Origin: Rhizobium rosettiformans
Lineage (GTDB): Bacteria > Pseudomonadota > Alphaproteobacteria > Rhizobiales > Rhizobiaceae
Assembly: GCF_016806065.1 (NCBI RefSeq)
Contig: NZ_CP032405.1
Coordinates: forward strand, 4,058,001-4,122,000
Reading direction: 5' to 3'
Length of the DNA stretch: 64,000 nt
In this document: piece after piece, positions 1-64,000 of the stretch
Layout of the letters: each line of letters starts with the position of its first letter
How positions within the stretch are numbered: position 1 is the first letter of the stretch
The notes under the pieces: generated by a model
What the model saw: the letters and a program-made list of their open reading frames with translations, nothing else
Told to the model about the DNA's origin: nothing
The model's database searches: none
Position numbers and translations under genes: made by a program

Positions 1-64
1 TCAGTGTGACCTCCTCCGCACCATCGAGAAGTGAACTGAATTCCTCCGGCCACATACGTCTCAT
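1..64 (-). CDS. 5' fragment of an unidentified gene
   Basis: An ATG at 64 on the minus strand is preceded 7 nt upstream by a strong GGGGAGGAG ribosome-binding site. The frame stays open to the left edge, giving MRRMWPEEFSSLLDGAEEV and two more residues. Only 21 codons are visible, too few to name a family. The region up to 211 separates it from the next minus-strand gene and shows no other coding signal. Confidence 0.4.
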   Translation of the reverse strand, partial: MRRMWPEEFSSLLDGAEEVTL

Positions 65-211
65 GACAGTGCTCCTCCCCGAGCGCGTTGATGGTGACAG
101 GGGGAGTGTAGCGTGTCTTGCGCCGGAAACAACGCCAGATCGGGCAATCATCGAACGACGCCTGAGCGGCGCCACGCGATTGCCCATCTGGACAGGCTTT
201 AGACCGACCGC

Positions 212-532
212 TTATTCCGTGCAGCCGGTGTCCTTCAGCGCCTGGGCGTGGAAACGGCGCAGTGCCGCCTCGATATCGGTCTTGCTCAACGAGTGCCCGG
301 CGGTCGCCAGATCCCGCGACAGCCGCGCGATCACGTCGCCGTCGCCTGTCACCACGTGATCGACGGCGTGTAGATCGCGAGCATAGCGGCCGAGGTCGTC
401 GCCGGTGAAGCCGATCAGCGAGCCGGCCCAGTAGCCGGCAAGGAGATTGCGGCGGGCACGGATGCTGCCGAGGCCATCGTCCTCATGCGGGTGAGCGGAT
501 TGGGCGACGGTCTTCACAATGGTCAGCGTCAT
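212..532 (-). CDS. DUF1476 / ATPase inhibitor subunit zeta paralogue
   Basis: Protein of 106 residues. Its middle and C-terminus follow the DUF1476 pattern: RARRNLLAGYWAGSLIGFTG, then a helix ending in the GDGDVIARLSRDL stretch, then a C-terminal amphipathic helix. In Paracoccus the family member zeta inhibits the F1-ATPase; most rhizobia also carry a canonical copy elsewhere. The N-terminus (MTLTIVKTVAQSAHPHEDD) differs from the classic zeta start, so this looks like a diverged paralogue. An ATG at 556 would add 8 residues, but the best Shine-Dalgarno (GAGGAGG) lies between the two ATGs and serves the one at 532. It follows the upstream small gene closely and is probably co-transcribed with it. 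Function is inferred from the fold family only. Confidence 0.7.
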   Translation of the reverse strand: MTLTIVKTVAQSAHPHEDDGLGSIRARRNLLAGYWAGSLIGFTGDDLGRYARDLHAVDHVVTGDGDVIARLSRDLATAGHSLSKTDIEAALRRFHAQALKDTGCTE

Positions 533-559
533 GGATCGATTTTCCTCCTCGGTCATGAA

Positions 560-862
560 TCAGGCTTCCGCTTCTGCGGAGATGAGATAGTTGGCGACAG
601 GCGCGCAGGCCGCATTGTTGGCATCGAGCAATTCTGCCGGGCTTGTAAGCCCGGTCGTCACCGATATTGCCGTTGTCGCGGCCCACCACAGATCACCGCT
701 CGCGCGATCGACGAGCGCAGGGCCGGTCGTGCGAAGACAGTCACCCACCTGGGCAACGACCTGGACGGGCGCCTGCATCTCCTCGAGCCTCTGGCGGATA
801 TCTGCTTCGACAGGATCGATGACAAATGCGGCAAAAAGCGATGCGATCCAGTCACCGATCAT
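560..862 (-). CDS. Small hypothetical protein upstream of the DUF1476 paralogue
   Basis: A 100-residue protein starting MIGDWIASLFAAFVIDPVEAD. The short hydrophobic N-terminal segment (about residues 5-15) is followed by a soluble, Ala-rich body with two cysteines (DCLRTT and NAACAP). No family is recognised. It ends 27 nt before the preferred start of the zeta-type gene, which suggests a bicistronic unit. The paired cysteines and N-terminal hydrophobic stretch would fit an envelope-facing protein, but no clear signal peptidase site is visible. Confidence 0.55.
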   Translation of the reverse strand: MIGDWIASLFAAFVIDPVEADIRQRLEEMQAPVQVVAQVGDCLRTTGPALVDRASGDLWWAATTAISVTTGLTSPAELLDANNAACAPVANYLISAEAEA

Positions 863-1271
863 CGGAAGGTCTCCGACCTCGCCGACATCAGACCATGCGG
901 AATCGGCTGGCGAATACGCGGCTTCGGCATGCCTGGGCGAGGATGGGCAGCGTCATGGGCCGGGAAACGCCCCGGTGAAATCAGGATGGAGTGGTGGTGT
1001 CTCATGGACTGGTCCTTGGACCGGCAGCGGTGTCGAAAAAGGTCCGACATCGCAAGAGCGCCGGAGGCTCTTGCCAGAGGGGCCCGGACCAGCGGGTTGA
1101 CGCTGATATGACAATCGATTCGGGCGTCTTCAAGGCATCGGGATCAACCGATATGAAAAAGTCGGGCCATGCAGCCGGGGTCTTGTCTGGCCCCTTGTTG
1201 CATGGCCCGGGCTGCGGGCGATCAAGGCTCACGCGTTCGGGCGAAAGCCGATCGGCTCCGCAGCCATGGCG
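863..1271. other. Gene-free gap with a long inverted repeat (1163-1209)
   Basis: About 400 bp without a convincing gene on either strand. It contains a perfect 11-bp inverted repeat, CGGGCCATGCA at 1163-1173 and TGCATGGCCCG at 1199-1209, around a 25-nt loop with inner GGGG/CCCC complementarity. It lies 3' of the minus-strand secreted-protein gene, so it could be a transcription or processing signal for that transcript. There is no T-tract of the kind expected for a strong intrinsic terminator. Confidence 0.45.
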
Positions 1272-1640
1272 TCAGTGGCGAATGACCGGGCAGCCGCGGA
1301 CATTGGCGAAGACCATCCGGTCGCGACCGCCGTGACGCACACCGGCCACCACCACGCGCCGCGGCGTCACATCGGCGACGAAGGCGCGGCGCAAACCGTT
1401 CCAGCGCGCCTTTTCCACGGCCTGATGCGGACGGCATTCACCGCGACGGGGCCCATCCCAGCCCGGACGGTCCCAACCCGGGCGGTGGCCGGGGCGATCC
1501 CAGCCGGGGCCGCCATGGCGGGGACCTTCGATATAGACACCCCAGCCGAAGCTGTCGGCCGAAGCCGTGCCGGCAAGGCCCGTGGTCGCCATGACCGAGA
1601 CGATGGCTGCGAGACCGATTTTGCGAAGCATGCCGATCAT
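1272..1640 (-). CDS. Secreted Gly/Pro/Trp-rich protein of unknown function
   Basis: A 122-residue protein with a Sec signal peptide: charged MIGMLRKIG, a hydrophobic core, then a cleavage site after TASA (about residue 28). The mature N-terminal half carries short PGWDRPG-type repeats (GPGWDRPGHRPGWDRPGWDGP), and the C-terminal half is Arg/Val-rich with two Cys (ECRPHQ and RGCPV) that could form a disulphide. The start at 1640 was chosen because AGGAGAGAG sits just upstream; an in-frame ATG at 1685 lacks this and would bury the signal peptide. Similar secreted small proteins are common in Rhizobiaceae, but no function is known to me. Confidence 0.75.
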   Translation of the reverse strand: MIGMLRKIGLAAIVSVMATTGLAGTASADSFGWGVYIEGPRHGGPGWDRPGHRPGWDRPGWDGPRRGECRPHQAVEKARWNGLRRAFVADVTPRRVVVAGVRHGGRDRMVFANVRGCPVIRH

Positions 1641-1794
1641 TTTCTCTCTCCTAGGACTGGCGCATCCCGGCGCCTTGGTTTCCATCCCGCCGTTACGAGC
1701 GATTGAGGAGAGAGTAGATGCGCCTCACTGAACGCAGTCCGAATCCGTCATTCAGGCACGGTTCACCTTGCCATGGCAGATGCACCGCGACCCC

Positions 1795-2211
1795 TCAGAC
1801 ATGAAGGATGACCTCTCGGCGATGCGGGCTGTCGCGGTGTTCGAAGAGATAGATGCCCTGCCATGTTCCGAGCAACAGGCGCCCCTCGGAAAAGGGAACG
1901 GAGAGTGACACCGGCAGAAGAGCCGCCTTGATATGCGCCGGCATGTCATCCGGCCCCTCGTCGCGATGGGTGATGTAGTTCATCGCCGGATCCGTCGTCG
2001 GTGGCACGAGGCGGCGGAAAAAGGCCTTGAGATCGACCTGAACGGAGGGATCGGCGTTTTCCTGGATCAGAAGCGAACAAGAGGTGTGGCGCACGAAGAT
2101 CGTCAGGACACCCTCGTCAGCGCCGCTGTCCGCAAGAAATCTGCGGGCGCCATCCGTGAACTCGTAAAGCCCCTGTCCGCGCGTGGCGATCACCAGTCGC
2201 TGCATTGCCAT
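1795..2211 (-). CDS. YjbQ / UPF0047 family protein
   Basis: A 138-residue protein of the YjbQ (UPF0047) family, annotated in some databases as a secondary thiamine-phosphate synthase because the E. coli protein has weak activity of that kind. The family signatures are present in order: HTSCSL (42-47), ENADPSV (51-57), EGPDDMPAHIK (85-95) and LGTWQGIYLFEHR (114-126). The conserved histidines and acidic residues in these blocks form the presumed metal and active site. Length is normal for the family. The start at 2211 has AGGGAT upstream; ATG at 2205 is an alternative. It is divergent from the UPF0303 gene. The true physiological role is unresolved. Confidence 0.88.
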   Translation of the reverse strand: MAMQRLVIATRGQGLYEFTDGARRFLADSGADEGVLTIFVRHTSCSLLIQENADPSVQVDLKAFFRRLVPPTTDPAMNYITHRDEGPDDMPAHIKAALLPVSLSVPFSEGRLLLGTWQGIYLFEHRDSPHRREVILHV

Positions 2212-2315
2212 TTCAAATATCCCTTTATGCTTCGGCGGGGAGAACCGGGCGCCACCCCTAGCCTATCCGGACCACCCTCTGTAGTCTCGCGCCGACAAAC
2301 GGAGGACCGTCCATC

Positions 2316-2777
2316 ATGAGCCTGATCGAAACCATCGAGAGACAGGAAAGCCTGCTCGTTTTCAAGAGCTTCGACGAAAACGTGGCGCTCGATATCGGTC
2401 AGCGTCTCGTAGACCTGGCACTATCGCAGAAGGCGCCCGTGGTCATCGATATCCGCACCTCCGACCGCACGCTGTTTCACGCCGCCCTGCCCGGCGCCTC
2501 GCCGGACAATGACCACTGGGCGCGCCGCAAGAGCAATGTGACGCTGCGCATGCACAAGGCCTCCCTTCGGGTCGGCGAACTCAATCGCGCCCGTGGCCGC
2601 AGTGTATCAGCGGATATCGGGCTCGATCCCATGGACTATGCCGATCACGGCGGCAGCTTTCCGGTCCGTGTGGAAGGCACCGGCGTCGTCGCGGCCATCA
2701 CCGTCTCCGGCCTGAAGTCGGAAGAGGATCATGCGATGATCGTGACTGTCTTGGAAGCCTATCTCGGCACCGGCTGA
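2316..2777 (+). CDS. UPF0303 / heme-degrading (HbpS-like) domain protein
   Basis: A 153-residue cytoplasmic protein of the UPF0303 family. The fold is shared with GlcG/HbpS proteins, and databases call it a heme-degrading domain. Family features are the N-terminal LLVFKSFDENVALDIG stretch, VIDIRTSDRTLFHAALPG (about 42-60), NDHWARRKSNVTLRMHKAS (about 65-83) and the closing GSFPVR...GVVAAITVSGL segment. Length matches the family. It stands alone between the divergent yjbQ gene and the convergent NTF2-like gene. Heme binding is a family-level inference and has not been shown for this subgroup. Confidence 0.8.
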   Translation: MSLIETIERQESLLVFKSFDENVALDIGQRLVDLALSQKAPVVIDIRTSDRTLFHAALPGASPDNDHWARRKSNVTLRMHKASLRVGELNRARGRSVSADIGLDPMDYADHGGSFPVRVEGTGVVAAITVSGLKSEEDHAMIVTVLEAYLGTG

Positions 2778-2789
2778 AGAGCGCCTCGC

Positions 2790-3170
2790 TTAAGGACGCG
2801 TTCCCGCATAGAGGCTGAGCCGAAGGAACAGATCGCTCTCGCGCTCTAGCACAAGGACGGCTGGCAGGGCATATGGCCCCTCATCGGCCTCGGCGCCGCC
2901 CTCGGCGTCGCGCCGGTCCGAACCGTTCAGCGTACATTCCACCGCAACGCGAAAGCCTGCGGCATCCGTCATCACGACATGATCCGACAGCGTGATGCCA
3001 TGGCGCAGAACATAAGCGGCCAGCGTGTCCCGGAAGGAGGCATGGCCGATCACCCGGATCCCATCCGGCAGGTCGAGCACCGCCTCCTCCTCGAACATTG
3101 CGAGAAGCCTATCGAAGTCATGCCGATTGAGGGCATCGATGACGGCAAGTGTCTGTTCTTTCAGGGACAT
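2790..3170 (-). CDS. SnoaL/NTF2-like domain protein
   Basis: A 126-residue single-domain protein with the NTF2-like cone fold. The N-terminal helix pair (EQTLAVIDALNRHDFDRLLA) is followed by the strand MFEEEAVLDLPDGI and the helix SFRDTLAAYV. The C-terminal sheet carries AVECTLNGS and ends LFLRLSLYAG. Such proteins are ester or ring hydrolases, isomerases or ligand-binding proteins; no catalytic set is clear here. The start at 3170 is preferred because AAGGAG stands 8 nt upstream; an ATG at 3194 lies before that site. Confidence 0.7.
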   Translation of the reverse strand: MSLKEQTLAVIDALNRHDFDRLLAMFEEEAVLDLPDGIRVIGHASFRDTLAAYVLRHGITLSDHVVMTDAAGFRVAVECTLNGSDRRDAEGGAEADEGPYALPAVLVLERESDLFLRLSLYAGTRP

Positions 3171-3245
3171 GGGCCTCTCCTTCTTCTCAGACAAGATAGG
3201 CCTGTCAGCGCGGGAAGCAAGATGCCGCCCCCGGGCGCCCAGGCG

Positions 3246-4148
3246 TCACGGAATTGGACGCAACACGCGGGCGGATGCACGGATCACGGCTTCGGTGATC
3301 GGTTTCATCGCGCCGGCCACGGAGCGGCTGACATGCCAGTAGAGCGGCACGTCGAGCGGCTTTCCCGGCACAACTTCCCGCAGACGTCCATCGGAAAGAG
3401 CGGCACCGGCAAGCAGTTCGGGGTTCATGCCCCAGCCAAGGCCGGCAATGGCCGCATCGACAAAGGCGTGGCTGGAGGGCAGCCAATGCGACGGACCAGT
3501 TGTTGCGACACCCAGCACCTCCTCCGCCCAGCGGACCTGAAGCCGGTCCTTGGAGTTGAAGGTGATGACGGGAGCCCGGCCGAGGCTGGCCGCAGTCACC
3601 CTGTCACCCTCGAACCATTGCGCCATGAACCGAGGGCTTGCGGTCGCCAGATAGCGCAGCGTTCCGAGTGGTCGGCAATCGCATCCCTGGACCGGTTTGG
3701 CCGAGCCGCTGATCGCAGCCCGCACCTCGCCGCGCTTCAACCAATCGGCACTGTGATCCTGATCGTCGATGACGAGATCGAACAAGACACCCTCGATATC
3801 CTGCATGGCAGCCACGAACCAGGTTGCCAGGCTGTCGGCATTGACGGCAAGCCGCAGCGTCGGGAAGCCGGCAGCGTCGCCGCCTGTGTGCGCAGAAAGC
3901 CCGAGATCACGGCGCACCCCCTGTTCCAGGAGACGCACCTCTTCGGCATGACGAAACAGGCGCTCCCCGGCCTCGGTCGCCCGGCATGGCTGGGAGCGGA
4001 TGACGAGCGATGTGCCGACCTGCTCCTCGAGCTGGCGCAGACGCTGTGAAATCGCCGATTGGGTCACATGCAGCATCTGGGCGGCACGCTCGAAACTGCC
4101 CGCGCGAAGAACGGCAGACAGGGCGGCGAGCTGAGCGGGATCAAACAT
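3246..4148 (-). CDS. ArgP/LysG-type LysR transcriptional regulator
   Basis: A 300-residue LysR-family regulator closest in pattern to ArgP (IciA)/LysG, which sense basic amino acids and activate an exporter gene. The N-terminal winged helix-turn-helix is clear (residues about 17-42, with SFERAAQMLHVTQSAISQRL), followed by the linker helix and a substrate-binding domain with NADSLATW near residue 103, typical of ArgP. It is divergently transcribed from an ArgO/LysE-type exporter 90 bp away, the classic arrangement of regulator and target. Self-regulation through the shared intergenic region is likely. Confidence 0.88.
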   Translation of the reverse strand: MFDPAQLAALSAVLRAGSFERAAQMLHVTQSAISQRLRQLEEQVGTSLVIRSQPCRATEAGERLFRHAEEVRLLEQGVRRDLGLSAHTGGDAAGFPTLRLAVNADSLATWFVAAMQDIEGVLFDLVIDDQDHSADWLKRGEVRAAISGSAKPVQGCDCRPLGTLRYLATASPRFMAQWFEGDRVTAASLGRAPVITFNSKDRLQVRWAEEVLGVATTGPSHWLPSSHAFVDAAIAGLGWGMNPELLAGAALSDGRLREVVPGKPLDVPLYWHVSRSVAGAMKPITEAVIRASARVLRPIP

Positions 4149-4191
4149 CAGAAACCCTTATCCTGCATTAGACTTATTAGCTGTTCTAATT

Positions 4192-4210
4192 TGACTAGGG
4201 CGACTAGTCA
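4192..4210. promoter_or_regulatory. Inverted repeat in the argP-argO intergenic region
   Basis: TGACTAG-ggcga-CTAGTCA is a perfect 7-5-7 inverted repeat in the 89-bp gap between the LysR regulator and the exporter. LysR-family proteins bind dyads of this size with a T-N11-A core, so it is the best candidate operator for the divergent pair. An AT-rich stretch (4165-4190) next to it probably contains promoter elements. Confidence 0.5.
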
Positions 4211-4237
4211 AAGCGGCATCGTCAACGGGAGTTCGCC

Positions 4238-4837
4238 ATGTTCACTGCCGCCACCGCCGGGTTCCTGCTCGGTCTCAGCCTCATTGTCGCGATCGGCGCG
4301 CAGAACGCCTTCATCTTGCGTCAGGGTCTGCGGCGGGAACATGTCCTGCCGCTCGTACTCACCTGCGCGATCTCCGATGCGATCCTCATCGCTTTGGGTG
4401 TCGCGGGTTTTGCAACGATTCTGTCACGCCTCGACTGGCTGGAACCGGTGATGCGCTATGGCGGGGCCGCTTTCCTCACCGTCTATGCGCTACGCAGTGC
4501 CCATTCAGCATGGAGCGGGGTTGCAAGCCTGCGGGCGGGCGAAACCACCGCAACGAGCCTCAAAGCCGCCTTTCTCACCTGCCTTGCCTTCACCTGGCTC
4601 AATCCGCATGTCTATCTCGATACGGTCGTACTGCTGGGTTCGATATCGACCCGCTATGCCGGACAGGAGACGGCCTTTGCGCTGGGTGCGATGACCGCAT
4701 CCTTCACCTTCTTCTTCAGCCTGGGTTATGGCGCACGCCTGCTTGCCCCCTTGTTCGCGAGACCCGTCGCCTGGCGTATTCTCGATGGCCTGATTGCCCT
4801 CGTCATGGCAGCCATCGCCATTAAGCTGATCCTGTGA
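4238..4837 (+). CDS. LysE/ArgO family amino-acid exporter
   Basis: A 199-residue inner-membrane protein with about six hydrophobic segments, the size and layout of the LysE/ArgO superfamily. Signatures are GAQNAFILRQG (20-30) after the first membrane segment and NPHVYLDT (122-129) in the middle. Members export lysine, arginine and canavanine-like analogues, protecting against intracellular excess. The divergent ArgP-type regulator strongly supports a basic amino acid substrate; arginine or lysine cannot be decided from sequence. Confidence 0.88.
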   Translation: MFTAATAGFLLGLSLIVAIGAQNAFILRQGLRREHVLPLVLTCAISDAILIALGVAGFATILSRLDWLEPVMRYGGAAFLTVYALRSAHSAWSGVASLRAGETTATSLKAAFLTCLAFTWLNPHVYLDTVVLLGSISTRYAGQETAFALGAMTASFTFFFSLGYGARLLAPLFARPVAWRILDGLIALVMAAIAIKLIL

Positions 4838-4912
4838 ACTTGAGCCCGCTTCGACTTGGGCGACGGCCTGCGGTGGTATAGACCGGATGCAGGATGTCAT
4901 GAGGAGGGGCCG

Positions 4913-6061
4913 ATGTTTCTGACCAACCGCGATGTGATCGAGCTTCAGGCTTTTCGGCACGAGCTGCACCGTTATCCGGAAGTGTCGGGCGAAGAGCGGG
5001 AAACCGCCCGGCGCGTGGTCGAGGCCTTGCGGCCACTCGGACCCTCCCGGATCGTCACGGATCTCGGCGGTCATGGCGTTGCGGCCGTCTTTGACAGCGG
5101 ACTGACGGGCCCCACGCTTCTCATTCGCGCCGAACTAGATGCCCTGCCGATCGAGGAAAAGTCGCAATCCGCTCATCGTTCGACGATTGCAGGCAAGGGC
5201 CATCTTTGCGGCCACGACGGTCACTCGACCATCCTTCTGGCGCTGGCCCGGGGCCTGTCCCGGCAACCCATCGGCAAGGGACGCGTGGTGCTGCTGTGGC
5301 AACCGGCAGAAGAAGACGGAAGCGGGGCCGCTGCCGTGCTCGCCGATCCGCGTTTCGAGGAAATCCGCCCGGATTTCGCCTATTCCCTGCACAACATGCC
5401 GGGCCTTGCCTTTGGCACAGTTGCGCTGAAGAGTGGCCCGGTGAACTGCGCCTCGCGCGGCATGAAAATCAGGCTTTCGGGCAAGACCGCCCACGCCTCC
5501 CAGCCGGAAACCGGCATTTCGCCGATGGCGGCCATCTCCCGTCTGATGCCGGAGCTCACAGCCCTCTCGCATGGCGCACCGCCGTCGACGGACTTCACGC
5601 TGGCAACTGTCACCCACGCTTGGCTCGGCGAACAGGCCTTCGGGATTGCGCCGGGTGATGCGGAAATCTGGGTAACACTCAGAACCCTGGTCGACGACCG
5701 GATGGCCCATCTCTGCGAAAGGGCGGAAACACTCGTGATGGAGGCCTCGCGGACCGCCGGGCTGCAACACGACATCAGCTATCACGACATCTTCTTCCAC
5801 TGCGAGAATGCGCAGGAAGCCGTTGATCATCTGGAGGCGGCACTGCAGGCGGAAGGGATCCGCTTCGATGAAGGCAACCTGCCCATGCGGGCATCGGAAG
5901 ATTTCGGCCGTCTGCGCGCCGTCTGCCCCTCGGCCATGTTCTTCCTCGGCGCCGGCGAGAGCCACCCTGCCCTCCACAATCCCGACTACGACTATCCAGA
6001 TGACCTGACCGCAATCGGCGCCCGCATCTTCATGGCGGTCATCCGCAAGGCGCTCGGCTAA
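4913..6061 (+). CDS. M20 family amidohydrolase (hippurate hydrolase-like)
   Basis: A 382-residue dinuclear zinc amidohydrolase of the M20D group (hippuricase, IAA-amino acid hydrolase type). Motifs are LIRAELDALPIEE (70-82), CGHDGH (99-104), QPAEE (130-134) and a C-terminal HNPDYDYPDD that supplies the last metal ligand. The lid domain follows SGKTAHASQPETGISP. The likely reaction is hydrolysis of N-acyl amino acids; the substrate is unknown. The start at 4913 follows GAGGAGG by 5 nt; an upstream ATG at 4856 lacks this. It sits 75 bp after the amino-acid exporter on the same strand and may be co-transcribed with it. Confidence 0.88.
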   Translation: MFLTNRDVIELQAFRHELHRYPEVSGEERETARRVVEALRPLGPSRIVTDLGGHGVAAVFDSGLTGPTLLIRAELDALPIEEKSQSAHRSTIAGKGHLCGHDGHSTILLALARGLSRQPIGKGRVVLLWQPAEEDGSGAAAVLADPRFEEIRPDFAYSLHNMPGLAFGTVALKSGPVNCASRGMKIRLSGKTAHASQPETGISPMAAISRLMPELTALSHGAPPSTDFTLATVTHAWLGEQAFGIAPGDAEIWVTLRTLVDDRMAHLCERAETLVMEASRTAGLQHDISYHDIFFHCENAQEAVDHLEAALQAEGIRFDEGNLPMRASEDFGRLRAVCPSAMFFLGAGESHPALHNPDYDYPDDLTAIGARIFMAVIRKALG

Positions 6062-6072
6062 CGGCTTCGGCC

Positions 6073-7131
6073 TCAGCTGTCGGGAAAGCCGCGCTCCGCC
6101 CATTCGGAGCGCGGAACAGCCTTGCCCACCGACAGCGAGAAGCGCACGACCTCGGTCGCATTGTCGTCAACCTCGCAGCGCACGGCAATGTTGATCCAGG
6201 AGCCGTTGACATCTCGGAAGGCCGCGAGCGGCACGTCGACCACGTTACCCTCCCGCAGCCGCAGGATGGGCAGGAAATACGGCACATAGGCAGGTGTGCC
6301 GTTGCGAAGCTGCTGGCTCAGCTCGGTCCCGCACAGCTGGTCCCCGCGCTCCTGACGCGTCAGCCCGGCCATGGCCGTCATCGCCGCCCGATCGCCTGAA
6401 ATGGCCGAGGAGAAGAGTTCCGTCACCTCACGCGGTTCAAGCCGCGCTTCGGAGATAGCCGCGACGACGGCGGGGTCCGTCGGCTCTTCCCGAGCAGAGG
6501 CCTCGGCCTCGCCTTCCCCGTCATTGGTCTCCGCGGCAGCCTCCGGCAGCACTCCGTCGAGTGGCGGAGCTTCGGGCAGCGTGATCTCGGGCTGTGCCAG
6601 TGTCGGCGCAGCATCGGCGACTTCATCCGCCTCTTCCTGCATCTGAGCCTCCTCGGCGGTCTCGACCTCGGCCTCTGTCCCGCGAGAAAGCTCCGGTCCG
6701 CTGTCTCGCTCACCAAAGCGCACCACCGGCCGCAGCACGGGAATTGGGGCAGATGCTGCGTCGGGCAGCTCTGGTTCGGGCACCGGTGGTTGCTCGACGG
6801 GTTCCGGCTGCACTTCAGGTTCGGGTTCCGCGACCGGTTCTGGTGCCGGCGGCTCGGGCTCGGGTGCTGGCGGCTCGGCCTCTGCGGTTTCTTCGGGCGG
6901 AGGCTCCGATGCCTCAGGCTCTGGCTCTGGTGCAGCCTCCGGCTCGACCTCAGGCTCCGGTTCAGGCGGTGGCGCAACCAGCGTCACCTCGACTGCCTGC
7001 TCCTCCGGCGGAAGCTCAATCGGAGTATCGAAACTCAACAGAAAGACGGCCACTGCAAGCCCGTGCAGCAGCAGAGAAAGGGTCAGCCCTCCCCCGAAGC
7101 GCCGCCAGCCTGTCGTCTTGGTATCCTTCAT
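6073..7131 (-). CDS. DUF930 protein with TonB-like anchor and Pro/Glu linker
   Basis: About 352 residues. The N-terminus has one membrane anchor (LTLSLLLHGLAVAVFLLSF, about residues 15-33) as in TonB proteins. A long low-complexity linker of Pro-Glu-Pro repeats (about 48-125) and an acidic Ala/Glu segment follow. The C-terminal ~140 residues form the DUF930 domain (REVTELFSSAISGDRAAMTA onward) with CGTEL and RCEVDD cysteines. This suggests a periplasm-spanning protein with a folded C-terminal domain. DUF930 is largely confined to Rhizobiales and has no known role. ATG at 7143 is an alternative start; 7131 has a slightly better GGATCGGA upstream. The repeats make the DNA strongly periodic. Confidence 0.8.
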   Translation of the reverse strand: MKDTKTTGWRRFGGGLTLSLLLHGLAVAVFLLSFDTPIELPPEEQAVEVTLVAPPPEPEPEVEPEAAPEPEPEASEPPPEETAEAEPPAPEPEPPAPEPVAEPEPEVQPEPVEQPPVPEPELPDAASAPIPVLRPVVRFGERDSGPELSRGTEAEVETAEEAQMQEEADEVADAAPTLAQPEITLPEAPPLDGVLPEAAAETNDGEGEAEASAREEPTDPAVVAAISEARLEPREVTELFSSAISGDRAAMTAMAGLTRQERGDQLCGTELSQQLRNGTPAYVPYFLPILRLREGNVVDVPLAAFRDVNGSWINIAVRCEVDDNATEVVRFSLSVGKAVPRSEWAERGFPDS

Positions 7132-7197
7132 GATCCGATCCATAGCGACGATTGCGGCAAAAAGGGAGGTGGAAGCTGCAAAGAGGACATCCAGGCG

Positions 7198-7596
7198 TCA
7201 GGAAAGCAATCGTGCCGCGTTACCACCGTCTTCGACGATCCGCACTGCTTTGCGGTCGAACGAAACGAAAGCCTCCCCGCCCATCATCCGCCCGGAGAAA
7301 GCGATGACGCCATCAGCGAAATCACCACCCTGTTCGAGGACATTAAGCCCGTGCTGCGCCAGAGCACGGTCCACGACGACGTTGCTCGTTTCAAGCAGAC
7401 TGCGAACCACTCGGGCGATATCGACCTTCTGGACGCCATAGCTCCGATCCAGAACCCAGACAAGCTCGCAAAGTGCCTGAGGGGAAATGGCAACCAGACC
7501 GGCTTTCGTCAACATATCGAGTGCGACCTTCGACTGCTCTACATCGTCGCCGACGATGGCGCGCAGCAAGACATTCGTGTCAGCTATGATTTTCAT
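7198..7596 (-). CDS. PIN-domain toxin (VapC-like)
   Basis: A 132-residue PIN-domain protein, the ribonuclease toxin of a type II module. The four acidic active-site residues are visible: D6 in IADTN, E44 in CELVW, D95 in DFADGVIAF and D114 in SFDRKAV. The start overlaps the end of the antitoxin gene by 4 nt (ATGA), the usual coupling. It is followed by the DUF930 gene on the same strand after a short gap. The target RNA is unknown. Confidence 0.88.
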   Translation of the reverse strand: MKIIADTNVLLRAIVGDDVEQSKVALDMLTKAGLVAISPQALCELVWVLDRSYGVQKVDIARVVRSLLETSNVVVDRALAQHGLNVLEQGGDFADGVIAFSGRMMGGEAFVSFDRKAVRIVEDGGNAARLLS

Positions 7597-7868
7597 GGCA
7601 CACGATCCGAACCTTTGCCGGCAAGGGCACCGGCAGACGCGATCGCCTCATTCAATTCATCGACGGACAGGCTCCTGCCGTTGGTGCGCCCTTCAAGCAT
7701 CTGGGCGAGATCACCAAAGGTCCTCTCGGATCGCACCGCAGACAGCGCTGCACGACCATCAGGCAAGAGGTCGACTGCGACTTTGTCTCCCGGCCGCAAT
7801 CCGAGATGTTGAAGAACCTCCTTCCGGAGGGTGACCTGCCCCTTGGCTGTGATGCTGAGCTTTGTCAT
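7593..7868 (-). CDS. AbrB/MazE-type antitoxin partner of the PIN toxin
   Basis: A 91-residue antitoxin with an N-terminal swapped-hairpin AbrB/SpoVT DNA-binding domain (MTKLSITAKGQVTLRKEVLQ, then LGLRPGDKVAVDLLPDGR) and a C-terminal tail (TFGDLAQMLEGRTNGRSLSV) that presumably wraps the toxin. The start at 7868 has AAGGAG 8 nt upstream; an in-frame start at 7886 lies before that site. It probably represses its own promoter with the toxin as co-repressor, as in other VapBC-like pairs. Confidence 0.85.
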   Translation of the reverse strand: MTKLSITAKGQVTLRKEVLQHLGLRPGDKVAVDLLPDGRAALSAVRSERTFGDLAQMLEGRTNGRSLSVDELNEAIASAGALAGKGSDRVP

Positions 7869-7938
7869 GACCCGCTCCTTCTTCACTAAGAGTAAGGCGA
7901 AAGAGCCTTACCGACAAGCTCCAGTGCGTTGCTGGCGC

Positions 7939-7967
7939 AAAAAACCCGCCGGATCGCTCCGACGGGT
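7939..7967 (-). terminator. Intrinsic terminator of rpoD
   Basis: On the minus strand, 27 nt after the rpoD stop, the sequence ACCCGTCGGA-gcga-TCCGGCGGGT forms a stem with one mismatch, followed directly by six T residues. This is a textbook intrinsic terminator that insulates the VapBC-like module from rpoD. Confidence 0.85.
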
Positions 7968-7993
7968 CCTGATGTCAAACATCCATGTCCAGC

Positions 7994-10057
7994 TCAGCTA
8001 TCCAGGAAGCTCCGAAGCTTCCTCGACCGGCTCGGGTGCTTCAGCTTCCGGAGCGCCTTCGCTTCGATCTGACGGATACGTTCACGGGTAACCGAGAACT
8101 GCTGACCGACTTCTTCGAGCGTGTGGTCGGTGTTCATGCCGATGCCGAAGCGCATGCGCAGGACGCGTTCTTCACGCGGTGTGAGCGATGCGAGAACGCG
8201 GGTGGTCGTCTCACGCAGGTTCGCCTGAATGGCAGCGTCGATCGGCAACAGCGCGTTCTTGTCCTCGATGAAGTCGCCGAGATGCGAATCCTCTTCGTCA
8301 CCCACGGGGGTTTCGAGCGAGATCGGCTCCTTGGCGATCTTCAGAACCTTGCGGACCTTTTCGAGCGGCATGGCAAGCTTTTCGGCCAGTTCTTCCGGCG
8401 TCGGCTCGCGGCCGATTTCGTGCAGCATCTGGCGCGAGGTGCGGACGATCTTGTTGATCGTCTCGATCATGTGCACCGGAATACGGATCGTGCGGGCCTG
8501 GTCGGCGATCGAGCGGGTGATCGCCTGACGAATCCACCAGGTCGCATAGGTCGAGAACTTGTAGCCGCGGCGATACTCGAACTTGTCGACCGCCTTCATC
8601 AGGCCGATATTGCCTTCCTGAATGAGGTCGAGGAACTGCAGGCCGCGGTTCGTGTACTTCTTGGCGATCGAAATGACGAGACGCAGGTTCGCCTCGACCA
8701 TTTCCTTCTTGGCGATACGTGCTTCACGCTCGCCCTTCTGGACCATCGACACGATGCGACGGAACTCGGCGATCGAGATGCCGGTTTCGGTGGCAAGGTT
8801 CTGGATTTCGCCACGGATATCGCGGATCGTCTGGTTTTCCTCGCGGGCGAAATCCTTCCAGCCACGCGCCGAAAGATTGGCGATCGACTTCATCCAGTTC
8901 GGATCGAGTTCTGCACCCTGGTACTGTTCGAGGAACGAGTCACGCTTGACGCCGTAGCTTTCAGCGAGACGCAGCAGGCGGCCCTCATTCTGCATCAGGC
9001 GCTTGGAGATGTCGTAGAGCTGCTCGACGAGGCTGTCGATTCGGTTCTGGTTGAGCGACAGCGACTTGACCGCCGTGACCAACTGATCCTTCAGCTCCTT
9101 GTAGCGACGCTCCTGGCCGGATGACAGCGTGCCGGCACAGGCAAGACGCGCCTCCACCTGCTGGTCCTGCAGCTTGCGCAGCTTCTTGTAGGTGTCGGCG
9201 ATCAGGTCGAGGGTCTCCATGACCTGCGGACGCAGTTCCGATTCCATCGCAGCCAGCGAAAGGTTCGATTCGTCCTCGTCCTCTTCCTCTTCTTCCGGCG
9301 GCATGCCTTCGCCGCCGATGGCCGTGATGTCGTCGTCGTCACCGGAGGCGGCCTGCGGACGGCGCTTGGCGCGCTCCTTTTCCTTCTCTTCGGCGGCCTT
9401 GCGGTCGGCCTCGATCTTTTCCGGGCTCTGGAACTGCGGAGCAGCCTTGGCTTCCGGACCGGAATAGGTGGTTTCGAGATCGATGATCTCACGCAAAAGC
9501 GTCGTGCCTTCGTTGAGTTCGTCGCGCCAGATGATCAGCGCCTGGAAGGTCAGCGGGCTCTCACAGAGGCCGGAGATCATCGTCTCGCGGCCAGCCTCGA
9601 TGCGCTTCGCGATCGCGATTTCGCCTTCACGCGACAGAAGCTCGACGGAGCCCATTTCGCGCAGATACATGCGCACCGGATCGTCGGTGCGGTCGGTCGG
9701 CTCTTTCTTCTTGGCGGTCGCGACAGCCGTGCCGGCCGTCGGCGCCAGTTCGCCGCCTTCGCTTTCGCCTTCTTCCTCGGCGTCGTCTTCCCCGCTCTGA
9801 GCTTCATCCACGTCTTCGTCTTCGATGACGTTGATACCCATGTCGGAAAGCATGGCCATGGTGTCCTCGATCTGCTCGGAGGTCACTTCCTCCGACGGCA
9901 GAACCGAGTTCAATTCATCCATGGTGACATAGCCGCGTTTTTTCGCGGCCTTGATCATCTTTTTGACCGCGTCATCGGAAAGATCGAGAAGCGGGCCGTC
10001 CGTCGCGCCGTCGCGTTCGCCTTCGGCTTCTTCGTTTTCTTTGACTTTCGATGCCAT
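7994..10057 (-). CDS. rpoD: RNA polymerase primary sigma factor RpoD
   Basis: The 687-residue housekeeping sigma-70 factor. It has an N-terminal region 1.1, the acidic non-conserved insert (runs of Glu/Asp around residues 105-125 and 255-270), then region 2 ([40 protein letters not shown] and [10 protein letters not shown], the core-binding and -10 recognition helices), region 3, and region 4.2 ([20 protein letters not shown]) at the C-terminus. Length is normal for rhizobial SigA. Upstream is a 383-bp non-coding stretch that includes a CtrA-like site. The gene is on the same strand as dnaG, but a cyclase gene separates them. Confidence 0.98.
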
Positions 10058-10440
10058 CTATCTTGTCGCTTTCCCTGACGTCTGATCATGCGGCTTGCCG
10101 CCGGAGGAATGGGAGACGAACCACTCACCCGGGCGGATAGCTGTCACTGACCTAACGGAGTGTTGCTTAATTCCTGCTTAACTATGGGCATTGCGGTCGC
10201 AGCGCCGAAAATTCGTTTGTCTGCATGACCGGTCATCATACCAGAGATCCGTCCGAACCCACTTCACCCTTGTGTGCTTAGATTGGTGATTCCCACAATT
10301 TTTCCTGGCGTCAAGCCTTTCTGGCGGCCGGACAGGGAAAATCAACAAAACAAGCCGTTCAACGGCGTCTTTATCACCGATCTTCGCAGATGTAGGACAT
10401 CGGGCCCGAGAAACAAGAGGCAAAACCCGCAAGAGCCGAG
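10058..10440. other. rpoD upstream region with a CtrA-like site and a palindrome
   Basis: A 383-bp non-coding stretch between the cyclase and rpoD on the minus strand. It holds a perfect TTAA-N7-TTAA(C) at 10167-10181 and a perfect 12-bp palindrome ATGACCGGTCAT at 10225-10236. A minus-strand CTTGACG near 10306-10312 is a possible -35 element, but no convincing -10 is paired with it. The region is most likely the promoter and leader of rpoD. Confidence 0.5.
10167..10181. promoter_or_regulatory. CtrA-type binding site upstream of rpoD
   Basis: TTAA-TTCCTGC-TTAA followed by C matches the full CtrA consensus TTAA-N7-TTAA(C) exactly. It lies 110 bp upstream of the rpoD start codon. CtrA is the essential cell-cycle regulator of alphaproteobacteria. 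Occupancy has not been shown and chance matches occur, but the position in a promoter region is suggestive. Confidence 0.45.
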
Positions 10441-11790
10441 TCATGTCGGGGTGAGAGACTCACTCTTGACACCCGTCAAGAACCAGACCCGCATCAGCCC
10501 CTTGCCCTTGACGTCGATCTCACCACGCAGTTCGAAATCGAAACGACTCTCCAGGCGCTGCTTCAGGCAGTCGGCGACCTGAATACGACCGGCAACGCCA
10601 TGGGATTCCATATGGGCTGCCGTATTCACAGTATCGCCCCAGACATCGTAAAGGAGCTTGTTGGGGCCGATCACGCCGGCGACGACCGGGCCGGTGTCGA
10701 GGCCGATGCGAACCTCGACCACCTCTCCCACCTGTTCCGAAATCTTGCGACAGCAGGCGATGATATCGAGTGCCATCAGGGCGACCGCTGTCTCGTGATC
10801 CGGCTTCGGTTCGGGAAGGCCGCCGGCCACCATGTAGGCATCGCCAATCGTCTTGATTTTCTCCAGCCCATGCGCGGTCGCGATCGCATCGAAGTGCGAG
10901 AAGACTCGCCCAAGGAAGGCGATGACTTGTTGCGGCTGCCAGCGTGCCGCCCTCGGCGTGAAATCGACGATATCGGCAAACAGGATGGTGGCAGAGGGAA
11001 TCTGATCAGCAACGACCTGCGTCCTTTGATCACGAAGTCGGCTTGCCACGGCCTGTGGCAGAATATTCTGCAGCAACCGCTCTGAAAACTCATGCTCGGA
11101 TTCCAGCGCCATCTCTGCCTGGGCCGCTTCCTTGAAGGCGAAGAAGGAGGTGGTGAAGATCAGCAGAAAGGCAAAGGGGACCGTCAGGTAGTAGAGCGTA
11201 TTTAGAAAAACAGGCTCGACCCGGATGAAGTCGAGCGGCGCCACAAAGAGGATCTCGGTCGCAAGAAAGGCAGCCAGACCGACGATGGTGACAAAGGCGG
11301 AAAGCAGCAGGCGCTCTGCTCCAAAGACGAGCATGGAGGCCGCCGCCCCGGGCAGAAAATAGAAATGCAGCCCCGAGTCCCGGCCGAAGAACATGCAGTA
11401 GCCGATCCCGAAGATCAGCCAGATCGTGCACAGGTAAAGCGCCCCAGAAATCGGTCCGTAACGGTGAAAATAAGGGGTGAGCGCGTAGAAGATCACCTGC
11501 GGAGAAAAGGCGATGATCGCCGGCAGCAGGCCATACCAGTCATAGGCCACGTAGAGCAGCACGTAGGGAACGGTCATCAGGCTGACCATCGCGGCGATAA
11601 TGTTGGTAACCGCGAGCCTGCGACGAATACGCGGCGGATAACCGGCGGTTCCGATCCTTGCCACCCACCAGACGGCATTCGGCAGGCGCCAGAACGAGCG
11701 GAGCTTACGCCCGTTTCGGGCTATGAAATCGAACTCGTGCTGCGCCACTCTTGTTTCCGGTAACAATGGAACAGGACCTGAATCCCCCAT
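10441..11790 (-). CDS. Membrane-bound class III adenylate/guanylate cyclase
   Basis: A 449-residue protein with about six hydrophobic segments in the N-terminal half (residues about 60-230) and a C-terminal class III cyclase domain. The catalytic core has FADIVDF with the two metal-binding aspartates and GDAYMVAGG. Substrate and transition-state residues lie in DVWGDTVNTAAHME. The linker EHEFSERLLQNILPQAVASRL is a typical signalling helix. It should make cAMP, or less likely cGMP, in response to a membrane signal. The ATG at 11790 was taken as start; an in-frame TTG at 11820 is possible. It is inserted between dnaG and rpoD on the same strand. Confidence 0.88.
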   Translation of the reverse strand: MGDSGPVPLLPETRVAQHEFDFIARNGRKLRSFWRLPNAVWWVARIGTAGYPPRIRRRLAVTNIIAAMVSLMTVPYVLLYVAYDWYGLLPAIIAFSPQVIFYALTPYFHRYGPISGALYLCTIWLIFGIGYCMFFGRDSGLHFYFLPGAAASMLVFGAERLLLSAFVTIVGLAAFLATEILFVAPLDFIRVEPVFLNTLYYLTVPFAFLLIFTTSFFAFKEAAQAEMALESEHEFSERLLQNILPQAVASRLRDQRTQVVADQIPSATILFADIVDFTPRAARWQPQQVIAFLGRVFSHFDAIATAHGLEKIKTIGDAYMVAGGLPEPKPDHETAVALMALDIIACCRKISEQVGEVVEVRIGLDTGPVVAGVIGPNKLLYDVWGDTVNTAAHMESHGVAGRIQVADCLKQRLESRFDFELRGEIDVKGKGLMRVWFLTGVKSESLTPT

Positions 11791-11829
11791 TTGCCGCCGC
11801 AGTGCAACAGGTTTATGCAAACGATTACA

Positions 11830-13827
11830 TCAGCCGTGCCCGGTCGCTGGTCCCTTGACGCGTCCAGACATCACGCCAAAGCCATCGATGATCGCTTCCT
11901 GGTTTTCCATGCGCGTCACTTCGAGCTGCACCTCATGCAAGGCGCTGATCACCTGCTCGATGCGCGCGCCGTCGTCCGTTTCGGTCGCCTCGGCAATCTC
12001 CCGCTCCAACTCCATGCGCTGACGCTTCAAGGCCCTTGCCCGCTTGTAAAGCGCAAGCGCCTGGCGATAGCCCTCACGGGCATCCTCCGACGCAGCAATT
12101 TCCGTGGCGATCCAGAGCCTCGCATTGCGGATCTGCTGATCGAGACTACGCAGCAGCGTGCCGTGACCGTGGGCCTCAAGCTTCTGGATCAGGATTTCGC
12201 GGCTCAGCAACGGACCGGCTTCCGCAACAGCCGTCAGCAGCGACGACCACAGTTTCTGCAATCCCGCATGCTCGTAATCGATCGCGGCAACCTCATCATA
12301 CTCGCCCTCCAACAACTGCGGATGGTTGACGATGGTCAGCGCCAGCACGCTTTCCCTGAGCGTCGGCTGATCGAGCGCGCCGCGCACGAGGCCTGATCGC
12401 GCCAGCCGGTCCGAAATCGTGCCACGGCTTGAGGCAACGGGACCGGGAGGACGCCCGCCGCCATTTCGGCCATCCTGCCCCTGTCCGCGGCCGCCGCCCT
12501 GGAAATTGCCACGTTCTCCGCGGCCGGGCTGACTGCCCTTAAAGAAGGCATAGAGGCGGTCACGCACATCCTGCTGATAGTGGCGACGCACGTTCTCGTC
12601 GGCAATAACGTTGACGATCTGCTTGAGCTTCGCTTCGAGTTCGGCGCGCTTTTCCGGCGTATCGAAGCCGCCGGCCTGCGTTTCGCGCATCCAAACCATT
12701 TCGGCGAGCGGACGAGCCTCCGACAGCACACGGTCGAAAGGCTGGCGCCCATCGCGCTTGACGAGATCATCCGGATCCTTGCCATCAGGCAGCATGGCAA
12801 AGCGGAGCGACTGGCCCGGCTTGATGTGCGGCAAAGCCAGATCGACGGCGCGAAACGCCGCCCGCTGCCCCGCTCCATCGCCGTCGAAGCAAAGCACCGG
12901 CACCGGCGTCGTCTTCCACATCAGCTGCAACTGGTTTTCGGTTAGCGCCGTGCCGAGCGGCGCGACAGCATTCTCGATCCCGGCCTGATAGAGCGCGATC
13001 ACGTCCATGTAGCCTTCGACCGCAATCAGGGTATCGGCGCCGTCAGCCCCCTGCATCGCCCGGCGAGCGCGGGAGAAATTGTAAAGAACATTGCCCTTGT
13101 GAAAGAGCTCGGTCTCGTTGGAATTGAGATACTTCGCCATCGCATCGGCCGCCATGGCGCGCCCGCCAAAGGCGATGACCTTGTCGCGCGACGACAGGAT
13201 CGGGAACATGATACGATCGCGGAAGCGATCATAGGAGACCGGGATATCAGGGCCATGCACGACGAGCCCGCAGGCCTCGATCTGCTCCTTTGGGACGCCC
13301 TTGGAGGCCAGATATTCTTTCAGCGCATTGCGACTTTCGGGCGCATAACCAAGCCTGAACGTCTCGATGGTCCGCCCCGAGAGACCACGCTCTCGTAAGT
13401 AAGCCCTCGCTCGCGCGCCACTCGCCGTCTGCAGCTGATCCTGGAAGAACTGCGTCGCCATCTCCATGACGTCCTGCAGTGTCGTGCGCTCCCGCTCGCG
13501 CCGCTCCGCCTGCGGATCAGGCTGCGGCATGGCAATCCCGGCCATATCAGCGACCTGCTGAACGGCTTCGACGAAGCTCAGGCCTTCAAGATCGGTCAGG
13601 AAACGGAAGTGATCGCCGGACACGCCACAGCCGAAGCAATGATAGCGGCCCTTGCGATCCTCGCAGTGAAAGCTCGGGCTCTTTTCGCCATGGAAGGGGC
13701 AGCAGGCCCAGTAGTCCTGCCGCGACACATTGGTCTTCTTGCGATCCCAGGTCACGCGGCGGCCCACCACGGCCGAAATCGGCACGCGGTCACGGATCTC
13801 GTCGAGGAATTCGCTGGAAAAACGCAT
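11830..13827 (-). CDS. dnaG: DNA primase DnaG
   Basis: A 665-residue primase that makes RNA primers at the replication fork. The N-terminal CHC2 zinc-binding domain is intact (C43-x2-H46 ... C64-x2-C67). The TOPRIM catalytic core shows VEGYMD (270-275) and FDGDGAG (314-320). A Gly/Arg-rich linker (about residues 435-470) leads to the C-terminal helicase-interacting domain. The start at 13827 (MRFSSEF) is the conserved one; an in-frame upstream start would add 28 unrelated residues. The cyclase gene follows 39 bp downstream, so a read-through transcript is plausible. Confidence 0.98.
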   Translation of the reverse strand: MRFSSEFLDEIRDRVPISAVVGRRVTWDRKKTNVSRQDYWACCPFHGEKSPSFHCEDRKGRYHCFGCGVSGDHFRFLTDLEGLSFVEAVQQVADMAGIAMPQPDPQAERRERERTTLQDVMEMATQFFQDQLQTASGARARAYLRERGLSGRTIETFRLGYAPESRNALKEYLASKGVPKEQIEACGLVVHGPDIPVSYDRFRDRIMFPILSSRDKVIAFGGRAMAADAMAKYLNSNETELFHKGNVLYNFSRARRAMQGADGADTLIAVEGYMDVIALYQAGIENAVAPLGTALTENQLQLMWKTTPVPVLCFDGDGAGQRAAFRAVDLALPHIKPGQSLRFAMLPDGKDPDDLVKRDGRQPFDRVLSEARPLAEMVWMRETQAGGFDTPEKRAELEAKLKQIVNVIADENVRRHYQQDVRDRLYAFFKGSQPGRGERGNFQGGGRGQGQDGRNGGGRPPGPVASSRGTISDRLARSGLVRGALDQPTLRESVLALTIVNHPQLLEGEYDEVAAIDYEHAGLQKLWSSLLTAVAEAGPLLSREILIQKLEAHGHGTLLRSLDQQIRNARLWIATEIAASEDAREGYRQALALYKRARALKRQRMELEREIAEATETDDGARIEQVISALHEVQLEVTRMENQEAIIDGFGVMSGRVKGPATGHG

Positions 13828-13933
13828 CTGTATCCCTGGGAAGCTGATCTTCCATATAGGCGCCCACTGGCCAGAGCGCCAAGGCTTTCGCGCGGAGTGC
13901 CCGTTATTCACAGCGCTTGTACATCAAGACGTT

Positions 13934-13943
13934 TGTATATACA
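13934..13943. promoter_or_regulatory. Candidate brnTA operator/-10 palindrome
   Basis: TGTATATACA is a perfect 10-bp palindrome that contains a TATATA-like -10, 29 bp before the brnT start codon. A second small palindrome, TGTACA, lies at 13918-13923. BrnT/BrnA complexes autorepress at inverted repeats in their promoter, so this is the best operator candidate. Confidence 0.45.
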
Positions 13944-13971
13944 CTCAAAGGACAAGCACCCGAGAGCCGCC

Positions 13972-14274
13972 ATGCGAAGCCTGGACGACATTCCGCAGGA
14001 AGAATGGGCCTTCGAGTGGGACGAGGCGAAACGGATCAGCAATCGCCACAAGCATGGGATTGATTTCGATGACGTTGTCTTAGCGCTGGCTGGACCTCGT
14101 CTTGAGACACAGACCATGGCCAACGGTGAGTTGCGGGTTCTTGCGACATGCCCGGAAAGCGCCCGGTTGATTACCGCCGTCTACACCATGAGAGGAAACG
14201 TCTGTCGGATCATATCCGCCCGCGTTGCGAGAAGAAATGAGCGAAGAGAATATCACGCGCACTACCATAGCTGA
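13972..14274 (+). CDS. brnT: BrnT family toxin
   Basis: A 100-residue BrnT-type ribonuclease toxin with a RelE-like fold. The family signature is FEWDEAKRISNRHKHGIDF (14-32), followed by a sheet ending CRIISARVARRNERREYHAHY near the C-terminus. BrnT cleaves RNA and inhibits translation under stress in Brucella. The antitoxin gene follows and overlaps it by 38 bp, consistent with coupling. The start at 13972 begins the conserved N-terminus. It is divergent from dnaG. Confidence 0.88.
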   Translation: MRSLDDIPQEEWAFEWDEAKRISNRHKHGIDFDDVVLALAGPRLETQTMANGELRVLATCPESARLITAVYTMRGNVCRIISARVARRNERREYHAHYHS

Positions 14275-14569
14275 GATTTTGGAAAAGCGGGCGCGCGGTG
14301 AAAAAAGCCAGACCGACTGGGCCCGCGTCGACGCCATGACCGACGAGGATATCGAGCGCGCCATGCGTGACGATCCCGACTGGAAGGACCACATGGACAT
14401 CGACTGGTCCAAGGCCAGGATGGTCATCCCCGACAAGAAGAAGGCGATCTCGATCCGCCTCGATCACGACATCATCGATTTCTTTCAGGCGACCGGCAAG
14501 GGCTATCAGACCCGCATCAACGCGGTCCTGCGCCATTTCGTCGACGAGCAGAAGCGCTCGAAACCCTGA
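14237..14569 (+). CDS. brnA: BrnA family antitoxin
   Basis: A 110-residue BrnA-type antitoxin. The N-terminal half is charged and probably neutralises BrnT. The C-terminal half is a ribbon-helix-helix DNA-binding domain (KKAISIRLDHDIIDFFQATG, then YQTRINAVLRHFV), which matches the family. The ATG at 14237 has AGAAGAA just upstream; an in-frame TTG at 14225 is possible. In this module the toxin gene comes first and the antitoxin second, as in other BrnTA systems. It should autorepress the operon. Confidence 0.88.
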   Translation: MSEENITRTTIAEILEKRARGEKSQTDWARVDAMTDEDIERAMRDDPDWKDHMDIDWSKARMVIPDKKKAISIRLDHDIIDFFQATGKGYQTRINAVLRHFVDEQKRSKP

Positions 14570-14576
14570 AACGCAA

Positions 14577-14598
14577 GACGCCGCCCGGAGGCGGCGTC
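14577..14598. terminator. Convergent terminator hairpin between brnA and yqeY
   Basis: GACGCCGCC-cgga-GGCGGCGTC is a perfect 9-bp stem with a 4-nt loop, placed between two convergent genes. Neither side has a strong T-run, so it may act as a weak bidirectional terminator or 3' end stabiliser. Confidence 0.7.
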
Positions 14599-14620
14599 AA
14601 ACATCTTAGGATCAGGCCTC

Positions 14621-15073
14621 TTACTTCAAGAGATCCTTGACCACACCCGAGGCCTTGCCGAAGTCCATCTGGCCGGCATAGCGTTCCTTCAGCGCACTGA
14701 TGCACTTGCCCATGTCGCGCAAGCCTTGCGCCCCGGTTTCGTTGATCACCGCAGCGCAGAGTTCACGCACCTTCTCTTCCGAGAGCTGCTCGGGCATGAA
14801 GGACTTGATGATGACGATTTCCTCGCGCTCCTGCGCGGCAAGTTCCGGCCGATCGTTTTCGGCATAGATCTTGGCGGATTCGTCCCGCTGCTTGATCATC
14901 TTCATCAAGATCTGCATGATCTCGTCGTCGCTGACCGGATCCTTGCCGGCACCGCGATGCGCAATGTCGCGGTCCTTGATCGCGGTCTGGATCAGGCGCA
15001 CGGTCGACGTCCTGCGGACATCCTTGGCCTTCAAGGCTTCTTTCAGCGAGTTGGCGAGCGTGTCGCGTATCAT
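14621..15073 (-). CDS. GatB/YqeY domain protein
   Basis: A 150-residue YqeY-family protein, a stand-alone version of the tail domain of the GatB amidotransferase subunit. Typical features are the helix MIRDTLANSLKEALKAKD, the TSTVRLIQTAIKDRDI segment, EIMQILMKMIKQRDESAK and the C-terminal domain with QMDFGKASGVVKDLL. The family is thought to bind tRNA or assist aminoacylation, but its role is not proven. The start at 15073 has CGGAG upstream, and upstream in-frame ATGs add non-conserved residues. The gene is divergent from carA. Confidence 0.9.
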   Translation of the reverse strand: MIRDTLANSLKEALKAKDVRRTSTVRLIQTAIKDRDIAHRGAGKDPVSDDEIMQILMKMIKQRDESAKIYAENDRPELAAQEREEIVIIKSFMPEQLSEEKVRELCAAVINETGAQGLRDMGKCISALKERYAGQMDFGKASGVVKDLLK

Positions 15074-15230
15074 TTTCTTCTCCGGGGAGCGGCCCCTTCG
15101 CTCTTGGCGATTGTGGCTTTTCCGTGTTTGTTGAGTGGTTCTCATAGCCAGACATTTGCTGCGGCGCAAACGAATTGAGCAAACCCTTGAAACGGCTTGG
15201 GAGAAATCCGCCCCGGAAACAACTCCGGAA

Positions 15231-15259
15231 TTGACCTCTCCCTGCGATGCGTCTATTGC
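15231..15259 (+). promoter_or_regulatory. Probable sigma-70 promoter of carA
   Basis: TTGACC (15231-15236), a 17-nt spacer, then TATTGC (15254-15259). It would give carA a leader of about 125 nt. The 316-bp yqeY-carA gap otherwise shows only a short GCGCG/CGCGC stem near 15297-15312 and no other gene. Confidence 0.45.
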
Positions 15260-15389
15260 TCGGCACCTGCACGCAAATTGTCATCAGGGCCGAAAACGCG
15301 CGACTTCGCGCGCCCTCGATCTGCAACATAAATGGTCCTGCGAAACCCCTCCGACAAGGGGCCGGTACGCGGGCGAACAAGGAACAACC

Positions 15390-16595
15390 ATGACCGCGAC
15401 AGCCCCCTGGACGACCCGCAAGCCGACCGCCCTCCTCGTTCTCGCCGACGGCACCGTCATCGAAGGCCATGGAATCGGCGCGACCGGCAAGGTCCAGGCC
15501 GAGGTCTGCTTCAATACGGCACTGACCGGATACGAGGAAATCCTCACCGATCCCTCCTATCTCGGCCAGATCGTCACCTTCACCTTCCCCCATATCGGCA
15601 ATGTCGGCACCAATGACGAAGACATCGAAGACCTGACGCCGGCAGCACGCCACGGCGCGGTCGGAACGATCTTCAAGGCCGACATCACGGAGCCTTCAAA
15701 TTATCGTGCCGCAAGCCATCTCGACGCCTGGCTGAAGGCCCGTGGCATTATCGGCCTGTCTGGCGTCGACACCCGGGCGCTGACAGCCTGGATCCGCGAA
15801 AACGGCGCCCCGAACGCCGTCATCGCCCATGATCCGAATGGCGTCTTCGACATCGAGGCGCTGAAGGCTGAAGCCAAGGCTTGGAGCGGTCTCGAAGGGC
15901 TCGATCTCGCCAAGGTCGCGACCTCGGGCCAGTCCTCCGTCTGGAACGAGAAAGCCTGGTCCTGGACAGAAGGGCACACGACGCTCGGAGCGGAAGACGC
16001 CAAGTACCACATCGTCTGCGTCGACTTCGGCGTGAAGCGCAACATCCTGCGTCTCTTTGCAGGCCTCGACTGCAAGGTCACGGTCGTGCCCGCCACCACT
16101 TCGGCGGAAGACATCATGGCGCTCAACCCGGATGGCGTCTTCCTGTCGAATGGTCCGGGAGATCCGGCAGCAACCGGCGAATATGCCGTGCCTGTGATCC
16201 AGAACCTCATCAAGACGGACAAGCCGGTCTTCGGCATCTGCCTCGGCCACCAGATGCTGGGCCTGGCGCTTGGCGGCCAGACCGAGAAGATGCACCAGGG
16301 CCATCACGGCGCAAACCATCCGGTAAAGGACTTCACCACCGGCAAGGTCGAGATCGTCTCGATGAACCATGGCTTCGCAGTCGACTCCAAGTCGCTGCCG
16401 GAAACTGTTGAAGAGACTCACGTTTCGCTGTTTGACGGCACCAATTGCGGCCTGCGCCTCAAGGGCAAGCCGGTCTTCTCCGTGCAGCACCACCCGGAAG
16501 CCTCACCCGGCCCACAGGACAGCCACTACCTCTTCCGCCGCTTCATCAACTTGGTGCGCGAAACGAAGGGCGAACCGGCACTCGCCGAGCGCTGA
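15390..16595 (+). CDS. carA: Carbamoyl-phosphate synthase small subunit
   Basis: The 401-residue glutaminase subunit of carbamoyl-phosphate synthase, which feeds ammonia to CarB for arginine and pyrimidine synthesis. The N-terminal CPSase domain (ALTGYEEILTDPSYLGQ, then FPHIGNVGTN) precedes a class I amidotransferase domain with nucleophile C284 in FGICLGHQ and the His/Glu pair in VQHHPEASPGP near the C-terminus. The start follows AAGGAAC. carB lies about 10 kb away on the same strand, not in an operon with carA, a separation common in rhizobia. Confidence 0.98.
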   Translation: MTATAPWTTRKPTALLVLADGTVIEGHGIGATGKVQAEVCFNTALTGYEEILTDPSYLGQIVTFTFPHIGNVGTNDEDIEDLTPAARHGAVGTIFKADITEPSNYRAASHLDAWLKARGIIGLSGVDTRALTAWIRENGAPNAVIAHDPNGVFDIEALKAEAKAWSGLEGLDLAKVATSGQSSVWNEKAWSWTEGHTTLGAEDAKYHIVCVDFGVKRNILRLFAGLDCKVTVVPATTSAEDIMALNPDGVFLSNGPGDPAATGEYAVPVIQNLIKTDKPVFGICLGHQMLGLALGGQTEKMHQGHHGANHPVKDFTTGKVEIVSMNHGFAVDSKSLPETVEETHVSLFDGTNCGLRLKGKPVFSVQHHPEASPGPQDSHYLFRRFINLVRETKGEPALAER

Positions 16596-16621
16596 GACGC
16601 TTCAATCTAATTGGAAACTGG

Positions 16622-16645
16622 CGGCCCGGGCTTATCCCCGGGCCG
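16622..16645. terminator. Terminator hairpin after carA, overlapping the MATE stop codon
   Basis: CGGCCCGGG-cttatc-CCCGGGCCG is a perfect 9-bp stem flanked by AAAC-like and TTT sequence, 26 bp after the carA stop. The stop codon of the convergent MATE gene lies in its loop, so it probably serves both transcripts. Confidence 0.7.
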
Positions 16646-18044
16646 TTTGCATTTCATGCCGGACCTTCAGGTAGAAGCGAAGGCTCAGCATGACGGCAGC
16701 GCTCGCGAGCCCGAGGCAGAAGCCGTACCAGATGCCGATACCACCAATCCCAAGCGGGAAGGCCATGAGCCAGGCAAGGAAGAAGCCGATCGGCCAGTAG
16801 GAAACGAGCGCCAGGATCATCGGCACGCGCGCATCTTTCAGCCCGCGCAAGAGCCCAGCCGCAATTGCCTGCAGCCCGTCAACCAGCTGGAACAGACCCG
16901 CGACCATGACGAGCGGCCCCGCATAGGCCAGCACCTCGGCAGCGGCCGGGGCATTCTCATTGATGAACGCGGCAGACAGTTGGTTCGGCACGAGCAGGAA
17001 CAGGATAGCGCCTGACAGGGACATGAGAGCGGCGATGCCAAGCACCGTGATCGATGCCCGCACCAGCTCCGGATAATTGCCCCGTCCATGCGCAAGGCCG
17101 ATCCGAACGGTTGCGGCTTGCGCCAATCCAAGCGGCAGCATGAAGGCAATCGAGGCGAGCTGCAGCGCGATTCCATGAGCCGCGAGTTCGATCGTCCCGA
17201 TCCGCCCCATCAGCAGCGAGGCCGCGCTGAACAGGCTGACTTCGGCAAGTACTGTGACGCTGATCGGCATCCCCAGATGCAGCACTTCGCGAAACGCCTG
17301 CCAGTCGGGCCGCCAGAAGCGCACGAAGAGTTCGTAGCGCCGCGTCTCGTCGCGGGTCTGGATGTAGATCACCATGGCGACGAAGCTCACCCATTGCACG
17401 ATGACAGCAACGATCGCCGCCCCGGTCATACCGAGCGCCGGCAGCCCGAAATGCCCGAGCACCAGCGCATAGGCGAGGATCGCATTGAGGACCAGGATGC
17501 CGAGCGTCACCCAGAGCACGATCCGGGCCCGGCCGGTCGCGCTGACCAGCGCACGCAAGACGGCAAAGAGCAGTGCCGGAAGCAGGCCGAGCTGGATGAT
17601 GAAGACATAGTTTGCCGAAAGCGCTGCGACTTCAGGCTTTTGCCCAAGCGCAAGCAGGATCGCCTCCGCATTGAAGAACAGCGGCATCGTCAGGATCACG
17701 TAGAGGATCGAGACCCACATGCCCATACGGATCGAGCGACGGACGGAAACGATGTCACCGCGTCCGTAGGCTTGGGCGACCATGGGCATGACAGCCATGG
17801 AGAAACCGGATCCGAAGATGAAGATCGTGAAGAAGAACTGCCCGGCCAGCACCATGGCTGCGAGCGGCACCGCGCCCAGCTGACCGACGATGACCACATC
17901 CGTCGTGTGGATGCCGAGTTGCGCCAGCTGCGCGCCGATCAGCGGGATCCCGAGCGAAAGGGTGGCGCGGATATGAGACGTCCAGCTGCCGGCACCCACC
18001 GGTGCATTACTGTGTGTGTCAAGCGGAGCGACGTCGATGTGCAT
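16632..18044 (-). CDS. MATE family efflux transporter (NorM-like)
   Basis: A 470-residue inner-membrane protein with twelve predicted membrane segments in two repeated six-helix bundles, the MATE layout. Conserved features are the LGIPLIGAQLAQLG first helix, GFSMAVMPMVAQAYGRGD in the first half and the matching ATVRIGLAHGRG in the second. Members export cationic drugs and dyes or plant phenolics using sodium or proton gradients; the substrate here is unknown. The SD before ATG 18044 is weak (GAGATC). The gene is convergent with carA. Confidence 0.92.
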   Translation of the reverse strand: MHIDVAPLDTHSNAPVGAGSWTSHIRATLSLGIPLIGAQLAQLGIHTTDVVIVGQLGAVPLAAMVLAGQFFFTIFIFGSGFSMAVMPMVAQAYGRGDIVSVRRSIRMGMWVSILYVILTMPLFFNAEAILLALGQKPEVAALSANYVFIIQLGLLPALLFAVLRALVSATGRARIVLWVTLGILVLNAILAYALVLGHFGLPALGMTGAAIVAVIVQWVSFVAMVIYIQTRDETRRYELFVRFWRPDWQAFREVLHLGMPISVTVLAEVSLFSAASLLMGRIGTIELAAHGIALQLASIAFMLPLGLAQAATVRIGLAHGRGNYPELVRASITVLGIAALMSLSGAILFLLVPNQLSAAFINENAPAAAEVLAYAGPLVMVAGLFQLVDGLQAIAAGLLRGLKDARVPMILALVSYWPIGFFLAWLMAFPLGIGGIGIWYGFCLGLASAAVMLSLRFYLKVRHEMQTARG

Positions 18045-18336
18045 GGCGATGATCTCAACGAAAAAAGCCGCTTCCAGAGCGTACTGGTGAGCGGCATGTC
18101 ACATCGGGATAAGCGGCAACCTGCAATCCAGCAAGACGAAATCGACAACCTGCAAAATTATTGCGAGATACATCAGCAAGATTGATGAAAATCAGGGCTG
18201 AAACATCAGATCCGAACCGAAATCCTCTCGAAAAACAGGGGAAGTTGCCTGTTGCCGCGCAAAACGGCCTTTCTCACGGCCGGAAACCGCCCATAGGTTC
18301 AATTCTCTATTTCCCAATCACAAGGGCGGATGAAGC
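18045..18336. other. Gene-free gap between divergent MATE and DUF2938 genes
   Basis: A 292-bp intergenic stretch upstream of two divergent genes. It presumably contains both promoters, but no convincing -35/-10 pair, repeat or small ORF was found in it. Confidence 0.4.
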
Positions 18337-18816
18337 ATGTGGGAACTGATCTGGCGCGGCTCCATCATTGGGTTCGGCGCGACGCTTGCCATGGACCTCT
18401 GGGCCATATGTCTGACGCTCGCCTTCCGCCAGCCGAAGGCCAACTGGGCCCCGGTAGGACGATGGTTCTACCATCTGAAAGCCGGCACGGTGTTTCATCA
18501 CACGATCGCAGACGCTGCGCCCTACCGCCACGAACAGGCTCTCGGCTGGATCGCGCATTACGCCGTCGGCATTGCCTACGGCATCATCCTCGTCCTTGCG
18601 CTCGGCTCAAGCTGGCTTGCCCAGCCGACCCTACTGCCGGCCTGGATCTGGGCCATTGTCACCGTTGCCGCCGGCTGGTTCCTGCTGCAGCCAGGCCTTG
18701 GGCTCGGCTGGGCCGCCGCAAAGACCCCGAACCCGAACAAGGTCCGCACCCTCAATCTCTTGGCCCATACAGTGTTCGGTCTCGGCCTCTGGCTGACCGC
18801 ATTGGTGATCCGCTGA
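18337..18816 (+). CDS. DUF2938 membrane protein
   Basis: A 159-residue inner-membrane protein of the DUF2938 family with four hydrophobic segments (about residues 5-28, 70-95, 98-117 and 138-156). The conserved N-terminal GFGATLAMDLWAICL and NWAPVGRWFYHL stretches, and the closing HTVFGLGLWLTALV, match the family. Function is unknown. The SD is weak. The gene is convergent with the metallopeptidase gene, and a hairpin lies between them. Confidence 0.8.
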   Translation: MWELIWRGSIIGFGATLAMDLWAICLTLAFRQPKANWAPVGRWFYHLKAGTVFHHTIADAAPYRHEQALGWIAHYAVGIAYGIILVLALGSSWLAQPTLLPAWIWAIVTVAAGWFLLQPGLGLGWAAAKTPNPNKVRTLNLLAHTVFGLGLWLTALVIR

Positions 18817-18821
18817 AAGGA

Positions 18822-18843
18822 CCGGCGCGTCAGATCGCGCCGG
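18822..18843. terminator. Convergent hairpin between DUF2938 and metallopeptidase genes
   Basis: CCGGCGCG-tcagat-CGCGCCGG is a perfect 8-bp stem whose loop holds the stop codon of the minus-strand metallopeptidase. There is no T-tract, so termination is plausible but not certain. Confidence 0.55.
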
Positions 18844-19756
18844 AGAAGGTGTCGCAAGACCCGACATTGCCGCTGTCATAGCCGCGCTTGAACCACTTCA
18901 TCCGCTGCGCAGACGTGCCGTGATTGAAGGCGTCGGGCACGACATAGCCCTGGCTGCGCTTCTGCAGCGTATCGTCGCCGATCTGCTGCGCGGCATTCAA
19001 CGCTTCCTCCAGGTCGCCGTCCGACAGGATGCCCTCCTTGTCGGCCGATTTCGCCCAGATCCCGGCATAGCAGTCCGCCTGAAGCTCGACGCGCACAGAC
19101 ATCTGGTTTGCCTCGCGCTGCCCCATCGAGCGCCGCTGGCGGTTGAACTCCGGCAGAACACCGGTGAGGTTCTGCACATGATGCCCGACCTCATGCGCGA
19201 TCACGTAAGCCTGGGCGAAATCGCCGGCCGCATCGAACTTCTGCTCGAGCTGGTCGAAGAACTCCGTATCGAGATAGACCTTGCTGTCGGCAGGGCAATA
19301 GAACGGCCCCGTGGCCGAAGAGGCCTGACCGCAGGGCGATGATGTCGAACCGGCAAACAGAACAAGGGTCGGCTCCCGATAGTTTTCGCCGGAAGCGGCA
19401 AAGATTGTGTTCCAAGTGGTCTCGGTCTCGGCCAGAACCGTGCGCACGAAAGCTGTGGTGTCGTCGCTGGACTGTCCTGAAGGACGCTGACCGATCGACT
19501 GCTCGTAGCCGGATCCGGCGCCGCCGACATTGCCTTCGCCCAACACCTGCAGCATGTCGATGCCCATGGCCTTCAGCACGAAGTAGATGACGACAAGAAA
19601 AATGATGGTGCCGAAGCTCAAGCCGCCGCCGCGCCGCCCGCCCATCGGGATTTGAATGCCCGAGCGACCGAAGGGATTGCGTCCCAGGCCGCCACCGGAG
19701 GATTGCCCACGCCGGTCCTCGATATTGTTCGACTGCCGCCGCCCTCGCCATTCCAT
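18830..19756 (-). CDS. Neutral zinc metallopeptidase (YpfJ-like)
   Basis: A 308-residue protein of the putative neutral zinc metallopeptidase family (YpfJ). An Arg/Gly-rich cytoplasmic N-terminus precedes one membrane anchor (LSFGTIIFLVVIYFVLKAMG, about residues 46-65). The periplasmic catalytic domain carries HEVGHH, giving two zinc-binding histidines and the catalytic glutamate, with a downstream ELQADCYAG that probably supplies the third ligand. Length is normal for the family. The start follows GGAGAGAGG. Substrates are unknown. Confidence 0.9.
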   Translation of the reverse strand: MEWRGRRQSNNIEDRRGQSSGGGLGRNPFGRSGIQIPMGGRRGGGLSFGTIIFLVVIYFVLKAMGIDMLQVLGEGNVGGAGSGYEQSIGQRPSGQSSDDTTAFVRTVLAETETTWNTIFAASGENYREPTLVLFAGSTSSPCGQASSATGPFYCPADSKVYLDTEFFDQLEQKFDAAGDFAQAYVIAHEVGHHVQNLTGVLPEFNRQRRSMGQREANQMSVRVELQADCYAGIWAKSADKEGILSDGDLEEALNAAQQIGDDTLQKRSQGYVVPDAFNHGTSAQRMKWFKRGYDSGNVGSCDTFSGAI

Positions 19757-19875
19757 GGTGCTACCTCTCTCCGCTGTCGCAGCTTAATGAGAAGATAGCC
19801 GAACTGTTCCACGACACCAGTGAGCCAACGACATTCTTCTGGCGAAAGGCAAGCGAAGAGCCGACCGAATGTCTA

Positions 19876-20544
19876 TCAGCTCTTGGCGTAACCGTAATCT
19901 CCGCCACGCGACAGCGCCCGTTGATAGGCCGGTCGTGCGCGGATGCGTTCGATCCAGCCCTTCAGCACGCTCACATCCTTGCCACCGGAGATCCGGGTCA
20001 GACCGGCCTCGACCGGAAAGCTCATGGCGATATCGGCGGCCGAAAACTCCCGGCCGGCGAACCAGCCGTCCTTGCCGACTTCGTTGATCCAGAGGTCGAG
20101 ATGGTCGGAGAGCTGCGGGTCAAGCAGCTTGCGCGAGACACCCTGGCTGATCATCTTGGCCACCGGCCGAATGAAGAAGGGCACCTGCCCAGGAATGCGC
20201 GCAAAGATCAGCTTCATAACCAGAAGTGGCATGGCCGATCCCTCGGCATAATGCATCCAGTAGCGATAGCGCAGCCGCTCCTCGGTGCCGGCTGCGGGGC
20301 GCAAGCCCTCCCCGCCATATGTCTCGATAAGATATTCCATGATCGCGCCGCTTTCCGCGACAACGCGCCCGGCATCCTCAATGACCGGCGACTTGCCGAG
20401 CGGATGCACCGCCTTCAGCTCCCTCGGCGCCAGGTATTCCTTCGTCCGATGATAGACCTTGACCTGATAGTCGAGCCCGAGCTCCTCGAGCAGCCAGAGA
20501 ATCCGGTGGGCGCGCGAGTTGTCGAGATAGTGCACAGTGATCAT
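19876..20544 (-). CDS. Glutathione S-transferase family protein
   Basis: A 222-residue cytosolic GST. The N-terminal thioredoxin-like domain has HYLDNSRAHRILWLLEELGL and the glutathione-binding loop GKSPVIEDAGRVVAESGAI with the cis-proline and Glu-Ser pair. The C-terminal helical domain (residues about 90-222) includes FSAADIAMSFPVE. The first strand carries Ser rather than Tyr in the usual catalytic position (DNSRAHR), as in many bacterial beta-like GSTs. An in-frame start 141 bp upstream adds non-conserved residues. It is divergent from the alcohol dehydrogenase gene. Confidence 0.9.
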   Translation of the reverse strand: MITVHYLDNSRAHRILWLLEELGLDYQVKVYHRTKEYLAPRELKAVHPLGKSPVIEDAGRVVAESGAIMEYLIETYGGEGLRPAAGTEERLRYRYWMHYAEGSAMPLLVMKLIFARIPGQVPFFIRPVAKMISQGVSRKLLDPQLSDHLDLWINEVGKDGWFAGREFSAADIAMSFPVEAGLTRISGGKDVSVLKGWIERIRARPAYQRALSRGGDYGYAKS

Positions 20545-20723
20545 CAAAAACGGCCCTTCGATTGTCGTTGCTTGAACATCTAGCGACGACCCCGACCGCC
20601 GTCGAGGCTGAGACCGCAACTTTGTCGACGACCGGACACCAGATCGCCCGCAACGACGACTTGGCAGCCCTCCTCCTGCATGCAAATCTGCAAGGACAGA
20701 CAGTGCTTTGGGAGGAGTGACGA

Positions 20724-21749
20724 ATGAAGGCGATGCGACTAGAAGCGACGGGCCAGCTTTTCACACGGGAGGTGAAAAAGCCGGAAGCAGGACCGGACGA
20801 TCTGTTGGTGCGCGTCGAAGCCTGCGGCGTCTGCGGCACCGACCGGCATCTCTACCACGGTGAATTTCCCTGCACGCCACCGGTCACCCTCGGCCACGAA
20901 TTCAGCGGCATCGTAGAGGCCGTGGGAACCGCCGTCACAGGCTTTGCGATCGGCGACCGGATCACGGGCGACCCCAATATCGCCTGCGGCCGCTGCAGCC
21001 ACTGCGTCAACGGCCGGGTCAATCTCTGCCGCAACCTCAGAGCCATCGGCATTCATCGCGATGGCGGGTTCGCAGACTATGTGGTCGTTCCCCAGAAACA
21101 GGCCTTCCTGCTCCCGGCAGATCTCGACCCGATGTATGGCGCCTTTTGTGAACCGCTTGCCTGCTGCCTGCACGGCATCGATCTCGCCGAAATCAAGGCC
21201 GGCTCTTCGGTCGTCGTGCTCGGCGGTGGTGTCATCGGCTTGCTCACGGTGCAGCTCGCCCGCCTGGCGGGTGCCGCGACCGTCATCCTCGTGACCCGTC
21301 AGGCCGCCCGCCGCAAGCTTGCCGAGGAACTCGGCGCGACGGCGAGCGTCGATCCTGCCGCAGGTGACGTCGTGACGCAGATCTCCGGCGAGACTGGTCT
21401 CCTTCCCGGCGGCGTCGACGTCGTCCTCGAATGCGCAGGCGTTGGTGAAACGGTCATTCAGGCGACGAAGCTCGTCCGTCCAGGAGGCACCGCCGTCATT
21501 CTCGGCGTGATGGCGCAGGGCGAAAAGGTAGCGATCGAGCCCTTCGACCTGCTCTTCCGCGAGGTCAAGCTGGTCACCTCCTTCTTGAACCCCTTCACCC
21601 ACCGTCGCGCAGCAGATCTGATCGCCTCGGGCAAAATCGAGGTCGAGAAGCTGATCTCGCGCAAGGTATCGCTCGACGACGCCCCCGGCGTGGTCAGCAA
21701 TCAGCCGCAACCGGGCGAGGTGAAGGTGCTCGTCGTGCCCGGCCTGTAA
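20724..21749 (+). CDS. Zinc-dependent alcohol/polyol dehydrogenase
   Basis: A 341-residue medium-chain dehydrogenase. The catalytic zinc site is CGVCGTDRH near residues 34-42 with GHEFSG; the structural zinc lobe is CGRCSHCVNGRVNLC (about 91-105). The Rossmann fold shows VVVLGGGVIGLLTVQLA. The pattern is closest to sorbitol, threonine or 2,3-butanediol dehydrogenases. NAD is the probable cofactor; the substrate is not decidable. AGGAG lies 8 nt before the start. No partner genes suggest a pathway. Confidence 0.9.
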   Translation: MKAMRLEATGQLFTREVKKPEAGPDDLLVRVEACGVCGTDRHLYHGEFPCTPPVTLGHEFSGIVEAVGTAVTGFAIGDRITGDPNIACGRCSHCVNGRVNLCRNLRAIGIHRDGGFADYVVVPQKQAFLLPADLDPMYGAFCEPLACCLHGIDLAEIKAGSSVVVLGGGVIGLLTVQLARLAGAATVILVTRQAARRKLAEELGATASVDPAAGDVVTQISGETGLLPGGVDVVLECAGVGETVIQATKLVRPGGTAVILGVMAQGEKVAIEPFDLLFREVKLVTSFLNPFTHRRAADLIASGKIEVEKLISRKVSLDDAPGVVSNQPQPGEVKVLVVPGL

Positions 21750-21758
21750 GCGGGGCTG

Positions 21759-23246
21759 TCAGAGCGGCGGGCGCCTGTCCTTCCAAGGCAGCGCCTGCTC
21801 AAGCTGGCCTGCCAGCGAAAACAGCGTGTCCTCCCCGGCAAACCGCCCGACGAACTGCATGCCGATCGGCAAGCCCTCGGGCGACCAGCCTATCGGAACC
21901 GACATGGCTGGCTGGCCAGTGACGTTGAATATGGGTGTCCAGGGAATGAACTCGAAGGTCTGGGCCGCAAGCTGCTCGGCAATCCCAAGCTTCTTCAACA
22001 GCCTGCCGCCGCCGACATAGCCGAGTAGCGTCAAGAGCTTCTTCTCGATGGCGCTCGGCTGCAAGGCGCCGATCTTGACGGGCAGGGTTGATAGCACTGG
22101 CGTCATCAGCACATCGACATCCTCGAAGAAACCGAGGATGGAGCGGGCCGACAGCGTGAGATAGCGATGGGCGGTGATCAAGTCGGAGGCGGTGAAACCC
22201 TCGCCCAGGAGCCCCATGCCGAAGGAGGAGGCATCATAGTCACCGGGACGGATCTTTACCCCGAAGGTCTTTGCCGTGAACTCGATATCGGCTCGAAGCT
22301 CCCCGGCAAGAGCCGTCAGGAAGGCCATGGAAAAGGCCTCGCGCTCCACAGGAGGCGCCGCCTCGATCACCTCGTGACCGAGATCGGCCAAAAGCTTCAC
22401 CGTATCATTGAAGGCAGCCACGACTTCCGGCGCCACGGCCTTGCCGAGCATCGGCTGGCGCGACACCGCGATCTTCAGCTTTCCAGGCACCCGCTGGCAG
22501 GCATCGAGGAATGTGCCTTCCTGCGGCGGCAGCGGATGAGGCGAACCGCGATCCGCTCCATGCGCTGCGTCAAGGACGGCGGCACTGTCGCGCACCGAGC
22601 GCGTCAGCACATGCTCGATGGCGAACCCGGACCAGGCCTCGCCGATAAAGGGTCCGGCCGGTGTTCGCCCGCGGGTCGGCTTCATCCCGAAGACGCCACA
22701 GGCAGACGCCGGGATGCGGATGGACCCGCCGCCGTCACCGCCGGAGGCGATCGGTACCATGCCGGACGCGACGGCAGCACCAGATCCGCCGGAAGAGCCG
22801 CCGGGGGTCCGCGTGAGATCCCATGGATTGCGTGTCGGACCACTGGCGCCCGGTTCGGTATAGGGCGTCAGCCCGAACTCAGGCGTGTTTGTGCGCCCGG
22901 CGATGACGAGGCCGGACATCTCCCATCGGCTCACCAATTCGCTGTTGCCCTGTGCGACCCGCGTTGCCCAGAGGCGATTGCCATTACCCGTCGGCACACC
23001 GTCAATCTGCGCCAGCAGATCCTTCACCAAGAACGGAACACCGGAAAACGGGCCGTCCGGCAATCCCTTCGCGACCCGCTGCCGCGCCCGATCGAAGAGC
23101 GGTCGGATCACTGCGTTCAGCTTGGGATTGACCGCCTCGATCCGTGTGATCGCCGCCTCCAGCACTTCGCCAGCGGACACCTCTTTGCGCCTGATCAGAT
23201 CGGCCAGCGCCAATCCGTCGAAATCAGCATACTCCTTGAACACCAT
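21759..23246 (-). CDS. Amidase (amidase signature family)
   Basis: A 495-residue amidase-signature hydrolase. The Ser-cisSer-Lys triad is visible: Lys in [10 protein letters not shown], then the Gly/Ser-rich [16 protein letters not shown] loop and [22 protein letters not shown]. It would hydrolyse carboxamides to acids and ammonia. The general pattern fits aryl or alkyl amidases rather than GatA, as no gatC/gatB neighbours are present. The ATG at 23246 was chosen; a GTG at 23258 lies within the G-rich Shine-Dalgarno sequence. It is convergent with the alcohol dehydrogenase. Confidence 0.9.
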
Positions 23247-23352
23247 CACTCCCCCCACGGCCGACTCGGTCGATTGTCCTCACCTTCCGGTCAATCCACA
23301 CCTCGATCAAGCGCCATCGGACTTAGCGGCTCACCCGAATATAAACACCTAC

Positions 23353-23360
23353 TTAACCAT
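23353..23360. promoter_or_regulatory. CtrA-like half site upstream of the chemoreceptor gene
   Basis: TTAACCAT matches the extended CtrA half-site, and a TAAA lies at the correct N7 spacing on its left (23342-23345). It is about 95 bp before the chemoreceptor start. CtrA controls motility and chemotaxis genes in several alphaproteobacteria, which makes the position sensible, but the left half is imperfect. Confidence 0.3.
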
Positions 23361-23454
23361 GGAGGACTAAAGTCTGCCTCAACGGCCGGCACAACACCGG
23401 CGCGGCGGACGCTGTCTGCCGCAACGCAGTCATAGGCTAATGAGGGAACGGCCC

Positions 23455-25830
23455 ATGTTATTCAAATCCGCAACCAGCCGGAACATCTTCTCGACGGTGG
23501 CACTCGGCGTCGTGACGACCATCGGCGTGGCCGCGACAGTGGTTGGCATCAGCTATGGTGCAATCCGCGGTGCCGGCATCGACAAGATGCAGACGGCAGC
23601 CTCTGAAGCCGCCGCCGAGGTCAATCGCACGCTGAGCGTGGCCCATGAAATGGTCGCAGGCCTCGACTACTCGGTCTCGGCACTCAGGCAGCAAGGAATA
23701 GCCGACCGCGAACTCGTCATGGCGGTTCTGACGAAGACGCTCGAAGGCTTTCCGGGAGCCATCGGCCTCTCCACAGGCTGGGAACCCAATGCCTTCGATG
23801 GCAAGGATTCTGAATTCGTTGGCAAACCCGTCCACGATCAGACCGGCCGCTTCGTGCCCTACATCTATCGTGCCGGCGGCGTGATCAAGACCGACGTGCT
23901 GGTCGACTATGACACGCCCGGCGCCGGCGACTATTATCAACTGCCAGTCAAGACCGGGAAGACGGTCCTGCTCGAGCCTTATGTCTATCCGGTGGACGGC
24001 AAGGACGTCCTGATGACGACGATCTCGATCCCGGTGATGGAGAATGGCAAGGCACTCGGCTATGTCGGCGCCGATATCGACCTCGACAAGACGGCTGCCG
24101 ATCTCGCGGCAAAGCGCCCTCTTGGCGACGGTTACATCGCCCTCCTCTCCTCCGCCAACGCCTTTGTCAGCCATCCGGACAAGGCGGCCATGGGCAAGGC
24201 GCTGAAGGACAGCGGTCTCGATGCCGCCGCCTGGGAAGGCCTGCTGAAATCACCCGGTACGGTCGGCACCATGATCGACAAGAACGGCGTCGAGCGCATG
24301 GCCATTGCTGTCCCGATCGAGCCCTTCCCGGGTGCCGTCTGGAATGTCGTGGTCGCTGTCCCGAGCGCAACCGTGCTCGGCGTCCTGACGGAGACCGTCT
24401 GGACCTCTGCCCTCATCATCGCCGGCGCCACCATCATTCTCATCGTCGTCGGCTGGCTTCTCGCCCGCCGCTTCATCGGCCGCATCAACCGGGTCATCGG
24501 CCAGACCACCGACATCGCCGCCGGTCGCCTCGATGTCGAACTGACAGACAAGGACCGTTCGGACGAGTTGGGCGACCTCTCCCGCTCGCTCGCCGTCCTA
24601 CTCGATAGCAACCGCAAGAAGGTCGCGCTCGAGAAGGAGGCGGAAGCCCGTTACGAGCAGGAAGAGATCGAACGCGTCGAACGCTCCAAGGGACACAAGG
24701 CCCGCGAAGAAGAAATCCGCTTCGTCGTCGACGAACTGCGCGCTGGCCTCGCCCGCCTGTCGGACGGCGACATGACTGTCCGGCTCGAAAAGCCCTTCTC
24801 GCCGGCGCTCGACGAAATCCGCGGCAACTTCAACGATTCGATCGAGAAGCTGCGCGCAGCGATGATCTCGTTCCGCGACAACGCGACCACCATCGAGAAC
24901 GGCTCGAACGAAATCCGCTCGGCAGCCGACGATCTGGCGCGCCGCACCGAACAGCAGGCGGCCTCGGTCGAACAGACGTCAGCCGCCCTTTCGCAGATCA
25001 CCCGTTCCGTCAAGGAATCGACCCAGCGCGCCGAAGAAGCCGGCCAGCAGGTCAGCCGCACCAAGGAAAGCGCCGAACGCTCCGGTGAGGTCGTGCGCTC
25101 CGCGATCGATGCGATGAGCGCCATCGAACAGTCATCGCAGTCGATCTCCAACATTATCGGCGTGATCGACGAGATCGCCTTCCAGACCAATCTGCTGGCG
25201 CTCAATGCTGGGGTCGAGGCCGCCCGCGCGGGCGAAGCCGGCAAGGGTTTTGCTGTCGTCGCCCAGGAAGTCCGAGAACTCGCGCAGCGCTCGGCCAATG
25301 CCGCAAAGGAAATCAAGACCCTGATCACCGCATCTGGCGAGCAGGTCAAACACGGGGTTTCGCTCGTCGATGAGACGGGAGAGGCCCTCTCGGCGATCGT
25401 CGCCGAAGTGCAGCAGATCAACACCAACGTCCATGCAATCGTCGAAGCGGCCCGCGAGCAGTCGACCGGCCTTCACGAGATCAACTCGGCCGTCAACATC
25501 ATGGACCAGGGCACCCAGAAAAACGCCGCCATGGTCGAGGAGACGAATGCCGCCTCGCACACCCTTGTGTCGGAAGTCCAGGCCCTCTCGGCACGCCTCG
25601 CCCAGTTCAATCTCGGCGCGGCCTCACATGCATCGGCAACGACGCATTCGGCGCGGACCCACAGCGCTCCGGCATCCATCGTCACGCGACCCGCATCCCC
25701 TGCCCGTCCGTCGGCCGTAAGCGAAGCTGCCCGCCCGGTCCCCTCCCCGGCCCGCACACTGGCCGGCAAGATCGCCTCGGCCATGGGCGCAAAGCCCGCC
25801 CCGAGTGGCGGCGAGTGGGAAGAATTCTGA
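23455..25830 (+). CDS. Methyl-accepting chemotaxis protein with CheR-docking-type tail
   Basis: A 791-residue chemoreceptor. It has TM1 (about residues 12-35), a large periplasmic double-Cache sensor domain (about 45-300), TM2 (about 312-337), HAMP (about 338-392), a second HAMP-like segment before the helical bundle, and a methyl-accepting domain whose hairpin tip reads [28 protein letters not shown]. The C-terminus is an Ala/Pro/Ser-rich linker ending in EWEEF, which resembles the NWETF pentapeptide that tethers CheR in enterobacteria. Cache domains usually bind amino acids or organic acids; the ligand is unknown. The start at 23455 follows GAGGGAA. No che genes are near, so it signals to a distant cluster. 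Confidence 0.92.
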
Positions 25831-25857
25831 TCGTAGAGACGATTTCTGATGCTTGGG

Positions 25858-25885
25858 ATGGCGGGCTCGGCCCGCCATTTTCGTT
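25858..25885 (+). terminator. Intrinsic terminator of the chemoreceptor gene
   Basis: ATGGCGGGC-tcg-GCCCGCCAT is a perfect 9-bp stem followed by TTTTCGTTTT, 27 bp after the stop codon. Confidence 0.85.
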
Positions 25886-25898
25886 TTCGCTTTGCAGC

Positions 25899-26615
25899 TC
25901 ACTTCGGCTCGAAGACAAGAAGCTCTTCGAAGTGGTTCATGTCGTCAAAGGCACAGAAGGCCGGGGGTCGAAGCGTGATGACCGGAGCACGCGCACGAAT
26001 ATCCTTGGCCATGTCATCAAGGAACGGCACCCAGGCGGCCATGGTCCGATCGTCGAATCGCTCGATCATGTAGGCGAAGGTGATGTGGAAGACGTAGGTC
26101 TCGTGATCCGGATGCCGGTAGCCGAGCAGATCCGCCAGGCGGTTCCGCCAGTCTTTCAGGATTGCCCGGTCGCGCTCCGTCACACCATCGAGCGTGAGGC
26201 CATTTGGGGTGGCATGCGTCACCTCCATCGCGAAGGCGTCGCCCGGCTCGAATCGCGCCAGGCGATCAATGAAGAGCCCCGTCATGTCGTCGATCGGAGT
26301 CTCCAGCGGCACGTCGGAAGGCCAGTAGGGCAACTCCCGCCGCGTCTCGATGATGCCCTGAAAGAGCGTCATGTGCAGGCTGGAGGCGGCCGTGAAGGCG
26401 AGCTTGTCGGCACCGGGCATCTGCGTGAACCGCGAACGCGCGTCGTTGATCGCAGCCGCCGCTTCGGACCCCTCAACGAGATGGCACACGACGGTGTTGC
26501 CGCGTTCCGTCAGAAAAGTGCCCGAGGTGTCGTAGCGCCGCCCGAGATGCGGGATCGGGCCGGGGTTGTGGCTGAGGGCGGCAGATTTAAGGTGGTCGGG
26601 TAAGTCCGGGGTCAT
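25899..26615 (-). CDS. DUF1868 protein (2H phosphoesterase-like)
   Basis: A 238-residue protein of the DUF1868 family. Two His-x-Thr motifs are visible: HMTLFQG in the middle and HITFAYMI near residue 180. Paired motifs of this kind define the 2H phosphoesterase superfamily, whose members hydrolyse cyclic phosphates or ligate RNA. The arrangement suggests activity on a cyclic nucleotide or RNA end, but the substrate is unknown. The start at 26615 has AGAGGGA at a longish distance; upstream in-frame ATGs add non-conserved sequence. It sits alone between the chemoreceptor and carB. Confidence 0.75.
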   Translation of the reverse strand: MTPDLPDHLKSAALSHNPGPIPHLGRRYDTSGTFLTERGNTVVCHLVEGSEAAAAINDARSRFTQMPGADKLAFTAASSLHMTLFQGIIETRRELPYWPSDVPLETPIDDMTGLFIDRLARFEPGDAFAMEVTHATPNGLTLDGVTERDRAILKDWRNRLADLLGYRHPDHETYVFHITFAYMIERFDDRTMAAWVPFLDDMAKDIRARAPVITLRPPAFCAFDDMNHFEELLVFEPK

Positions 26616-26871
26616 AGAGTATCGTCCCTCTGAGTAGGAAGGACCTGCGGTACGCGCCGAGTGCGAAGCACATATGACATTGCGCGCCCGTCGCGGCAGC
26701 ATTTCAGCGCTCCCCAACTTTCCTGTCGGACGGTGCAAATATGGGGTTCCTTCCCAGCCAACATTTCCCTATAAGCCGCTTCTAGCCTGAAAAGACCATC
26801 TCTCTGCGCCCGGCCGGTGACCTCCCTCACCCAGGCCGGTTTTTCGCGCAGGTCAAAGAACGGATAGAGCC
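26616..26871. other. carB upstream region
   Basis: A 256-bp gap between divergent genes that must contain the carB promoter and leader. No convincing small ORF, hairpin-plus-T-run or operator was recognised. Confidence 0.4.
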
Positions 26872-30354
<3,483 letters not shown>

Positions 30355-30411
30355 GTTGGCAACGGTTTGGCCACTCTACGCGTGGCTCCGGCAAGCACTA
30401 ACAAGACATTT

Positions 30412-30445
30412 TCGCCGCGTCCTCGGATGCGGCGATTTTTGTTTG
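30412..30445 (+). terminator. Intrinsic terminator of carB
   Basis: TCGCCGC-gtcctcggat-GCGGCGA forms a 7-bp stem followed by TTTTTGTTTG, 58 bp after the carB stop. Confidence 0.8.
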
Positions 30446-30522
30446 TGGGCAAGGTGTATTGAGGCAACGGCTGAAGTGGCTATCCTGGAGCCGTTCTTCG
30501 ATCGGAACGCACGGATGCCGCA

Positions 30523-30717
30523 ATGAAGCCAAAGGTCGAATACGATGCTGCAGCCAACGCTGCCTATATCCGTTTCTCCACCGAGGCGGTGCAGGAAACC
30601 GAAGAGGTCTCTGAAGGCGTAATGTTCGACTATGATCGCGATGGCCGAATCGTCGGCCTGGAAGTCCTGAACGCGCGTGCCAACCTGCCGGCGGCAGCAC
30701 TTGAAGATACCGCCTAG
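30523..30717 (+). CDS. DUF2283 protein
   Basis: A 64-residue protein of the DUF2283 family, with the typical start KPKVEYDAAANAAYIRFS and the segment GVMFDYDRDGRIVGLEVLNA. These small proteins often accompany DUF4258 partners in toxin-antitoxin-like pairs, but no partner gene is visible: the 70 bp upstream are non-coding and the next gene encodes a membrane protein. Function is unknown. Confidence 0.78.
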   Translation: MKPKVEYDAAANAAYIRFSTEAVQETEEVSEGVMFDYDRDGRIVGLEVLNARANLPAAALEDTA

Positions 30718-30860
30718 GCCGCACTCCGTTTCGCGCGACCACTAGCCCATTAAAGCCAAACACCGGCGCCGATTGACAGTCCCAGGTGGAAATCTGTTCC
30801 CCCTGCCTATGTTATGAGGATCGATCCTCACCGACCGGCAGACGAGACAGGTCAACCGTC

Positions 30861-31046
30861 ATGTTTCTCGATCTCAAGAATTATACGCCGCCGCCAGAGC
30901 CACCACCGAGCCGGGGGCCGGAGCCTCTGACGCCGCGCCAGCAGAAGGCGCTGGCCTGGATCGTCGGCTTGAACATCATCCTGCTGTTCATCGCACCCAT
31001 CGGCGGCGCAACGGTCATTTCGGGATTGCTGGAATTCTTCAACTGA
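30861..31046 (+). CDS. Small single-span membrane protein
   Basis: A 61-residue protein with a Pro-rich cytoplasmic N-terminus (NYTPPPEPPPSRGPEPLTP) and one membrane segment (about residues 34-55, ALAWIVGLNIILLFIAPIGG). The ATG at 30861 was chosen although its SD (CAGGTC) is weak; an upstream in-frame ATG would add 25 residues of unlikely composition. Small Pro-rich membrane proteins like this are common in Rhizobiaceae. No function is known. Confidence 0.6.
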   Translation: MFLDLKNYTPPPEPPPSRGPEPLTPRQQKALAWIVGLNIILLFIAPIGGATVISGLLEFFN

Positions 31047-31067
31047 CCAAGTCGAAACTCGGTGCCT

Positions 31068-31925
31068 TCAGGCCTGCCGCTTCTGCTTGGCGAGGATGGC
31101 AAAGGCGATGCCGCCAATGACGAAAGCGGCCGCCACGACAAAATGCAGGGTCAGCCGCTCATTGAGGAAGAGGATAGCCCCGAGCGCCGCAATCACCGGG
31201 ACGGAAAGCTGAATGAGCGCCGCCTGGAACGTGGTGAGCCCGCGCAGCGCCCTGTACCAGACGGAGTAGCCAAGCCCGGAGGCAACGATGCCAGAGCCGA
31301 GGGCCAGGAGCACGCCCGCAAGCGTCGCCGTCTCGTAAAGCAGCGCGAAAATCACAAGCGGCAGGCAGAAGAAGGAGGCCCGGACGAAATTGCCCGCCGT
31401 CTCGCCGATCGGATCTCGCGAGCCTCGACCGCGCAGCGTATAGACGGCCCAGGCGATGCCCGAGGCGATCATCAGCAAACTGCCGCCGAGATCCGGTCGC
31501 CCCACACCGGGCAGGATCAGATAGACGAAGGCCGCAAACGCGATCGCAAAGCCAATCATTTCCCGCAGGCTCGGCCGATCACCCTTGAAAAGTCCGAAGG
31601 CCAGCATGCTTGCCTGGACGGAGGAAAAGAGGATCAGCGCGCCGGTCGCAGCGCCAAGCGAAAGATAAGCTGCGGAGAATGCGATGGCATAGACGAAAAG
31701 AGCCGCAGCCGCCCACCAGTCCCCCGGCAGGCTTCTCTCGAGCGATGCAGACTGAAGCTGCCCGCGCCGCATCAGGCTGTAAAGGACCAGCGCCCCGGAG
31801 ACGATACGGACGGCGGTGTAGCCCGCAGCCTCGATCGACACGGTGCCGAGCGCTTCTCGCGCCAAGAGCGAATTGGCGGCGAAGGCCAGCATGGCGATGG
31901 CGGTCAGTACGAATGTCGAATGCAA
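31068..31925 (-). CDS. DMT superfamily (EamA) transporter
   Basis: A 285-residue inner-membrane protein with ten predicted membrane segments, made of two EamA repeats (about residues 8-130 and 140-280), typical of the drug/metabolite transporter superfamily. The best start appears to be TTG at 31925, which has GGGAGGGG 8 nt upstream and begins directly before the first membrane helix; an in-frame ATG at 32006 would add 27 hydrophilic residues. It probably exports a small metabolite; the substrate is unknown. Confidence 0.85.
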   Translation of the reverse strand: MHSTFVLTAIAMLAFAANSLLAREALGTVSIEAAGYTAVRIVSGALVLYSLMRRGQLQSASLERSLPGDWWAAAALFVYAIAFSAAYLSLGAATGALILFSSVQASMLAFGLFKGDRPSLREMIGFAIAFAAFVYLILPGVGRPDLGGSLLMIASGIAWAVYTLRGRGSRDPIGETAGNFVRASFFCLPLVIFALLYETATLAGVLLALGSGIVASGLGYSVWYRALRGLTTFQAALIQLSVPVIAALGAILFLNERLTLHFVVAAAFVIGGIAFAILAKQKRQA

Positions 31926-32038
31926 CTGAATTACCCCTCCCAAACCCTGCCGTGTCGCGAGACTATCCGGCCGGGTCTGCCACGTGTTAAACGCGAAGCC
32001 TCCCACCTTGGCAAGCTGTGATCGTTTGGAGGTTTTTG

Positions 32039-32497
32039 ATGGAAAAGCTGCACATTGTCACCGAACGGATCTTCGACGTTCAGGCCGAAACCCTCTTCGC
32101 CGCCTTTGCCGATCCGGCGACCCTTGCCCGCTGGTGGGGACCGCACGGCTTCACCAACGAGATCACCCATTTCGACTTTTCGCCCGGCGGTGACTGGCGC
32201 GTCACCATGACCAATTCCGACGGCACCGATTTTGCCAATCGCTGGACTTTTCAGGCGATCGAGCCGCCGTCCCGGATCCTGGCGCTCCACCATGAGCCGA
32301 TGCATGTCTTCACGCTCGAGGTGACCTTCGCCACCGAAGCCAAGGGAACACGCATGACCTGGCGTATGCAGTTTGACGACACGCCTGATAACCGCGAGAT
32401 CGAGCGCTTCATTGCTGTTGCCAACGAGCAGAATTTCGATCGGCTCGGGGCTGAGCTCGGCGCCCAGAGCCACCCATCGATTGATCAGTTGGCCTGA
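32039..32497 (+). CDS. SRPBCC/AHSA1 domain protein
   Basis: A 152-residue START-like (SRPBCC) protein of the AHSA1 group. The diagnostic N-terminal pattern is ERIFDVQAETLFAAFADPATLARWWGP, followed by FDFSPGGDWRVTMTNSDG and the C-terminal helix NREIERFIAVANEQNFDRLG. These proteins bind hydrophobic ligands in a deep cavity; no specific role can be given. The start at 32039 has GGAGG 6 nt upstream. It is divergent from the DMT transporter and lies just upstream of the MFS gene. Confidence 0.88.
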   Translation: MEKLHIVTERIFDVQAETLFAAFADPATLARWWGPHGFTNEITHFDFSPGGDWRVTMTNSDGTDFANRWTFQAIEPPSRILALHHEPMHVFTLEVTFATEAKGTRMTWRMQFDDTPDNREIERFIAVANEQNFDRLGAELGAQSHPSIDQLA

Positions 32498-32577
32498 CAG
32501 ATCCCATCAAAATTTGACATTTGTCGAAAGACATCGGCTGCGGCACTCTTCTTTGGTTTGAAGTGAGAGATTGCCCG

Positions 32578-34122
32578 ATGTCCGTCACTGTTGCCGATGG
32601 CGCCGCAAAGGCGACGCGCCGCGAGTGGATCGGCTTGCTGATCCTGTCCATTGCCTGCCTTATCTATTCGATGGACCTCTCGGTCCTCTTCCTCGCCATG
32701 CCGGCGATCGTCGCTGATCTGGATCCGTCGGCCACCCAACTGCTGTGGATCAACGACATCTATGGCTTCATGGTGGCCGGCTTCTTGGTGACCATGGGCA
32801 CGCTCGGCGACCGCATCGGCCGTCGCAAGGTGCTGCTGATCGGCGCCTTCTTCTTTGGCGCCGCTTCCGTCTTCGCCGCTTTTGCCAACACTGCCTCGAT
32901 GCTAATCGTCGCCCGCGCTTTGCTCGGCATTGCCGGTGCCACGATCGCGCCCTCGACGCTTTCGCTGGTGGTCAACCTCTTCCGCGACGAGCACGAGCGT
33001 AACCGCGCAATCAGCGTCTGGGGCACCGCCTTTGCGCTCGGCGGCCTGATCGGCCCGCTGATCGGAGGCCTGCTGCTGCAATATTTCCACTGGGGCTCTG
33101 TCTTCTTGATCAATGTTCCGATCATGGCAGCACTTCTCGCCAGCGCTCCTTTCCTGCTGCCCGAATACAAGGATGAAAATGCCGGGCGCCTCGATCTCTT
33201 CAGTGTCCTGCTCTCGCTCCTGACCGTGCTTCCGGTCGTCTATGGCTTCAAGAAGATGGCAGCCGAAGGCTTTGAACCGATCCAGCTCGTTCCCGTGCTC
33301 TTCGGCCTTGCCGTCGGCGCGATTTTCGTCAGGCGTCAGAAGGTGCTGGAGCATCCGATGATCGATCTTGCCTTGTTCAGGATCCCGGCGTTCACAGCCT
33401 CGCTGATGGTCAATCTCGCCGGCGTCTTCTTCATCTTCGGCATCTTCCTGTTCCAGAACCTCTTCCTGCAGCTGGTCATCGGCCTGACGCCGCTGAAGGC
33501 AGCCCTCTGGTCGATCCCTTCCTCGCTGGTCTTCACCGTCATGTCCTTCCAGGCATGGCGCGTAACCAACCGCCTCGGCCCCGTTCGAACGGTGCTGCTG
33601 GGACTGGTCGTCAATGCGCTTGGCACCGGCCTGATGGCGATCGCCGCCTGGCATTCGAGCCTTGTCGGTGTCCTCGGTGCAAGCATGATCATGGGCCTCG
33701 GCTTCGTCCCGGTGATCCTGACGACAACAGGCCTGATCGTCGGCACGGCACCGCCGGAGCGCGCAGGATCTGCTTCCGCCATCTCCGAAACCAGCGCCGA
33801 ATTCGGCGGCGCGCTCGGCGTTGCCGTCCTCGGCAGCCTTGGCACGCTCTTCTACCGTTTCGGGATGCAGGACGCCGACCTGACCGGCCTTTCCGGTAGC
33901 GACCAGACCTCCGTCACCTCGGCACTCGGCACCGCTCTGGAGGTCGCCTGCAACACCGGCAACGACGCCGCGCCGTGGATCGATCTGGCAAAGGCGAGCT
34001 ATGCGGGCGGCTTTGCCCTCTGCTGCGCACTGGCGACCCTGACCCTGCTGCTTCTCGCCGCCATCGCTGCGCGGGTTTATGCGCGCACCGAGCTGGACGA
34101 AAGCCGCATCGGCGGCCACTAA
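32578..34122 (+). CDS. MFS multidrug transporter, DHA2 (14-helix) family
   Basis: A 514-residue major facilitator with 14 predicted membrane segments. The first helix ends in SMDLSVLFLAMPAI, where an acidic residue is conserved in DHA2 exporters. Motif A is GTLGDRIGRRKVLLIG in the loop between helices 2 and 3, and motif C-like GTAFALGGLIGPLIGGLLL follows. Similar proteins (SmvA, QacA) expel cationic dyes and biocides. No membrane-fusion partner is encoded next to it, so it probably works alone. It is convergent with the UdgX gene. Confidence 0.88.
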   Translation: MSVTVADGAAKATRREWIGLLILSIACLIYSMDLSVLFLAMPAIVADLDPSATQLLWINDIYGFMVAGFLVTMGTLGDRIGRRKVLLIGAFFFGAASVFAAFANTASMLIVARALLGIAGATIAPSTLSLVVNLFRDEHERNRAISVWGTAFALGGLIGPLIGGLLLQYFHWGSVFLINVPIMAALLASAPFLLPEYKDENAGRLDLFSVLLSLLTVLPVVYGFKKMAAEGFEPIQLVPVLFGLAVGAIFVRRQKVLEHPMIDLALFRIPAFTASLMVNLAGVFFIFGIFLFQNLFLQLVIGLTPLKAALWSIPSSLVFTVMSFQAWRVTNRLGPVRTVLLGLVVNALGTGLMAIAAWHSSLVGVLGASMIMGLGFVPVILTTTGLIVGTAPPERAGSASAISETSAEFGGALGVAVLGSLGTLFYRFGMQDADLTGLSGSDQTSVTSALGTALEVACNTGNDAAPWIDLAKASYAGGFALCCALATLTLLLLAAIAARVYARTELDESRIGGH

Positions 34123-34131
34123 CGACGGAAA

Positions 34132-35592
34132 TCAGGACGCAGCCAGTGTCTCATGCAGCCGCTTGACGTCTGCAAGGTCCGATCGGAAGGCCGCAAGGCT
34201 TCGTGCCTTCAGATCCGGATCCGGCATCCTGAGGATCGCCGACGGATGCGTCGTCACGAGCAGCATGCGGTTGTCCTGCATCGGGATCGGCATGCCTCGC
34301 ACCTCGGCGATCGGCCGGCTTTCGCCCGTCAGGGACAGATAGGCGGTCGCCCCCAGCGCAACGACGATGCGCGGCCGGATGATCTCGATCTCCTTGGCCA
34401 CCCACCAGCGGCAATGCGCGACTTCTCCGGCATCGGGCCGCATATGGATACGTCGCTTGCCGCGCCGCTCGTATTTGAAATGTTTAACTGCATTTGTGAC
34501 GTAAACCTGCGACCGGTTGATCCCTGCCGCCGCCACGGCCTCATCGAAGACCTGGCCGGCCGGGCCGATGAATGGCTTGCCCGCCAGATCCTCGGTGTCG
34601 CCCGGCTGCTCGCCGACGAACATGATCTCCGAATCCTTCGGCCCCTCGCCGAACACCGTCTGTGTCGCATGGCAATGCAGAGGGCAACGCGTGCAACCGG
34701 CTGCCTCCTGGCGCACCCGTTCGAGCGGCGGCAGATCAACCGATGCCCCCTCGTCTTCTCGTCCCCGCCACTGCGCCTGCAGTCGCTCGTGAAAGGCCGG
34801 CGGCTGGCTTGCCTCGCGCGCTGCCATTTCCTGAACCCGCCGCTCGGCTCCCGCAATCAAGTCCGGAATGAGCGAGGCCTCCGGCATGTTCTTCCAGTAT
34901 TTCTTCGGCATTTCCGACTGCATGGCCCTGATCTTCACCCGCGCCGGATTGAAGATATTGGCGAAATAGGTCCGCCACAGCTCGTCGGTCTCGTCTTCCG
35001 CTTCAGGTCGGGCGGCTGGCTCGCGCGAGGTCTTCAACTCCTGCCCGTTCCAGGCGGCAGAGCCCTTTGGCGTCGCGATCAGCCAGTCCATATCGGTGAA
35101 GCGCCGCTGGAAGAAGCCGGCGGTGCGCGCGACGATGAAATGCTCCGGCTCGAACCAGGCCACGAAGCGCCGCCGTTTCGCCTGGACAGCTTCCACCTCG
35201 CGGAACCGCACGAATGCCTTCATCTTGTGGCTGTCGCGCCGGACATTCTTGATCAGGCGAACGAGGTCGGCGACATCGGGATCCGATCGCACCTGCAGCA
35301 GCGCCCTTTCCGCCTGCAGCCGCCAAAGGATGCGATAGAGAAGTGGAAATCGATCCGGATCCGAATGGCAGATCGCCGCCTCCGCCGCCTCGATGAAGCC
35401 CTTCGGCACGACGGTCCCGGAGGGTGCCTCGACAGGAGTTTTCTCTGGAAGCAACGCGCCGAACAGATCGCCCCCCTCGCCCGAAAGCTGCCAGCGAACC
35501 TGATCGGGTGTCACCCGACCAGCCAGGAGCGAACGTGCAGCATCGCGCCACTCGTCGAACGCTCCTCGCCCTTCGAGCGTCACGGTTCGCAT
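34132..35592 (-). CDS. DUF4130 (TIGR03915) - UdgX uracil-DNA glycosylase fusion
   Basis: A 486-residue two-part protein. Residues 1-about 260 match the DUF4130/TIGR03915 family (DPDRFPLLYRILWRLQ at 78-93, then VRRDSHKMKAFVRFREVE and FNPARVKIRAMQSEMPKKYW). Residues about 285-486 are a UdgX-type uracil-DNA glycosylase: CTRC (300-303), GEQPGDTEDLAGKPFIGPAG (327-346), then the diagnostic KRRIH loop (379-383) and THPSAILR (448-455). In mycobacterial UdgX this histidine becomes covalently linked to the abasic site after uracil removal. The cysteines (C300, C303, C394 among others) fit a 4Fe-4S cluster. It overlaps the radical SAM gene by 1 nt and should be made with it. Confidence 0.88.
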   Translation of the reverse strand: MRTVTLEGRGAFDEWRDAARSLLAGRVTPDQVRWQLSGEGGDLFGALLPEKTPVEAPSGTVVPKGFIEAAEAAICHSDPDRFPLLYRILWRLQAERALLQVRSDPDVADLVRLIKNVRRDSHKMKAFVRFREVEAVQAKRRRFVAWFEPEHFIVARTAGFFQRRFTDMDWLIATPKGSAAWNGQELKTSREPAARPEAEDETDELWRTYFANIFNPARVKIRAMQSEMPKKYWKNMPEASLIPDLIAGAERRVQEMAAREASQPPAFHERLQAQWRGREDEGASVDLPPLERVRQEAAGCTRCPLHCHATQTVFGEGPKDSEIMFVGEQPGDTEDLAGKPFIGPAGQVFDEAVAAAGINRSQVYVTNAVKHFKYERRGKRRIHMRPDAGEVAHCRWWVAKEIEIIRPRIVVALGATAYLSLTGESRPIAEVRGMPIPMQDNRMLLVTTHPSAILRMPDPDLKARSLAAFRSDLADVKRLHETLAAS

Positions 35593-36821
35593 CAGAAGAG
35601 CGACAGCTGCTCGGCCGGCGGCGCAAACACCGCCCGCAGATCGGTCCGATCAAGGCTGCGATTGGGCGACCATCCCTCGGCGACGATGAAGGACCGTACC
35701 TTCTTCAGCGACACACCGAGACGCGTCAGGTCCTCAAGCCGCACGCGCCGGTGACGGCGGGCCGAGAGCAAGCCGTTCACAGTCTTCGTCCCGAAGCCCG
35801 GTACGCGCAGCAGCGTCTCCCGATCCGCCTTGTTGACATCAACCGGAAACCGATCGCGGTTCGCCAGCGCCCAGGCAAGCTTCGGATCCAGCTCCAGATC
35901 AAGCATGCCGCCCTGCCCGATCGACGAAATCTCCTCGACCGAGAAACCATAGAAGCGGTAAAGCCAGTCCGCCTGATAGAGTCGATGCTCGCGCATCAGG
36001 GGCGGCTTGATCAGCGGCAGGTTTTTCGAGCTGTCGGGGATCGGACTGAAGGCGGAATAGTAGACACGCTTCAACCCATAACTGCTGTAAAGCCGTGCGC
36101 TCGAGCCGAGGATCGTCGCGTCATTGGCGCCGTCGGCACCGACGATCATCTGGGTGCTTTGCCCGCCGGGCACGAACCTCTTGCGCCGTCCGGTGTGCGT
36201 CGGTTCGCGCGCCTCGTCGATCTTCAGCCTCAGATCCGCCATCGAGCGGCGGATGTTGACCGGACGCTTTTCGGGCGCATAGCGCTCCAGCCCGTGATCG
36301 GTCGGCAGCTCGATATTGATCGACAGGCGATCGGCATAAAGCCCCGCCTCCTCGACCAGATGCGCGGATGCCTCAGGGATGGTCTTCAGATGGATGTAGC
36401 CGCGAAAATCGTGCTTGGTGCGCAGGTCCCTGGCGATCTTCACCATCTCGGCCATGGTATCATCCGAGGATTTGATGATCCCGGAGGAGAGAAACAGCCC
36501 CTCGATGTAATTGCGACGGTAGAATTCGATCGTCAGCCAGACGACCTCGTCCGGCGTGAACCGCGCCCGCTCGACATTGCTCGAGGAACGATTGATGCAA
36601 TAGGCACAGTCGTAGATGCAGAAATTGGTGAGCAGGATCTTCAGGAGCGAGATACAGCGTCCATCCGGCGCATAGGCATGGCAGATGCCCGAGCCCTCCG
36701 TGGAGCCGAGCCCGCCCGATGCCGACGAGTCGCGCTTCGTCGTCCCGCTCGATGCGCAGGAGGCATCATATTTGGCAGCGTCGGACAGGATGGCGAGACG
36801 TTCTTTGAGCGACTTCTTCAT
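35592..36821 (-). CDS. Putative DNA modification/repair radical SAM protein
   Basis: A 409-residue radical SAM enzyme of the TIGR03916 group. The cluster-binding motif is C68-x3-C72-x2-C75 (NFCIYDCAYCINR). A core barrel follows, and a C-terminal helix-hairpin-helix (DVNKADRETLLRVPGFGTKT, about 328-347) suggests DNA binding. The family is always found with the DUF4130/UdgX partner, encoded here immediately downstream with a 1-nt overlap (TGATG). The chemistry is unknown; repair or modification of DNA bases is the usual inference. Only 6 nt separate the start codon from a LexA-type box, so the leader must be very short. Confidence 0.88.
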   Translation of the reverse strand: MKKSLKERLAILSDAAKYDASCASSGTTKRDSSASGGLGSTEGSGICHAYAPDGRCISLLKILLTNFCIYDCAYCINRSSSNVERARFTPDEVVWLTIEFYRRNYIEGLFLSSGIIKSSDDTMAEMVKIARDLRTKHDFRGYIHLKTIPEASAHLVEEAGLYADRLSINIELPTDHGLERYAPEKRPVNIRRSMADLRLKIDEAREPTHTGRRKRFVPGGQSTQMIVGADGANDATILGSSARLYSSYGLKRVYYSAFSPIPDSSKNLPLIKPPLMREHRLYQADWLYRFYGFSVEEISSIGQGGMLDLELDPKLAWALANRDRFPVDVNKADRETLLRVPGFGTKTVNGLLSARRHRRVRLEDLTRLGVSLKKVRSFIVAEGWSPNRSLDRTDLRAVFAPPAEQLSLF

Positions 36822-36827
36822 AAGAAT

Positions 36828-36842
36828 GTTCTCTATATGTTC
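36828..36842. promoter_or_regulatory. LexA (SOS) box upstream of the radical SAM-UdgX operon
   Basis: GTTC-TCTATAT-GTTC is a perfect match to the alphaproteobacterial LexA site GTTC-N7-GTTC. It lies 7 bp upstream of the radical SAM start codon. Its spacer contains a minus-strand TATAGA that could be the -10 element, with a CTTGACC -35 candidate near 36853-36859. LexA bound here would block this promoter directly. The greA start is 247 bp away on the other side and less likely to be affected. Confidence 0.7.
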
Positions 36843-36984
36843 TCATGACAATGGTCAAGAATACCACCTGCGACATTGCGTCCGCCTATCGTTCTTCACT
36901 CTGATTTTACTACGCTTTTTCAGTCTCGGACAGGCTTTCGGAGCCGCTCGACGAAAACTCTGGAAATTGCGCGAAGCATTCTGC

Positions 36985-37050
36985 TATAGTCCCTATCAAT
37001 GTGATTTGTGACTGGTTCCGCAGCTTTGCTTCGGAACCTGTTTTCTTTTG
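36985..37050 (+). promoter_or_regulatory. greA -10 element and leader with terminator-like hairpin
   Basis: A TATAGT at 36985-36990 is the best -10 for greA, giving a leader of about 92 nt; the -35 is poor. Within this leader GGTTCCG (37014-37020) pairs with CGGAACC (37032-37038), and TGTTTTCTTTTG follows. That is the form of an intrinsic terminator, but it ends about 40 nt before the greA start codon. In E. coli greA a leader terminator produces the short GraL RNAs, so an analogous attenuator is plausible. Confidence 0.55.
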
Positions 37051-37088
37051 TGCCCGCGCTCGCGGCCATGAAGACGAAGGAAGAGGAA

Positions 37089-37565
37089 ATGGTAGACAAG
37101 GTACCGATGACGCAGAACGGTTTCGAGAAGCTCAGCGAAGAGCTGCGCTGGCGTCAGCAGGAAGAGCGTCCGCGCATCATCGAGGCAATTGCCGAGGCGC
37201 GCGCTCATGGCGACCTTTCCGAAAATGCGGAATATCACGCAGCCAAGGAAGCGCAGAGCCACAACGAGGGTCGTGTTGGCGAACTCGAGGATCTGATCGC
37301 GCGCGCCGAGGTCATCGATCTCTCGAAAATGTCCGGTTCGAAGATCAAGTTCGGCGCCACCGTCAAGCTGGTCGATGAAGACACCGAGGAAGAGAAGACC
37401 TACCAGATCGTCGGCGACCAGGAAGCCGACGTGAAAGCCGGACGTATCTCGATCTCCTCGCCGATCGCACGCGCTCTGATCGGCAAGGAAGTCGGCGACA
37501 ACATCGAAGTTGTCGCCCCAGGCGGCTCGAAGGCCTACGAGATCCTCGCGGTCAAGTGGGGCTGA
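37089..37565 (+). CDS. greA: Transcription elongation factor GreA
   Basis: A 158-residue GreA that rescues backtracked RNA polymerase by stimulating transcript cleavage. The N-terminal coiled coil runs to about residue 77 and has the acidic tip ([20 protein letters not shown], about 42-61, with D and E at the catalytic position). The C-terminal FKBP-like domain includes [14 protein letters not shown]. The start at 37089 follows AGGAAGAGGAA; an in-frame ATG at 37008 would put the leader hairpin in the coding region and adds residues not seen in GreA. It heads the LPS-core gene block. Confidence 0.97.
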
Positions 37566-37587
37566 TCCAGTCCGGAAGGGCCCCTCT

Positions 37588-38685
37588 GTGGCGCATTCTC
37601 TCGACGACATCACGGTGATTGCGCCGCATTTCAAGCGGCGCCTCTCCGGTGTGACCTCGACCGTCATCCAGCTCGTGCCGGAACAGAAGCGCCAGGGTCT
37701 CGGCATCCTGACGCTCGGCCCAGGCCTTCCCGGTCATCTGCCCAGCATGCGCTGGGCCGAGCTGCCCGGCCTCTGGAAGAGGCCGAAAGCCGCCCCTGCA
37801 CGCGTCTGGCATGCCCGCCGCAACAACGAAATGCTGGCGGGCCTGATCCTGCGCGATCTCTTCCGCATGCCGCTGAAACTGCTTTTCACGTCTGCGGCCC
37901 AAAGACATCACAGCCGCTACACCCGCTGGCTCATCTCGAAGATGGACGGCGTGGTAGCGACGAATGGGAAGTCCGGCTCCTTTCTCAAGGTCCCGCATCG
38001 TGTCATCCGCCACGGCGTGGACTTGCAGCTTTTTCATCCCTCCGACGAGATCGACACGAGCCTCCCGGAAGATTTGAAGGGTCGGCATTTCGTCGGCTGC
38101 TTCGGCCGGGTCCGCCATCAAAAGGGCACGGATCTCTTCGTCCGGGCGATGATCGAACTCCTCCCGGATAATCCCGAATGGACAGCTGTGATCTCCGGCC
38201 GGGTCACCGCCGAGCATACGGCCTTTGCAGACAAGCTGAAGGCCGACATCGCCGCCGCCGGGCTCACCGATCGCATCCGCTTCCTTGGCGAAGTCGATGA
38301 CATCAAGCCCTGGTATCGCCGCCTGACGCTTTATGTCGCCCCCTCGCGCAATGAGGGCTTCGGCCTCACGCCGCTCGAGGCCATGGCCTCCGGCACCGCC
38401 GTGGTCGCAAGCGACGCCGGCGCCTATGCAGAGATGATCGTCGAGGGCGAAACGGGTTCGGTCGTGCCGGCCGACGACTATGAACGCCTGCGCGACGCGA
38501 TCTCGACCTTTCTCGAGCCGCAAAAGGCCATGCAGGCCGGTCGGCGCGGACGCGCGCATGTCGAGGCGGCGTTCGGACTGGAACGGGAAGCGGACCAGTT
38601 GGCCGAAGTCTATGCGGGTCTGCTCGGCACTGCCCTGCCCAATGCGAGCGCAAGCTCCAAGCCTGCAACGTCCGGAACCGTTTGA
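37588..38685 (+). CDS. lpsB: LPS core glycosyltransferase, LpsB/LpcC type (GT4)
   Basis: A 365-residue GT-B fold glycosyltransferase of family 4. The N-terminal pattern APHFKRRLSGVTSTVIQL, then LGPGLPGHLPSMRW and WHARRNNEMLAGLILRD, is that of rhizobial LpsB/LpcC, the mannosyltransferase acting on the LPS inner core. The C-terminal nucleotide-sugar site is EGFGLTPLEAMASG. It starts with GTG at 37588 (GGAAGG upstream), 22 bp after greA, which is the S. meliloti gene order. A second glycosyltransferase follows 3 bp later. Function is inferred from family and synteny. Confidence 0.82.
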   Translation: MAHSLDDITVIAPHFKRRLSGVTSTVIQLVPEQKRQGLGILTLGPGLPGHLPSMRWAELPGLWKRPKAAPARVWHARRNNEMLAGLILRDLFRMPLKLLFTSAAQRHHSRYTRWLISKMDGVVATNGKSGSFLKVPHRVIRHGVDLQLFHPSDEIDTSLPEDLKGRHFVGCFGRVRHQKGTDLFVRAMIELLPDNPEWTAVISGRVTAEHTAFADKLKADIAAAGLTDRIRFLGEVDDIKPWYRRLTLYVAPSRNEGFGLTPLEAMASGTAVVASDAGAYAEMIVEGETGSVVPADDYERLRDAISTFLEPQKAMQAGRRGRAHVEAAFGLEREADQLAEVYAGLLGTALPNASASSKPATSGTV

Positions 38686-38688
38686 CCG

Positions 38689-39645
38689 ATGGCCGACCGC
38701 GATCTCCTCGACATCCTCATCGTCAACAAGGACAACAGCTTCGGGCTGACGCGCGACACGTCTTTGCTGATCGAAGCGCTGGCCTCCGTCGGCCGCTCCG
38801 AGGATGTGGCGACCAAGGGTATTCGAGCACGAAACATCGTCGACCGGCTGCTTCGCCGCAAACAGGCAAAGACCATCATCCACGTCGAACGCGCCTTTCC
38901 CCGCTGGTACAGCGCCGCCCGACACAATCTGCTTTGTCCCAACCAGGAACGCTTCCCGCGGCGGCACATTGGCCGGCTGAAGGGTATCGACCTCGTTCTG
39001 GCCAAGAGCCGCCATGCCGAAGAGATCTTCCGTGATCTGGGCGTAACCACTGTTTATGTCGGCTTCACGTCCGAAGACCGGCTCGACGACAGCGTCGCGA
39101 AGAACTGGAACAGCTTCTTTCATCTGGCCGGCGGCAGCACGCTGAAAGGCACGGAAGACGTCATCGAATTATGGTCCCGCCATCCCGAATGGCCGGAACT
39201 GGTCCTGGTCCAGCGCGATCCGCATCCGAAGGCCGCCGGGGTCCCGAATATCCGAGTGGTCAGTGGCTACATCACCGACGCCGAACTGAGAAAATTGCAG
39301 AACAGCTGCGGCCTCCATCTTTGCCCCTCCCGCTCGGAAGGCTGGGGGCATCATCTCGTCGAAGCCCTCTCCGTCGGCGCGGTGACCGTCACTACCGATG
39401 GCCCGCCGATGAACGAGCACGTAACCGCCGATTGCGGCATCCTCGTGCCCTATGCGCGGACGGAACCCAGGCATCTGGGCACCAATTATTGCGTTGATCC
39501 CGAAGCGATGGAGACGGTCATCAACAATCTGCTGAGCATGGACGTCGCGCAAAAGCAGGCGCTGGGGGCTGCTGCGCGCCAACGTTTCGTCGAGATCGAC
39601 ACCGGCTTCCGCACCAGACTGGCGGAAGCGCTAAAATCGTTCTGA
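38689..39645 (+). CDS. Glycosyltransferase, probably LPS core biosynthesis
   Basis: A 318-residue protein with a shortened N-terminal half and a GT4-like C-terminal nucleotide-sugar binding half (HLCPSRSEGWGHHLVEALSVGAVTVTT, with the conserved Glu pair). Upstream conserved stretches include LLIEALASVG and GGSTLKGTEDVIELW. It begins 3 bp after the lpsB stop, so the two should be co-translated. Its acceptor and sugar are unknown. It may occupy the position of lpsE/lpsD-type genes in S. meliloti, but I cannot match it to one of them. Confidence 0.75.
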   Translation: MADRDLLDILIVNKDNSFGLTRDTSLLIEALASVGRSEDVATKGIRARNIVDRLLRRKQAKTIIHVERAFPRWYSAARHNLLCPNQERFPRRHIGRLKGIDLVLAKSRHAEEIFRDLGVTTVYVGFTSEDRLDDSVAKNWNSFFHLAGGSTLKGTEDVIELWSRHPEWPELVLVQRDPHPKAAGVPNIRVVSGYITDAELRKLQNSCGLHLCPSRSEGWGHHLVEALSVGAVTVTTDGPPMNEHVTADCGILVPYARTEPRHLGTNYCVDPEAMETVINNLLSMDVAQKQALGAAARQRFVEIDTGFRTRLAEALKSF

Positions 39646-39654
39646 GCTCGTTGC

Positions 39655-40122
39655 TCAGATCTCCACCAGACCGACCTTCTTCACTTGCCGGATCGTCAGC
39701 ATGGTGCGCACCGTGTCGACATGTTCGTTCGCCGTCAGCACTTCAATGACGAAGTCCTGGAAGCGTGTCAGGTTTTCCGCCACGCAATGCAGCAGGAAAT
39801 CGCTGTCACCGTTGACCATCCAGGCCTGCCGGACGATCGGCCAGCTGTCGGTCGCCGCCGCAAAGGCCTTGAGGTTCGCCTCCGACTGGTGCTTCAACCC
39901 CACCATGCAGAAGGCAACGAGATCATAGCCCAGCCGGCTGGCATTCAGAACGGCGTGATAGCTTTCGATCACGCCGGCCTCCTCAAGCTTGCGCACCCGG
40001 CGCAGGCAGGGCGGTGCCGATATGCCGACACGTTCGGAGAGTTCCACATTGGTCATGCGCCCGTCCCGCTGCAATTCTTTCAGAATGCGCAGGTCGATGG
40101 CGTCGAGTTCTACCTTGAGCAC
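39655..40122 (-). CDS. lrp: Lrp/AsnC family transcriptional regulator
   Basis: A 155-residue Lrp-type regulator with an N-terminal helix-turn-helix (DLRILKELQRDGRMTNVELSERVGISAPPCLRRVRKLE, about residues 9-47) and a C-terminal RAM ligand-binding domain. It is close in pattern to the rhizobial Lrp regulators found next to lps genes and trxB. It is convergent with the LPS glycosyltransferase and divergent from trxB, with an inverted repeat in the shared gap. Amino acids are likely effectors; LsrB is reported to act on the lrp-lps region in S. meliloti. Confidence 0.9.
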   Translation of the reverse strand: MLKVELDAIDLRILKELQRDGRMTNVELSERVGISAPPCLRRVRKLEEAGVIESYHAVLNASRLGYDLVAFCMVGLKHQSEANLKAFAAATDSWPIVRQAWMVNGDSDFLLHCVAENLTRFQDFVIEVLTANEHVDTVRTMLTIRQVKKVGLVEI

Positions 40123-40191
40123 GGTCGATCCTTTTGAAGATGTGTGCGATATCTACTCCTTCAGACGTAATTGGCAAGAATCCTCCGCGTT

Positions 40192-40210
40192 CACGCACAA
40201 TTATTGCGTG
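40192..40210. promoter_or_regulatory. Inverted repeat between lrp and trxB
   Basis: CACGCA-caattat-TGCGTG is a perfect 6-7-6 inverted repeat with an AT-rich centre, 70 bp from the lrp start and 151 bp from trxB. Its form suits either Lrp autoregulation (AT-rich core) or a LysR-type protein such as LsrB. Confidence 0.45.
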
Positions 40211-40360
40211 GACGCGCAAAGCTCTGTTGCTAATGACGGGCCATGCCTTGAATTGCTTGTCGCTTCGATCCTAAATGGGCGACAGTTGCGCAACGGTCGG
40301 GCTTGCCTGCGCTTGATACCCCCGATCGAAGACGAAGACCGCGCATTGAAAGGAAGCGAC

Positions 40361-41338
40361 ATGACTGCCCGCCACACCAAGGTGCTGATCATCGGCTCAG
40401 GCCCTGCCGGCTACACCGCTGCGATCTATGCCGCCCGCGCCATGCTGAAGCCGGTTCTGATCGCCGGCATGGAACAGGGTGGTCAGTTGATGATCACCAC
40501 GGATGTGGAGAATTACCCGGGCTTTGCCGATCCGATCCAGGGCCCCTGGCTCATGGAGCAGATGCTCAATCAGGCCATCCATGTCGGCACCGAGATCGTC
40601 AGCGATCTCGTGACCGAAGTGGACACCAGCCATCGTCCGTTCACGGTGAAGACCGACAGCGGTCAGGTCTGGACAGCAGATACGCTGATCATCTGCACCG
40701 GCGCCAAGGCCAAGTGGCTCGGCATCGAGAGCGAGCAGCATTTCCAGGGCTTTGGCGTGTCCGCCTGCGCGACCTGCGACGGCTTCTTCTATCGCAACAA
40801 GGACGTCATCGTCGTCGGTGGCGGCAACTCGGCCGTCGAGGAAGCCCTCTACCTCTCGCATATCTGCAAGTCGGTCACCGTCGTGCATCGCCGTGACAGC
40901 TTCCGCTCTGAAAAGATCCTGCAGGAACGCCTCTTTGCCAAGGAGAACATCCGCGTCCTCTGGAACACGACCGTCGAGGAAATCACCGGCGCTCCGGCGA
41001 AGCCCCCGATGCCGCCGTCTGTCTCCGGCGTCAGGCTCAAGGATGCACTGACCGGTGCCGTCACCGACATGCCGATCGACGGCGTCTTCGTCGCCATCGG
41101 CCATGCGCCGGCCGTCGAGCTATTCAAGGACAAGCTGAAGCTGAAGTCGAACGGCTATCTCTGGACCGCGCCGGATTCGACAGCGACCGACGTGCCCGGC
41201 ATCTTTGCCGCCGGTGACGTTACCGACGACGTCTACCGCCAGGCGATCACCGCCGCCGGCATGGGCTGCATGGCAGCGCTCGAGGCCGAACGTTTCCTCT
41301 CGGCCCTGCCCGTCGAGACACAACAAGCCGCGGAATAG
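40361..41338 (+). CDS. trxB: Thioredoxin reductase
   Basis: A 325-residue FAD/NADPH-dependent thioredoxin reductase of the low-molecular-weight type. The FAD fold begins VLIIGSGPAGYTAAIYAARA, the redox-active pair is CATCDG (about residues 139-144), the NADPH site is VVGGGNSAVEEALYL and the final FAD motif is GIFAAGDVTDD. It keeps thioredoxin reduced. AAAGGAAG lies before the ATG. The gene is co-oriented with and 20 bp upstream of lsrB, a redox-responsive regulator, so the two probably form an operon. Confidence 0.97.
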   Translation: MTARHTKVLIIGSGPAGYTAAIYAARAMLKPVLIAGMEQGGQLMITTDVENYPGFADPIQGPWLMEQMLNQAIHVGTEIVSDLVTEVDTSHRPFTVKTDSGQVWTADTLIICTGAKAKWLGIESEQHFQGFGVSACATCDGFFYRNKDVIVVGGGNSAVEEALYLSHICKSVTVVHRRDSFRSEKILQERLFAKENIRVLWNTTVEEITGAPAKPPMPPSVSGVRLKDALTGAVTDMPIDGVFVAIGHAPAVELFKDKLKLKSNGYLWTAPDSTATDVPGIFAAGDVTDDVYRQAITAAGMGCMAALEAERFLSALPVETQQAAE

Positions 41339-41358
41339 CCGCCATGAGAGGGGGCGGC

Positions 41359-42255
41359 ATGCCGCTGGACTGGGACAAACTGCGCATTTTTCATGCGGCC
41401 GCCGAAGCTGGGTCCTTCACCCATGCGGCCGACAAGCTGCACCTGTCCCAGTCGGCGATCAGCCGCCAGGTCTCCTCCTTGGAGCAGGACATCGGCGTCA
41501 AGCTTTTCCACCGCCATGCCCGCGGCCTGATCCTGACCGAACAGGGTGAGCTGCTCTATCGCACCGCTCATGACGTTCTCCTGAAGCTGCAGACGGTCAA
41601 GATGCAGCTGACCGAGACGACCGAAAAGCCGTCCGGCAAGCTGCGGGTCACGACCACCGTCGGCCTCGGCCAGGGCTGGCTGACCGACAAGGTGCAGGAA
41701 TTCCTGCAGCTCTACCCAGACATGTCGATCCAGTTGCTCCTCGACAACGAGGAACTGGACGTCAACATGCGCCATGCCGACTGCGCCATTCGGCTTCGCC
41801 AGCCACAGCAGTCGGACCTCATCCAGCGCAAGCTGTTCACGGTGCATATGCACGTCTATGCGGCACCGTCCTACATCAACCGCTACGGCGAGCCGCAGTC
41901 GATTGAGGATCTCGACAACCACCGGATTATCACCTTCGGCGAACCGGCACCGAATTACCTGTTGGACGTCAACTGGCTGGAAGTCGCCGGCCGTTCCTCC
42001 GACAATCCGCGCATGCCGCATCTGCAGATCAACAGCCTGACCTCGATCAAGCGTGCCTGCCTGCTCGGCATAGGCATCGCCATGCTTCCGGATTACATCG
42101 TCGGCCGCGATCCCGGTCTGCTGCAGCTGGTCACCAGTGCCGACGTGCCCTCCTTCGACACCTATTTCTGCTATCCCGACGAAATCAAGAACGCCGCAAA
42201 GCTCAAGGCTTTCAGGGATTTCATCGTCGCCAAGGCCCGCAACTGGAACTTCTAA
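41359..42255 (+). CDS. lsrB: LysR-type regulator LsrB/VtlR
   Basis: A 298-residue LysR regulator matching LsrB of S. meliloti and VtlR of Brucella/Agrobacterium in sequence pattern and in position after trxB. The helix-turn-helix covers about residues 17-43 (AGSFTHAADKLHLSQSAISRQVSSLE). Cysteines are C142 (HADCAI), C234 (KRACLLG) and C271 (YFCYPD). In S. meliloti LsrB, oxidation of specific cysteines changes activity; C142 and C234 fit two of the reported positions, while a third reported cysteine appears to be Ala here. The start at 41359 has AGAGGGGG upstream; ATG 41344 is possible. Orthologues activate AbcR sRNA genes, and such a candidate lies next to it. Confidence 0.88.
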   Translation: MPLDWDKLRIFHAAAEAGSFTHAADKLHLSQSAISRQVSSLEQDIGVKLFHRHARGLILTEQGELLYRTAHDVLLKLQTVKMQLTETTEKPSGKLRVTTTVGLGQGWLTDKVQEFLQLYPDMSIQLLLDNEELDVNMRHADCAIRLRQPQQSDLIQRKLFTVHMHVYAAPSYINRYGEPQSIEDLDNHRIITFGEPAPNYLLDVNWLEVAGRSSDNPRMPHLQINSLTSIKRACLLGIGIAMLPDYIVGRDPGLLQLVTSADVPSFDTYFCYPDEIKNAAKLKAFRDFIVAKARNWNF

Positions 42256-42257
42256 GG

Positions 42258-42278
42258 CAGCCGTTCGGCTGGCTTTTT
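42258..42278 (+). terminator. Intrinsic terminator of lsrB
   Basis: CAGCC-gttc-GGCTG followed by GC and five T residues, directly after the lsrB stop. A short stem but a good T-run. Confidence 0.7.
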
Positions 42279-42307
42279 AGTAGGTTGTGCACACAGACTT
42301 GCGCATC

Positions 42308-42326
42308 ATGCATGCCTGACATGCAT
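42308..42326. promoter_or_regulatory. LysR-type operator upstream of the AbcR-like sRNA
   Basis: ATGCATG-cctga-CATGCAT is a perfect 7-5-7 inverted repeat, the size of a LysR-type box. It is about 30-45 bp upstream of the putative sRNA 5' end, the place expected for an activator site. The adjacent lsrB product is the obvious candidate to bind it. Confidence 0.55.
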
Positions 42327-42354
42327 AAAAAAGCATTGTTCACTGCACAAAAAA

Positions 42355-42488
42355 CCACCATATCGCACACAGCTGATGCACATGGTGGCTTTTTCCTCCC
42401 AGTTCCACCGCAGCAGCTGTTCCCCTCTGGAGGTTTTTGACCTTCACAATTCAAAGGGCCCTGGTTTTTCCGGTGGCCCTCTTTTTTT
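42355..42488 (+). ncRNA. abcR: AbcR-type (alpha-r15) trans-acting small RNA
   Basis: About 134 nt with the AbcR layout. A 5' stem-loop (CCACCAT 42355-42361 pairs with ATGGTGG 42382-42388) is followed by a U-rich single-stranded stretch with CCTCCC (42395-42400), a middle region with a second C-rich motif TCCCCTC (42421-42427), and a Rho-independent terminator (AGGGCCCTGG 42455-42464 with CCGGTGGCCCT 42470-42480, then seven T). AbcR RNAs use such anti-Shine-Dalgarno motifs, with Hfq, to silence ABC transporter mRNAs. In S. meliloti abcR1 and abcR2 lie next to lsrB; only one copy is seen here. The exact 5' end is uncertain. Confidence 0.75.
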
Positions 42489-42619
42489 GTTATTTTGTTG
42501 GAACAATAGATCCCTCGAACCGTTTCAGCGTCTGGCGGAACTGACGCCGGACACTCTCAGTGCCCGACACCAGAGATCGCTCCGCCGCAGACTGGAATTG
42601 TTGACGATTTGGAGGGGAC

Positions 42620-42913
42620 ATGTTCCTGGAGGACGTGATGAAGGCGCTGGCTCACCCGGCGCGCATGGAAATGCTGATTTGGCTGAAAGATCCCAAAGAG
42701 TATTTCGGGGTTCCGAAAGAGGACGCGACCGACGGCATAAGCGCCGGTCAGTTCGAGCGGTCAGGCCTTTCTCAATCCGCAGTTTCAGCCCATCTGGCAA
42801 CACTTCAGCGAGCGGGCCTCATCAGTTCCAAGCGTGTCGGTCAGCGGGTTCTCTATCGCCGCAATGAAGATGCCATCGCGGAGTTCGTCAAGACCTTGAA
42901 TGGAACACTCTGA
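42620..42913 (+). CDS. ArsR family transcriptional regulator
   Basis: A 97-residue ArsR/SmtB winged-helix repressor. The domain starts MKALAHPARMEMLIWL, the recognition helix is in SGLSQSAVSAHLATLQRAGLI (about 49-69), and the wing is SKRVGQRVLYRR. It has no cysteine metal-binding motif, so it likely senses a redox or organic signal and not a metal. GGAGGGGAC precedes the ATG. It lies 59 bp upstream of the ene-reductase gene and probably controls both genes; TTGTT-gg-AACAA at 42495-42506 is a possible operator. Confidence 0.85.
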   Translation: MFLEDVMKALAHPARMEMLIWLKDPKEYFGVPKEDATDGISAGQFERSGLSQSAVSAHLATLQRAGLISSKRVGQRVLYRRNEDAIAEFVKTLNGTL

Positions 42914-42931
42914 GGCACCACATCGGGATCC

Positions 42932-42954
42932 CCAATGAACCTTCCCATCATTGG
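42932..42954. promoter_or_regulatory. Inverted repeat before the ene-reductase gene
   Basis: CCAATG-aaccttcccat-CATTGG is a 6-bp inverted repeat with an 11-nt spacer in the 59-bp gap between the ArsR and ene-reductase genes. It could be an ArsR operator or a leader hairpin. Confidence 0.35.
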
Positions 42955-42972
42955 AAACTCCCGAGAGGTTTC

Positions 42973-44073
42973 ATGTCCAAGCTTTTTGAACCGACATCCG
43001 TCGGCACCATCCCCGTTTCGAACCGCATCGCTATGGCGCCGCTGACCCGCAACCGGTCGCCGGGCGCAGTGCCGAACGATCTCAACGTCGAGTACTACCG
43101 CCAGCGTGCGACTGCCGGCCTGATCATCAGCGAAGGCACGGCGATCACCCACCAGGCGCAGGGCTATGCCGACGTTCCCGGTCTCTACAAGTCCGAAGCC
43201 ATCGAAGGTTGGAAGAAGGTCACCGACGCCGTGCATGCAGCCGGCGGCAAGATCGTCACGCAGCTCTGGCATGTCGGCCGGATCTCGCACACCAGCCTGC
43301 AGCCCGAGGGCGGCGCCCCGGTCGCCCCCTCCGCCATCGCGGCACAGTCCAAGACCTATATCCTCAATCCCGATGGCTCCGGCGCTTTCGTCGAGACGTC
43401 CGAGCCGCGTGCTCTGGAAACGGCTGAACTGGCCGGCATCGTCGAGGACTACCGCAAGGCGGCGCGCGCTGCCATTGAAGGCGGCTTCGATGGCGTGGAA
43501 ATCCACGCTGCCAACGGCTATCTGCTCGAGCAGTTCATGCGCTCGAACAGCAACCAGCGCACAGATCAATACGGCGGCTCGATCGAGAACCGCATCCGCC
43601 TGACGCTGGAAGTCGTCGAGGCCGTGACCAAGGAAATCGGCGCCGAAAAGACCGGCATCCGCATCTCCCCGACCACCCCGGCAAACGATGTCTCCGACCC
43701 CGATCCGAAGGCCGTCTACACGGCACTCGTCGAGGCGCTGGCAAAATTCAATCTCGCCTTCGTGCATGTGATTGAAGGCGCGACCGGTGGTCCGCGCGAC
43801 GTCCTGCCCTTCGACTGGAAGGCACTGAAGTCCGCCTATCGCGACGCTGGCGGCAAGGGTGCCTGGATCGCCAACAACGGCTATGACCGCGCGTCTGCGA
43901 TCGAAGCCGTCGAGAGCGGCTATGCCGACCTCGTCGCCTTCGGCCGCCCTTTCATCGCCAATCCCGATCTCGTCCGCCGTCTGAAGGAAGATGCAGCCCT
44001 CAACCCGCTGGATCAGGCCACGCTCTACGGCGGCGGCGCGGAAGGCTACACGACGTATCCGGCCCTTGCCTGA
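42973..44073 (+). CDS. Old yellow enzyme family alkene reductase (NemA-like)
   Basis: A 366-residue FMN-dependent ene-reductase of the old yellow enzyme family. The barrel begins VGTIPVSNRIAMAPLTRNRS; the substrate-binding His-x2-Asn is in EIHAANGYLLEQFMRSNSN (about 176-194), and phosphate binding is through FGRPFIANPDLV. It reduces activated C=C bonds or nitro groups with NADPH, and related enzymes detoxify electrophiles such as N-ethylmaleimide. The ArsR regulator upstream suggests induction by such compounds. GAGAGG stands before the start. Confidence 0.92.
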   Translation: MSKLFEPTSVGTIPVSNRIAMAPLTRNRSPGAVPNDLNVEYYRQRATAGLIISEGTAITHQAQGYADVPGLYKSEAIEGWKKVTDAVHAAGGKIVTQLWHVGRISHTSLQPEGGAPVAPSAIAAQSKTYILNPDGSGAFVETSEPRALETAELAGIVEDYRKAARAAIEGGFDGVEIHAANGYLLEQFMRSNSNQRTDQYGGSIENRIRLTLEVVEAVTKEIGAEKTGIRISPTTPANDVSDPDPKAVYTALVEALAKFNLAFVHVIEGATGGPRDVLPFDWKALKSAYRDAGGKGAWIANNGYDRASAIEAVESGYADLVAFGRPFIANPDLVRRLKEDAALNPLDQATLYGGGAEGYTTYPALA

Positions 44074-44082
44074 CACGAAAAG

Positions 44083-44109
44083 GGGGCGTCCGGATATACC
44101 GGCCGCCCC
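44083..44109 (+). terminator. Terminator hairpin after the ene-reductase gene
   Basis: GGGGCG-t-CCGG-atata-CCGG-c-CGCCCC forms a 10-bp stem with one internal mismatch. It has no T-run, so its efficiency is uncertain. Confidence 0.6.
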
Positions 44110-44251
44110 TCACTGCCTGGAGCATCATCAGCGCCTCGACCAGTGAGCTTTGTGGCTGCGCGATGCTTTGAAAGGCGCCATCGGCGCCGGGCCCAAGACG
44201 TGAACGAACGATCTCAAGCGGCTGAAATGGCTCAGGCGATGATCCCGTGCT

Positions 44252-44521
44252 TCAGGCTCGCGGTTGCTGTTGCTCGACGAAGGTGTCGACGATCTCCACC
44301 TCGGGACGGTCGCCGCCATCGCTGTATTCCTCGCGCCATCGTCCCGTCTCGTCCTGATAGCTGATCGTGACCGGCTCGTCGCCGACCTGTTGCTCCAGCA
44401 TGACGATGCGTGCGGCTTCGAGGGCCTGGTCATGGGTCGGGAACGCCTCCGAATAGGCGCCACCGAGCCGATAGGCCCAACCGCCATCATGAGGAACGAT
44501 CTCGTAGATGATCTTCACCAT
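44252..44521 (-). CDS. DUF2188 protein
   Basis: An 89-residue protein with the DUF2188 fold. The pattern is YEIVPHDGGWAYRLGGAYSEAFPTHDQALEAARI, followed by a strand-rich segment with ISYQDETGRWREEY and an acidic tail ending in Gln repeats. AGGAGGAGAAGGCC precedes the ATG. Function is unknown; such small proteins are often stress-induced. It is convergent with the ene-reductase. Confidence 0.82.
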   Translation of the reverse strand: MVKIIYEIVPHDGGWAYRLGGAYSEAFPTHDQALEAARIVMLEQQVGDEPVTISYQDETGRWREEYSDGGDRPEVEIVDTFVEQQQPRA

Positions 44522-44556
44522 GGCCTTCTCCTCCTAGGCTAAGAAGGAGTATTCCA

Positions 44557-44754
44557 TCAAAAGAGCCTCGGCGCAAACGGACGAGCGATCGGACGGCCAA
44601 GGACGATGACGCCGGTGCAGACCACCATGGTCGCCATGACCCGGGTCGCGGCAGCGATCAATCTCAACGATGGAGACGAATGCGATCCTACGCAGACCCA
44701 TTTCGTCCTCTTCGCCACCTTCAGCATGCGCCCCTGCCTAGGTCTTTTGAACAC
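44557..44754 (-). CDS. Possible small membrane protein
   Basis: A frame of up to 65 residues, starting GTG at 44754 or more probably ATG at 44727 (AGGGG just upstream). It has one hydrophobic segment (ATRVMATMVVCTGVIVLG) and a basic N-terminus. No homologue is recognised and coding quality is modest. It is the only candidate in the 418-bp gap between the DUF2188 gene and opgC, which otherwise shows nothing clear. Confidence 0.3.
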   Translation of the reverse strand: MFKRPRQGRMLKVAKRTKWVCVGSHSSPSLRLIAAATRVMATMVVCTGVIVLGRPIARPFAPRLF

Positions 44755-44939
44755 GCATGATTCGCCTTAACTGCGGCTTCCGCCCACGAATCCGTGAGCA
44801 AACCGGCTCGGAACTTTTGTTGAAAACCACCGTTCCCTCCGCACGGATCGGCCCTGTTGGGCCTCCCGCCGCATTCTCAACACGATGCGGATGATGATCG
44901 CCGCCGCGGGTGACCGGGGGGCCAACTCGGGAGTCGAAC

Positions 44940-46145
44940 GTGAAGAGATTGGATGTGATCGACGGCATGCGGGGCTATTTCCTCGTCTTCATGCTGATCA
45001 ACCACCTGGTGTTCACGGGGGGCCTTTGGCTCGTTCAAGTTAACCACCGCAACCTTGCCTTCGTCGAGGACGCGCAAGGCTTCGTCTTCCTCTCGGGCCT
45101 GCTGACCGGCATGGTCTACAGTCGCAAGATGATGAAGGACGGTTATGTCGTCGGCCGCGACAAGATCTGGTCGCGCGCCCTGGAGCTTTATCGCTATGCC
45201 ATGGCGATCGTCCTGATCGTCCTCGCACTCCAACTGGTGATGCCTGGCGCGGTCTCGGCCTGGAAGAACTGGCTCGGTGACGCAAGCCTGCTTGATCCAA
45301 GCTCGCTCGCGCCGATCGCCACGTTCCTCGTTCAGCCGACCTTCATGGACATCCTCCCGCAATACATTGTCTACATGATATTCGCGCCTGTCGTGATCTG
45401 GCTTTGCATCCGCGGCCACTGGCTCGGCGTCGCAGTCGGTTCGCTGCTGATCTGGCTTGCGGCCCAGCTAGGCCTGCACCGTATTGTCACCTACCCACTC
45501 GACGCCTGGCTCGCCGGCGCGCCGGACCAGCAGGGCCTGCGTGTCTCCTTCAACCTTCTGGGCTGGCAGATCGTATTCTTCGCCGGCATCATCGCCGGCA
45601 CCCTGACCTCGATGAAGAAGATCGAGTGGCAGAAGGTCTTCGACCCCAACCGCACCACGCTTGCCTGGACGGCTCTTGCGATCACCCTCTTCTTCCTGCC
45701 GCTTCGCCTGGCGACTGCGCACGGCTTCATGCCGGGCTTCGTCCTCGAGAAATTCGGCCTGATGGAAATCCGCGCCGACTTTGGCCCGGTCTACCTCATC
45801 AACTTCGCGGCTGTGGCCTATGGCATGGCCTGGATCCTGGTCGCCGGCCCACGTCACGAGAATGCAGTGATCCGCAAGATCGCCTCGACGCTGACAAGCC
45901 TTTTCACGCTGAACTTCTTGCAGCTTCTCGGCCGGCATTCACTGCAGATCTATGTCTGGCACGTGTTGATCGTCTATGCGGTCTACTACATCGACGCCCG
46001 CACACCGGAACTGTCGCAGCTGACGAAGACGGCCATCACGATCGGCGCGCTCGCCATCCTCGCCTTGCCGGCCTTGTGGCGAGACCGCGAAAAGATCTTC
46101 GCCAATGCGCCTTACGTCGGCAGCTGGATCAAAACTCCGGCATGA
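44940..46145 (+). CDS. OpgC-domain membrane protein
   Basis: A 401-residue inner-membrane protein of the OpgC_C family with about ten membrane segments. It starts KRLDVIDGMRGYFLVFMLINHL and carries GFVFLSGLLTGMVYSRKMM, both typical of this acyltransferase-3-related family. Members add succinyl or other substituents to periplasmic glucans; in Rhodobacter OpgC succinylates osmoregulated glucans. The GTG at 44940 is the likely start (GGGAG 6 nt upstream). The exact substrate, cyclic glucan or another glycan, cannot be decided. Confidence 0.85.
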   Translation: MKRLDVIDGMRGYFLVFMLINHLVFTGGLWLVQVNHRNLAFVEDAQGFVFLSGLLTGMVYSRKMMKDGYVVGRDKIWSRALELYRYAMAIVLIVLALQLVMPGAVSAWKNWLGDASLLDPSSLAPIATFLVQPTFMDILPQYIVYMIFAPVVIWLCIRGHWLGVAVGSLLIWLAAQLGLHRIVTYPLDAWLAGAPDQQGLRVSFNLLGWQIVFFAGIIAGTLTSMKKIEWQKVFDPNRTTLAWTALAITLFFLPLRLATAHGFMPGFVLEKFGLMEIRADFGPVYLINFAAVAYGMAWILVAGPRHENAVIRKIASTLTSLFTLNFLQLLGRHSLQIYVWHVLIVYAVYYIDARTPELSQLTKTAITIGALAILALPALWRDREKIFANAPYVGSWIKTPA

Positions 46146-46158
46146 GGAGAAACCATCG

Positions 46159-46187
46159 GAGCGGGCCCTAGTGCCCGCTCTTTCTTT
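46159..46187 (+). terminator. Intrinsic terminator of opgC
   Basis: GAGCGGGC-cctagt-GCCCGCTC is a perfect 8-bp stem followed by TTTCTTT. Confidence 0.8.
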
Positions 46188-46311
46188 GAGATCAGTCCTC
46201 TCCGCACTCACCACCCGATAAAGCGAACTTGATCTGGCGTGCTCTACCGAGCTGGAGCTTTCAGACCACTTAGGCGTTGTACGGGTCCAATCATTCGACC
46301 AGGAGGAATTG

Positions 46312-47541
46312 ATGAAGCGTCTACCCCACATTCTCGCCGGAACCATGCTGAGCGTCAGCCTTGTCTCCGCGCCCGCTCTTGCCCAGCAGGCGGGAACGCC
46401 CGTCGAGACCCAGGCACCCAACGCGCCCGACCAGCAGCCGGCCTTTTCCGGTCAGACGAGAGCGCCGCAGCCTCCGGAATCCGTCAGCATCCAGACCGAA
46501 GTCGTGGCCGAAGGCTTGCCGCATCTCTGGGCGATGGAATTCCTCCCCGATGGCCGCATGCTTGTCACCGCCAAGCAGGGCGCCATGCACATCATCGGCA
46601 CCGACGGTACGGCCGGCCCCGAGATTGCAAACGTTCCGGAAGTCCTCGCCGACGGTCAGGGCGGCTTGCTCGACGTTGCCCTGGCACCCGACTTTGAAAG
46701 CTCGGGCATGATCTTCTTCTCCTTCGCCGAACCACGGGATGACGACGGCAACGGCACATCGGTTGCTTCCGCACGCCTCGTCGCGGACGACCAGGGCGGC
46801 GGCGCTCTGGAAGACGTCAATGTGATCTTCCGCCAGACCCCCGGCTATGACGGCAACAAGCACTTCGGCTCGCGCCTCGCCTTCGGTCCGGAAGGTGAAC
46901 TCTACGTGACGGTCGGCGAGCGCTCCGACGCCGAACCTCGCGTTCAGGCCCAGGATCTGCAGAGCGGTCTTGGCAAGATCTTCCGCATCAGCCAGACGGG
47001 TGAAGCTGTCGAAGGCAACCCCTTCATTGGCCAAAATGGCGCCCAGCCGGAAATCTGGTCGCTCGGCCACCGCAACCTGCAGTCCGCCACGATTGACGGT
47101 CAGGGCCGCCTGTGGACCGTCGAACACGGCCCGAAGGGTGGCGACGAACTGAACCTGCCCGAGGCCGGTAAGAACTATGGCTGGCCGGAAGTGACCTATG
47201 GCGTCGAATATAGTGGCGCTGCAGTGGGCGAAGGCATCACGCAGATGGCCGACACCGAGCAGCCGGTCTATTATTGGGACCCCGTAATCGCGCCCTCGGG
47301 CATGGCGTACTACGATGCCGATGCCATCCCCGAATGGAAGGGAGCCTTCCTCGTCGGCGGCCTGGTAAGCCAGGGCGTGGTCATCCTCCACATGGAGAAC
47401 GACCGGGTAAAGCATGAGGAACGCGTCGATCTTGGCGCCCGCATTCGCGATGTGAGAGTAGGCCCCGACGGCGCCGTCTACGCCGTCACCGAACAGCGCG
47501 GCGGCGGCAACTCGACCATCGTGAAGCTTACCAAGGGCTGA
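46312..47541 (+). CDS. PQQ-dependent aldose sugar dehydrogenase (paralogue 1)
   Basis: A 409-residue periplasmic protein with a signal peptide (MKRLPHILAGTMLSVSLVSAPALA, cleavage near residue 24), a Gln/Pro-rich linker and a six-bladed propeller of the soluble glucose/aldose sugar dehydrogenase family (YliI/Asd type). Landmarks are GLPHLWAMEFLPDGRMLVT, a GGLLDVALAPDF block, NKHFGSRLAF, LGHRNLQS and VEHGPKGGDELN. It oxidises aldoses with PQQ as cofactor and passes electrons to the respiratory chain. The start follows AGGAGG by 5 nt. A second copy lies about 2.8 kb downstream. Confidence 0.9.
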   Translation: MKRLPHILAGTMLSVSLVSAPALAQQAGTPVETQAPNAPDQQPAFSGQTRAPQPPESVSIQTEVVAEGLPHLWAMEFLPDGRMLVTAKQGAMHIIGTDGTAGPEIANVPEVLADGQGGLLDVALAPDFESSGMIFFSFAEPRDDDGNGTSVASARLVADDQGGGALEDVNVIFRQTPGYDGNKHFGSRLAFGPEGELYVTVGERSDAEPRVQAQDLQSGLGKIFRISQTGEAVEGNPFIGQNGAQPEIWSLGHRNLQSATIDGQGRLWTVEHGPKGGDELNLPEAGKNYGWPEVTYGVEYSGAAVGEGITQMADTEQPVYYWDPVIAPSGMAYYDADAIPEWKGAFLVGGLVSQGVVILHMENDRVKHEERVDLGARIRDVRVGPDGAVYAVTEQRGGGNSTIVKLTKG

Positions 47542-47547
47542 TCAACC

Positions 47548-47584
47548 CATTCCGCCTCTGGCTCTCGCAGTCAGGGGCGGAATG
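47548..47584. terminator. Convergent hairpin after sugar dehydrogenase 1
   Basis: CATTCCGCC (47548-47556) pairs with GGCGGAATG (47576-47584) around a 19-nt loop with a further CTG/CAG pair. It overlaps the 3' end of the convergent PIN toxin gene. There is no T-run. Confidence 0.5.
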
Positions 47585-47960
47585 CCAAGGGGTGATCGAC
47601 AAGGGCACGGTCAACGGTCACCAGTAACAGGCCTTCGACATGACACTGGGCGAGAAGCAGCCGGTCGAAGGGGTCCCGGGTAGGCGGTTCAGGATCGAGA
47701 GAGTGAAGGACGTGGGCGACTTCGATATCGAGGATCTCCAAACCACCCGATTTGACGTTTGCCGGCACGTCCGCCAGGGCCATGCCGACATCCAATTTGC
47801 CGAGCCTGCTTTTGATCGCTATTTCCCAAAGAGTGGCAACGCTGACGAAGCCTATAGTGTCCCCGACACCGAAGTACTTGCTGATAGCCGGAAATTGCAG
47901 ATCGAAATCCCGCCTCAGAAGGCCGAGGAAAATATGGGTATCCAGCAACAAGCGCTGCAC
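47571..47960 (-). CDS. PIN-domain toxin (VapC-like) of a Phd/PIN module
   Basis: A 129-residue PIN-domain toxin with the conserved acids D7 (LLDTHIF), E46 (LWEIAIK), D96/D99 (DPFDRLL) and D117 (VTVDRAL). This SLR/PIN subgroup pairs with Phd/YefM antitoxins. The GTG at 47960 gives the standard N-terminus and lies 13 bp after the antitoxin stop; upstream in-frame ATGs would overlap the antitoxin gene. It should cleave RNA when free. Confidence 0.85.
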   Translation of the reverse strand: MQRLLLDTHIFLGLLRRDFDLQFPAISKYFGVGDTIGFVSVATLWEIAIKSRLGKLDVGMALADVPANVKSGGLEILDIEVAHVLHSLDPEPPTRDPFDRLLLAQCHVEGLLLVTVDRALVDHPLAFRP

Positions 47961-47973
47961 TAGGGAAGCGGCC

Positions 47974-48246
47974 TCAGGAGAAGTCTTCTGGAAGCGGATC
48001 ATCAAAGTCCTCAGCGATATAGGGAACGGCATTCTCAACGCCTATCGAACGCAGATGCGCCTGCATTGCCTCCCAATCGATTCCTCTCTTCTTCTGCTCC
48101 GACTTTCCCGCGCTCCCCTCCACATGCGGCACCAGATCCAAAACCGGCTTGCCGTCCCGCGTCACGGTCACGACTTCGCCCCGCTCGACGGCATCGGCAA
48201 GCGCTTCCAGATCGCGTGTAGCTTCCTGCAGACTGACGGTTTTCAT
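47974..48246 (-). CDS. Phd/YefM family antitoxin
   Basis: A 90-residue antitoxin with the N-terminal Phd/YefM DNA-binding fold (MKTVSLQEATRDLEALADAV, then RGEVVTVTRDGKPVLDLVP) and a C-terminal toxin-binding tail. The ATG at 48246 begins the conserved domain; an upstream in-frame start would add 13 residues. It is the first gene of the module and lies just after the aatA terminator. Confidence 0.85.
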   Translation of the reverse strand: MKTVSLQEATRDLEALADAVERGEVVTVTRDGKPVLDLVPHVEGSAGKSEQKKRGIDWEAMQAHLRSIGVENAVPYIAEDFDDPLPEDFS

Positions 48247-48300
48247 GAGCGCCAGAATACCACAAGCGCTCACCCCCCTCAACAAAGCCAGAAAATGCGA

Positions 48301-48328
48301 AAAGGGCCCGCCTCCCGGCGAGCCCTTT
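48301..48328 (-). terminator. Terminator of aatA
   Basis: On the minus strand AAAGGGCTCGCC-ggga-GGCGGGCCCTTT forms a long stem with one mismatch and is followed by T residues, 22 bp after the aatA stop. It separates aatA from the Phd/PIN module. Confidence 0.7.
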
Positions 48329-48349
48329 CAAGACACATGTAGCTTACAC

Positions 48350-49612
<1,263 letters not shown>

Positions 49613-49815
49613 CTATGGCGAAAGAGCCCCGGCCTTTCAAGCCAAAAGCACGGATGACGCAAGAGATTTGCGTCACCATTCCAATGCGTCTGTGGGCACG
49701 ATTTCCCAAGCACCGCCGAAATCACAATTCGAGTTGGGAAACGCCACAATTTCGTCGCCATGGCGACGCGATCGCACGGTTTCATGCGGTCAGGACAAGA
49801 AAGAAGGTGCCTGTC

Positions 49816-50211
49816 ATGGATTATGAACTGGAAACATGTACGCCACCCTCAAGGCGAAGCCGTTCACTGGCCTGGCTCGCCGCTGCCAGCGGCTTGGCTT
49901 TGGCTCTCTTCATGTTCGGAAGCCCGGGTGCCGCCTCGCCACCCAGCGGGGACAAGCTCATCGTGGCACCGCAGACCTCCACCATCTCGGCAGATCGCCT
50001 GACCACCGGCAGCATCGTCCCGGCCTCCCCCGTCCGACTGGTCGATGTCCCGGCCTCCGCGATGAAGCACCTGCCCCTTCCGCAAAAGGAGCGTCATGTG
50101 CTGATCGTCCTCCTCTTCGCCTGCTTCACGGTCATGGCAGCCGGAGGCTTCGCCCTTTGGCGGCGGGGATGGCGGGAGATCGTTCAAGGCGAAAGCAGCG
50201 ATCAGCGTTAA
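49816..50211 (+). CDS. Hypothetical two-span membrane protein
   Basis: A 131-residue protein with a hydrophobic segment near the N-terminus (SLAWLAAASGLALALFMFG, about 17-35) and another near the C-terminus (VLIVLLFACFTVMAAGGFALW, about 94-114). About 60 residues lie between them, probably in the periplasm, and the C-terminal tail is charged. GAAGGTG precedes the ATG. No family is recognised. It lies between aatA and the second sugar dehydrogenase. Confidence 0.6.
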   Translation: MDYELETCTPPSRRSRSLAWLAAASGLALALFMFGSPGAASPPSGDKLIVAPQTSTISADRLTTGSIVPASPVRLVDVPASAMKHLPLPQKERHVLIVLLFACFTVMAAGGFALWRRGWREIVQGESSDQR

Positions 50212-50364
50212 GCGCAGGTCGAATCCGGGACACTGACGACGGCAGCCGCGCGCTTCGCCTTCAAAACTCCGTCATGAAGCCCGCGCCGGCTGTGAAACGC
50301 CTTGCCAGCTGCATTTCAGTCCCCATCTTCTCGACGAGCAATCGATGGCTGTGAGGAGATGACG

Positions 50365-51507
50365 ATGCTGAACCCCTTCGACAAGATCGGACGACTGTGC
50401 GTATCCGTTCTAGCCTTGTCGGTTGCGACATCCGCGTCGGCCGAAGAGCCCCGGGAGATCCGGGCCGGCGACGTCACCATCGAGGTCACCAGCATCGCCG
50501 AGGGCCTAGAAAACCCCTGGTCGGTTGAAGTGCTGCCGGATGGGGCCTTCATCGTCACCGAGCGGCCAGGCCGCATGCGCATCATCCGTGATGGTGAAGT
50601 CGGGCGGCCCTTGGGCGGCCTGCCGAGGATCGCGGCCGTCGGCCAGGGTGGCCTGCTCGACCTCGCCCTCTCTCCCGACTTTGCCGAAAGCCGACGTCTC
50701 TTCTTTACCGCCGCCGCCCCCGGTCCGGGTGGCCAGGGTACGGCCGTCTTCTCCGCCCGCCTGAGCGCGAACGAACGACGCCTTGAGGATGTCCGTCGGA
50801 TCTTTCTCATGAACAAGCTGACTGGCGCCGGCCAGCATTTCGGATCCCGGATCGCTGTCGCCGCTGATGGCAGCCTGTTTTTCGGCATCGGCGACCGCGG
50901 CGATCCCGATCGCGCTCAGGACCCTGCGGATCACGCCGGCAAGATCCTCCGCATCAATGCAGACGGCACGCCATCCTCCGCCAATCCGGCGGGCCAGGCT
51001 CTTCCCGAAGTCTGGTCCAGCGGCCACCGCAATCCCCAAGGCATCGTCATCGATCCCGCCGATAACAAGCTTTACACCGTCGAACATGGGGCGCGAGGTG
51101 GTGACGAGATCAACGCACCCGAAGCGGGCAACAACTATGGCTGGCCCGTGATCTCCTATGGCAAGCACTATTCCGGCGCCGAAATCGGCATCGGTCAGTC
51201 CGCCGATGGCTACGAACAGCCGCTGCACTACTGGGACCCTTCGATCGCGCCAGGAGCGCTTGCGATCTACCGGGGCGCCATGTTCCCGGAATGGGAGGGC
51301 GACTTCCTGGTCGCCGCCTTGAAATATCAGCTGATCGCCCGCATCGAGCGCAACGATGACGGCTCGATTGGCAAAGAAGAACGCATTCTGCAAGGCGACT
51401 ACGGCCGCATCCGTGACGTGAAGGTCGCGCCAGACGGCTCCATCCTGCTGGTGACCGACGAAGAGGATGGGCAGCTTCTGCGCCTCACGCGCGCTGGCCA
51501 GACTTGA
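50365..51507 (+). CDS. PQQ-dependent aldose sugar dehydrogenase (paralogue 2)
   Basis: A 380-residue periplasmic propeller protein with a signal peptide (MLNPFDKIGRLCVSVLALSV to about residue 26, ASA). It shares all landmarks with the first copy: GLENPWSVEVLPDGAFIVT, GQGGLLDLALSPDF, GQHFGSRIAV, SGHRNPQGIVID and VEHGARGGDEINAPE. Compared with paralogue 1 it lacks the Gln/Pro-rich N-terminal linker and has the more typical HRNPQG form. The start at 50365 has GAGGAG 6 nt upstream. Confidence 0.9.
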   Translation: MLNPFDKIGRLCVSVLALSVATSASAEEPREIRAGDVTIEVTSIAEGLENPWSVEVLPDGAFIVTERPGRMRIIRDGEVGRPLGGLPRIAAVGQGGLLDLALSPDFAESRRLFFTAAAPGPGGQGTAVFSARLSANERRLEDVRRIFLMNKLTGAGQHFGSRIAVAADGSLFFGIGDRGDPDRAQDPADHAGKILRINADGTPSSANPAGQALPEVWSSGHRNPQGIVIDPADNKLYTVEHGARGGDEINAPEAGNNYGWPVISYGKHYSGAEIGIGQSADGYEQPLHYWDPSIAPGALAIYRGAMFPEWEGDFLVAALKYQLIARIERNDDGSIGKEERILQGDYGRIRDVKVAPDGSILLVTDEEDGQLLRLTRAGQT

Positions 51508-51534
51508 CAGACGCTGCGCACCTGTCATCAGCCA

Positions 51535-51562
51535 AAATTTGCCCCATATTCGGGGCCAATTT
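51535..51562 (+). terminator. Terminator of sugar dehydrogenase 2
   Basis: AAATTTGCCCC-atattc-GGGGCCAATTT is an 11-bp stem with one mismatch, 27 bp after the stop codon, with AATTTG on the 3' side. Confidence 0.65.
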
Positions 51563-51885
51563 GCCTGACAAGCTTGGCCCCGCGGAATGCGAGACCATTG
51601 AACACGAAAAATTTTCACCCGCAAATTTCCGTGTTCGAGAGGGGTTTTGCCTCAATCTCCATCGCAAGCGATGCAAATTTTCTTCGAAATGGCGTGACGA
51701 CGCCTTTCGACGGTAACGAATCACTCCATTCACACTGAAAACAAAGGAATCTCGCCCCATACAGGGTTAAAACTTTCGCTTGCCAATTTCCGACAAACCA
51801 AGCAATCTTCGCGCGTTCGGGCAATTTTGCGAGCATGGGAAGACCTATAAATGAGTGCGCGCCGGGGACGCTATAACAACCCCGG
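51563..51885. other. AT-rich gap with repeated AAATTT-type motifs
   Basis: About 320 bp without a credible gene, clearly more AT-rich than its surroundings. Variants of (G/C)CAAATTT or CAATTT recur several times here and in the preceding terminator (near 51535, 51556, 51607, 51623, 51674, 51783 and 51822). A TATAAC at 51872-51877 is a possible -10 for the cold-shock gene. Clustered AT-rich motifs are typical targets of MucR/Ros-type or H-NS-like proteins in rhizobia. Confidence 0.45.
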
Positions 51886-51931
51886 GCAGCCTAACTTGAG
51901 AGGATGGAAACATCGTCGGGCGTTAGACTGC
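51886..51931 (+). promoter_or_regulatory. Structured 5' leader of the cold-shock gene
   Basis: GCAGCCTAAC (51886-51895) can pair with GTTAGACTGC (51922-51931), 9 of 10 bases as Watson-Crick pairs. It lies in a leader of about 160 nt if the TATAAC at 51872 is the -10. A second small stem, ACCCGC-tt-GCGGGT, follows nearer the gene. Long structured leaders control cspA-type mRNAs by temperature. Confidence 0.45.
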
Positions 51932-52043
51932 GGTAACAGGGCCCCTTTCCTCTAATTTCGACAAATGCCTGTCGCTCACCCGCTTGCGGGTACATTGCAA
52001 TGCTGCCCCGCCGAATATGGGCAGAGAGAAAAGGACCTGACGC

Positions 52044-52259
52044 ATGGCCGAGACTGGCACTGTAAAGTTTTTTAACACCGACAAGGGCTTTGGCTTCATC
52101 AAGCCCGACAATGGCGGCGCGGACATCTTCGTCCACATCTCCGCCGTTCAGGCATCGGGCCTGTCGGGCCTGACCGAAAACCAAAAGGTCAGCTTCGACA
52201 CCGAACCCGATCGCCGTGGCAAGGGCCCTAAGGCCGTAAACCTGCAGATCTCCGGCTGA
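52044..52259 (+). CDS. CspA family cold-shock protein
   Basis: A 71-residue single cold-shock domain. It starts MAETGTVKFFNTDKGFGFIKPD, which contains RNP1 (KGFGFIKP), and has RNP2 (DIFVHISAV, about residues 29-37). It binds single-stranded RNA or DNA and acts as an RNA chaperone. AAGGACC precedes the ATG. The long upstream leader and the strong downstream terminator suggest a highly expressed monocistronic gene. Confidence 0.95.
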   Translation: MAETGTVKFFNTDKGFGFIKPDNGGADIFVHISAVQASGLSGLTENQKVSFDTEPDRRGKGPKAVNLQISG

Positions 52260-52286
52260 TTTCACCCGGTTTTCTACGAATTGCGG

Positions 52287-52310
52287 CCCGGCATTTATGC
52301 CGGGTTTTTT
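52287..52310 (+). terminator. Intrinsic terminator of the cold-shock gene
   Basis: CCCGGCAT-tt-ATGCCGGG is a perfect 8-bp stem followed by six T residues. Confidence 0.9.
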
Positions 52311-52413
52311 CGTTCAGCCTCCGTTCAGGCAAGGCCTCATAGATTGCGATCATCGCCGATGGCCCGAACAGCCACATCGGCCAGATAGTTTCCGAAGGTC
52401 GAGGAACGACGTC

Positions 52414-52875
52414 ATGATGAAATTCGCGCAAAATGCACTTCTCGCGGCTGCAGTCACACTGACGCCGATCGCTGCGGCAAGCCAGGCCGAAGCCGGCGAC
52501 CGGCATTATCGTCACCGCAGCGACGATGCCCTTGCACTGGGCGTCATCGGTCTCGCAACCGGCATGATCGTCGGCTCGGCGATCGCAAGCCCGCCGCCGC
52601 AACGCCGTATCTACATCGATCGCCCAGTCTCAGTCTATGACGAGCCAGGCTACTATGTCGATGATTATCCGCCTCCGCCGCCGCGCCACACCTATCGCCC
52701 CCGCCCGGTCTATCAGCAGTTGCGCCCGGTGGTTCAGTCCTATGGCATCGAGCCCTGGACCGGCGCCTGGTATGACTATTGTGCGCAGCGCTATCGCAGC
52801 TTCAACCCGCGCACAGGCACCTTCGTCGGCTATGACGGCAGAACTCATTTCTGCACGGCCCGCAAAGGACCGTAA
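52414..52875 (+). CDS. BA14K family secreted protein
   Basis: A 153-residue protein with a signal peptide (MMKFAQNALLAAAVTLTPIAAAS, cleavage near residue 27), a hydrophobic Gly/Ala segment (ALGVIGLATGMIVGSAIA), a Pro/Tyr-rich middle and the BA14K domain at the C-terminus (CAQRYRSFNPRTGTFVGYDG, then HFC). BA14K in Brucella is an immunoreactive lectin-like envelope protein. GAGGAACG precedes the ATG. Its role in this bacterium is unknown. Confidence 0.88.
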   Translation: MMKFAQNALLAAAVTLTPIAAASQAEAGDRHYRHRSDDALALGVIGLATGMIVGSAIASPPPQRRIYIDRPVSVYDEPGYYVDDYPPPPPRHTYRPRPVYQQLRPVVQSYGIEPWTGAWYDYCAQRYRSFNPRTGTFVGYDGRTHFCTARKGP

Positions 52876-52892
52876 CCGCACCGCAGAATGAC

Positions 52893-52919
52893 AAAAGCGC
52901 CGGTCACACGGCGCTTTTT
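52893..52919. terminator. Bidirectional terminator between BA14K and MBL-fold genes
   Basis: AAAAGCGCCG-gtcaca-CGGCGCTTTT is a perfect 10-bp stem with A and T flanks suited to both convergent transcripts. Confidence 0.88.
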
Positions 52920-52924
52920 CTCGT

Positions 52925-53569
52925 TCAGAGGCCCTGGATGAAGGGATTGGCTCGGCGCTCGTCGCCGATGCGGCTGCCAGGCCCATGGCCGCAGATGAAG
53001 CCGACGTCGTCCCCGAGAGGCAGGACCTTGTCACGAATCGAGTTCATTAGCGTCTGGTGGTCACCACCCGGCAGATCGGTTCGCCCGACAGAGCCGCTGA
53101 ACAGGACATCGCCGAGATGAGCAAACTTCTGGTCGCGGTTGAAGTAGATGACATGCCCTGGGGCGTGACCTGGGCAGTGGTAGACCTCGAAGGTATGATC
53201 GCCGAAGCTGACCGTATCGCCGTCTTCGAGCCACTGGTCGGGAAGCACGCTGCGCAACCCCGAAATGCCGTAGCTCGCCGCCTGGGTCTCGATGCGCTGC
53301 AAAAGCGGCAGATCGTCCTTGTGCGGCCCGATGATGGTAAGCCCGGTTTTTTCCTTAAGCTCGGCTGCACCGCCGGCGTGATCCAGGTGCCCGTGCGTGA
53401 GCCAGATCGCCTTGAGCGTCAGGCCATTCTCAGCGATCACCTGCATGATGACATCGACATCGCCGCCCGGATCGACGATCACGCCCTCGCGTGTTTCGTC
53501 GTCAAATAGGATCGTGCAGTTCTGCTGAAAGGGGGTTACCGGGATGATTCCCGCCTGTATCTGTCCCAT
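52925..53569 (-). CDS. MBL-fold hydrolase (glyoxalase II-like, YcbL type)
   Basis: A 214-residue metallo-beta-lactamase-fold enzyme. The metal motif is THGHLDHAGG (about residues 58-67), with further ligands in CPGHAPGH, LGDVLF and the C-terminal CGHGPGS. Compact proteins of this kind (YcbL) have glyoxalase II-like thioesterase activity. The start at 53569 (MGQIQAGIIPVTPFQQNCTI) is the family start; an upstream in-frame ATG adds 18 residues. It stands between a terminator and a small-protein gene on the same strand. Confidence 0.9.
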   Translation of the reverse strand: MGQIQAGIIPVTPFQQNCTILFDDETREGVIVDPGGDVDVIMQVIAENGLTLKAIWLTHGHLDHAGGAAELKEKTGLTIIGPHKDDLPLLQRIETQAASYGISGLRSVLPDQWLEDGDTVSFGDHTFEVYHCPGHAPGHVIYFNRDQKFAHLGDVLFSGSVGRTDLPGGDHQTLMNSIRDKVLPLGDDVGFICGHGPGSRIGDERRANPFIQGL

Positions 53570-53658
53570 AGGCTCGCTGTCCTTCTGATCGTGATCGACA
53601 TGGGCCTTACCATGCCAGACCATCGAGAGAAACCACGGCGACTTTCGAAGAAATAGAC

Positions 53659-53823
53659 TTAGCGGGACAGGCCGTAGACCTGCGAGACGGGAGATGCCGG
53701 AAGCAGGGAAGCCTGGGCGACGAGGAAGCTGGCTACCATCAGCTTGGCCGTGAACACGAGGATCGCAACGGGGCGCAGGCTGGAGCTTGCGGAAATCTGG
53801 GCAGTGCGGTCACGGTTCATCAT
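53659..53823 (-). CDS. Short (54-residue) membrane protein
   Basis: A 54-residue frame, MMNRDRTAQISASSSLRPV and onward, with one hydrophobic segment (VAILVFTAKLMVASFLVAQASLL, about residues 19-41) and a short C-terminal tail ending YGLSR. A GGAGAGAGGA Shine-Dalgarno region lies 7-17 nt upstream of the ATG at 53823. That site is partly inside a hairpin (see 53841-53862). No homologue is recognised; coding is supported by the SD, the charge pattern and the membrane segment. Confidence 0.5.
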   Translation of the reverse strand: MMNRDRTAQISASSSLRPVAILVFTAKLMVASFLVAQASLLPASPVSQVYGLSR

Positions 53824-53840
53824 GGCGCGAATCCTCTCTC

Positions 53841-53862
53841 CTTCGGCAAAGCCTCGCCGAAG
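53841..53862 (-). promoter_or_regulatory. Hairpin covering the SD of the 54-residue protein
   Basis: On the minus-strand transcript CTTCGGC-gaggcttt-GCCGAAG forms a 7-bp stem whose 3' arm runs into the AAGGAG of the Shine-Dalgarno sequence. This could limit ribosome access and act as a translational switch. The rest of the 305-bp gap up to the MarR gene shows nothing else clear. Confidence 0.4.
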
Positions 53863-54128
53863 CGGCTTGTCCGGAACTTGTGATTGATCAGTGCAGTGGT
53901 AACGAGCATGCCGGCCATAGGTTTCCAGGTGAAAGTCTAACCTGTGCGATCAGCGTAAATTTGTTGGAAATTTGCTACACTTGCGCATAGTTTTGCCGGC
54001 AATCCCCGTCAAGGAGACGAGGATGAACGGTCGATCACATTGTGATGTCCGACGTTCGGAAAAGCGTCGCCCTGGGCGATGAGGGCAATAACCGGCGGTG
54101 GCGCTCGCGTCTGCGCCGGAGGAAAGGA

Positions 54129-54653
54129 ATGACGAGCGTGGCCCGACAGTCTGCGACGAAGACTGCCAAAAAGATCCTGCCGGAGATGCCGGTGGTCGAT
54201 GACAAGTCGATCGACTTCGAAACCATCGAAAGCCTGTTTTTCGCCTATCGCGATTTCGTGTCCGATCCGGATGCCATCCTTGCCAAGCTCGGTTACGGAC
54301 GCGCCCATCACCGCGTCGTGCATTTCGTCAGCCGCCGTCCAGGCATGACCGTTGCCGACTTGCTCGGCATCCTGCAAATCACGAAGCAAAGTCTTGCCCG
54401 GGTTCTGAAGGAACTGATCGACAGCGGTTATATCAGGCAGATGGCGGGTCCCGCCGACCGCCGCCAGCGCCGACTTTATCCGACGCTTGCCGGGCGCGAA
54501 CTCTCGCTGGCGCTCTCCGAACCGCAGTCGCGCCGCATCGCCCACGCCATGCACGGCATGAGCGCAGACGAGCGCGCGACCGTGCGCCGTTTCCTCGACG
54601 GCATGCAAAGACAGACCGTGACCCAGCCTCTCGAAACGGATGGAGCAGACTGA
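54129..54653 (+). CDS. MarR family regulator (PetP-like)
   Basis: A 174-residue MarR-type winged-helix regulator. The domain includes RAHHRVVHFVSRRPGMTVADLLGILQITKQSLARVLKELIDSGYI and the wing MAGPADRRQRRLYPTLAGREL. The start at 54129 has GGAGGAAAGGA directly upstream; ATG 54042 would add 29 Arg-rich residues. The order MarR then OmpR-type regulator corresponds to petP-petR of Rhodobacter, where it affects cytochrome and redox gene expression. The next gene begins right at its stop. Confidence 0.87.
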   Translation: MTSVARQSATKTAKKILPEMPVVDDKSIDFETIESLFFAYRDFVSDPDAILAKLGYGRAHHRVVHFVSRRPGMTVADLLGILQITKQSLARVLKELIDSGYIRQMAGPADRRQRRLYPTLAGRELSLALSEPQSRRIAHAMHGMSADERATVRRFLDGMQRQTVTQPLETDGAD

Positions 54654-54654
54654 C

Positions 54655-55356
54655 GTGTCGAAGAAGATCGAGCTGACCGACGACGCCCCGCATCTCCTGG
54701 TGGTTGACGACGACACGCGTATTCGCGACCTCTTGCATCGGTTCCTCACGGAAAAAGGCTTCCGCGTCTCCGTCGCAGCCGATGCCGCAGAGGCACGCCG
54801 CAAGCTTGAAGGCCTGAGCTTCGATCTTCTCGTCCTCGACGTGATGATGCCGGGCGAATCCGGTCTTTCTCTCACCCAGAGCCTGTCCGACGAGAAGCGC
54901 GTGCCGGTCATTCTGCTGACCGCCCGCTCCGAGGCCGATAGCCGCATTGCCGGTCTGGAGGCCGGTGCGGACGACTATCTTGCCAAACCTTTCGATCCGC
55001 GCGAACTGGTGCTCAGGATCAACAATATTCTCAAGCGCAACATGAACCCCGATGCGCCGAAGATCGAGCAGGTGATGTTCGGTCCCTACACCTTCTCGGT
55101 GCTGCGCAAGGAACTACGCAAAGGCGCGGAAGTCATCCGTCTGACCGACCGCGAACAGGAAATCATGTATCTCTTCGCCACGCGAGCCGGCGACACGATC
55201 CCGCGCCACGAACTCGTCGGCAACGACGCGGAGGTCGGCGAGCGCACGATCGACGTCCAGATCAATCGGCTGCGGCGCAAGATCGAGGATGATCCCGCCA
55301 ACCCCGTCTGGCTGCAGACGGTGCGCGGCATCGGTTATCGCCTCAGCATGGACTGA
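54655..55356 (+). CDS. OmpR-family response regulator (PetR-like)
   Basis: A 233-residue response regulator with a receiver domain (acidic pocket VVDDD at 16-20, phosphorylation site D62 in LVLDVMMPG, T89 and K111) and a C-terminal winged helix of the OmpR/PhoB type (LTDREQEIMYLFATRAGDTI, then VGERTIDVQINRLRRKIEDD). GTG at 54655, one base after the MarR stop, gives the best start; an ATG at 54640 overlapping the MarR gene is an alternative. Its cognate kinase is probably the next gene. Confidence 0.9.
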   Translation: MSKKIELTDDAPHLLVVDDDTRIRDLLHRFLTEKGFRVSVAADAAEARRKLEGLSFDLLVLDVMMPGESGLSLTQSLSDEKRVPVILLTARSEADSRIAGLEAGADDYLAKPFDPRELVLRINNILKRNMNPDAPKIEQVMFGPYTFSVLRKELRKGAEVIRLTDREQEIMYLFATRAGDTIPRHELVGNDAEVGERTIDVQINRLRRKIEDDPANPVWLQTVRGIGYRLSMD

Positions 55357-55399
55357 GGCTGCGGCAAGGGCGCGTGATGCGCCGAGGAAGTGTAAGCAC

Positions 55400-56782
55400 A
55401 TGACGCTGTTCGATCAGATCCGGCGGGATCAGGACCGTAGCCCGGCGACCGGCCTGAAGGGCTTCTTCCGCTGGCTGCGTCATCGGCTGCCGACTGGCAT
55501 CTACGCCCGATCCCTGCTGATCATCATCCTGCCGATGCTGATCCTGCAGACGGTCGTCGCCTTCGTTTTCATGGAACGTCACTGGCAGCTCGTCACCGAG
55601 CGGCTTTCGGAAGCCGTGACACGAGACATCGCAGCTGTCATCGAACTTCTGCAGCGCTATCCTGACGACGAGGACTTCGCCACGATCGCCGATGTCGCCG
55701 CCAGCAAGTTGAGCCTGATGATCTCGCTCGAACCGGGAACCGAACTGCCCTCCCCGCGACCAAGCCCCTTCTTCTCAATTCTCGATCAGATCCTGTCCGA
55801 CGAGATCGCCGAGCAGATCCGTCGCCCCTTCTGGATCGACACGGTCGGAACCTCGCGCCTCGTCGAGATCCGCATCGTCATCGACGGCAGGACCTTGCGG
55901 ATCTTCGCCCCGCGCAATTCCGCCTATGCTTCCAACACCCATATCTTCCTGGTCTGGATGGTTTCGACCGCGCTCGTGCTGATCGCCATTTCCATCCTCT
56001 TCCTGCGCGGCCAGATCCGCCCGATCATGGCCTTGGCCAATGCCGCCGAAAGCTTTGGCAAGGGGCAACGTCCGCCGGAAGACTTCTCGCCGCGTGGAGC
56101 CGACGAAGTGCGACGCGCCGGCCTCGCTTTCATCCTGATGCGTGAGCGTATCGAACGGCAAATGGAACAGCGTACCGCCATGCTGGCGGGCGTCAGCCAT
56201 GACCTTCGCACCATCCTCACGCGTTTCCGCTTGCAGCTGGCGCTCGCCGGTGACGGGCCGGAGATCGACAACCTCAACCAGGATATCGATGACATGCAGA
56301 GCATGCTCGAAGGCTATCTCGATTTCGCCAAGGGAGAGGTCGAGGAAGATGTCGGCACACTCGATCTTGGCGACCTCTTCGAACGCGTCGCCGCCGACTT
56401 CAGCCTGCACAACCGCGCTTTCTCCTGGACGCTGGAGGGCGAGCCTCTGGTCCATGTGCGCCCCAATGCCTTCTCGCGCCTGGTGACCAACCTCGCCTCC
56501 AATGCGCGACGCTACGCACACAGGCTCGACATCGACGCCCGCCACACGGCGAAATGGCTGATCATCGTTTTCGACGACGACGGCCCGGGCATTCCCAAGG
56601 AATCGCGCGACGATGTCTTCAAACCCTTCTATCGGCTCGATGAAGCACGAAACCTGGATGCTTCCGGGACCGGGCTCGGTCTTGCAATCGCCCGCGACAT
56701 CGCCCGCAGCCACGGCGGCAACGTGACGCTCGAAGACAGCCCGCTCGGTGGCCTGCGCGCCATCATCCGCGTTCCCGTCTGA
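55400..56782 (+). CDS. Membrane sensor histidine kinase (EnvZ-like)
   Basis: A 460-residue kinase: TM1 (about 38-58), a periplasmic domain of about 120 residues, TM2 (about 182-202), HAMP (about 203-255), the dimerisation helix with H267 in SHDLRTILTRFRLQ, and a HATPase domain with NLASNARRYA, DDDGPGIP and GTGLGLAIAR. This layout is that of EnvZ. It follows the response regulator by 43 bp and completes a MarR-RR-HK operon. GAGGAAG lies upstream of the ATG. The signal is unknown. Confidence 0.92.
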   Translation: MTLFDQIRRDQDRSPATGLKGFFRWLRHRLPTGIYARSLLIIILPMLILQTVVAFVFMERHWQLVTERLSEAVTRDIAAVIELLQRYPDDEDFATIADVAASKLSLMISLEPGTELPSPRPSPFFSILDQILSDEIAEQIRRPFWIDTVGTSRLVEIRIVIDGRTLRIFAPRNSAYASNTHIFLVWMVSTALVLIAISILFLRGQIRPIMALANAAESFGKGQRPPEDFSPRGADEVRRAGLAFILMRERIERQMEQRTAMLAGVSHDLRTILTRFRLQLALAGDGPEIDNLNQDIDDMQSMLEGYLDFAKGEVEEDVGTLDLGDLFERVAADFSLHNRAFSWTLEGEPLVHVRPNAFSRLVTNLASNARRYAHRLDIDARHTAKWLIIVFDDDGPGIPKESRDDVFKPFYRLDEARNLDASGTGLGLAIARDIARSHGGNVTLEDSPLGGLRAIIRVPV

Positions 56783-56803
56783 GGTCATTTCGGCCAGTAA
56801 AAC

Positions 56804-56819
56804 GGGGCCCGAGGGCCCC
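56804..56819. terminator. Hairpin between the kinase and csaA genes
   Basis: GGGGCC-cgag-GGCCCC is a perfect 6-bp GC stem between convergent genes. It has no T-run on the plus strand. Confidence 0.55.
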
Positions 56820-56822
56820 TGG

Positions 56823-57167
56823 TCACATCATCTTCTTGCCGTTCGGTACAGGCTGCTCGACGGCCGCCAGCACGATGGCGCCATTCTCGTCCTCGAATCC
56901 GAGCGTCAGAACCTCCGAGCGAAACGGCCCGATCTGGCGGGGCGGAAAATTGACGACCCCAAGCACCTGGCGCCCCATCAGCATCTCCGGCGTGTAATGC
57001 ACGGTGATCTGCGCCGAAGACTTCTTGATACCGATCTCGGGACCGAAATCGATCTTCAGCTTGAAGGCCGGCTTGCGCGCTTCCGGGAAGTTCTCGACCT
57101 CAACGATCGTGCCGACGCGAATGTCGACCTTCTCGAAATCGGCAAAGGTGATCTCGGAACCGCTCAC
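56823..57167 (-). CDS. csaA: CsaA-type tRNA-binding protein
   Basis: A 114-residue stand-alone EMAP/tRNA-binding OB-fold protein. The pattern is [35 protein letters not shown], then [23 protein letters not shown], which is CsaA. It binds tRNA and has been reported to have chaperone activity in Bacillus. It starts with GTG overlapping the proC stop (GTGA), so it is translationally coupled to proC. Confidence 0.92.
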
Positions 57168-57982
57168 TGGGCGAGCTCCTCGGCCCTCTTGCGCGCCGCC
57201 TCGATCGCCTGATCGAACAGCGGCTGCATCGCATCATCAGCCATCAGCACAGAGAGGGCAGCAGCCGTCGTCCCACCAGGCGATGTCACGTTCTTGCGCA
57301 ATTGCGAGGCAGGGTCGGGGGACTGGTGCAACAATTCACCAGCCCCCGCGACCGTTTCTCGTGCGAGGCGCATGGCGAGGTCCGCCGGCAGGCCCGCTTT
57401 CCGGCCTGCCTCTGCCATGCATTCGACGAGGTAAAAGACATAGGCCGGTCCGCTACCAGAAACGGCGGTCACGGCATTGATGTCGGCTTCGCTCGAGACC
57501 CATTCGACCGGGCCGGACACCTGAAGAAGACGATGAACGACGTCGCGCTGCTCTTCGGAGACGGCAGCATTGGCAAAGGCACCAGTGACGCCACGGCCGA
57601 CCATGGCCGGCGTATTTGGCATGGCGCGCACCATGGCCGCCTTACCGAGATGGCCTTCCATCGAGGCGATGGTCTTGCCGGCTGCAACGGAAACCACCGT
57701 CGTCTTCGGCCCGACAACAGACGTGAGGCCCGGCAGGACCGCGTCCATGACCTGCGGCTTCAGGGCGAGAAAGAGAATATCAGCCTGCAGACCCACGGGC
57801 GGCGTGACAAAGTGCTGGGCACCGGCATCGTTGATCGCCGCCATCATCTTGTCGGAGGGACCCGGATCGAGCACCGTCACGGCACTGCCCTGCACACCGC
57901 TCTTCAGCCAACCGGCCAGCATCGCGCCGCCCATATTGCCGGCTCCGACGAGGACGATCTGTCCGAATGCGGCATCCGTCAT
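57164..57982 (-). CDS. proC: Pyrroline-5-carboxylate reductase
   Basis: A 272-residue NAD(P)H-dependent enzyme for the last step of proline synthesis. The Rossmann motif is [17 protein letters not shown] (10-26), followed by LALKPQVM and the C-terminal dimerisation domain with [20 protein letters not shown] and [14 protein letters not shown]. It is the middle gene of ybjN-proC-csaA, with 2 bp to the upstream gene and a 4-nt overlap with the downstream one. Confidence 0.97.
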
Positions 57983-57984
57983 TC

Positions 57985-58485
57985 TCAGGCTTCTCCGACC
58001 GTCTCGAACAGGACGGCATCCATGGCGCTCTTGGCGTCCATGCCGGACCAGACCACGAACTGGAAGGCCTGATAGTAGGCTTCACAGGCATCGACAGCGG
58101 AGGAGAGAAGCACCTCGACCTGGCGATTGGTCGGCTCGGCACCACCGGCAAGCAGAAGAGACTGGCGGAAGATCACAACGTCTTCGTTCCGCCACAGGTC
58201 GAAATGGCCCATCAGCACCTGCCCGTTGACGTAGGACAGAAGCTTGATGACTTCGTTCAGGCGGTTTTCAGGGATCTTCAGATCGAAGGCGGAAGCCAGA
58301 TGCAGCGCCTCGAACTCCTCCATCCAGGAGAAGGAGACATGGTAATCGGCCCAGCGCCCCTCGACAGTCATTGCGATTTCGTCTTCGCCCGAACGCTCGA
58401 ACGACCAGTCATTGGTCGCCGCGACAAACTCGATCATGTCGACCGGGTTGGATTGGCGTTCGACTTCGATTTCCATGAGGCTCAT
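57985..58485 (-). CDS. YbjN domain protein
   Basis: A 166-residue YbjN-type protein: IEFVAATNDWSFERSGEDEIAM, then WADYHVSFSWMEEFEALHLASAFDLKIP and LSYVNGQVLMGHFDLWRNED. Structurally it resembles secretion chaperones; in E. coli overproduction affects motility and membranes. AAGGTGATGC precedes the ATG. It leads the operon with proC, an arrangement conserved in Rhizobiales. Confidence 0.88.
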   Translation of the reverse strand: MSLMEIEVERQSNPVDMIEFVAATNDWSFERSGEDEIAMTVEGRWADYHVSFSWMEEFEALHLASAFDLKIPENRLNEVIKLLSYVNGQVLMGHFDLWRNEDVVIFRQSLLLAGGAEPTNRQVEVLLSSAVDACEAYYQAFQFVVWSGMDAKSAMDAVLFETVGEA

Positions 58486-58654
58486 GCATCACCTTCTTGA
58501 CCGGAATGAATACGGGCACCCGGCGAACCGCCGGGCCACTCGGACACCTGAACCGGAAACTACTGAAAACGATTCCGAAGGACCCCAGGGTAGAACACGC
58601 ACCCTGTCCGAAACTTACGCGGCCCCCGCTCAGAATCATCGTTGAAAATCAGTG

Positions 58655-58801
58655 TATAATCGTCAGGGGCCAGCACCAGCCCCCTTCGCCATATTTGACT
58701 GTGTGACCTGTGGATGGCGCTTTCAGAATCGCCTTTGCATCACCCCATAAGCGACTCTGCCGATTGGCTTTTTCGCAGCTGTCCACAAGCTGCAATTTTT
58801 T
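58655..58801 (+). ncRNA. Candidate small RNA with orphan terminator
   Basis: A perfect -10 hexamer TATAAT (58655-58660) is followed by a 5' hairpin (GGGGC 58666-58670 with GCCCC 58679-58683) and, about 110 nt later, by GCAGCT-gtccaca-AGCTGC-AA-TTTTTT (58775-58801), a good intrinsic terminator. No plus-strand gene precedes this terminator; the nearest, the histidine kinase, ends 2 kb away after its own hairpin. A -35 is not obvious. The implied RNA is about 135 nt. No known sRNA family is recognised. Confidence 0.45.
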
Positions 58802-58846
58802 CGTGGGTTCCGGTCCACGCAACACCCGTCAAGGTGCTGAAAATGC

Positions 58847-58878
58847 AAAAAGACCCATAGCCACAGGCAATGGGTCTT
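58847..58878 (-). terminator. Intrinsic terminator of ubiK
   Basis: On the minus strand AAGACCCAT-tgcctgtggct-ATGGGTCTT forms a perfect 9-bp stem followed by TTT, about 50 bp after the ubiK stop. Confidence 0.8.
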
Positions 58879-58926
58879 CCTAAGCCTTGCGGCGTCTCGC
58901 GAAGCTAGATCGAAACGGGAGAGCCG

Positions 58927-59187
58927 TTACTTCGGCTGGGTCGAGAGCTGAGCCTCGAGAGCCTCGATGCGCTTCTGCAGCGCGTCGTTCTCTTCGCGCG
59001 CCTTCAGCGCCATCTCGCGCACCACGTCGAACTCTTCGCGTTTGACGAGATCCATGTTGTTCAGCCAGCGCTCGGCCTGGGCGTGGAACGCCGTTTCGAG
59101 TTCCTTGCGCACGCCCTGGGCGGCGCCGGCGGCGTCCGTCATCAACTTGGCGAAATCATCGAGAATACGGTTGGGGCCGGTCGACAT
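58927..59187 (-). CDS. ubiK: UbiK/BMFP family accessory protein
   Basis: An 86-residue protein of the membrane fusogenic/UbiK family. An amphipathic N-terminal half (NRILDDFAKLMTDAAGAAQG) is followed by a C-terminal coiled coil (REMALKAREENDALQKRIEALEAQL). UbiK helps organise the ubiquinone-biosynthesis complex. AGGAG lies 6 nt before the ATG. It is divergent from lgt. Confidence 0.88.
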   Translation of the reverse strand: MSTGPNRILDDFAKLMTDAAGAAQGVRKELETAFHAQAERWLNNMDLVKREEFDVVREMALKAREENDALQKRIEALEAQLSTQPK

Positions 59188-59377
59188 GGAAAACTCCTCT
59201 CAAGCAGACTGCGGACTGGAAAATCGGTACCTGCAGATGAGGTAGGACCAGACAGGCCGGCACGCAAGACGCGAAGGACAGATAAAGGTGGTTGACGGTG
59301 TCGCAGCCGCCTCGATTCCATCTTGACCGTGCCTATTCGCAACGCCATTTTCCAGCAGCATTAACGAAAGTACTCCA

Positions 59378-60226
59378 TTGTTGTCAGTTCTGGACCTTTT
59401 CGCCGCCGTATCCTTTCCCGCGATCGATCCGGTCGCCTTTTCGATCGGCCCGCTGGCGGTCCATTGGTATGGCCTCGCCTATGTTGCCGGCATACTCCTC
59501 GGCTGGTTGATCGCCCGCGATCTCCTGAAGCGCCCGCATCTGTGGCCGAACGGCCAGGCACCCGCCAGCTTACAACAGATCGACGACTTCATCCTGTGGG
59601 TCGCGATCGGCGTCGTTGCCGGCGGTCGTCTGGGCTACATCTTCTTCTATGACTTCGCCTCGGTTGCCGCCAATCCGATGCGCGCTATCGAAGTCTGGAA
59701 CGGCGGCATGTCCTTCCATGGCGGCTTCATCGGCGCGACGCTCGCCATGGTCTACTTCGCCCGGAAACATCAGATCCGCCTGTGGAGCCTCTTCGACCTG
59801 GTCGCCAGCGTCGTGCCGCTCGGCCTGCTGTTCGGGCGCATCGCAAACTTCATCAACGGCGAACTTTGGGGCCGGCCCGCCGATGTGCCGTGGGCGATGG
59901 CCTTTCCAACCGGAGGCCCCTTCCCCCGCCATCCGAGCCAGCTTTATGAAGCAGCGCTCGAAGGTCTGGTCCTGCTCATCCTGCTGCAGATCCTCGCCCG
60001 CGCATTCGGCGCCCTGCGCGCCCCCGGTCGCATCACCGGCATATTCGTTGCCGGCTACGCGTCGGCCCGTATCTTCGTCGAATTCTTCCGCGAGCCCGAC
60101 GTGCAGCTCGGCTATCTCTATGGCGGCTGGCTGACCATGGGCATGGTGCTGTCGCTACCGATGGTCGTGATCGGGATCTGGATTTTCGTGCGGTCGGGGC
60201 GTCAGACCACCGCGACCCAAGGCTGA
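59378..60226 (+). CDS. lgt: Prolipoprotein diacylglyceryl transferase
   Basis: A 282-residue inner-membrane enzyme that attaches diacylglycerol to the lipobox cysteine of prolipoproteins. It has seven membrane segments with the family motifs HWYGLAYVAG, GGRLGY, GGMSFHGGFIG and the signature GRIANFINGELWGRP. The start appears to be TTG at 59378 (or TTG 59381), with only a weak GAAAG upstream. It heads a four-gene plus-strand operon. Confidence 0.95.
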   Translation: MLSVLDLFAAVSFPAIDPVAFSIGPLAVHWYGLAYVAGILLGWLIARDLLKRPHLWPNGQAPASLQQIDDFILWVAIGVVAGGRLGYIFFYDFASVAANPMRAIEVWNGGMSFHGGFIGATLAMVYFARKHQIRLWSLFDLVASVVPLGLLFGRIANFINGELWGRPADVPWAMAFPTGGPFPRHPSQLYEAALEGLVLLILLQILARAFGALRAPGRITGIFVAGYASARIFVEFFREPDVQLGYLYGGWLTMGMVLSLPMVVIGIWIFVRSGRQTTATQG

Positions 60227-60235
60227 GGAGCCAAG

Positions 60236-61336
60236 ATGGCCACACCGCTCGCCGAAAAGATCAAGTCGCTGATCTCTGCCAATGGTCCGATCAGCATCAC
60301 GGACTATTTCGCCCTCTGCCTCGCCGACCCCGAACACGGCTACTATCGCACCCGCCATCCGTTCGGCCGTGCCGGCGATTTCGTCACGGCACCCGAGATT
60401 AGCCAGCTCTTCGGCGAAATGCTCGGCATCTTCATGATCAACACCTGGCAGCGCCACGGCGAACCGCGCGACGTGCGCCTCGTCGAAATCGGCCCTGGCC
60501 GCGGCACGATGATGGCCGACATGCTGAGGGTGATATCCCGTGCGGCACCCGAGCTCTACGAAACGGCGACCGTCCACCTCGTCGAAACAAGCGCACTCCT
60601 GAAACTCACCCAGATGGAAACGCTCTCCAGCCACGGCGACAAGGTCTCCTGGCACGAAAGCTTCGACGGCGTGCCTGAAGGGTTTACCCTGCTCGCAGCC
60701 AACGAACTCTTCGATGCCATCCCGATCCGCCAGTTCGTCAAGACCGCAGAGGGTTTTCGCGAACGCATGGTCGGTATCGACGACAATGACGAGCTGTGCT
60801 TCACGCTCGGCGTCGCAACGCTCGACCCGTCTATGCTGCCGCAGGGCGCCGATACGGCTGCCGATGGCGAAATCTTCGAAGTGGCCCCTGTCCGCCAGTC
60901 GGTGATGCTGACGATCTGCGAGCGCCTGAAGAGCAGCCACGGCACCGCGCTGATCATCGACTACGGCCACATGGTCACCAATTTCGGCGACACACTCCAG
61001 GCCGTGCGCGCCCATGAATATGATCCGCCGCTCGCCCATCCGGGGCTCGCTGATCTCACCAGCCATGTCGACTTCGAAAACCTCGCCCGCACCGCCCTTG
61101 CCGCCGGCGTGCATCTGAACGGCTGCATGCATCAGGGCGACTTCCTCGTCGGGCTCGGCATCGAGCAGCGCGCCGCCTCGCTTGGCCGCGACAAGGACGA
61201 GAAGATGCAAGCCGAAATCGTCGAGGCCGTGCACCGTCTCGCCGGCGCCGGCAATGGCTACATGGGCGAGTTGTTCAAGGTCATGGCGGTCTCCATGCCC
61301 GTCGTCCACTTGTTGCCATTCAAGTCCAAGCATTGA
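60236..61336 (+). CDS. MidA/NDUFAF7-type SAM-dependent methyltransferase
   Basis: A 366-residue class I methyltransferase of the former DUF185 family. The N-terminus has ISITDYFALCLADPEHGYY and FVTAPEISQLFGE; the SAM site is LVEIGPGRGTMMADML; then NELFDAIPIRQF and a C-terminal IDYGH block. Its mitochondrial relative NDUFAF7 dimethylates an arginine of a complex I subunit, so assembly of NADH dehydrogenase is the likely role. GAGGAG lies upstream. It follows lgt by 9 bp. Confidence 0.92.
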   Translation: MATPLAEKIKSLISANGPISITDYFALCLADPEHGYYRTRHPFGRAGDFVTAPEISQLFGEMLGIFMINTWQRHGEPRDVRLVEIGPGRGTMMADMLRVISRAAPELYETATVHLVETSALLKLTQMETLSSHGDKVSWHESFDGVPEGFTLLAANELFDAIPIRQFVKTAEGFRERMVGIDDNDELCFTLGVATLDPSMLPQGADTAADGEIFEVAPVRQSVMLTICERLKSSHGTALIIDYGHMVTNFGDTLQAVRAHEYDPPLAHPGLADLTSHVDFENLARTALAAGVHLNGCMHQGDFLVGLGIEQRAASLGRDKDEKMQAEIVEAVHRLAGAGNGYMGELFKVMAVSMPVVHLLPFKSKH

Positions 61337-61468
61337 CAGGACGGGGTGCGATCTGCACGATCGCGCCCGTTCCAAACGGCTCGAATTTGAAGAAAGCCGA
61401 TTGAATCCAATCGTTTCGCAGTATCCGCATTGCATACGCGTGATTTGCCAAGGCTCAGGAGACAAATC

Positions 61469-62263
61469 ATGAGCACAGCCGACCAGCCACGCCCCATCAC
61501 CGCAGAAAGCCTCGACGCCACGACTGCAGCCGGCATCCGCCACGGCTTCTTCACGCGTGACGGCGGCGTGTCGGAAGGCATCTACCGCGGCCTCAATGTC
61601 GGTCTCGGCTCGAATGACGACCCCGACAGGGTGCGCGAAAATCGCCGCCGGGTCAGCGCCTGGTTCGGCCTGCCGCCCGAACGGCTGGCCACCGCCCATC
61701 AGGTCCACTCCCCCGACGTCGTTGTGGTGGGTGCCAATTATGATGGCAGCCGGCCAGAGGCTGATGCCCAGGTCACGGCGAGCTCGGGCGTGGTGCTCGG
61801 CGTCTTGACCGCCGATTGCGGCCCGATCCTCTTCGCCGACCCTGAAAATCGAGTGATCGGTGCGGCCCATGCAGGCTGGAAGGGCGCACTGGGCGGCGTT
61901 CTCGAAAACACCGTGGACGCCATGATCGCGCTCGGCGCTCGCCGCGAGGCGATCCGAGCGACCCTCGGCCCTTCGATTTCCCAAAAGAATTACGAGGTCG
62001 GTCCGGAATTCGTCGACCGATTCCTTGCCACCAATCCGGCATTCGAGGCCTTCTTCACCCCTTCTTCCAAGCCCGGCCACGCGATGTTCGACCTGCCCGG
62101 CCTGACCATCATGCGCCTAAGCCAAGCTGGCGTCATCGCTGACAGCACCGGCCACTGCACCTATGCGGCGCCTGAGACGTTCTATTCCTATCGCCGGACG
62201 ACCCATGCGGGCGAACCCGACTATGGGCGGCAGATATCCGCGATCGCGATCATGGAGAAATAA
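61469..62263 (+). CDS. pgeF: Peptidoglycan editing factor / purine nucleosidase PgeF (YfiH)
   Basis: A 264-residue protein of the YfiH (multicopper polyphenol oxidase-named, DUF152) family. Zinc ligands are H80 in HQVHSPDV, C117 in TADCGPILF and H134 in AAHAGWKGALGG. E. coli YfiH (PgeF) prevents misincorporation of serine in peptidoglycan precursors, and other family members are purine nucleoside-converting enzymes. AGGAG stands 7 nt before the ATG at 61469. The order lgt-midA-pgeF is conserved in Rhizobiales. Confidence 0.92.
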   Translation: MSTADQPRPITAESLDATTAAGIRHGFFTRDGGVSEGIYRGLNVGLGSNDDPDRVRENRRRVSAWFGLPPERLATAHQVHSPDVVVVGANYDGSRPEADAQVTASSGVVLGVLTADCGPILFADPENRVIGAAHAGWKGALGGVLENTVDAMIALGARREAIRATLGPSISQKNYEVGPEFVDRFLATNPAFEAFFTPSSKPGHAMFDLPGLTIMRLSQAGVIADSTGHCTYAAPETFYSYRRTTHAGEPDYGRQISAIAIMEK

Positions 62264-62264
62264 G

Positions 62265-63416
62265 ATGGCCCTGCACTTCACCGAAAGCGAATTCTCCGCT
62301 CGTCGCACCCGCCTGATGGCCCGCATGGCCGAAGAAAAGCTCGACGCCCTGCTGCTCTTCGCCCAGGAGAGCATGTATTGGCTGACCGGTTACGACACCT
62401 TCGGCTACTGCTTCTTCCAGACCTTGGTCGTCAAGGCAGACGGCAGCCTGACGCTGCTCACCCGGACCCCCGACCTGCGTCAGGCCAAGCAGACCTCGGC
62501 GATCGAAAACATCGTCGTCTGGGTCGACCGGATGAATGCCGACCCAGCCGTCGATCTGCGCAATCTCCTGAGCGATCTCGATCTTCTCGGCATGCGCGTC
62601 GGCGTCGAATACGACACCCATGGCATGACCGGTCGCGTCGCACGGCTCGTCGACAACCAGCTCACCAATTTCTGCGAAGCCGTGGATGCCTCCTACCTCG
62701 TCAGCAATCTCCGCCTGGTCAAGTCACCGGCCGAGATCGCCAAGGTGACCGAGGCTGCAGAACTGGCCGACCTCGCCTTCGACGCCGCCCTGCCCCTGAT
62801 CGGACCCGGTGCCGACGAAGCGGAGATCCTCGCCGCCATGCAGTCGGCAGTGCTGGCCGGCGGCGGCGACTATCCGGCCAATCCCTTCGTCATCGGATCG
62901 GCCGCCGACGCGCTTCTCTGCCGCTACAAGTCGGGCCGCCGAAAGCTCTCTGCCAACGACCAGGTGACGCTCGAATGGGCCGGTGTCGCCTCCCATTATC
63001 ACGCTCCCATGCTGCGCACCGTCCTGATCGGCGACGTTACCTCCCGTCACCGCGAACTCTTTACGGCGGCGATCGAGGGTATGCGGGCGATCGAGCAGGT
63101 GCTGCGCCCCGGCCACACCTTCGGCGAGGTCTTCGACGCCCATGCCAAGGTCATGGACGACCGCGGCCTGACCCGGCATCGCTTCAATGCCTGCGGCTAT
63201 TCGGTCGGCGCACGTTTCGCGCCGTCCTGGATGGAGCACCAGATGTTCCATGCGGGCAACCCGCTGGAGATCGCAGCCGACATGACCGTCTTCGTGCACA
63301 TGATCATCATGGACAGTGACAAGGAAGCGGCGATGACCATCGGACACACCTACCTGACGACGGAAGCCGGCCCGCGCGCTCTCTCGCGCCATCCGCTCGA
63401 CCTGATCAGCGTCTGA
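62265..63416 (+). CDS. M24 family (creatinase/DoeA-like) hydrolase
   Basis: A 383-residue pita-bread-fold protein with an N-terminal creatinase domain (about 1-150) and an M24 catalytic domain. Positions that bind metal in true aminopeptidases are changed: the first Asp is E237 (LEWAG), the second is replaced in HAPMLRT (P248), and the usual HG-GIG motif reads CGYSVG (310-315) with WMEH following. This pattern resembles metal-independent creatinase and ectoine hydrolase DoeA rather than Xaa-Pro dipeptidase. It starts 1 bp after the pgeF stop (GGAGAAA upstream). The substrate is unknown. Confidence 0.85.
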   Translation: MALHFTESEFSARRTRLMARMAEEKLDALLLFAQESMYWLTGYDTFGYCFFQTLVVKADGSLTLLTRTPDLRQAKQTSAIENIVVWVDRMNADPAVDLRNLLSDLDLLGMRVGVEYDTHGMTGRVARLVDNQLTNFCEAVDASYLVSNLRLVKSPAEIAKVTEAAELADLAFDAALPLIGPGADEAEILAAMQSAVLAGGGDYPANPFVIGSAADALLCRYKSGRRKLSANDQVTLEWAGVASHYHAPMLRTVLIGDVTSRHRELFTAAIEGMRAIEQVLRPGHTFGEVFDAHAKVMDDRGLTRHRFNACGYSVGARFAPSWMEHQMFHAGNPLEIAADMTVFVHMIIMDSDKEAAMTIGHTYLTTEAGPRALSRHPLDLISV

Positions 63417-63477
63417 CGAAAGCTCGTCGGACGCCTTTGTCGAGGGGTGGCACGGTTTTGCCTGTCTGTTCAGGGAA

Positions 63478-63514
63478 TTGACAGCCTGATCATGCTAGTC
63501 ACATTAATTGTGAC
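63478..63514 (+). promoter_or_regulatory. Promoter and palindrome before the lipoprotein gene
   Basis: TTGACA (63478-63483), a 17-nt spacer, then ACATTA as a weak -10. The -10 region lies inside a perfect inverted repeat, GTCACA-ttaat-TGTGAC (63498-63514), so a dimeric regulator bound there could block the promoter. Confidence 0.5.
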
Positions 63515-63538
63515 AGGATCGAAGCGGAAGGACCCGCC

Positions 63539-64000
63539 GTGGTGAGATGTTCTCGCAGGATGACCACGAAGCTGGCCGGCATCCTCGGCTTGCTGGCGCT
63601 GATCTCGGGCTGCAACAGCACGGATGTGCTGACGCCCCCGGAGAATGTCGGCAATGGCAGTCTGCCGCAGACCTATTCCCAGGAGCTTGCAGCCCCGGCA
63701 GGCGGCACTCAGCCGGTTCAAAGTGCACCGCTCGGCCAGCCCGGCGTCTATACAGAGCCAGTACGCGGCCCGCAGAATTCGCTGGAGGCCCAGGCCGCGG
63801 CCCTGGCACAGGGCGGCCGCAATCCGGCAGCCTCCGCACCGCTTGATGGCGCAGGCAATCAGACTTTCCCCAGCGCCCCGCAACAACAGCAGGCCACCAC
63901 CCTCCAGGCGTCGCAACCCGCGCAGCCCGCCCCGCAAGCCACGCAGTCTCAGCAGGCCGCCCTGCCGCCTGCGGCCCAATCGACCGGCAGCATCCGCTTC
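63539..64000 (+). CDS. Outer-membrane-type lipoprotein, 5' part (runs off window)
   Basis: An open frame of at least 154 codons reaching the right edge. It starts GTG at 63539, after GGAAGGA, with a basic N-region (MVRCSRRMTTK), a hydrophobic core and the lipobox LISGC (lipidated Cys about residue 25). The mature part visible is low-complexity, rich in Ala, Gln and Pro (PQQQQATT, then QPAQPAPQATQSQQAA), probably a spacer before a folded domain beyond the window. ATG at 63560 is an alternative start. The family cannot be named. Confidence 0.65.
   Translation, partial: MVRCSRRMTTKLAGILGLLALISGCNSTDVLTPPENVGNGSLPQTYSQELAAPAGGTQPVQSAPLGQPGVYTEPVRGPQNSLEAQAAALAQGGRNPAASAPLDGAGNQTFPSAPQQQQATTLQASQPAQPAPQATQSQQAALPPAAQSTGSIRF

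Follow-up and report, generated by a model that had tools for sequence, protein, structure and literature searches.

The stretch of DNA analysed here (the window, 64 kb of the Rhizobium rosettiformans genome) carries two neighbouring genes on the minus strand. The first (35592–36821) encodes a radical SAM protein of 409 amino acids that matches family TIGR03916, rSAM_link_UDG, at 568 bits, against a cut-off of 343.5, as well as Pfam Radical_SAM. The second (34132–35592) encodes a fusion protein of 486 amino acids, in which residues 9–239 match TIGR03915 (220.9 bits against a cut-off of 112.25; DUF4130, 138.6 against 27) and residues 241–475 match TIGR03914, the UdgX family of uracil-DNA glycosylases (UDG; 320.3 bits against 189.95). 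The genes overlap as TGATG, with the start of the second inside the stop codon of the first, in agreement with the two-gene operon proposed in an earlier, sequence-only reading of this DNA. The genome (5.14 Mb in 5 contigs) contains a single match to TIGR03916, and a Caulobacter genome included as a control has a match as well.

Immediately upstream of the radical SAM gene, the plus strand reads GTTCTCTATATGTTC at 36828–36842, a perfect GTTC-N7-GTTC box. On the minus strand this becomes GAACATATAGAGAAC (36842–36828), which we predict to be an alphaproteobacterial LexA box of the form GAAC-N7-GAAC from its sequence and its conservation before orthologues. The order along the minus strand is TTGAC (36858–36854), 11 nt, the box, 6 nt and the ATG at 36821. 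The sequence-only reading had described this perfect box, a TATAGA overlapping it on the minus strand and a position just ahead of the first start codon; the box is confirmed, the TATAGA (36837–36832) lies inside it, and the box does adjoin the ATG, at a gap of 6 nt instead of 7.

An alignment of 37 loci from the genus suggests that TTGAC and the LexA box, with a −10 element embedded in it, make up an SOS promoter with almost no leader. In 37/37 loci TTGAC, the probable −35 element, lies at a constant distance of 16 nt ahead of the box, the 11 nt in between being variable, and of the 45 columns in the table none outside TTGAC and the box is invariant. TATAGA, the probable −10 element, falls on near-invariant columns: its T, T and A at box offsets 5, 7 and 8 never change, its G is present in 35/37 loci, and across the genus the element takes the form TATAGT or TATAGA. 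The gap between box and ATG (the latter picked by script) ranges from 4 to 7 nt. Because transcription would start about 6 nt after the −10 element, judging by spacing, the mRNA leader is expected to be about 4–5 nt long, and the spacing of box and ATG thus favours the leader of a few nucleotides that had been claimed earlier. The list produced by a generic promoter scan did not contain this minus-strand promoter, because the scan requires hexamers to be 16–18 nt apart whereas these are separated by 15, and because TATAGA ends in A.

The number of boxes says little, because four in the window is not unusual (mean of 1.87 in shuffled sequences, with 13 of 100 shuffles reaching four) and the whole genome has 147 matches compared with 123 for a reversed control pattern; at 147 per 5.14 Mb, the chance for any 25-bp span is about 7e-4. 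It is conservation before orthologues across species that marks the box as more than chance. The sequence-only reading had staked its prediction on the box recurring in close relatives, and within the genus a perfect box precedes the radical SAM gene in 37/37 loci, these being the 37 of 60 genomes drawn that have the gene over the family cut-off (the other 23 have no match over it, and some of those are incomplete). Draws from the order (28 of 150 genomes over the cut-off) and the class (12 of 240), each counting the R. rosettiformans genome itself, gave a perfect box in 37 of 38 further loci. From the phylum, 84 of 398 genomes passed the cut-off, 29 of them non-alphaproteobacterial and 55 from the same class or closer; the 55 overlap partly with the other sets, and all 24 new alphaproteobacterial loci taken from them carry the alpha box. 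In a set of named loci, comprising the best 80 of 588, it is present in 76; two of the misses (L144 and L162) are boxes with one mismatch and two (L192 and L214) are non-alphaproteobacterial by title. The locus sets may have species in common. Other windows of the same loci give chance expectations of 0.00 of 37, 0.04 of 36 and 0.54 of 80.

Common as GTTC-N7-GTTC is, both in the window and genome-wide, the idea of a chance match, with the operon expressed constitutively from its TTGAC/TATAGA promoter, has next to no probability in the face of boxes in 37/37, 37/38, 24/24 and 76/80 loci, where 0.00–0.54 would be expected and where the flanks vary.

Judged by its sequence, the operator in front of the operon follows the LexA type of the bacterial class. 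The alpha box precedes the radical SAM gene in none of 29 non-alphaproteobacterial loci (L218 and 28 further loci of the phylum draw over the cut-off). At the equivalent position, 24 of these 29 have CTGTN8[AC]CAG, the LexA box of Gamma- and Betaproteobacteria, for which 0.14 would be expected, and 19 have the stricter CTGTN8ACAG; a locus from an Acidovorax metagenome-assembled genome (L192, one of the named loci) carries CTGTAAATTCATCCAG. Five of the 29 have no such box. The genome of L218 has no protein over the LexA cut-off, and the best protein in that of L266 reaches 99.6 bits against 110.95. The other three (L247, L259 and L270) belong to one family, f223, whose operon has TCTCA-N5-TGAGA and whose lexA gene has TTAGTAGTAATACTACTAA. 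The Xanthomonas dyei locus L214 likewise has no LexA box and has the same kind of repeat, for which reason f223 may be Xanthomonadaceae. With these four loci lacking a LexA box, LexA control of the operon is not universal.

The lexA genes themselves show matching operators. Among the alphaproteobacterial genomes tested, 28 of 30 encode a LexA over the cut-off, the exceptions being G404 and G253. An alpha box lies within 400 bp upstream of the lexA gene or lexA-like match in 27 of 29 loci examined (of 30); some of these are in the other orientation, and one (L115) is at −361 of a partial match. The two loci without it are L116, a partial match, and L117, from G404. In R. rosettiformans, LexA scores 179.5 bits and its gene is preceded by GAACACAACTGGAAC, 61 nt before the match. 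For the gamma/beta type, CTG-N10-CAG is present at seven of the eight best lexA loci outside f223 (L271–L278; all except L274), and for two second lexA copies (L284 and L285) the stretch read contains no box.

These operators bear on whether the direct repeat might instead serve a regulator other than LexA that recognizes GAAC half-sites. That reading gains something from TCTCA-N5-TGAGA, a different repeat, which occupies the same place at L247, L259, L270 and L214. It is very improbable nonetheless, barely ahead of a chance match, because the gamma/beta LexA box replaces the alpha box outside Alphaproteobacteria (24/29) and because matching boxes precede the lexA genes (27/29 for the alpha type; 7/8 for the gamma/beta type). 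Furthermore, the only alphaproteobacterial locus without a recognizable box, L068, sits in G404, a 92% complete genome whose best LexA match, at 84.5 bits, falls short of the cut-off of 110.95. Among the observations that count against LexA control is G253, which is 85% complete and has no LexA match, and yet its operon (L078) carries the box. Overall, a LexA box is very likely the correct reading.

Other sites in the R. rosettiformans genome place the operon in recognizable company. Sites fitting GAACRWWNNNNGAAC number 19, compared with 8 for a reversed control, and this extended box precedes dinB, the divergent uvrA/ssb pair, a radical SAM gene of the PA0069 family, an ImuA-like gene and the operon. 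Site assignments were made by reading open reading frames and by family scans of six proteins, one of which (from L132) gave no match. The box of the ImuA-like gene, GAACAAATAGAGAAC, differs by one base, and the ImuA assignment itself scores 41.4 bits, under the cut-off of 150. The operon thus has the extended LexA box in common with the ImuA-like gene, dinB and uvrA/ssb of its own genome. ImuA, dinB and uvrA/ssb have known functions in repair or translesion synthesis, unlike the radical SAM/DUF4130 pair.

The second gene product is of the UdgX type in its C-terminal half. As the sequence-only reading had proposed for a UdgX-type glycosylase, the window protein contains the GEQPG, KRRIH and HPSAILR motifs intact. 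The published signature gives motif B as HPS(S/A)(L/V)(L/V)R (PMC10359453), and the window protein has I in place of the first L/V. A structural model of the fusion has a pLDDT of 90.9, and among the fold matches listed its UDG half aligns with Mycobacterium smegmatis UdgX entries at 41–44% identity and 1.4–2.5 Å. With that enzyme (PDB codes 6AIL, 6AJO and 6IOD) it has the GEQPG motif A, the KRRIH R-loop and the HPS of motif B in common; unlike it, the window UdgX is fused behind DUF4130 and has a radical SAM partner, and its cross-linking activity is predicted by homology. The DUF4130 half is more isolated: its profile gives one match among solved structures, at an E value of 0.26, and hence no solved relative by sequence, and the 50 fold matches listed for the fusion protein do not place it, because the UDG half dominates them. 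HMCES/YedK (SRAP) proteins, which cap abasic sites covalently, share an SOS association with the operon; their fold is unrelated and they are not known to have a radical SAM partner.

By gene content, the conserved unit is the radical SAM gene with DUF4130, and UdgX is optional. All 29 non-alphaproteobacterial second genes match DUF4130 over its cut-off. In family scans of the same genes, 10 have a UDG match above its cut-off (L245, L247, L250, L253, L254, L257, L259, L262, L265 and L270), one has a match below it (L268) and 18 give no UDG match. LexA boxes precede 16 of the 18 operons lacking UDG (the remaining two being L218 and L266), 7 of the 10 with UDG, and L268. Among the named loci, six second genes have DUF4130 only, five of them alphaproteobacterial and the sixth in L192; L177 has a UDG match under the cut-off, and the stretch of L191 analysed shows no second gene. 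The five alphaproteobacterial DUF4130-only operons keep their box, four of them perfectly and one with one mismatch. Because operons without UDG retain LexA boxes, radical SAM/DUF4130 is what the SOS system keeps.

This distribution weighs on a reading in which UdgX is central, with uracil or abasic sites capped covalently by UdgX and the radical SAM enzyme processing the resulting cross-link. The intact signature motifs of the window protein are in its favour, as is the R-loop His, which is kept in all 72 UDG domains found among the best 80 of 588 named loci, although domains were located by motif and those without this His would be missed. We nevertheless regard it as unlikely. The box persists, once with a mismatch, in five named alphaproteobacterial loci whose DUF4130 protein lacks a UDG match, and 18 of 29 non-alphaproteobacterial second genes have no UDG match, 16 of these 18 operons having a LexA box; a function shared by all these operons cannot need UdgX in cis. 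The sequence-only reading had put UdgX cross-linking at the core of the system, a role that fits poorly with UDG-less operons in which DUF4130 and the LexA box persist.

The radical SAM protein has six Cys residues that are invariant in 37/37 alignment rows: C68, C72 and C75 of the CX3CX2C motif, and C22, C47 and C56. All 29 non-alphaproteobacterial loci retain the pattern. The AlphaFold2 model has a pLDDT of 84.4, and residues 22–44 are poorly modelled (pLDDT below 50), which might be as expected if a metal site had been left out; that the enzyme holds a second cluster is a guess. Fold matches (the best 50 of 62, E ≤ 0.001) include HydE, the PFL-activating enzyme, viperin and lipoyl synthase, and the C-terminal tail is HhH-like, with weak matches to the HhH proteins ComEA and RuvA.

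Another possibility, about as improbable as a central UdgX, is that the enzyme directly reverses a thymine lesion in the manner of spore photoproduct lyase. Spore photoproduct lyase is absent from the 13 and the 19 sequence matches to solved structures and is not seen among the best 50 of 62 fold matches. Three of the six invariant Cys residues lie beyond the radical SAM motif, which is not the layout known for spore photoproduct lyase. A ‘SplB-like’ label from 2013 finds no backing in the sequence or fold matches listed.

Taken together, we consider it highly probable that the two overlapping genes serve DNA repair and form an operon of the SOS response that LexA represses, with the promoter and products proposed here; the sequence-only prediction of LexA control gains support from the conservation of the box before orthologues. 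LexA bound to GAACATATAGAGAAC would cover the −10 element and, in doing so, keep RNA polymerase off. During the SOS response, RecA filaments trigger the self-cleavage of LexA. Once LexA is cleaved, the TTGAC-N16-TATAGA promoter would fire and yield a nearly leaderless mRNA encoding the conserved unit of DUF4130 protein and radical SAM enzyme, the latter with its HhH-like tail. In most of the alphaproteobacteria examined, the fused UdgX would, by homology, remove uracil from DNA and stay covalently bound through its R-loop His.

What the pair does can be proposed with less assurance. We lean towards radical-based repair or modification of a damaged DNA base, in which DUF4130 binds or presents the substrate and UdgX, where present, caps uracil or abasic sites while translesion synthesis is under way in the SOS response; DNA is the presumed substrate because of the UdgX part, the HhH-like part and the SOS control. 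A more specific and more tentative proposal, to which we give somewhat less than an even chance, is that the pair represents a hitherto undescribed type of radical enzyme, induced in the SOS response and possibly holding a second metal site at C22, C47 and C56 beside the motif Cys residues, which would reverse or modify a lesion in DNA; UdgX would then be an optional guard of uracil or abasic sites in the single-stranded gaps where the pair works. SOS control through LexA operators that differ from class to class argues strongly that radical SAM/DUF4130 acts on damaged DNA or in its aftermath. The search for the chemistry is thereby narrowed to the radical SAM and DUF4130 proteins and away from UdgX, and operons without UdgX offer a natural place for testing the core reaction.

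We take COG4277 to be the TIGR03916 radical SAM family of the window operon; the UDG partner is consistent with this identity, and so is the match to TIGR03916 that the Caulobacter control genome contains. PMC8565304 reports that COG1573–COG4277 forms an SOS operon in Bacteroidetes; it also cites earlier reports from Verrucomicrobia and Alphaproteobacteria, its reference 65 being the Caulobacter regulon paper. As presented there, that system is likewise a two-gene operon that contains a UDG and is under SOS control. Given this report and our assumption about COG4277, the SOS regulation of the operon is very probably already known, and the locus adds another case to an established family of SOS operons. 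DNA-damage control, which the sequence-only reading had advanced as the strongest clue to a repair role, is in print for what is presumably the same gene pair (PMC8565304). Beyond the COG1573–COG4277 reports, our analysis covers new species and provides counts across whole classes, the promoter footprint and the switch of operator between classes; with caution, given the limited coverage of the literature, we regard as new how far the operon extends in Pseudomonadota, the footprint of its promoter and the finding that UdgX is optional.

Other published regulons offer partial parallels. For Caulobacter, a table in PMC9578287 lists the GTTC-N7-GTTC box. According to PMC7739468, the SOS regulons of Gram-positive bacteria and Balneolaeota include a radical SAM protein, which the passages covered do not identify with TIGR03916. 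Term searches of PMC6120978, PMC8102061 and PMC10776899 found nothing on a radical SAM/DUF4130 operon, and no biochemical study of the pair was found in the literature covered, most subscription papers being beyond its scope.

A role in anti-phage defence was rejected, PADLOC assigning 0 families to either protein. Matches to the radical SAM protein occur in ten phage records, all at less than 60% identity. In a 240-kb ‘Acinetobacter phage’ record, the radical SAM/DUF4130 pair lies beside glyS/glyQ, and the sequence looks chromosomal.

Directly upstream of the radical SAM gene of family TIGR03916, four of the loci fetched for comparison carry an inverted repeat, TCTCA-N5-TGAGA, which occupies the position that the predicted LexA box holds at other loci. 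Its carriers are one family (L247, L259 and L270, all non-alphaproteobacterial) and Xanthomonas dyei (L214). At another locus, L021, two boxes overlap at -32 and -21 relative to the radical SAM gene and have a half-site in common, giving GAAC-N7-GAAC-N7-GAAC.

A small, 1.5-Mb alphaproteobacterial genome (G404, 92% complete) retains the radical SAM gene (L068) with no recognisable box before it, and contains no protein that scores above the LexA cut-off of 110.95 bits. In a further genome (G109), the radical SAM family is matched over its first 39 positions, in a short stretch (L066) that includes an in-frame TAG and is perhaps a decayed copy of the gene.

The radical SAM/DUF4130 pair is also present in a 240-kb record labelled ‘Acinetobacter phage MD-2021a’ (CAKLQH020000003.1; L292), in which glyS and glyQ adjoin the pair; this record looks like bacterial chromosome.

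In the R. rosettiformans genome itself, a LexA-like box (L122; C1:2440513-2440527) lies at the start of another radical SAM gene, assigned to the PA0069 family by the family scan (588 bits), which may encode a second SOS-controlled radical SAM enzyme.
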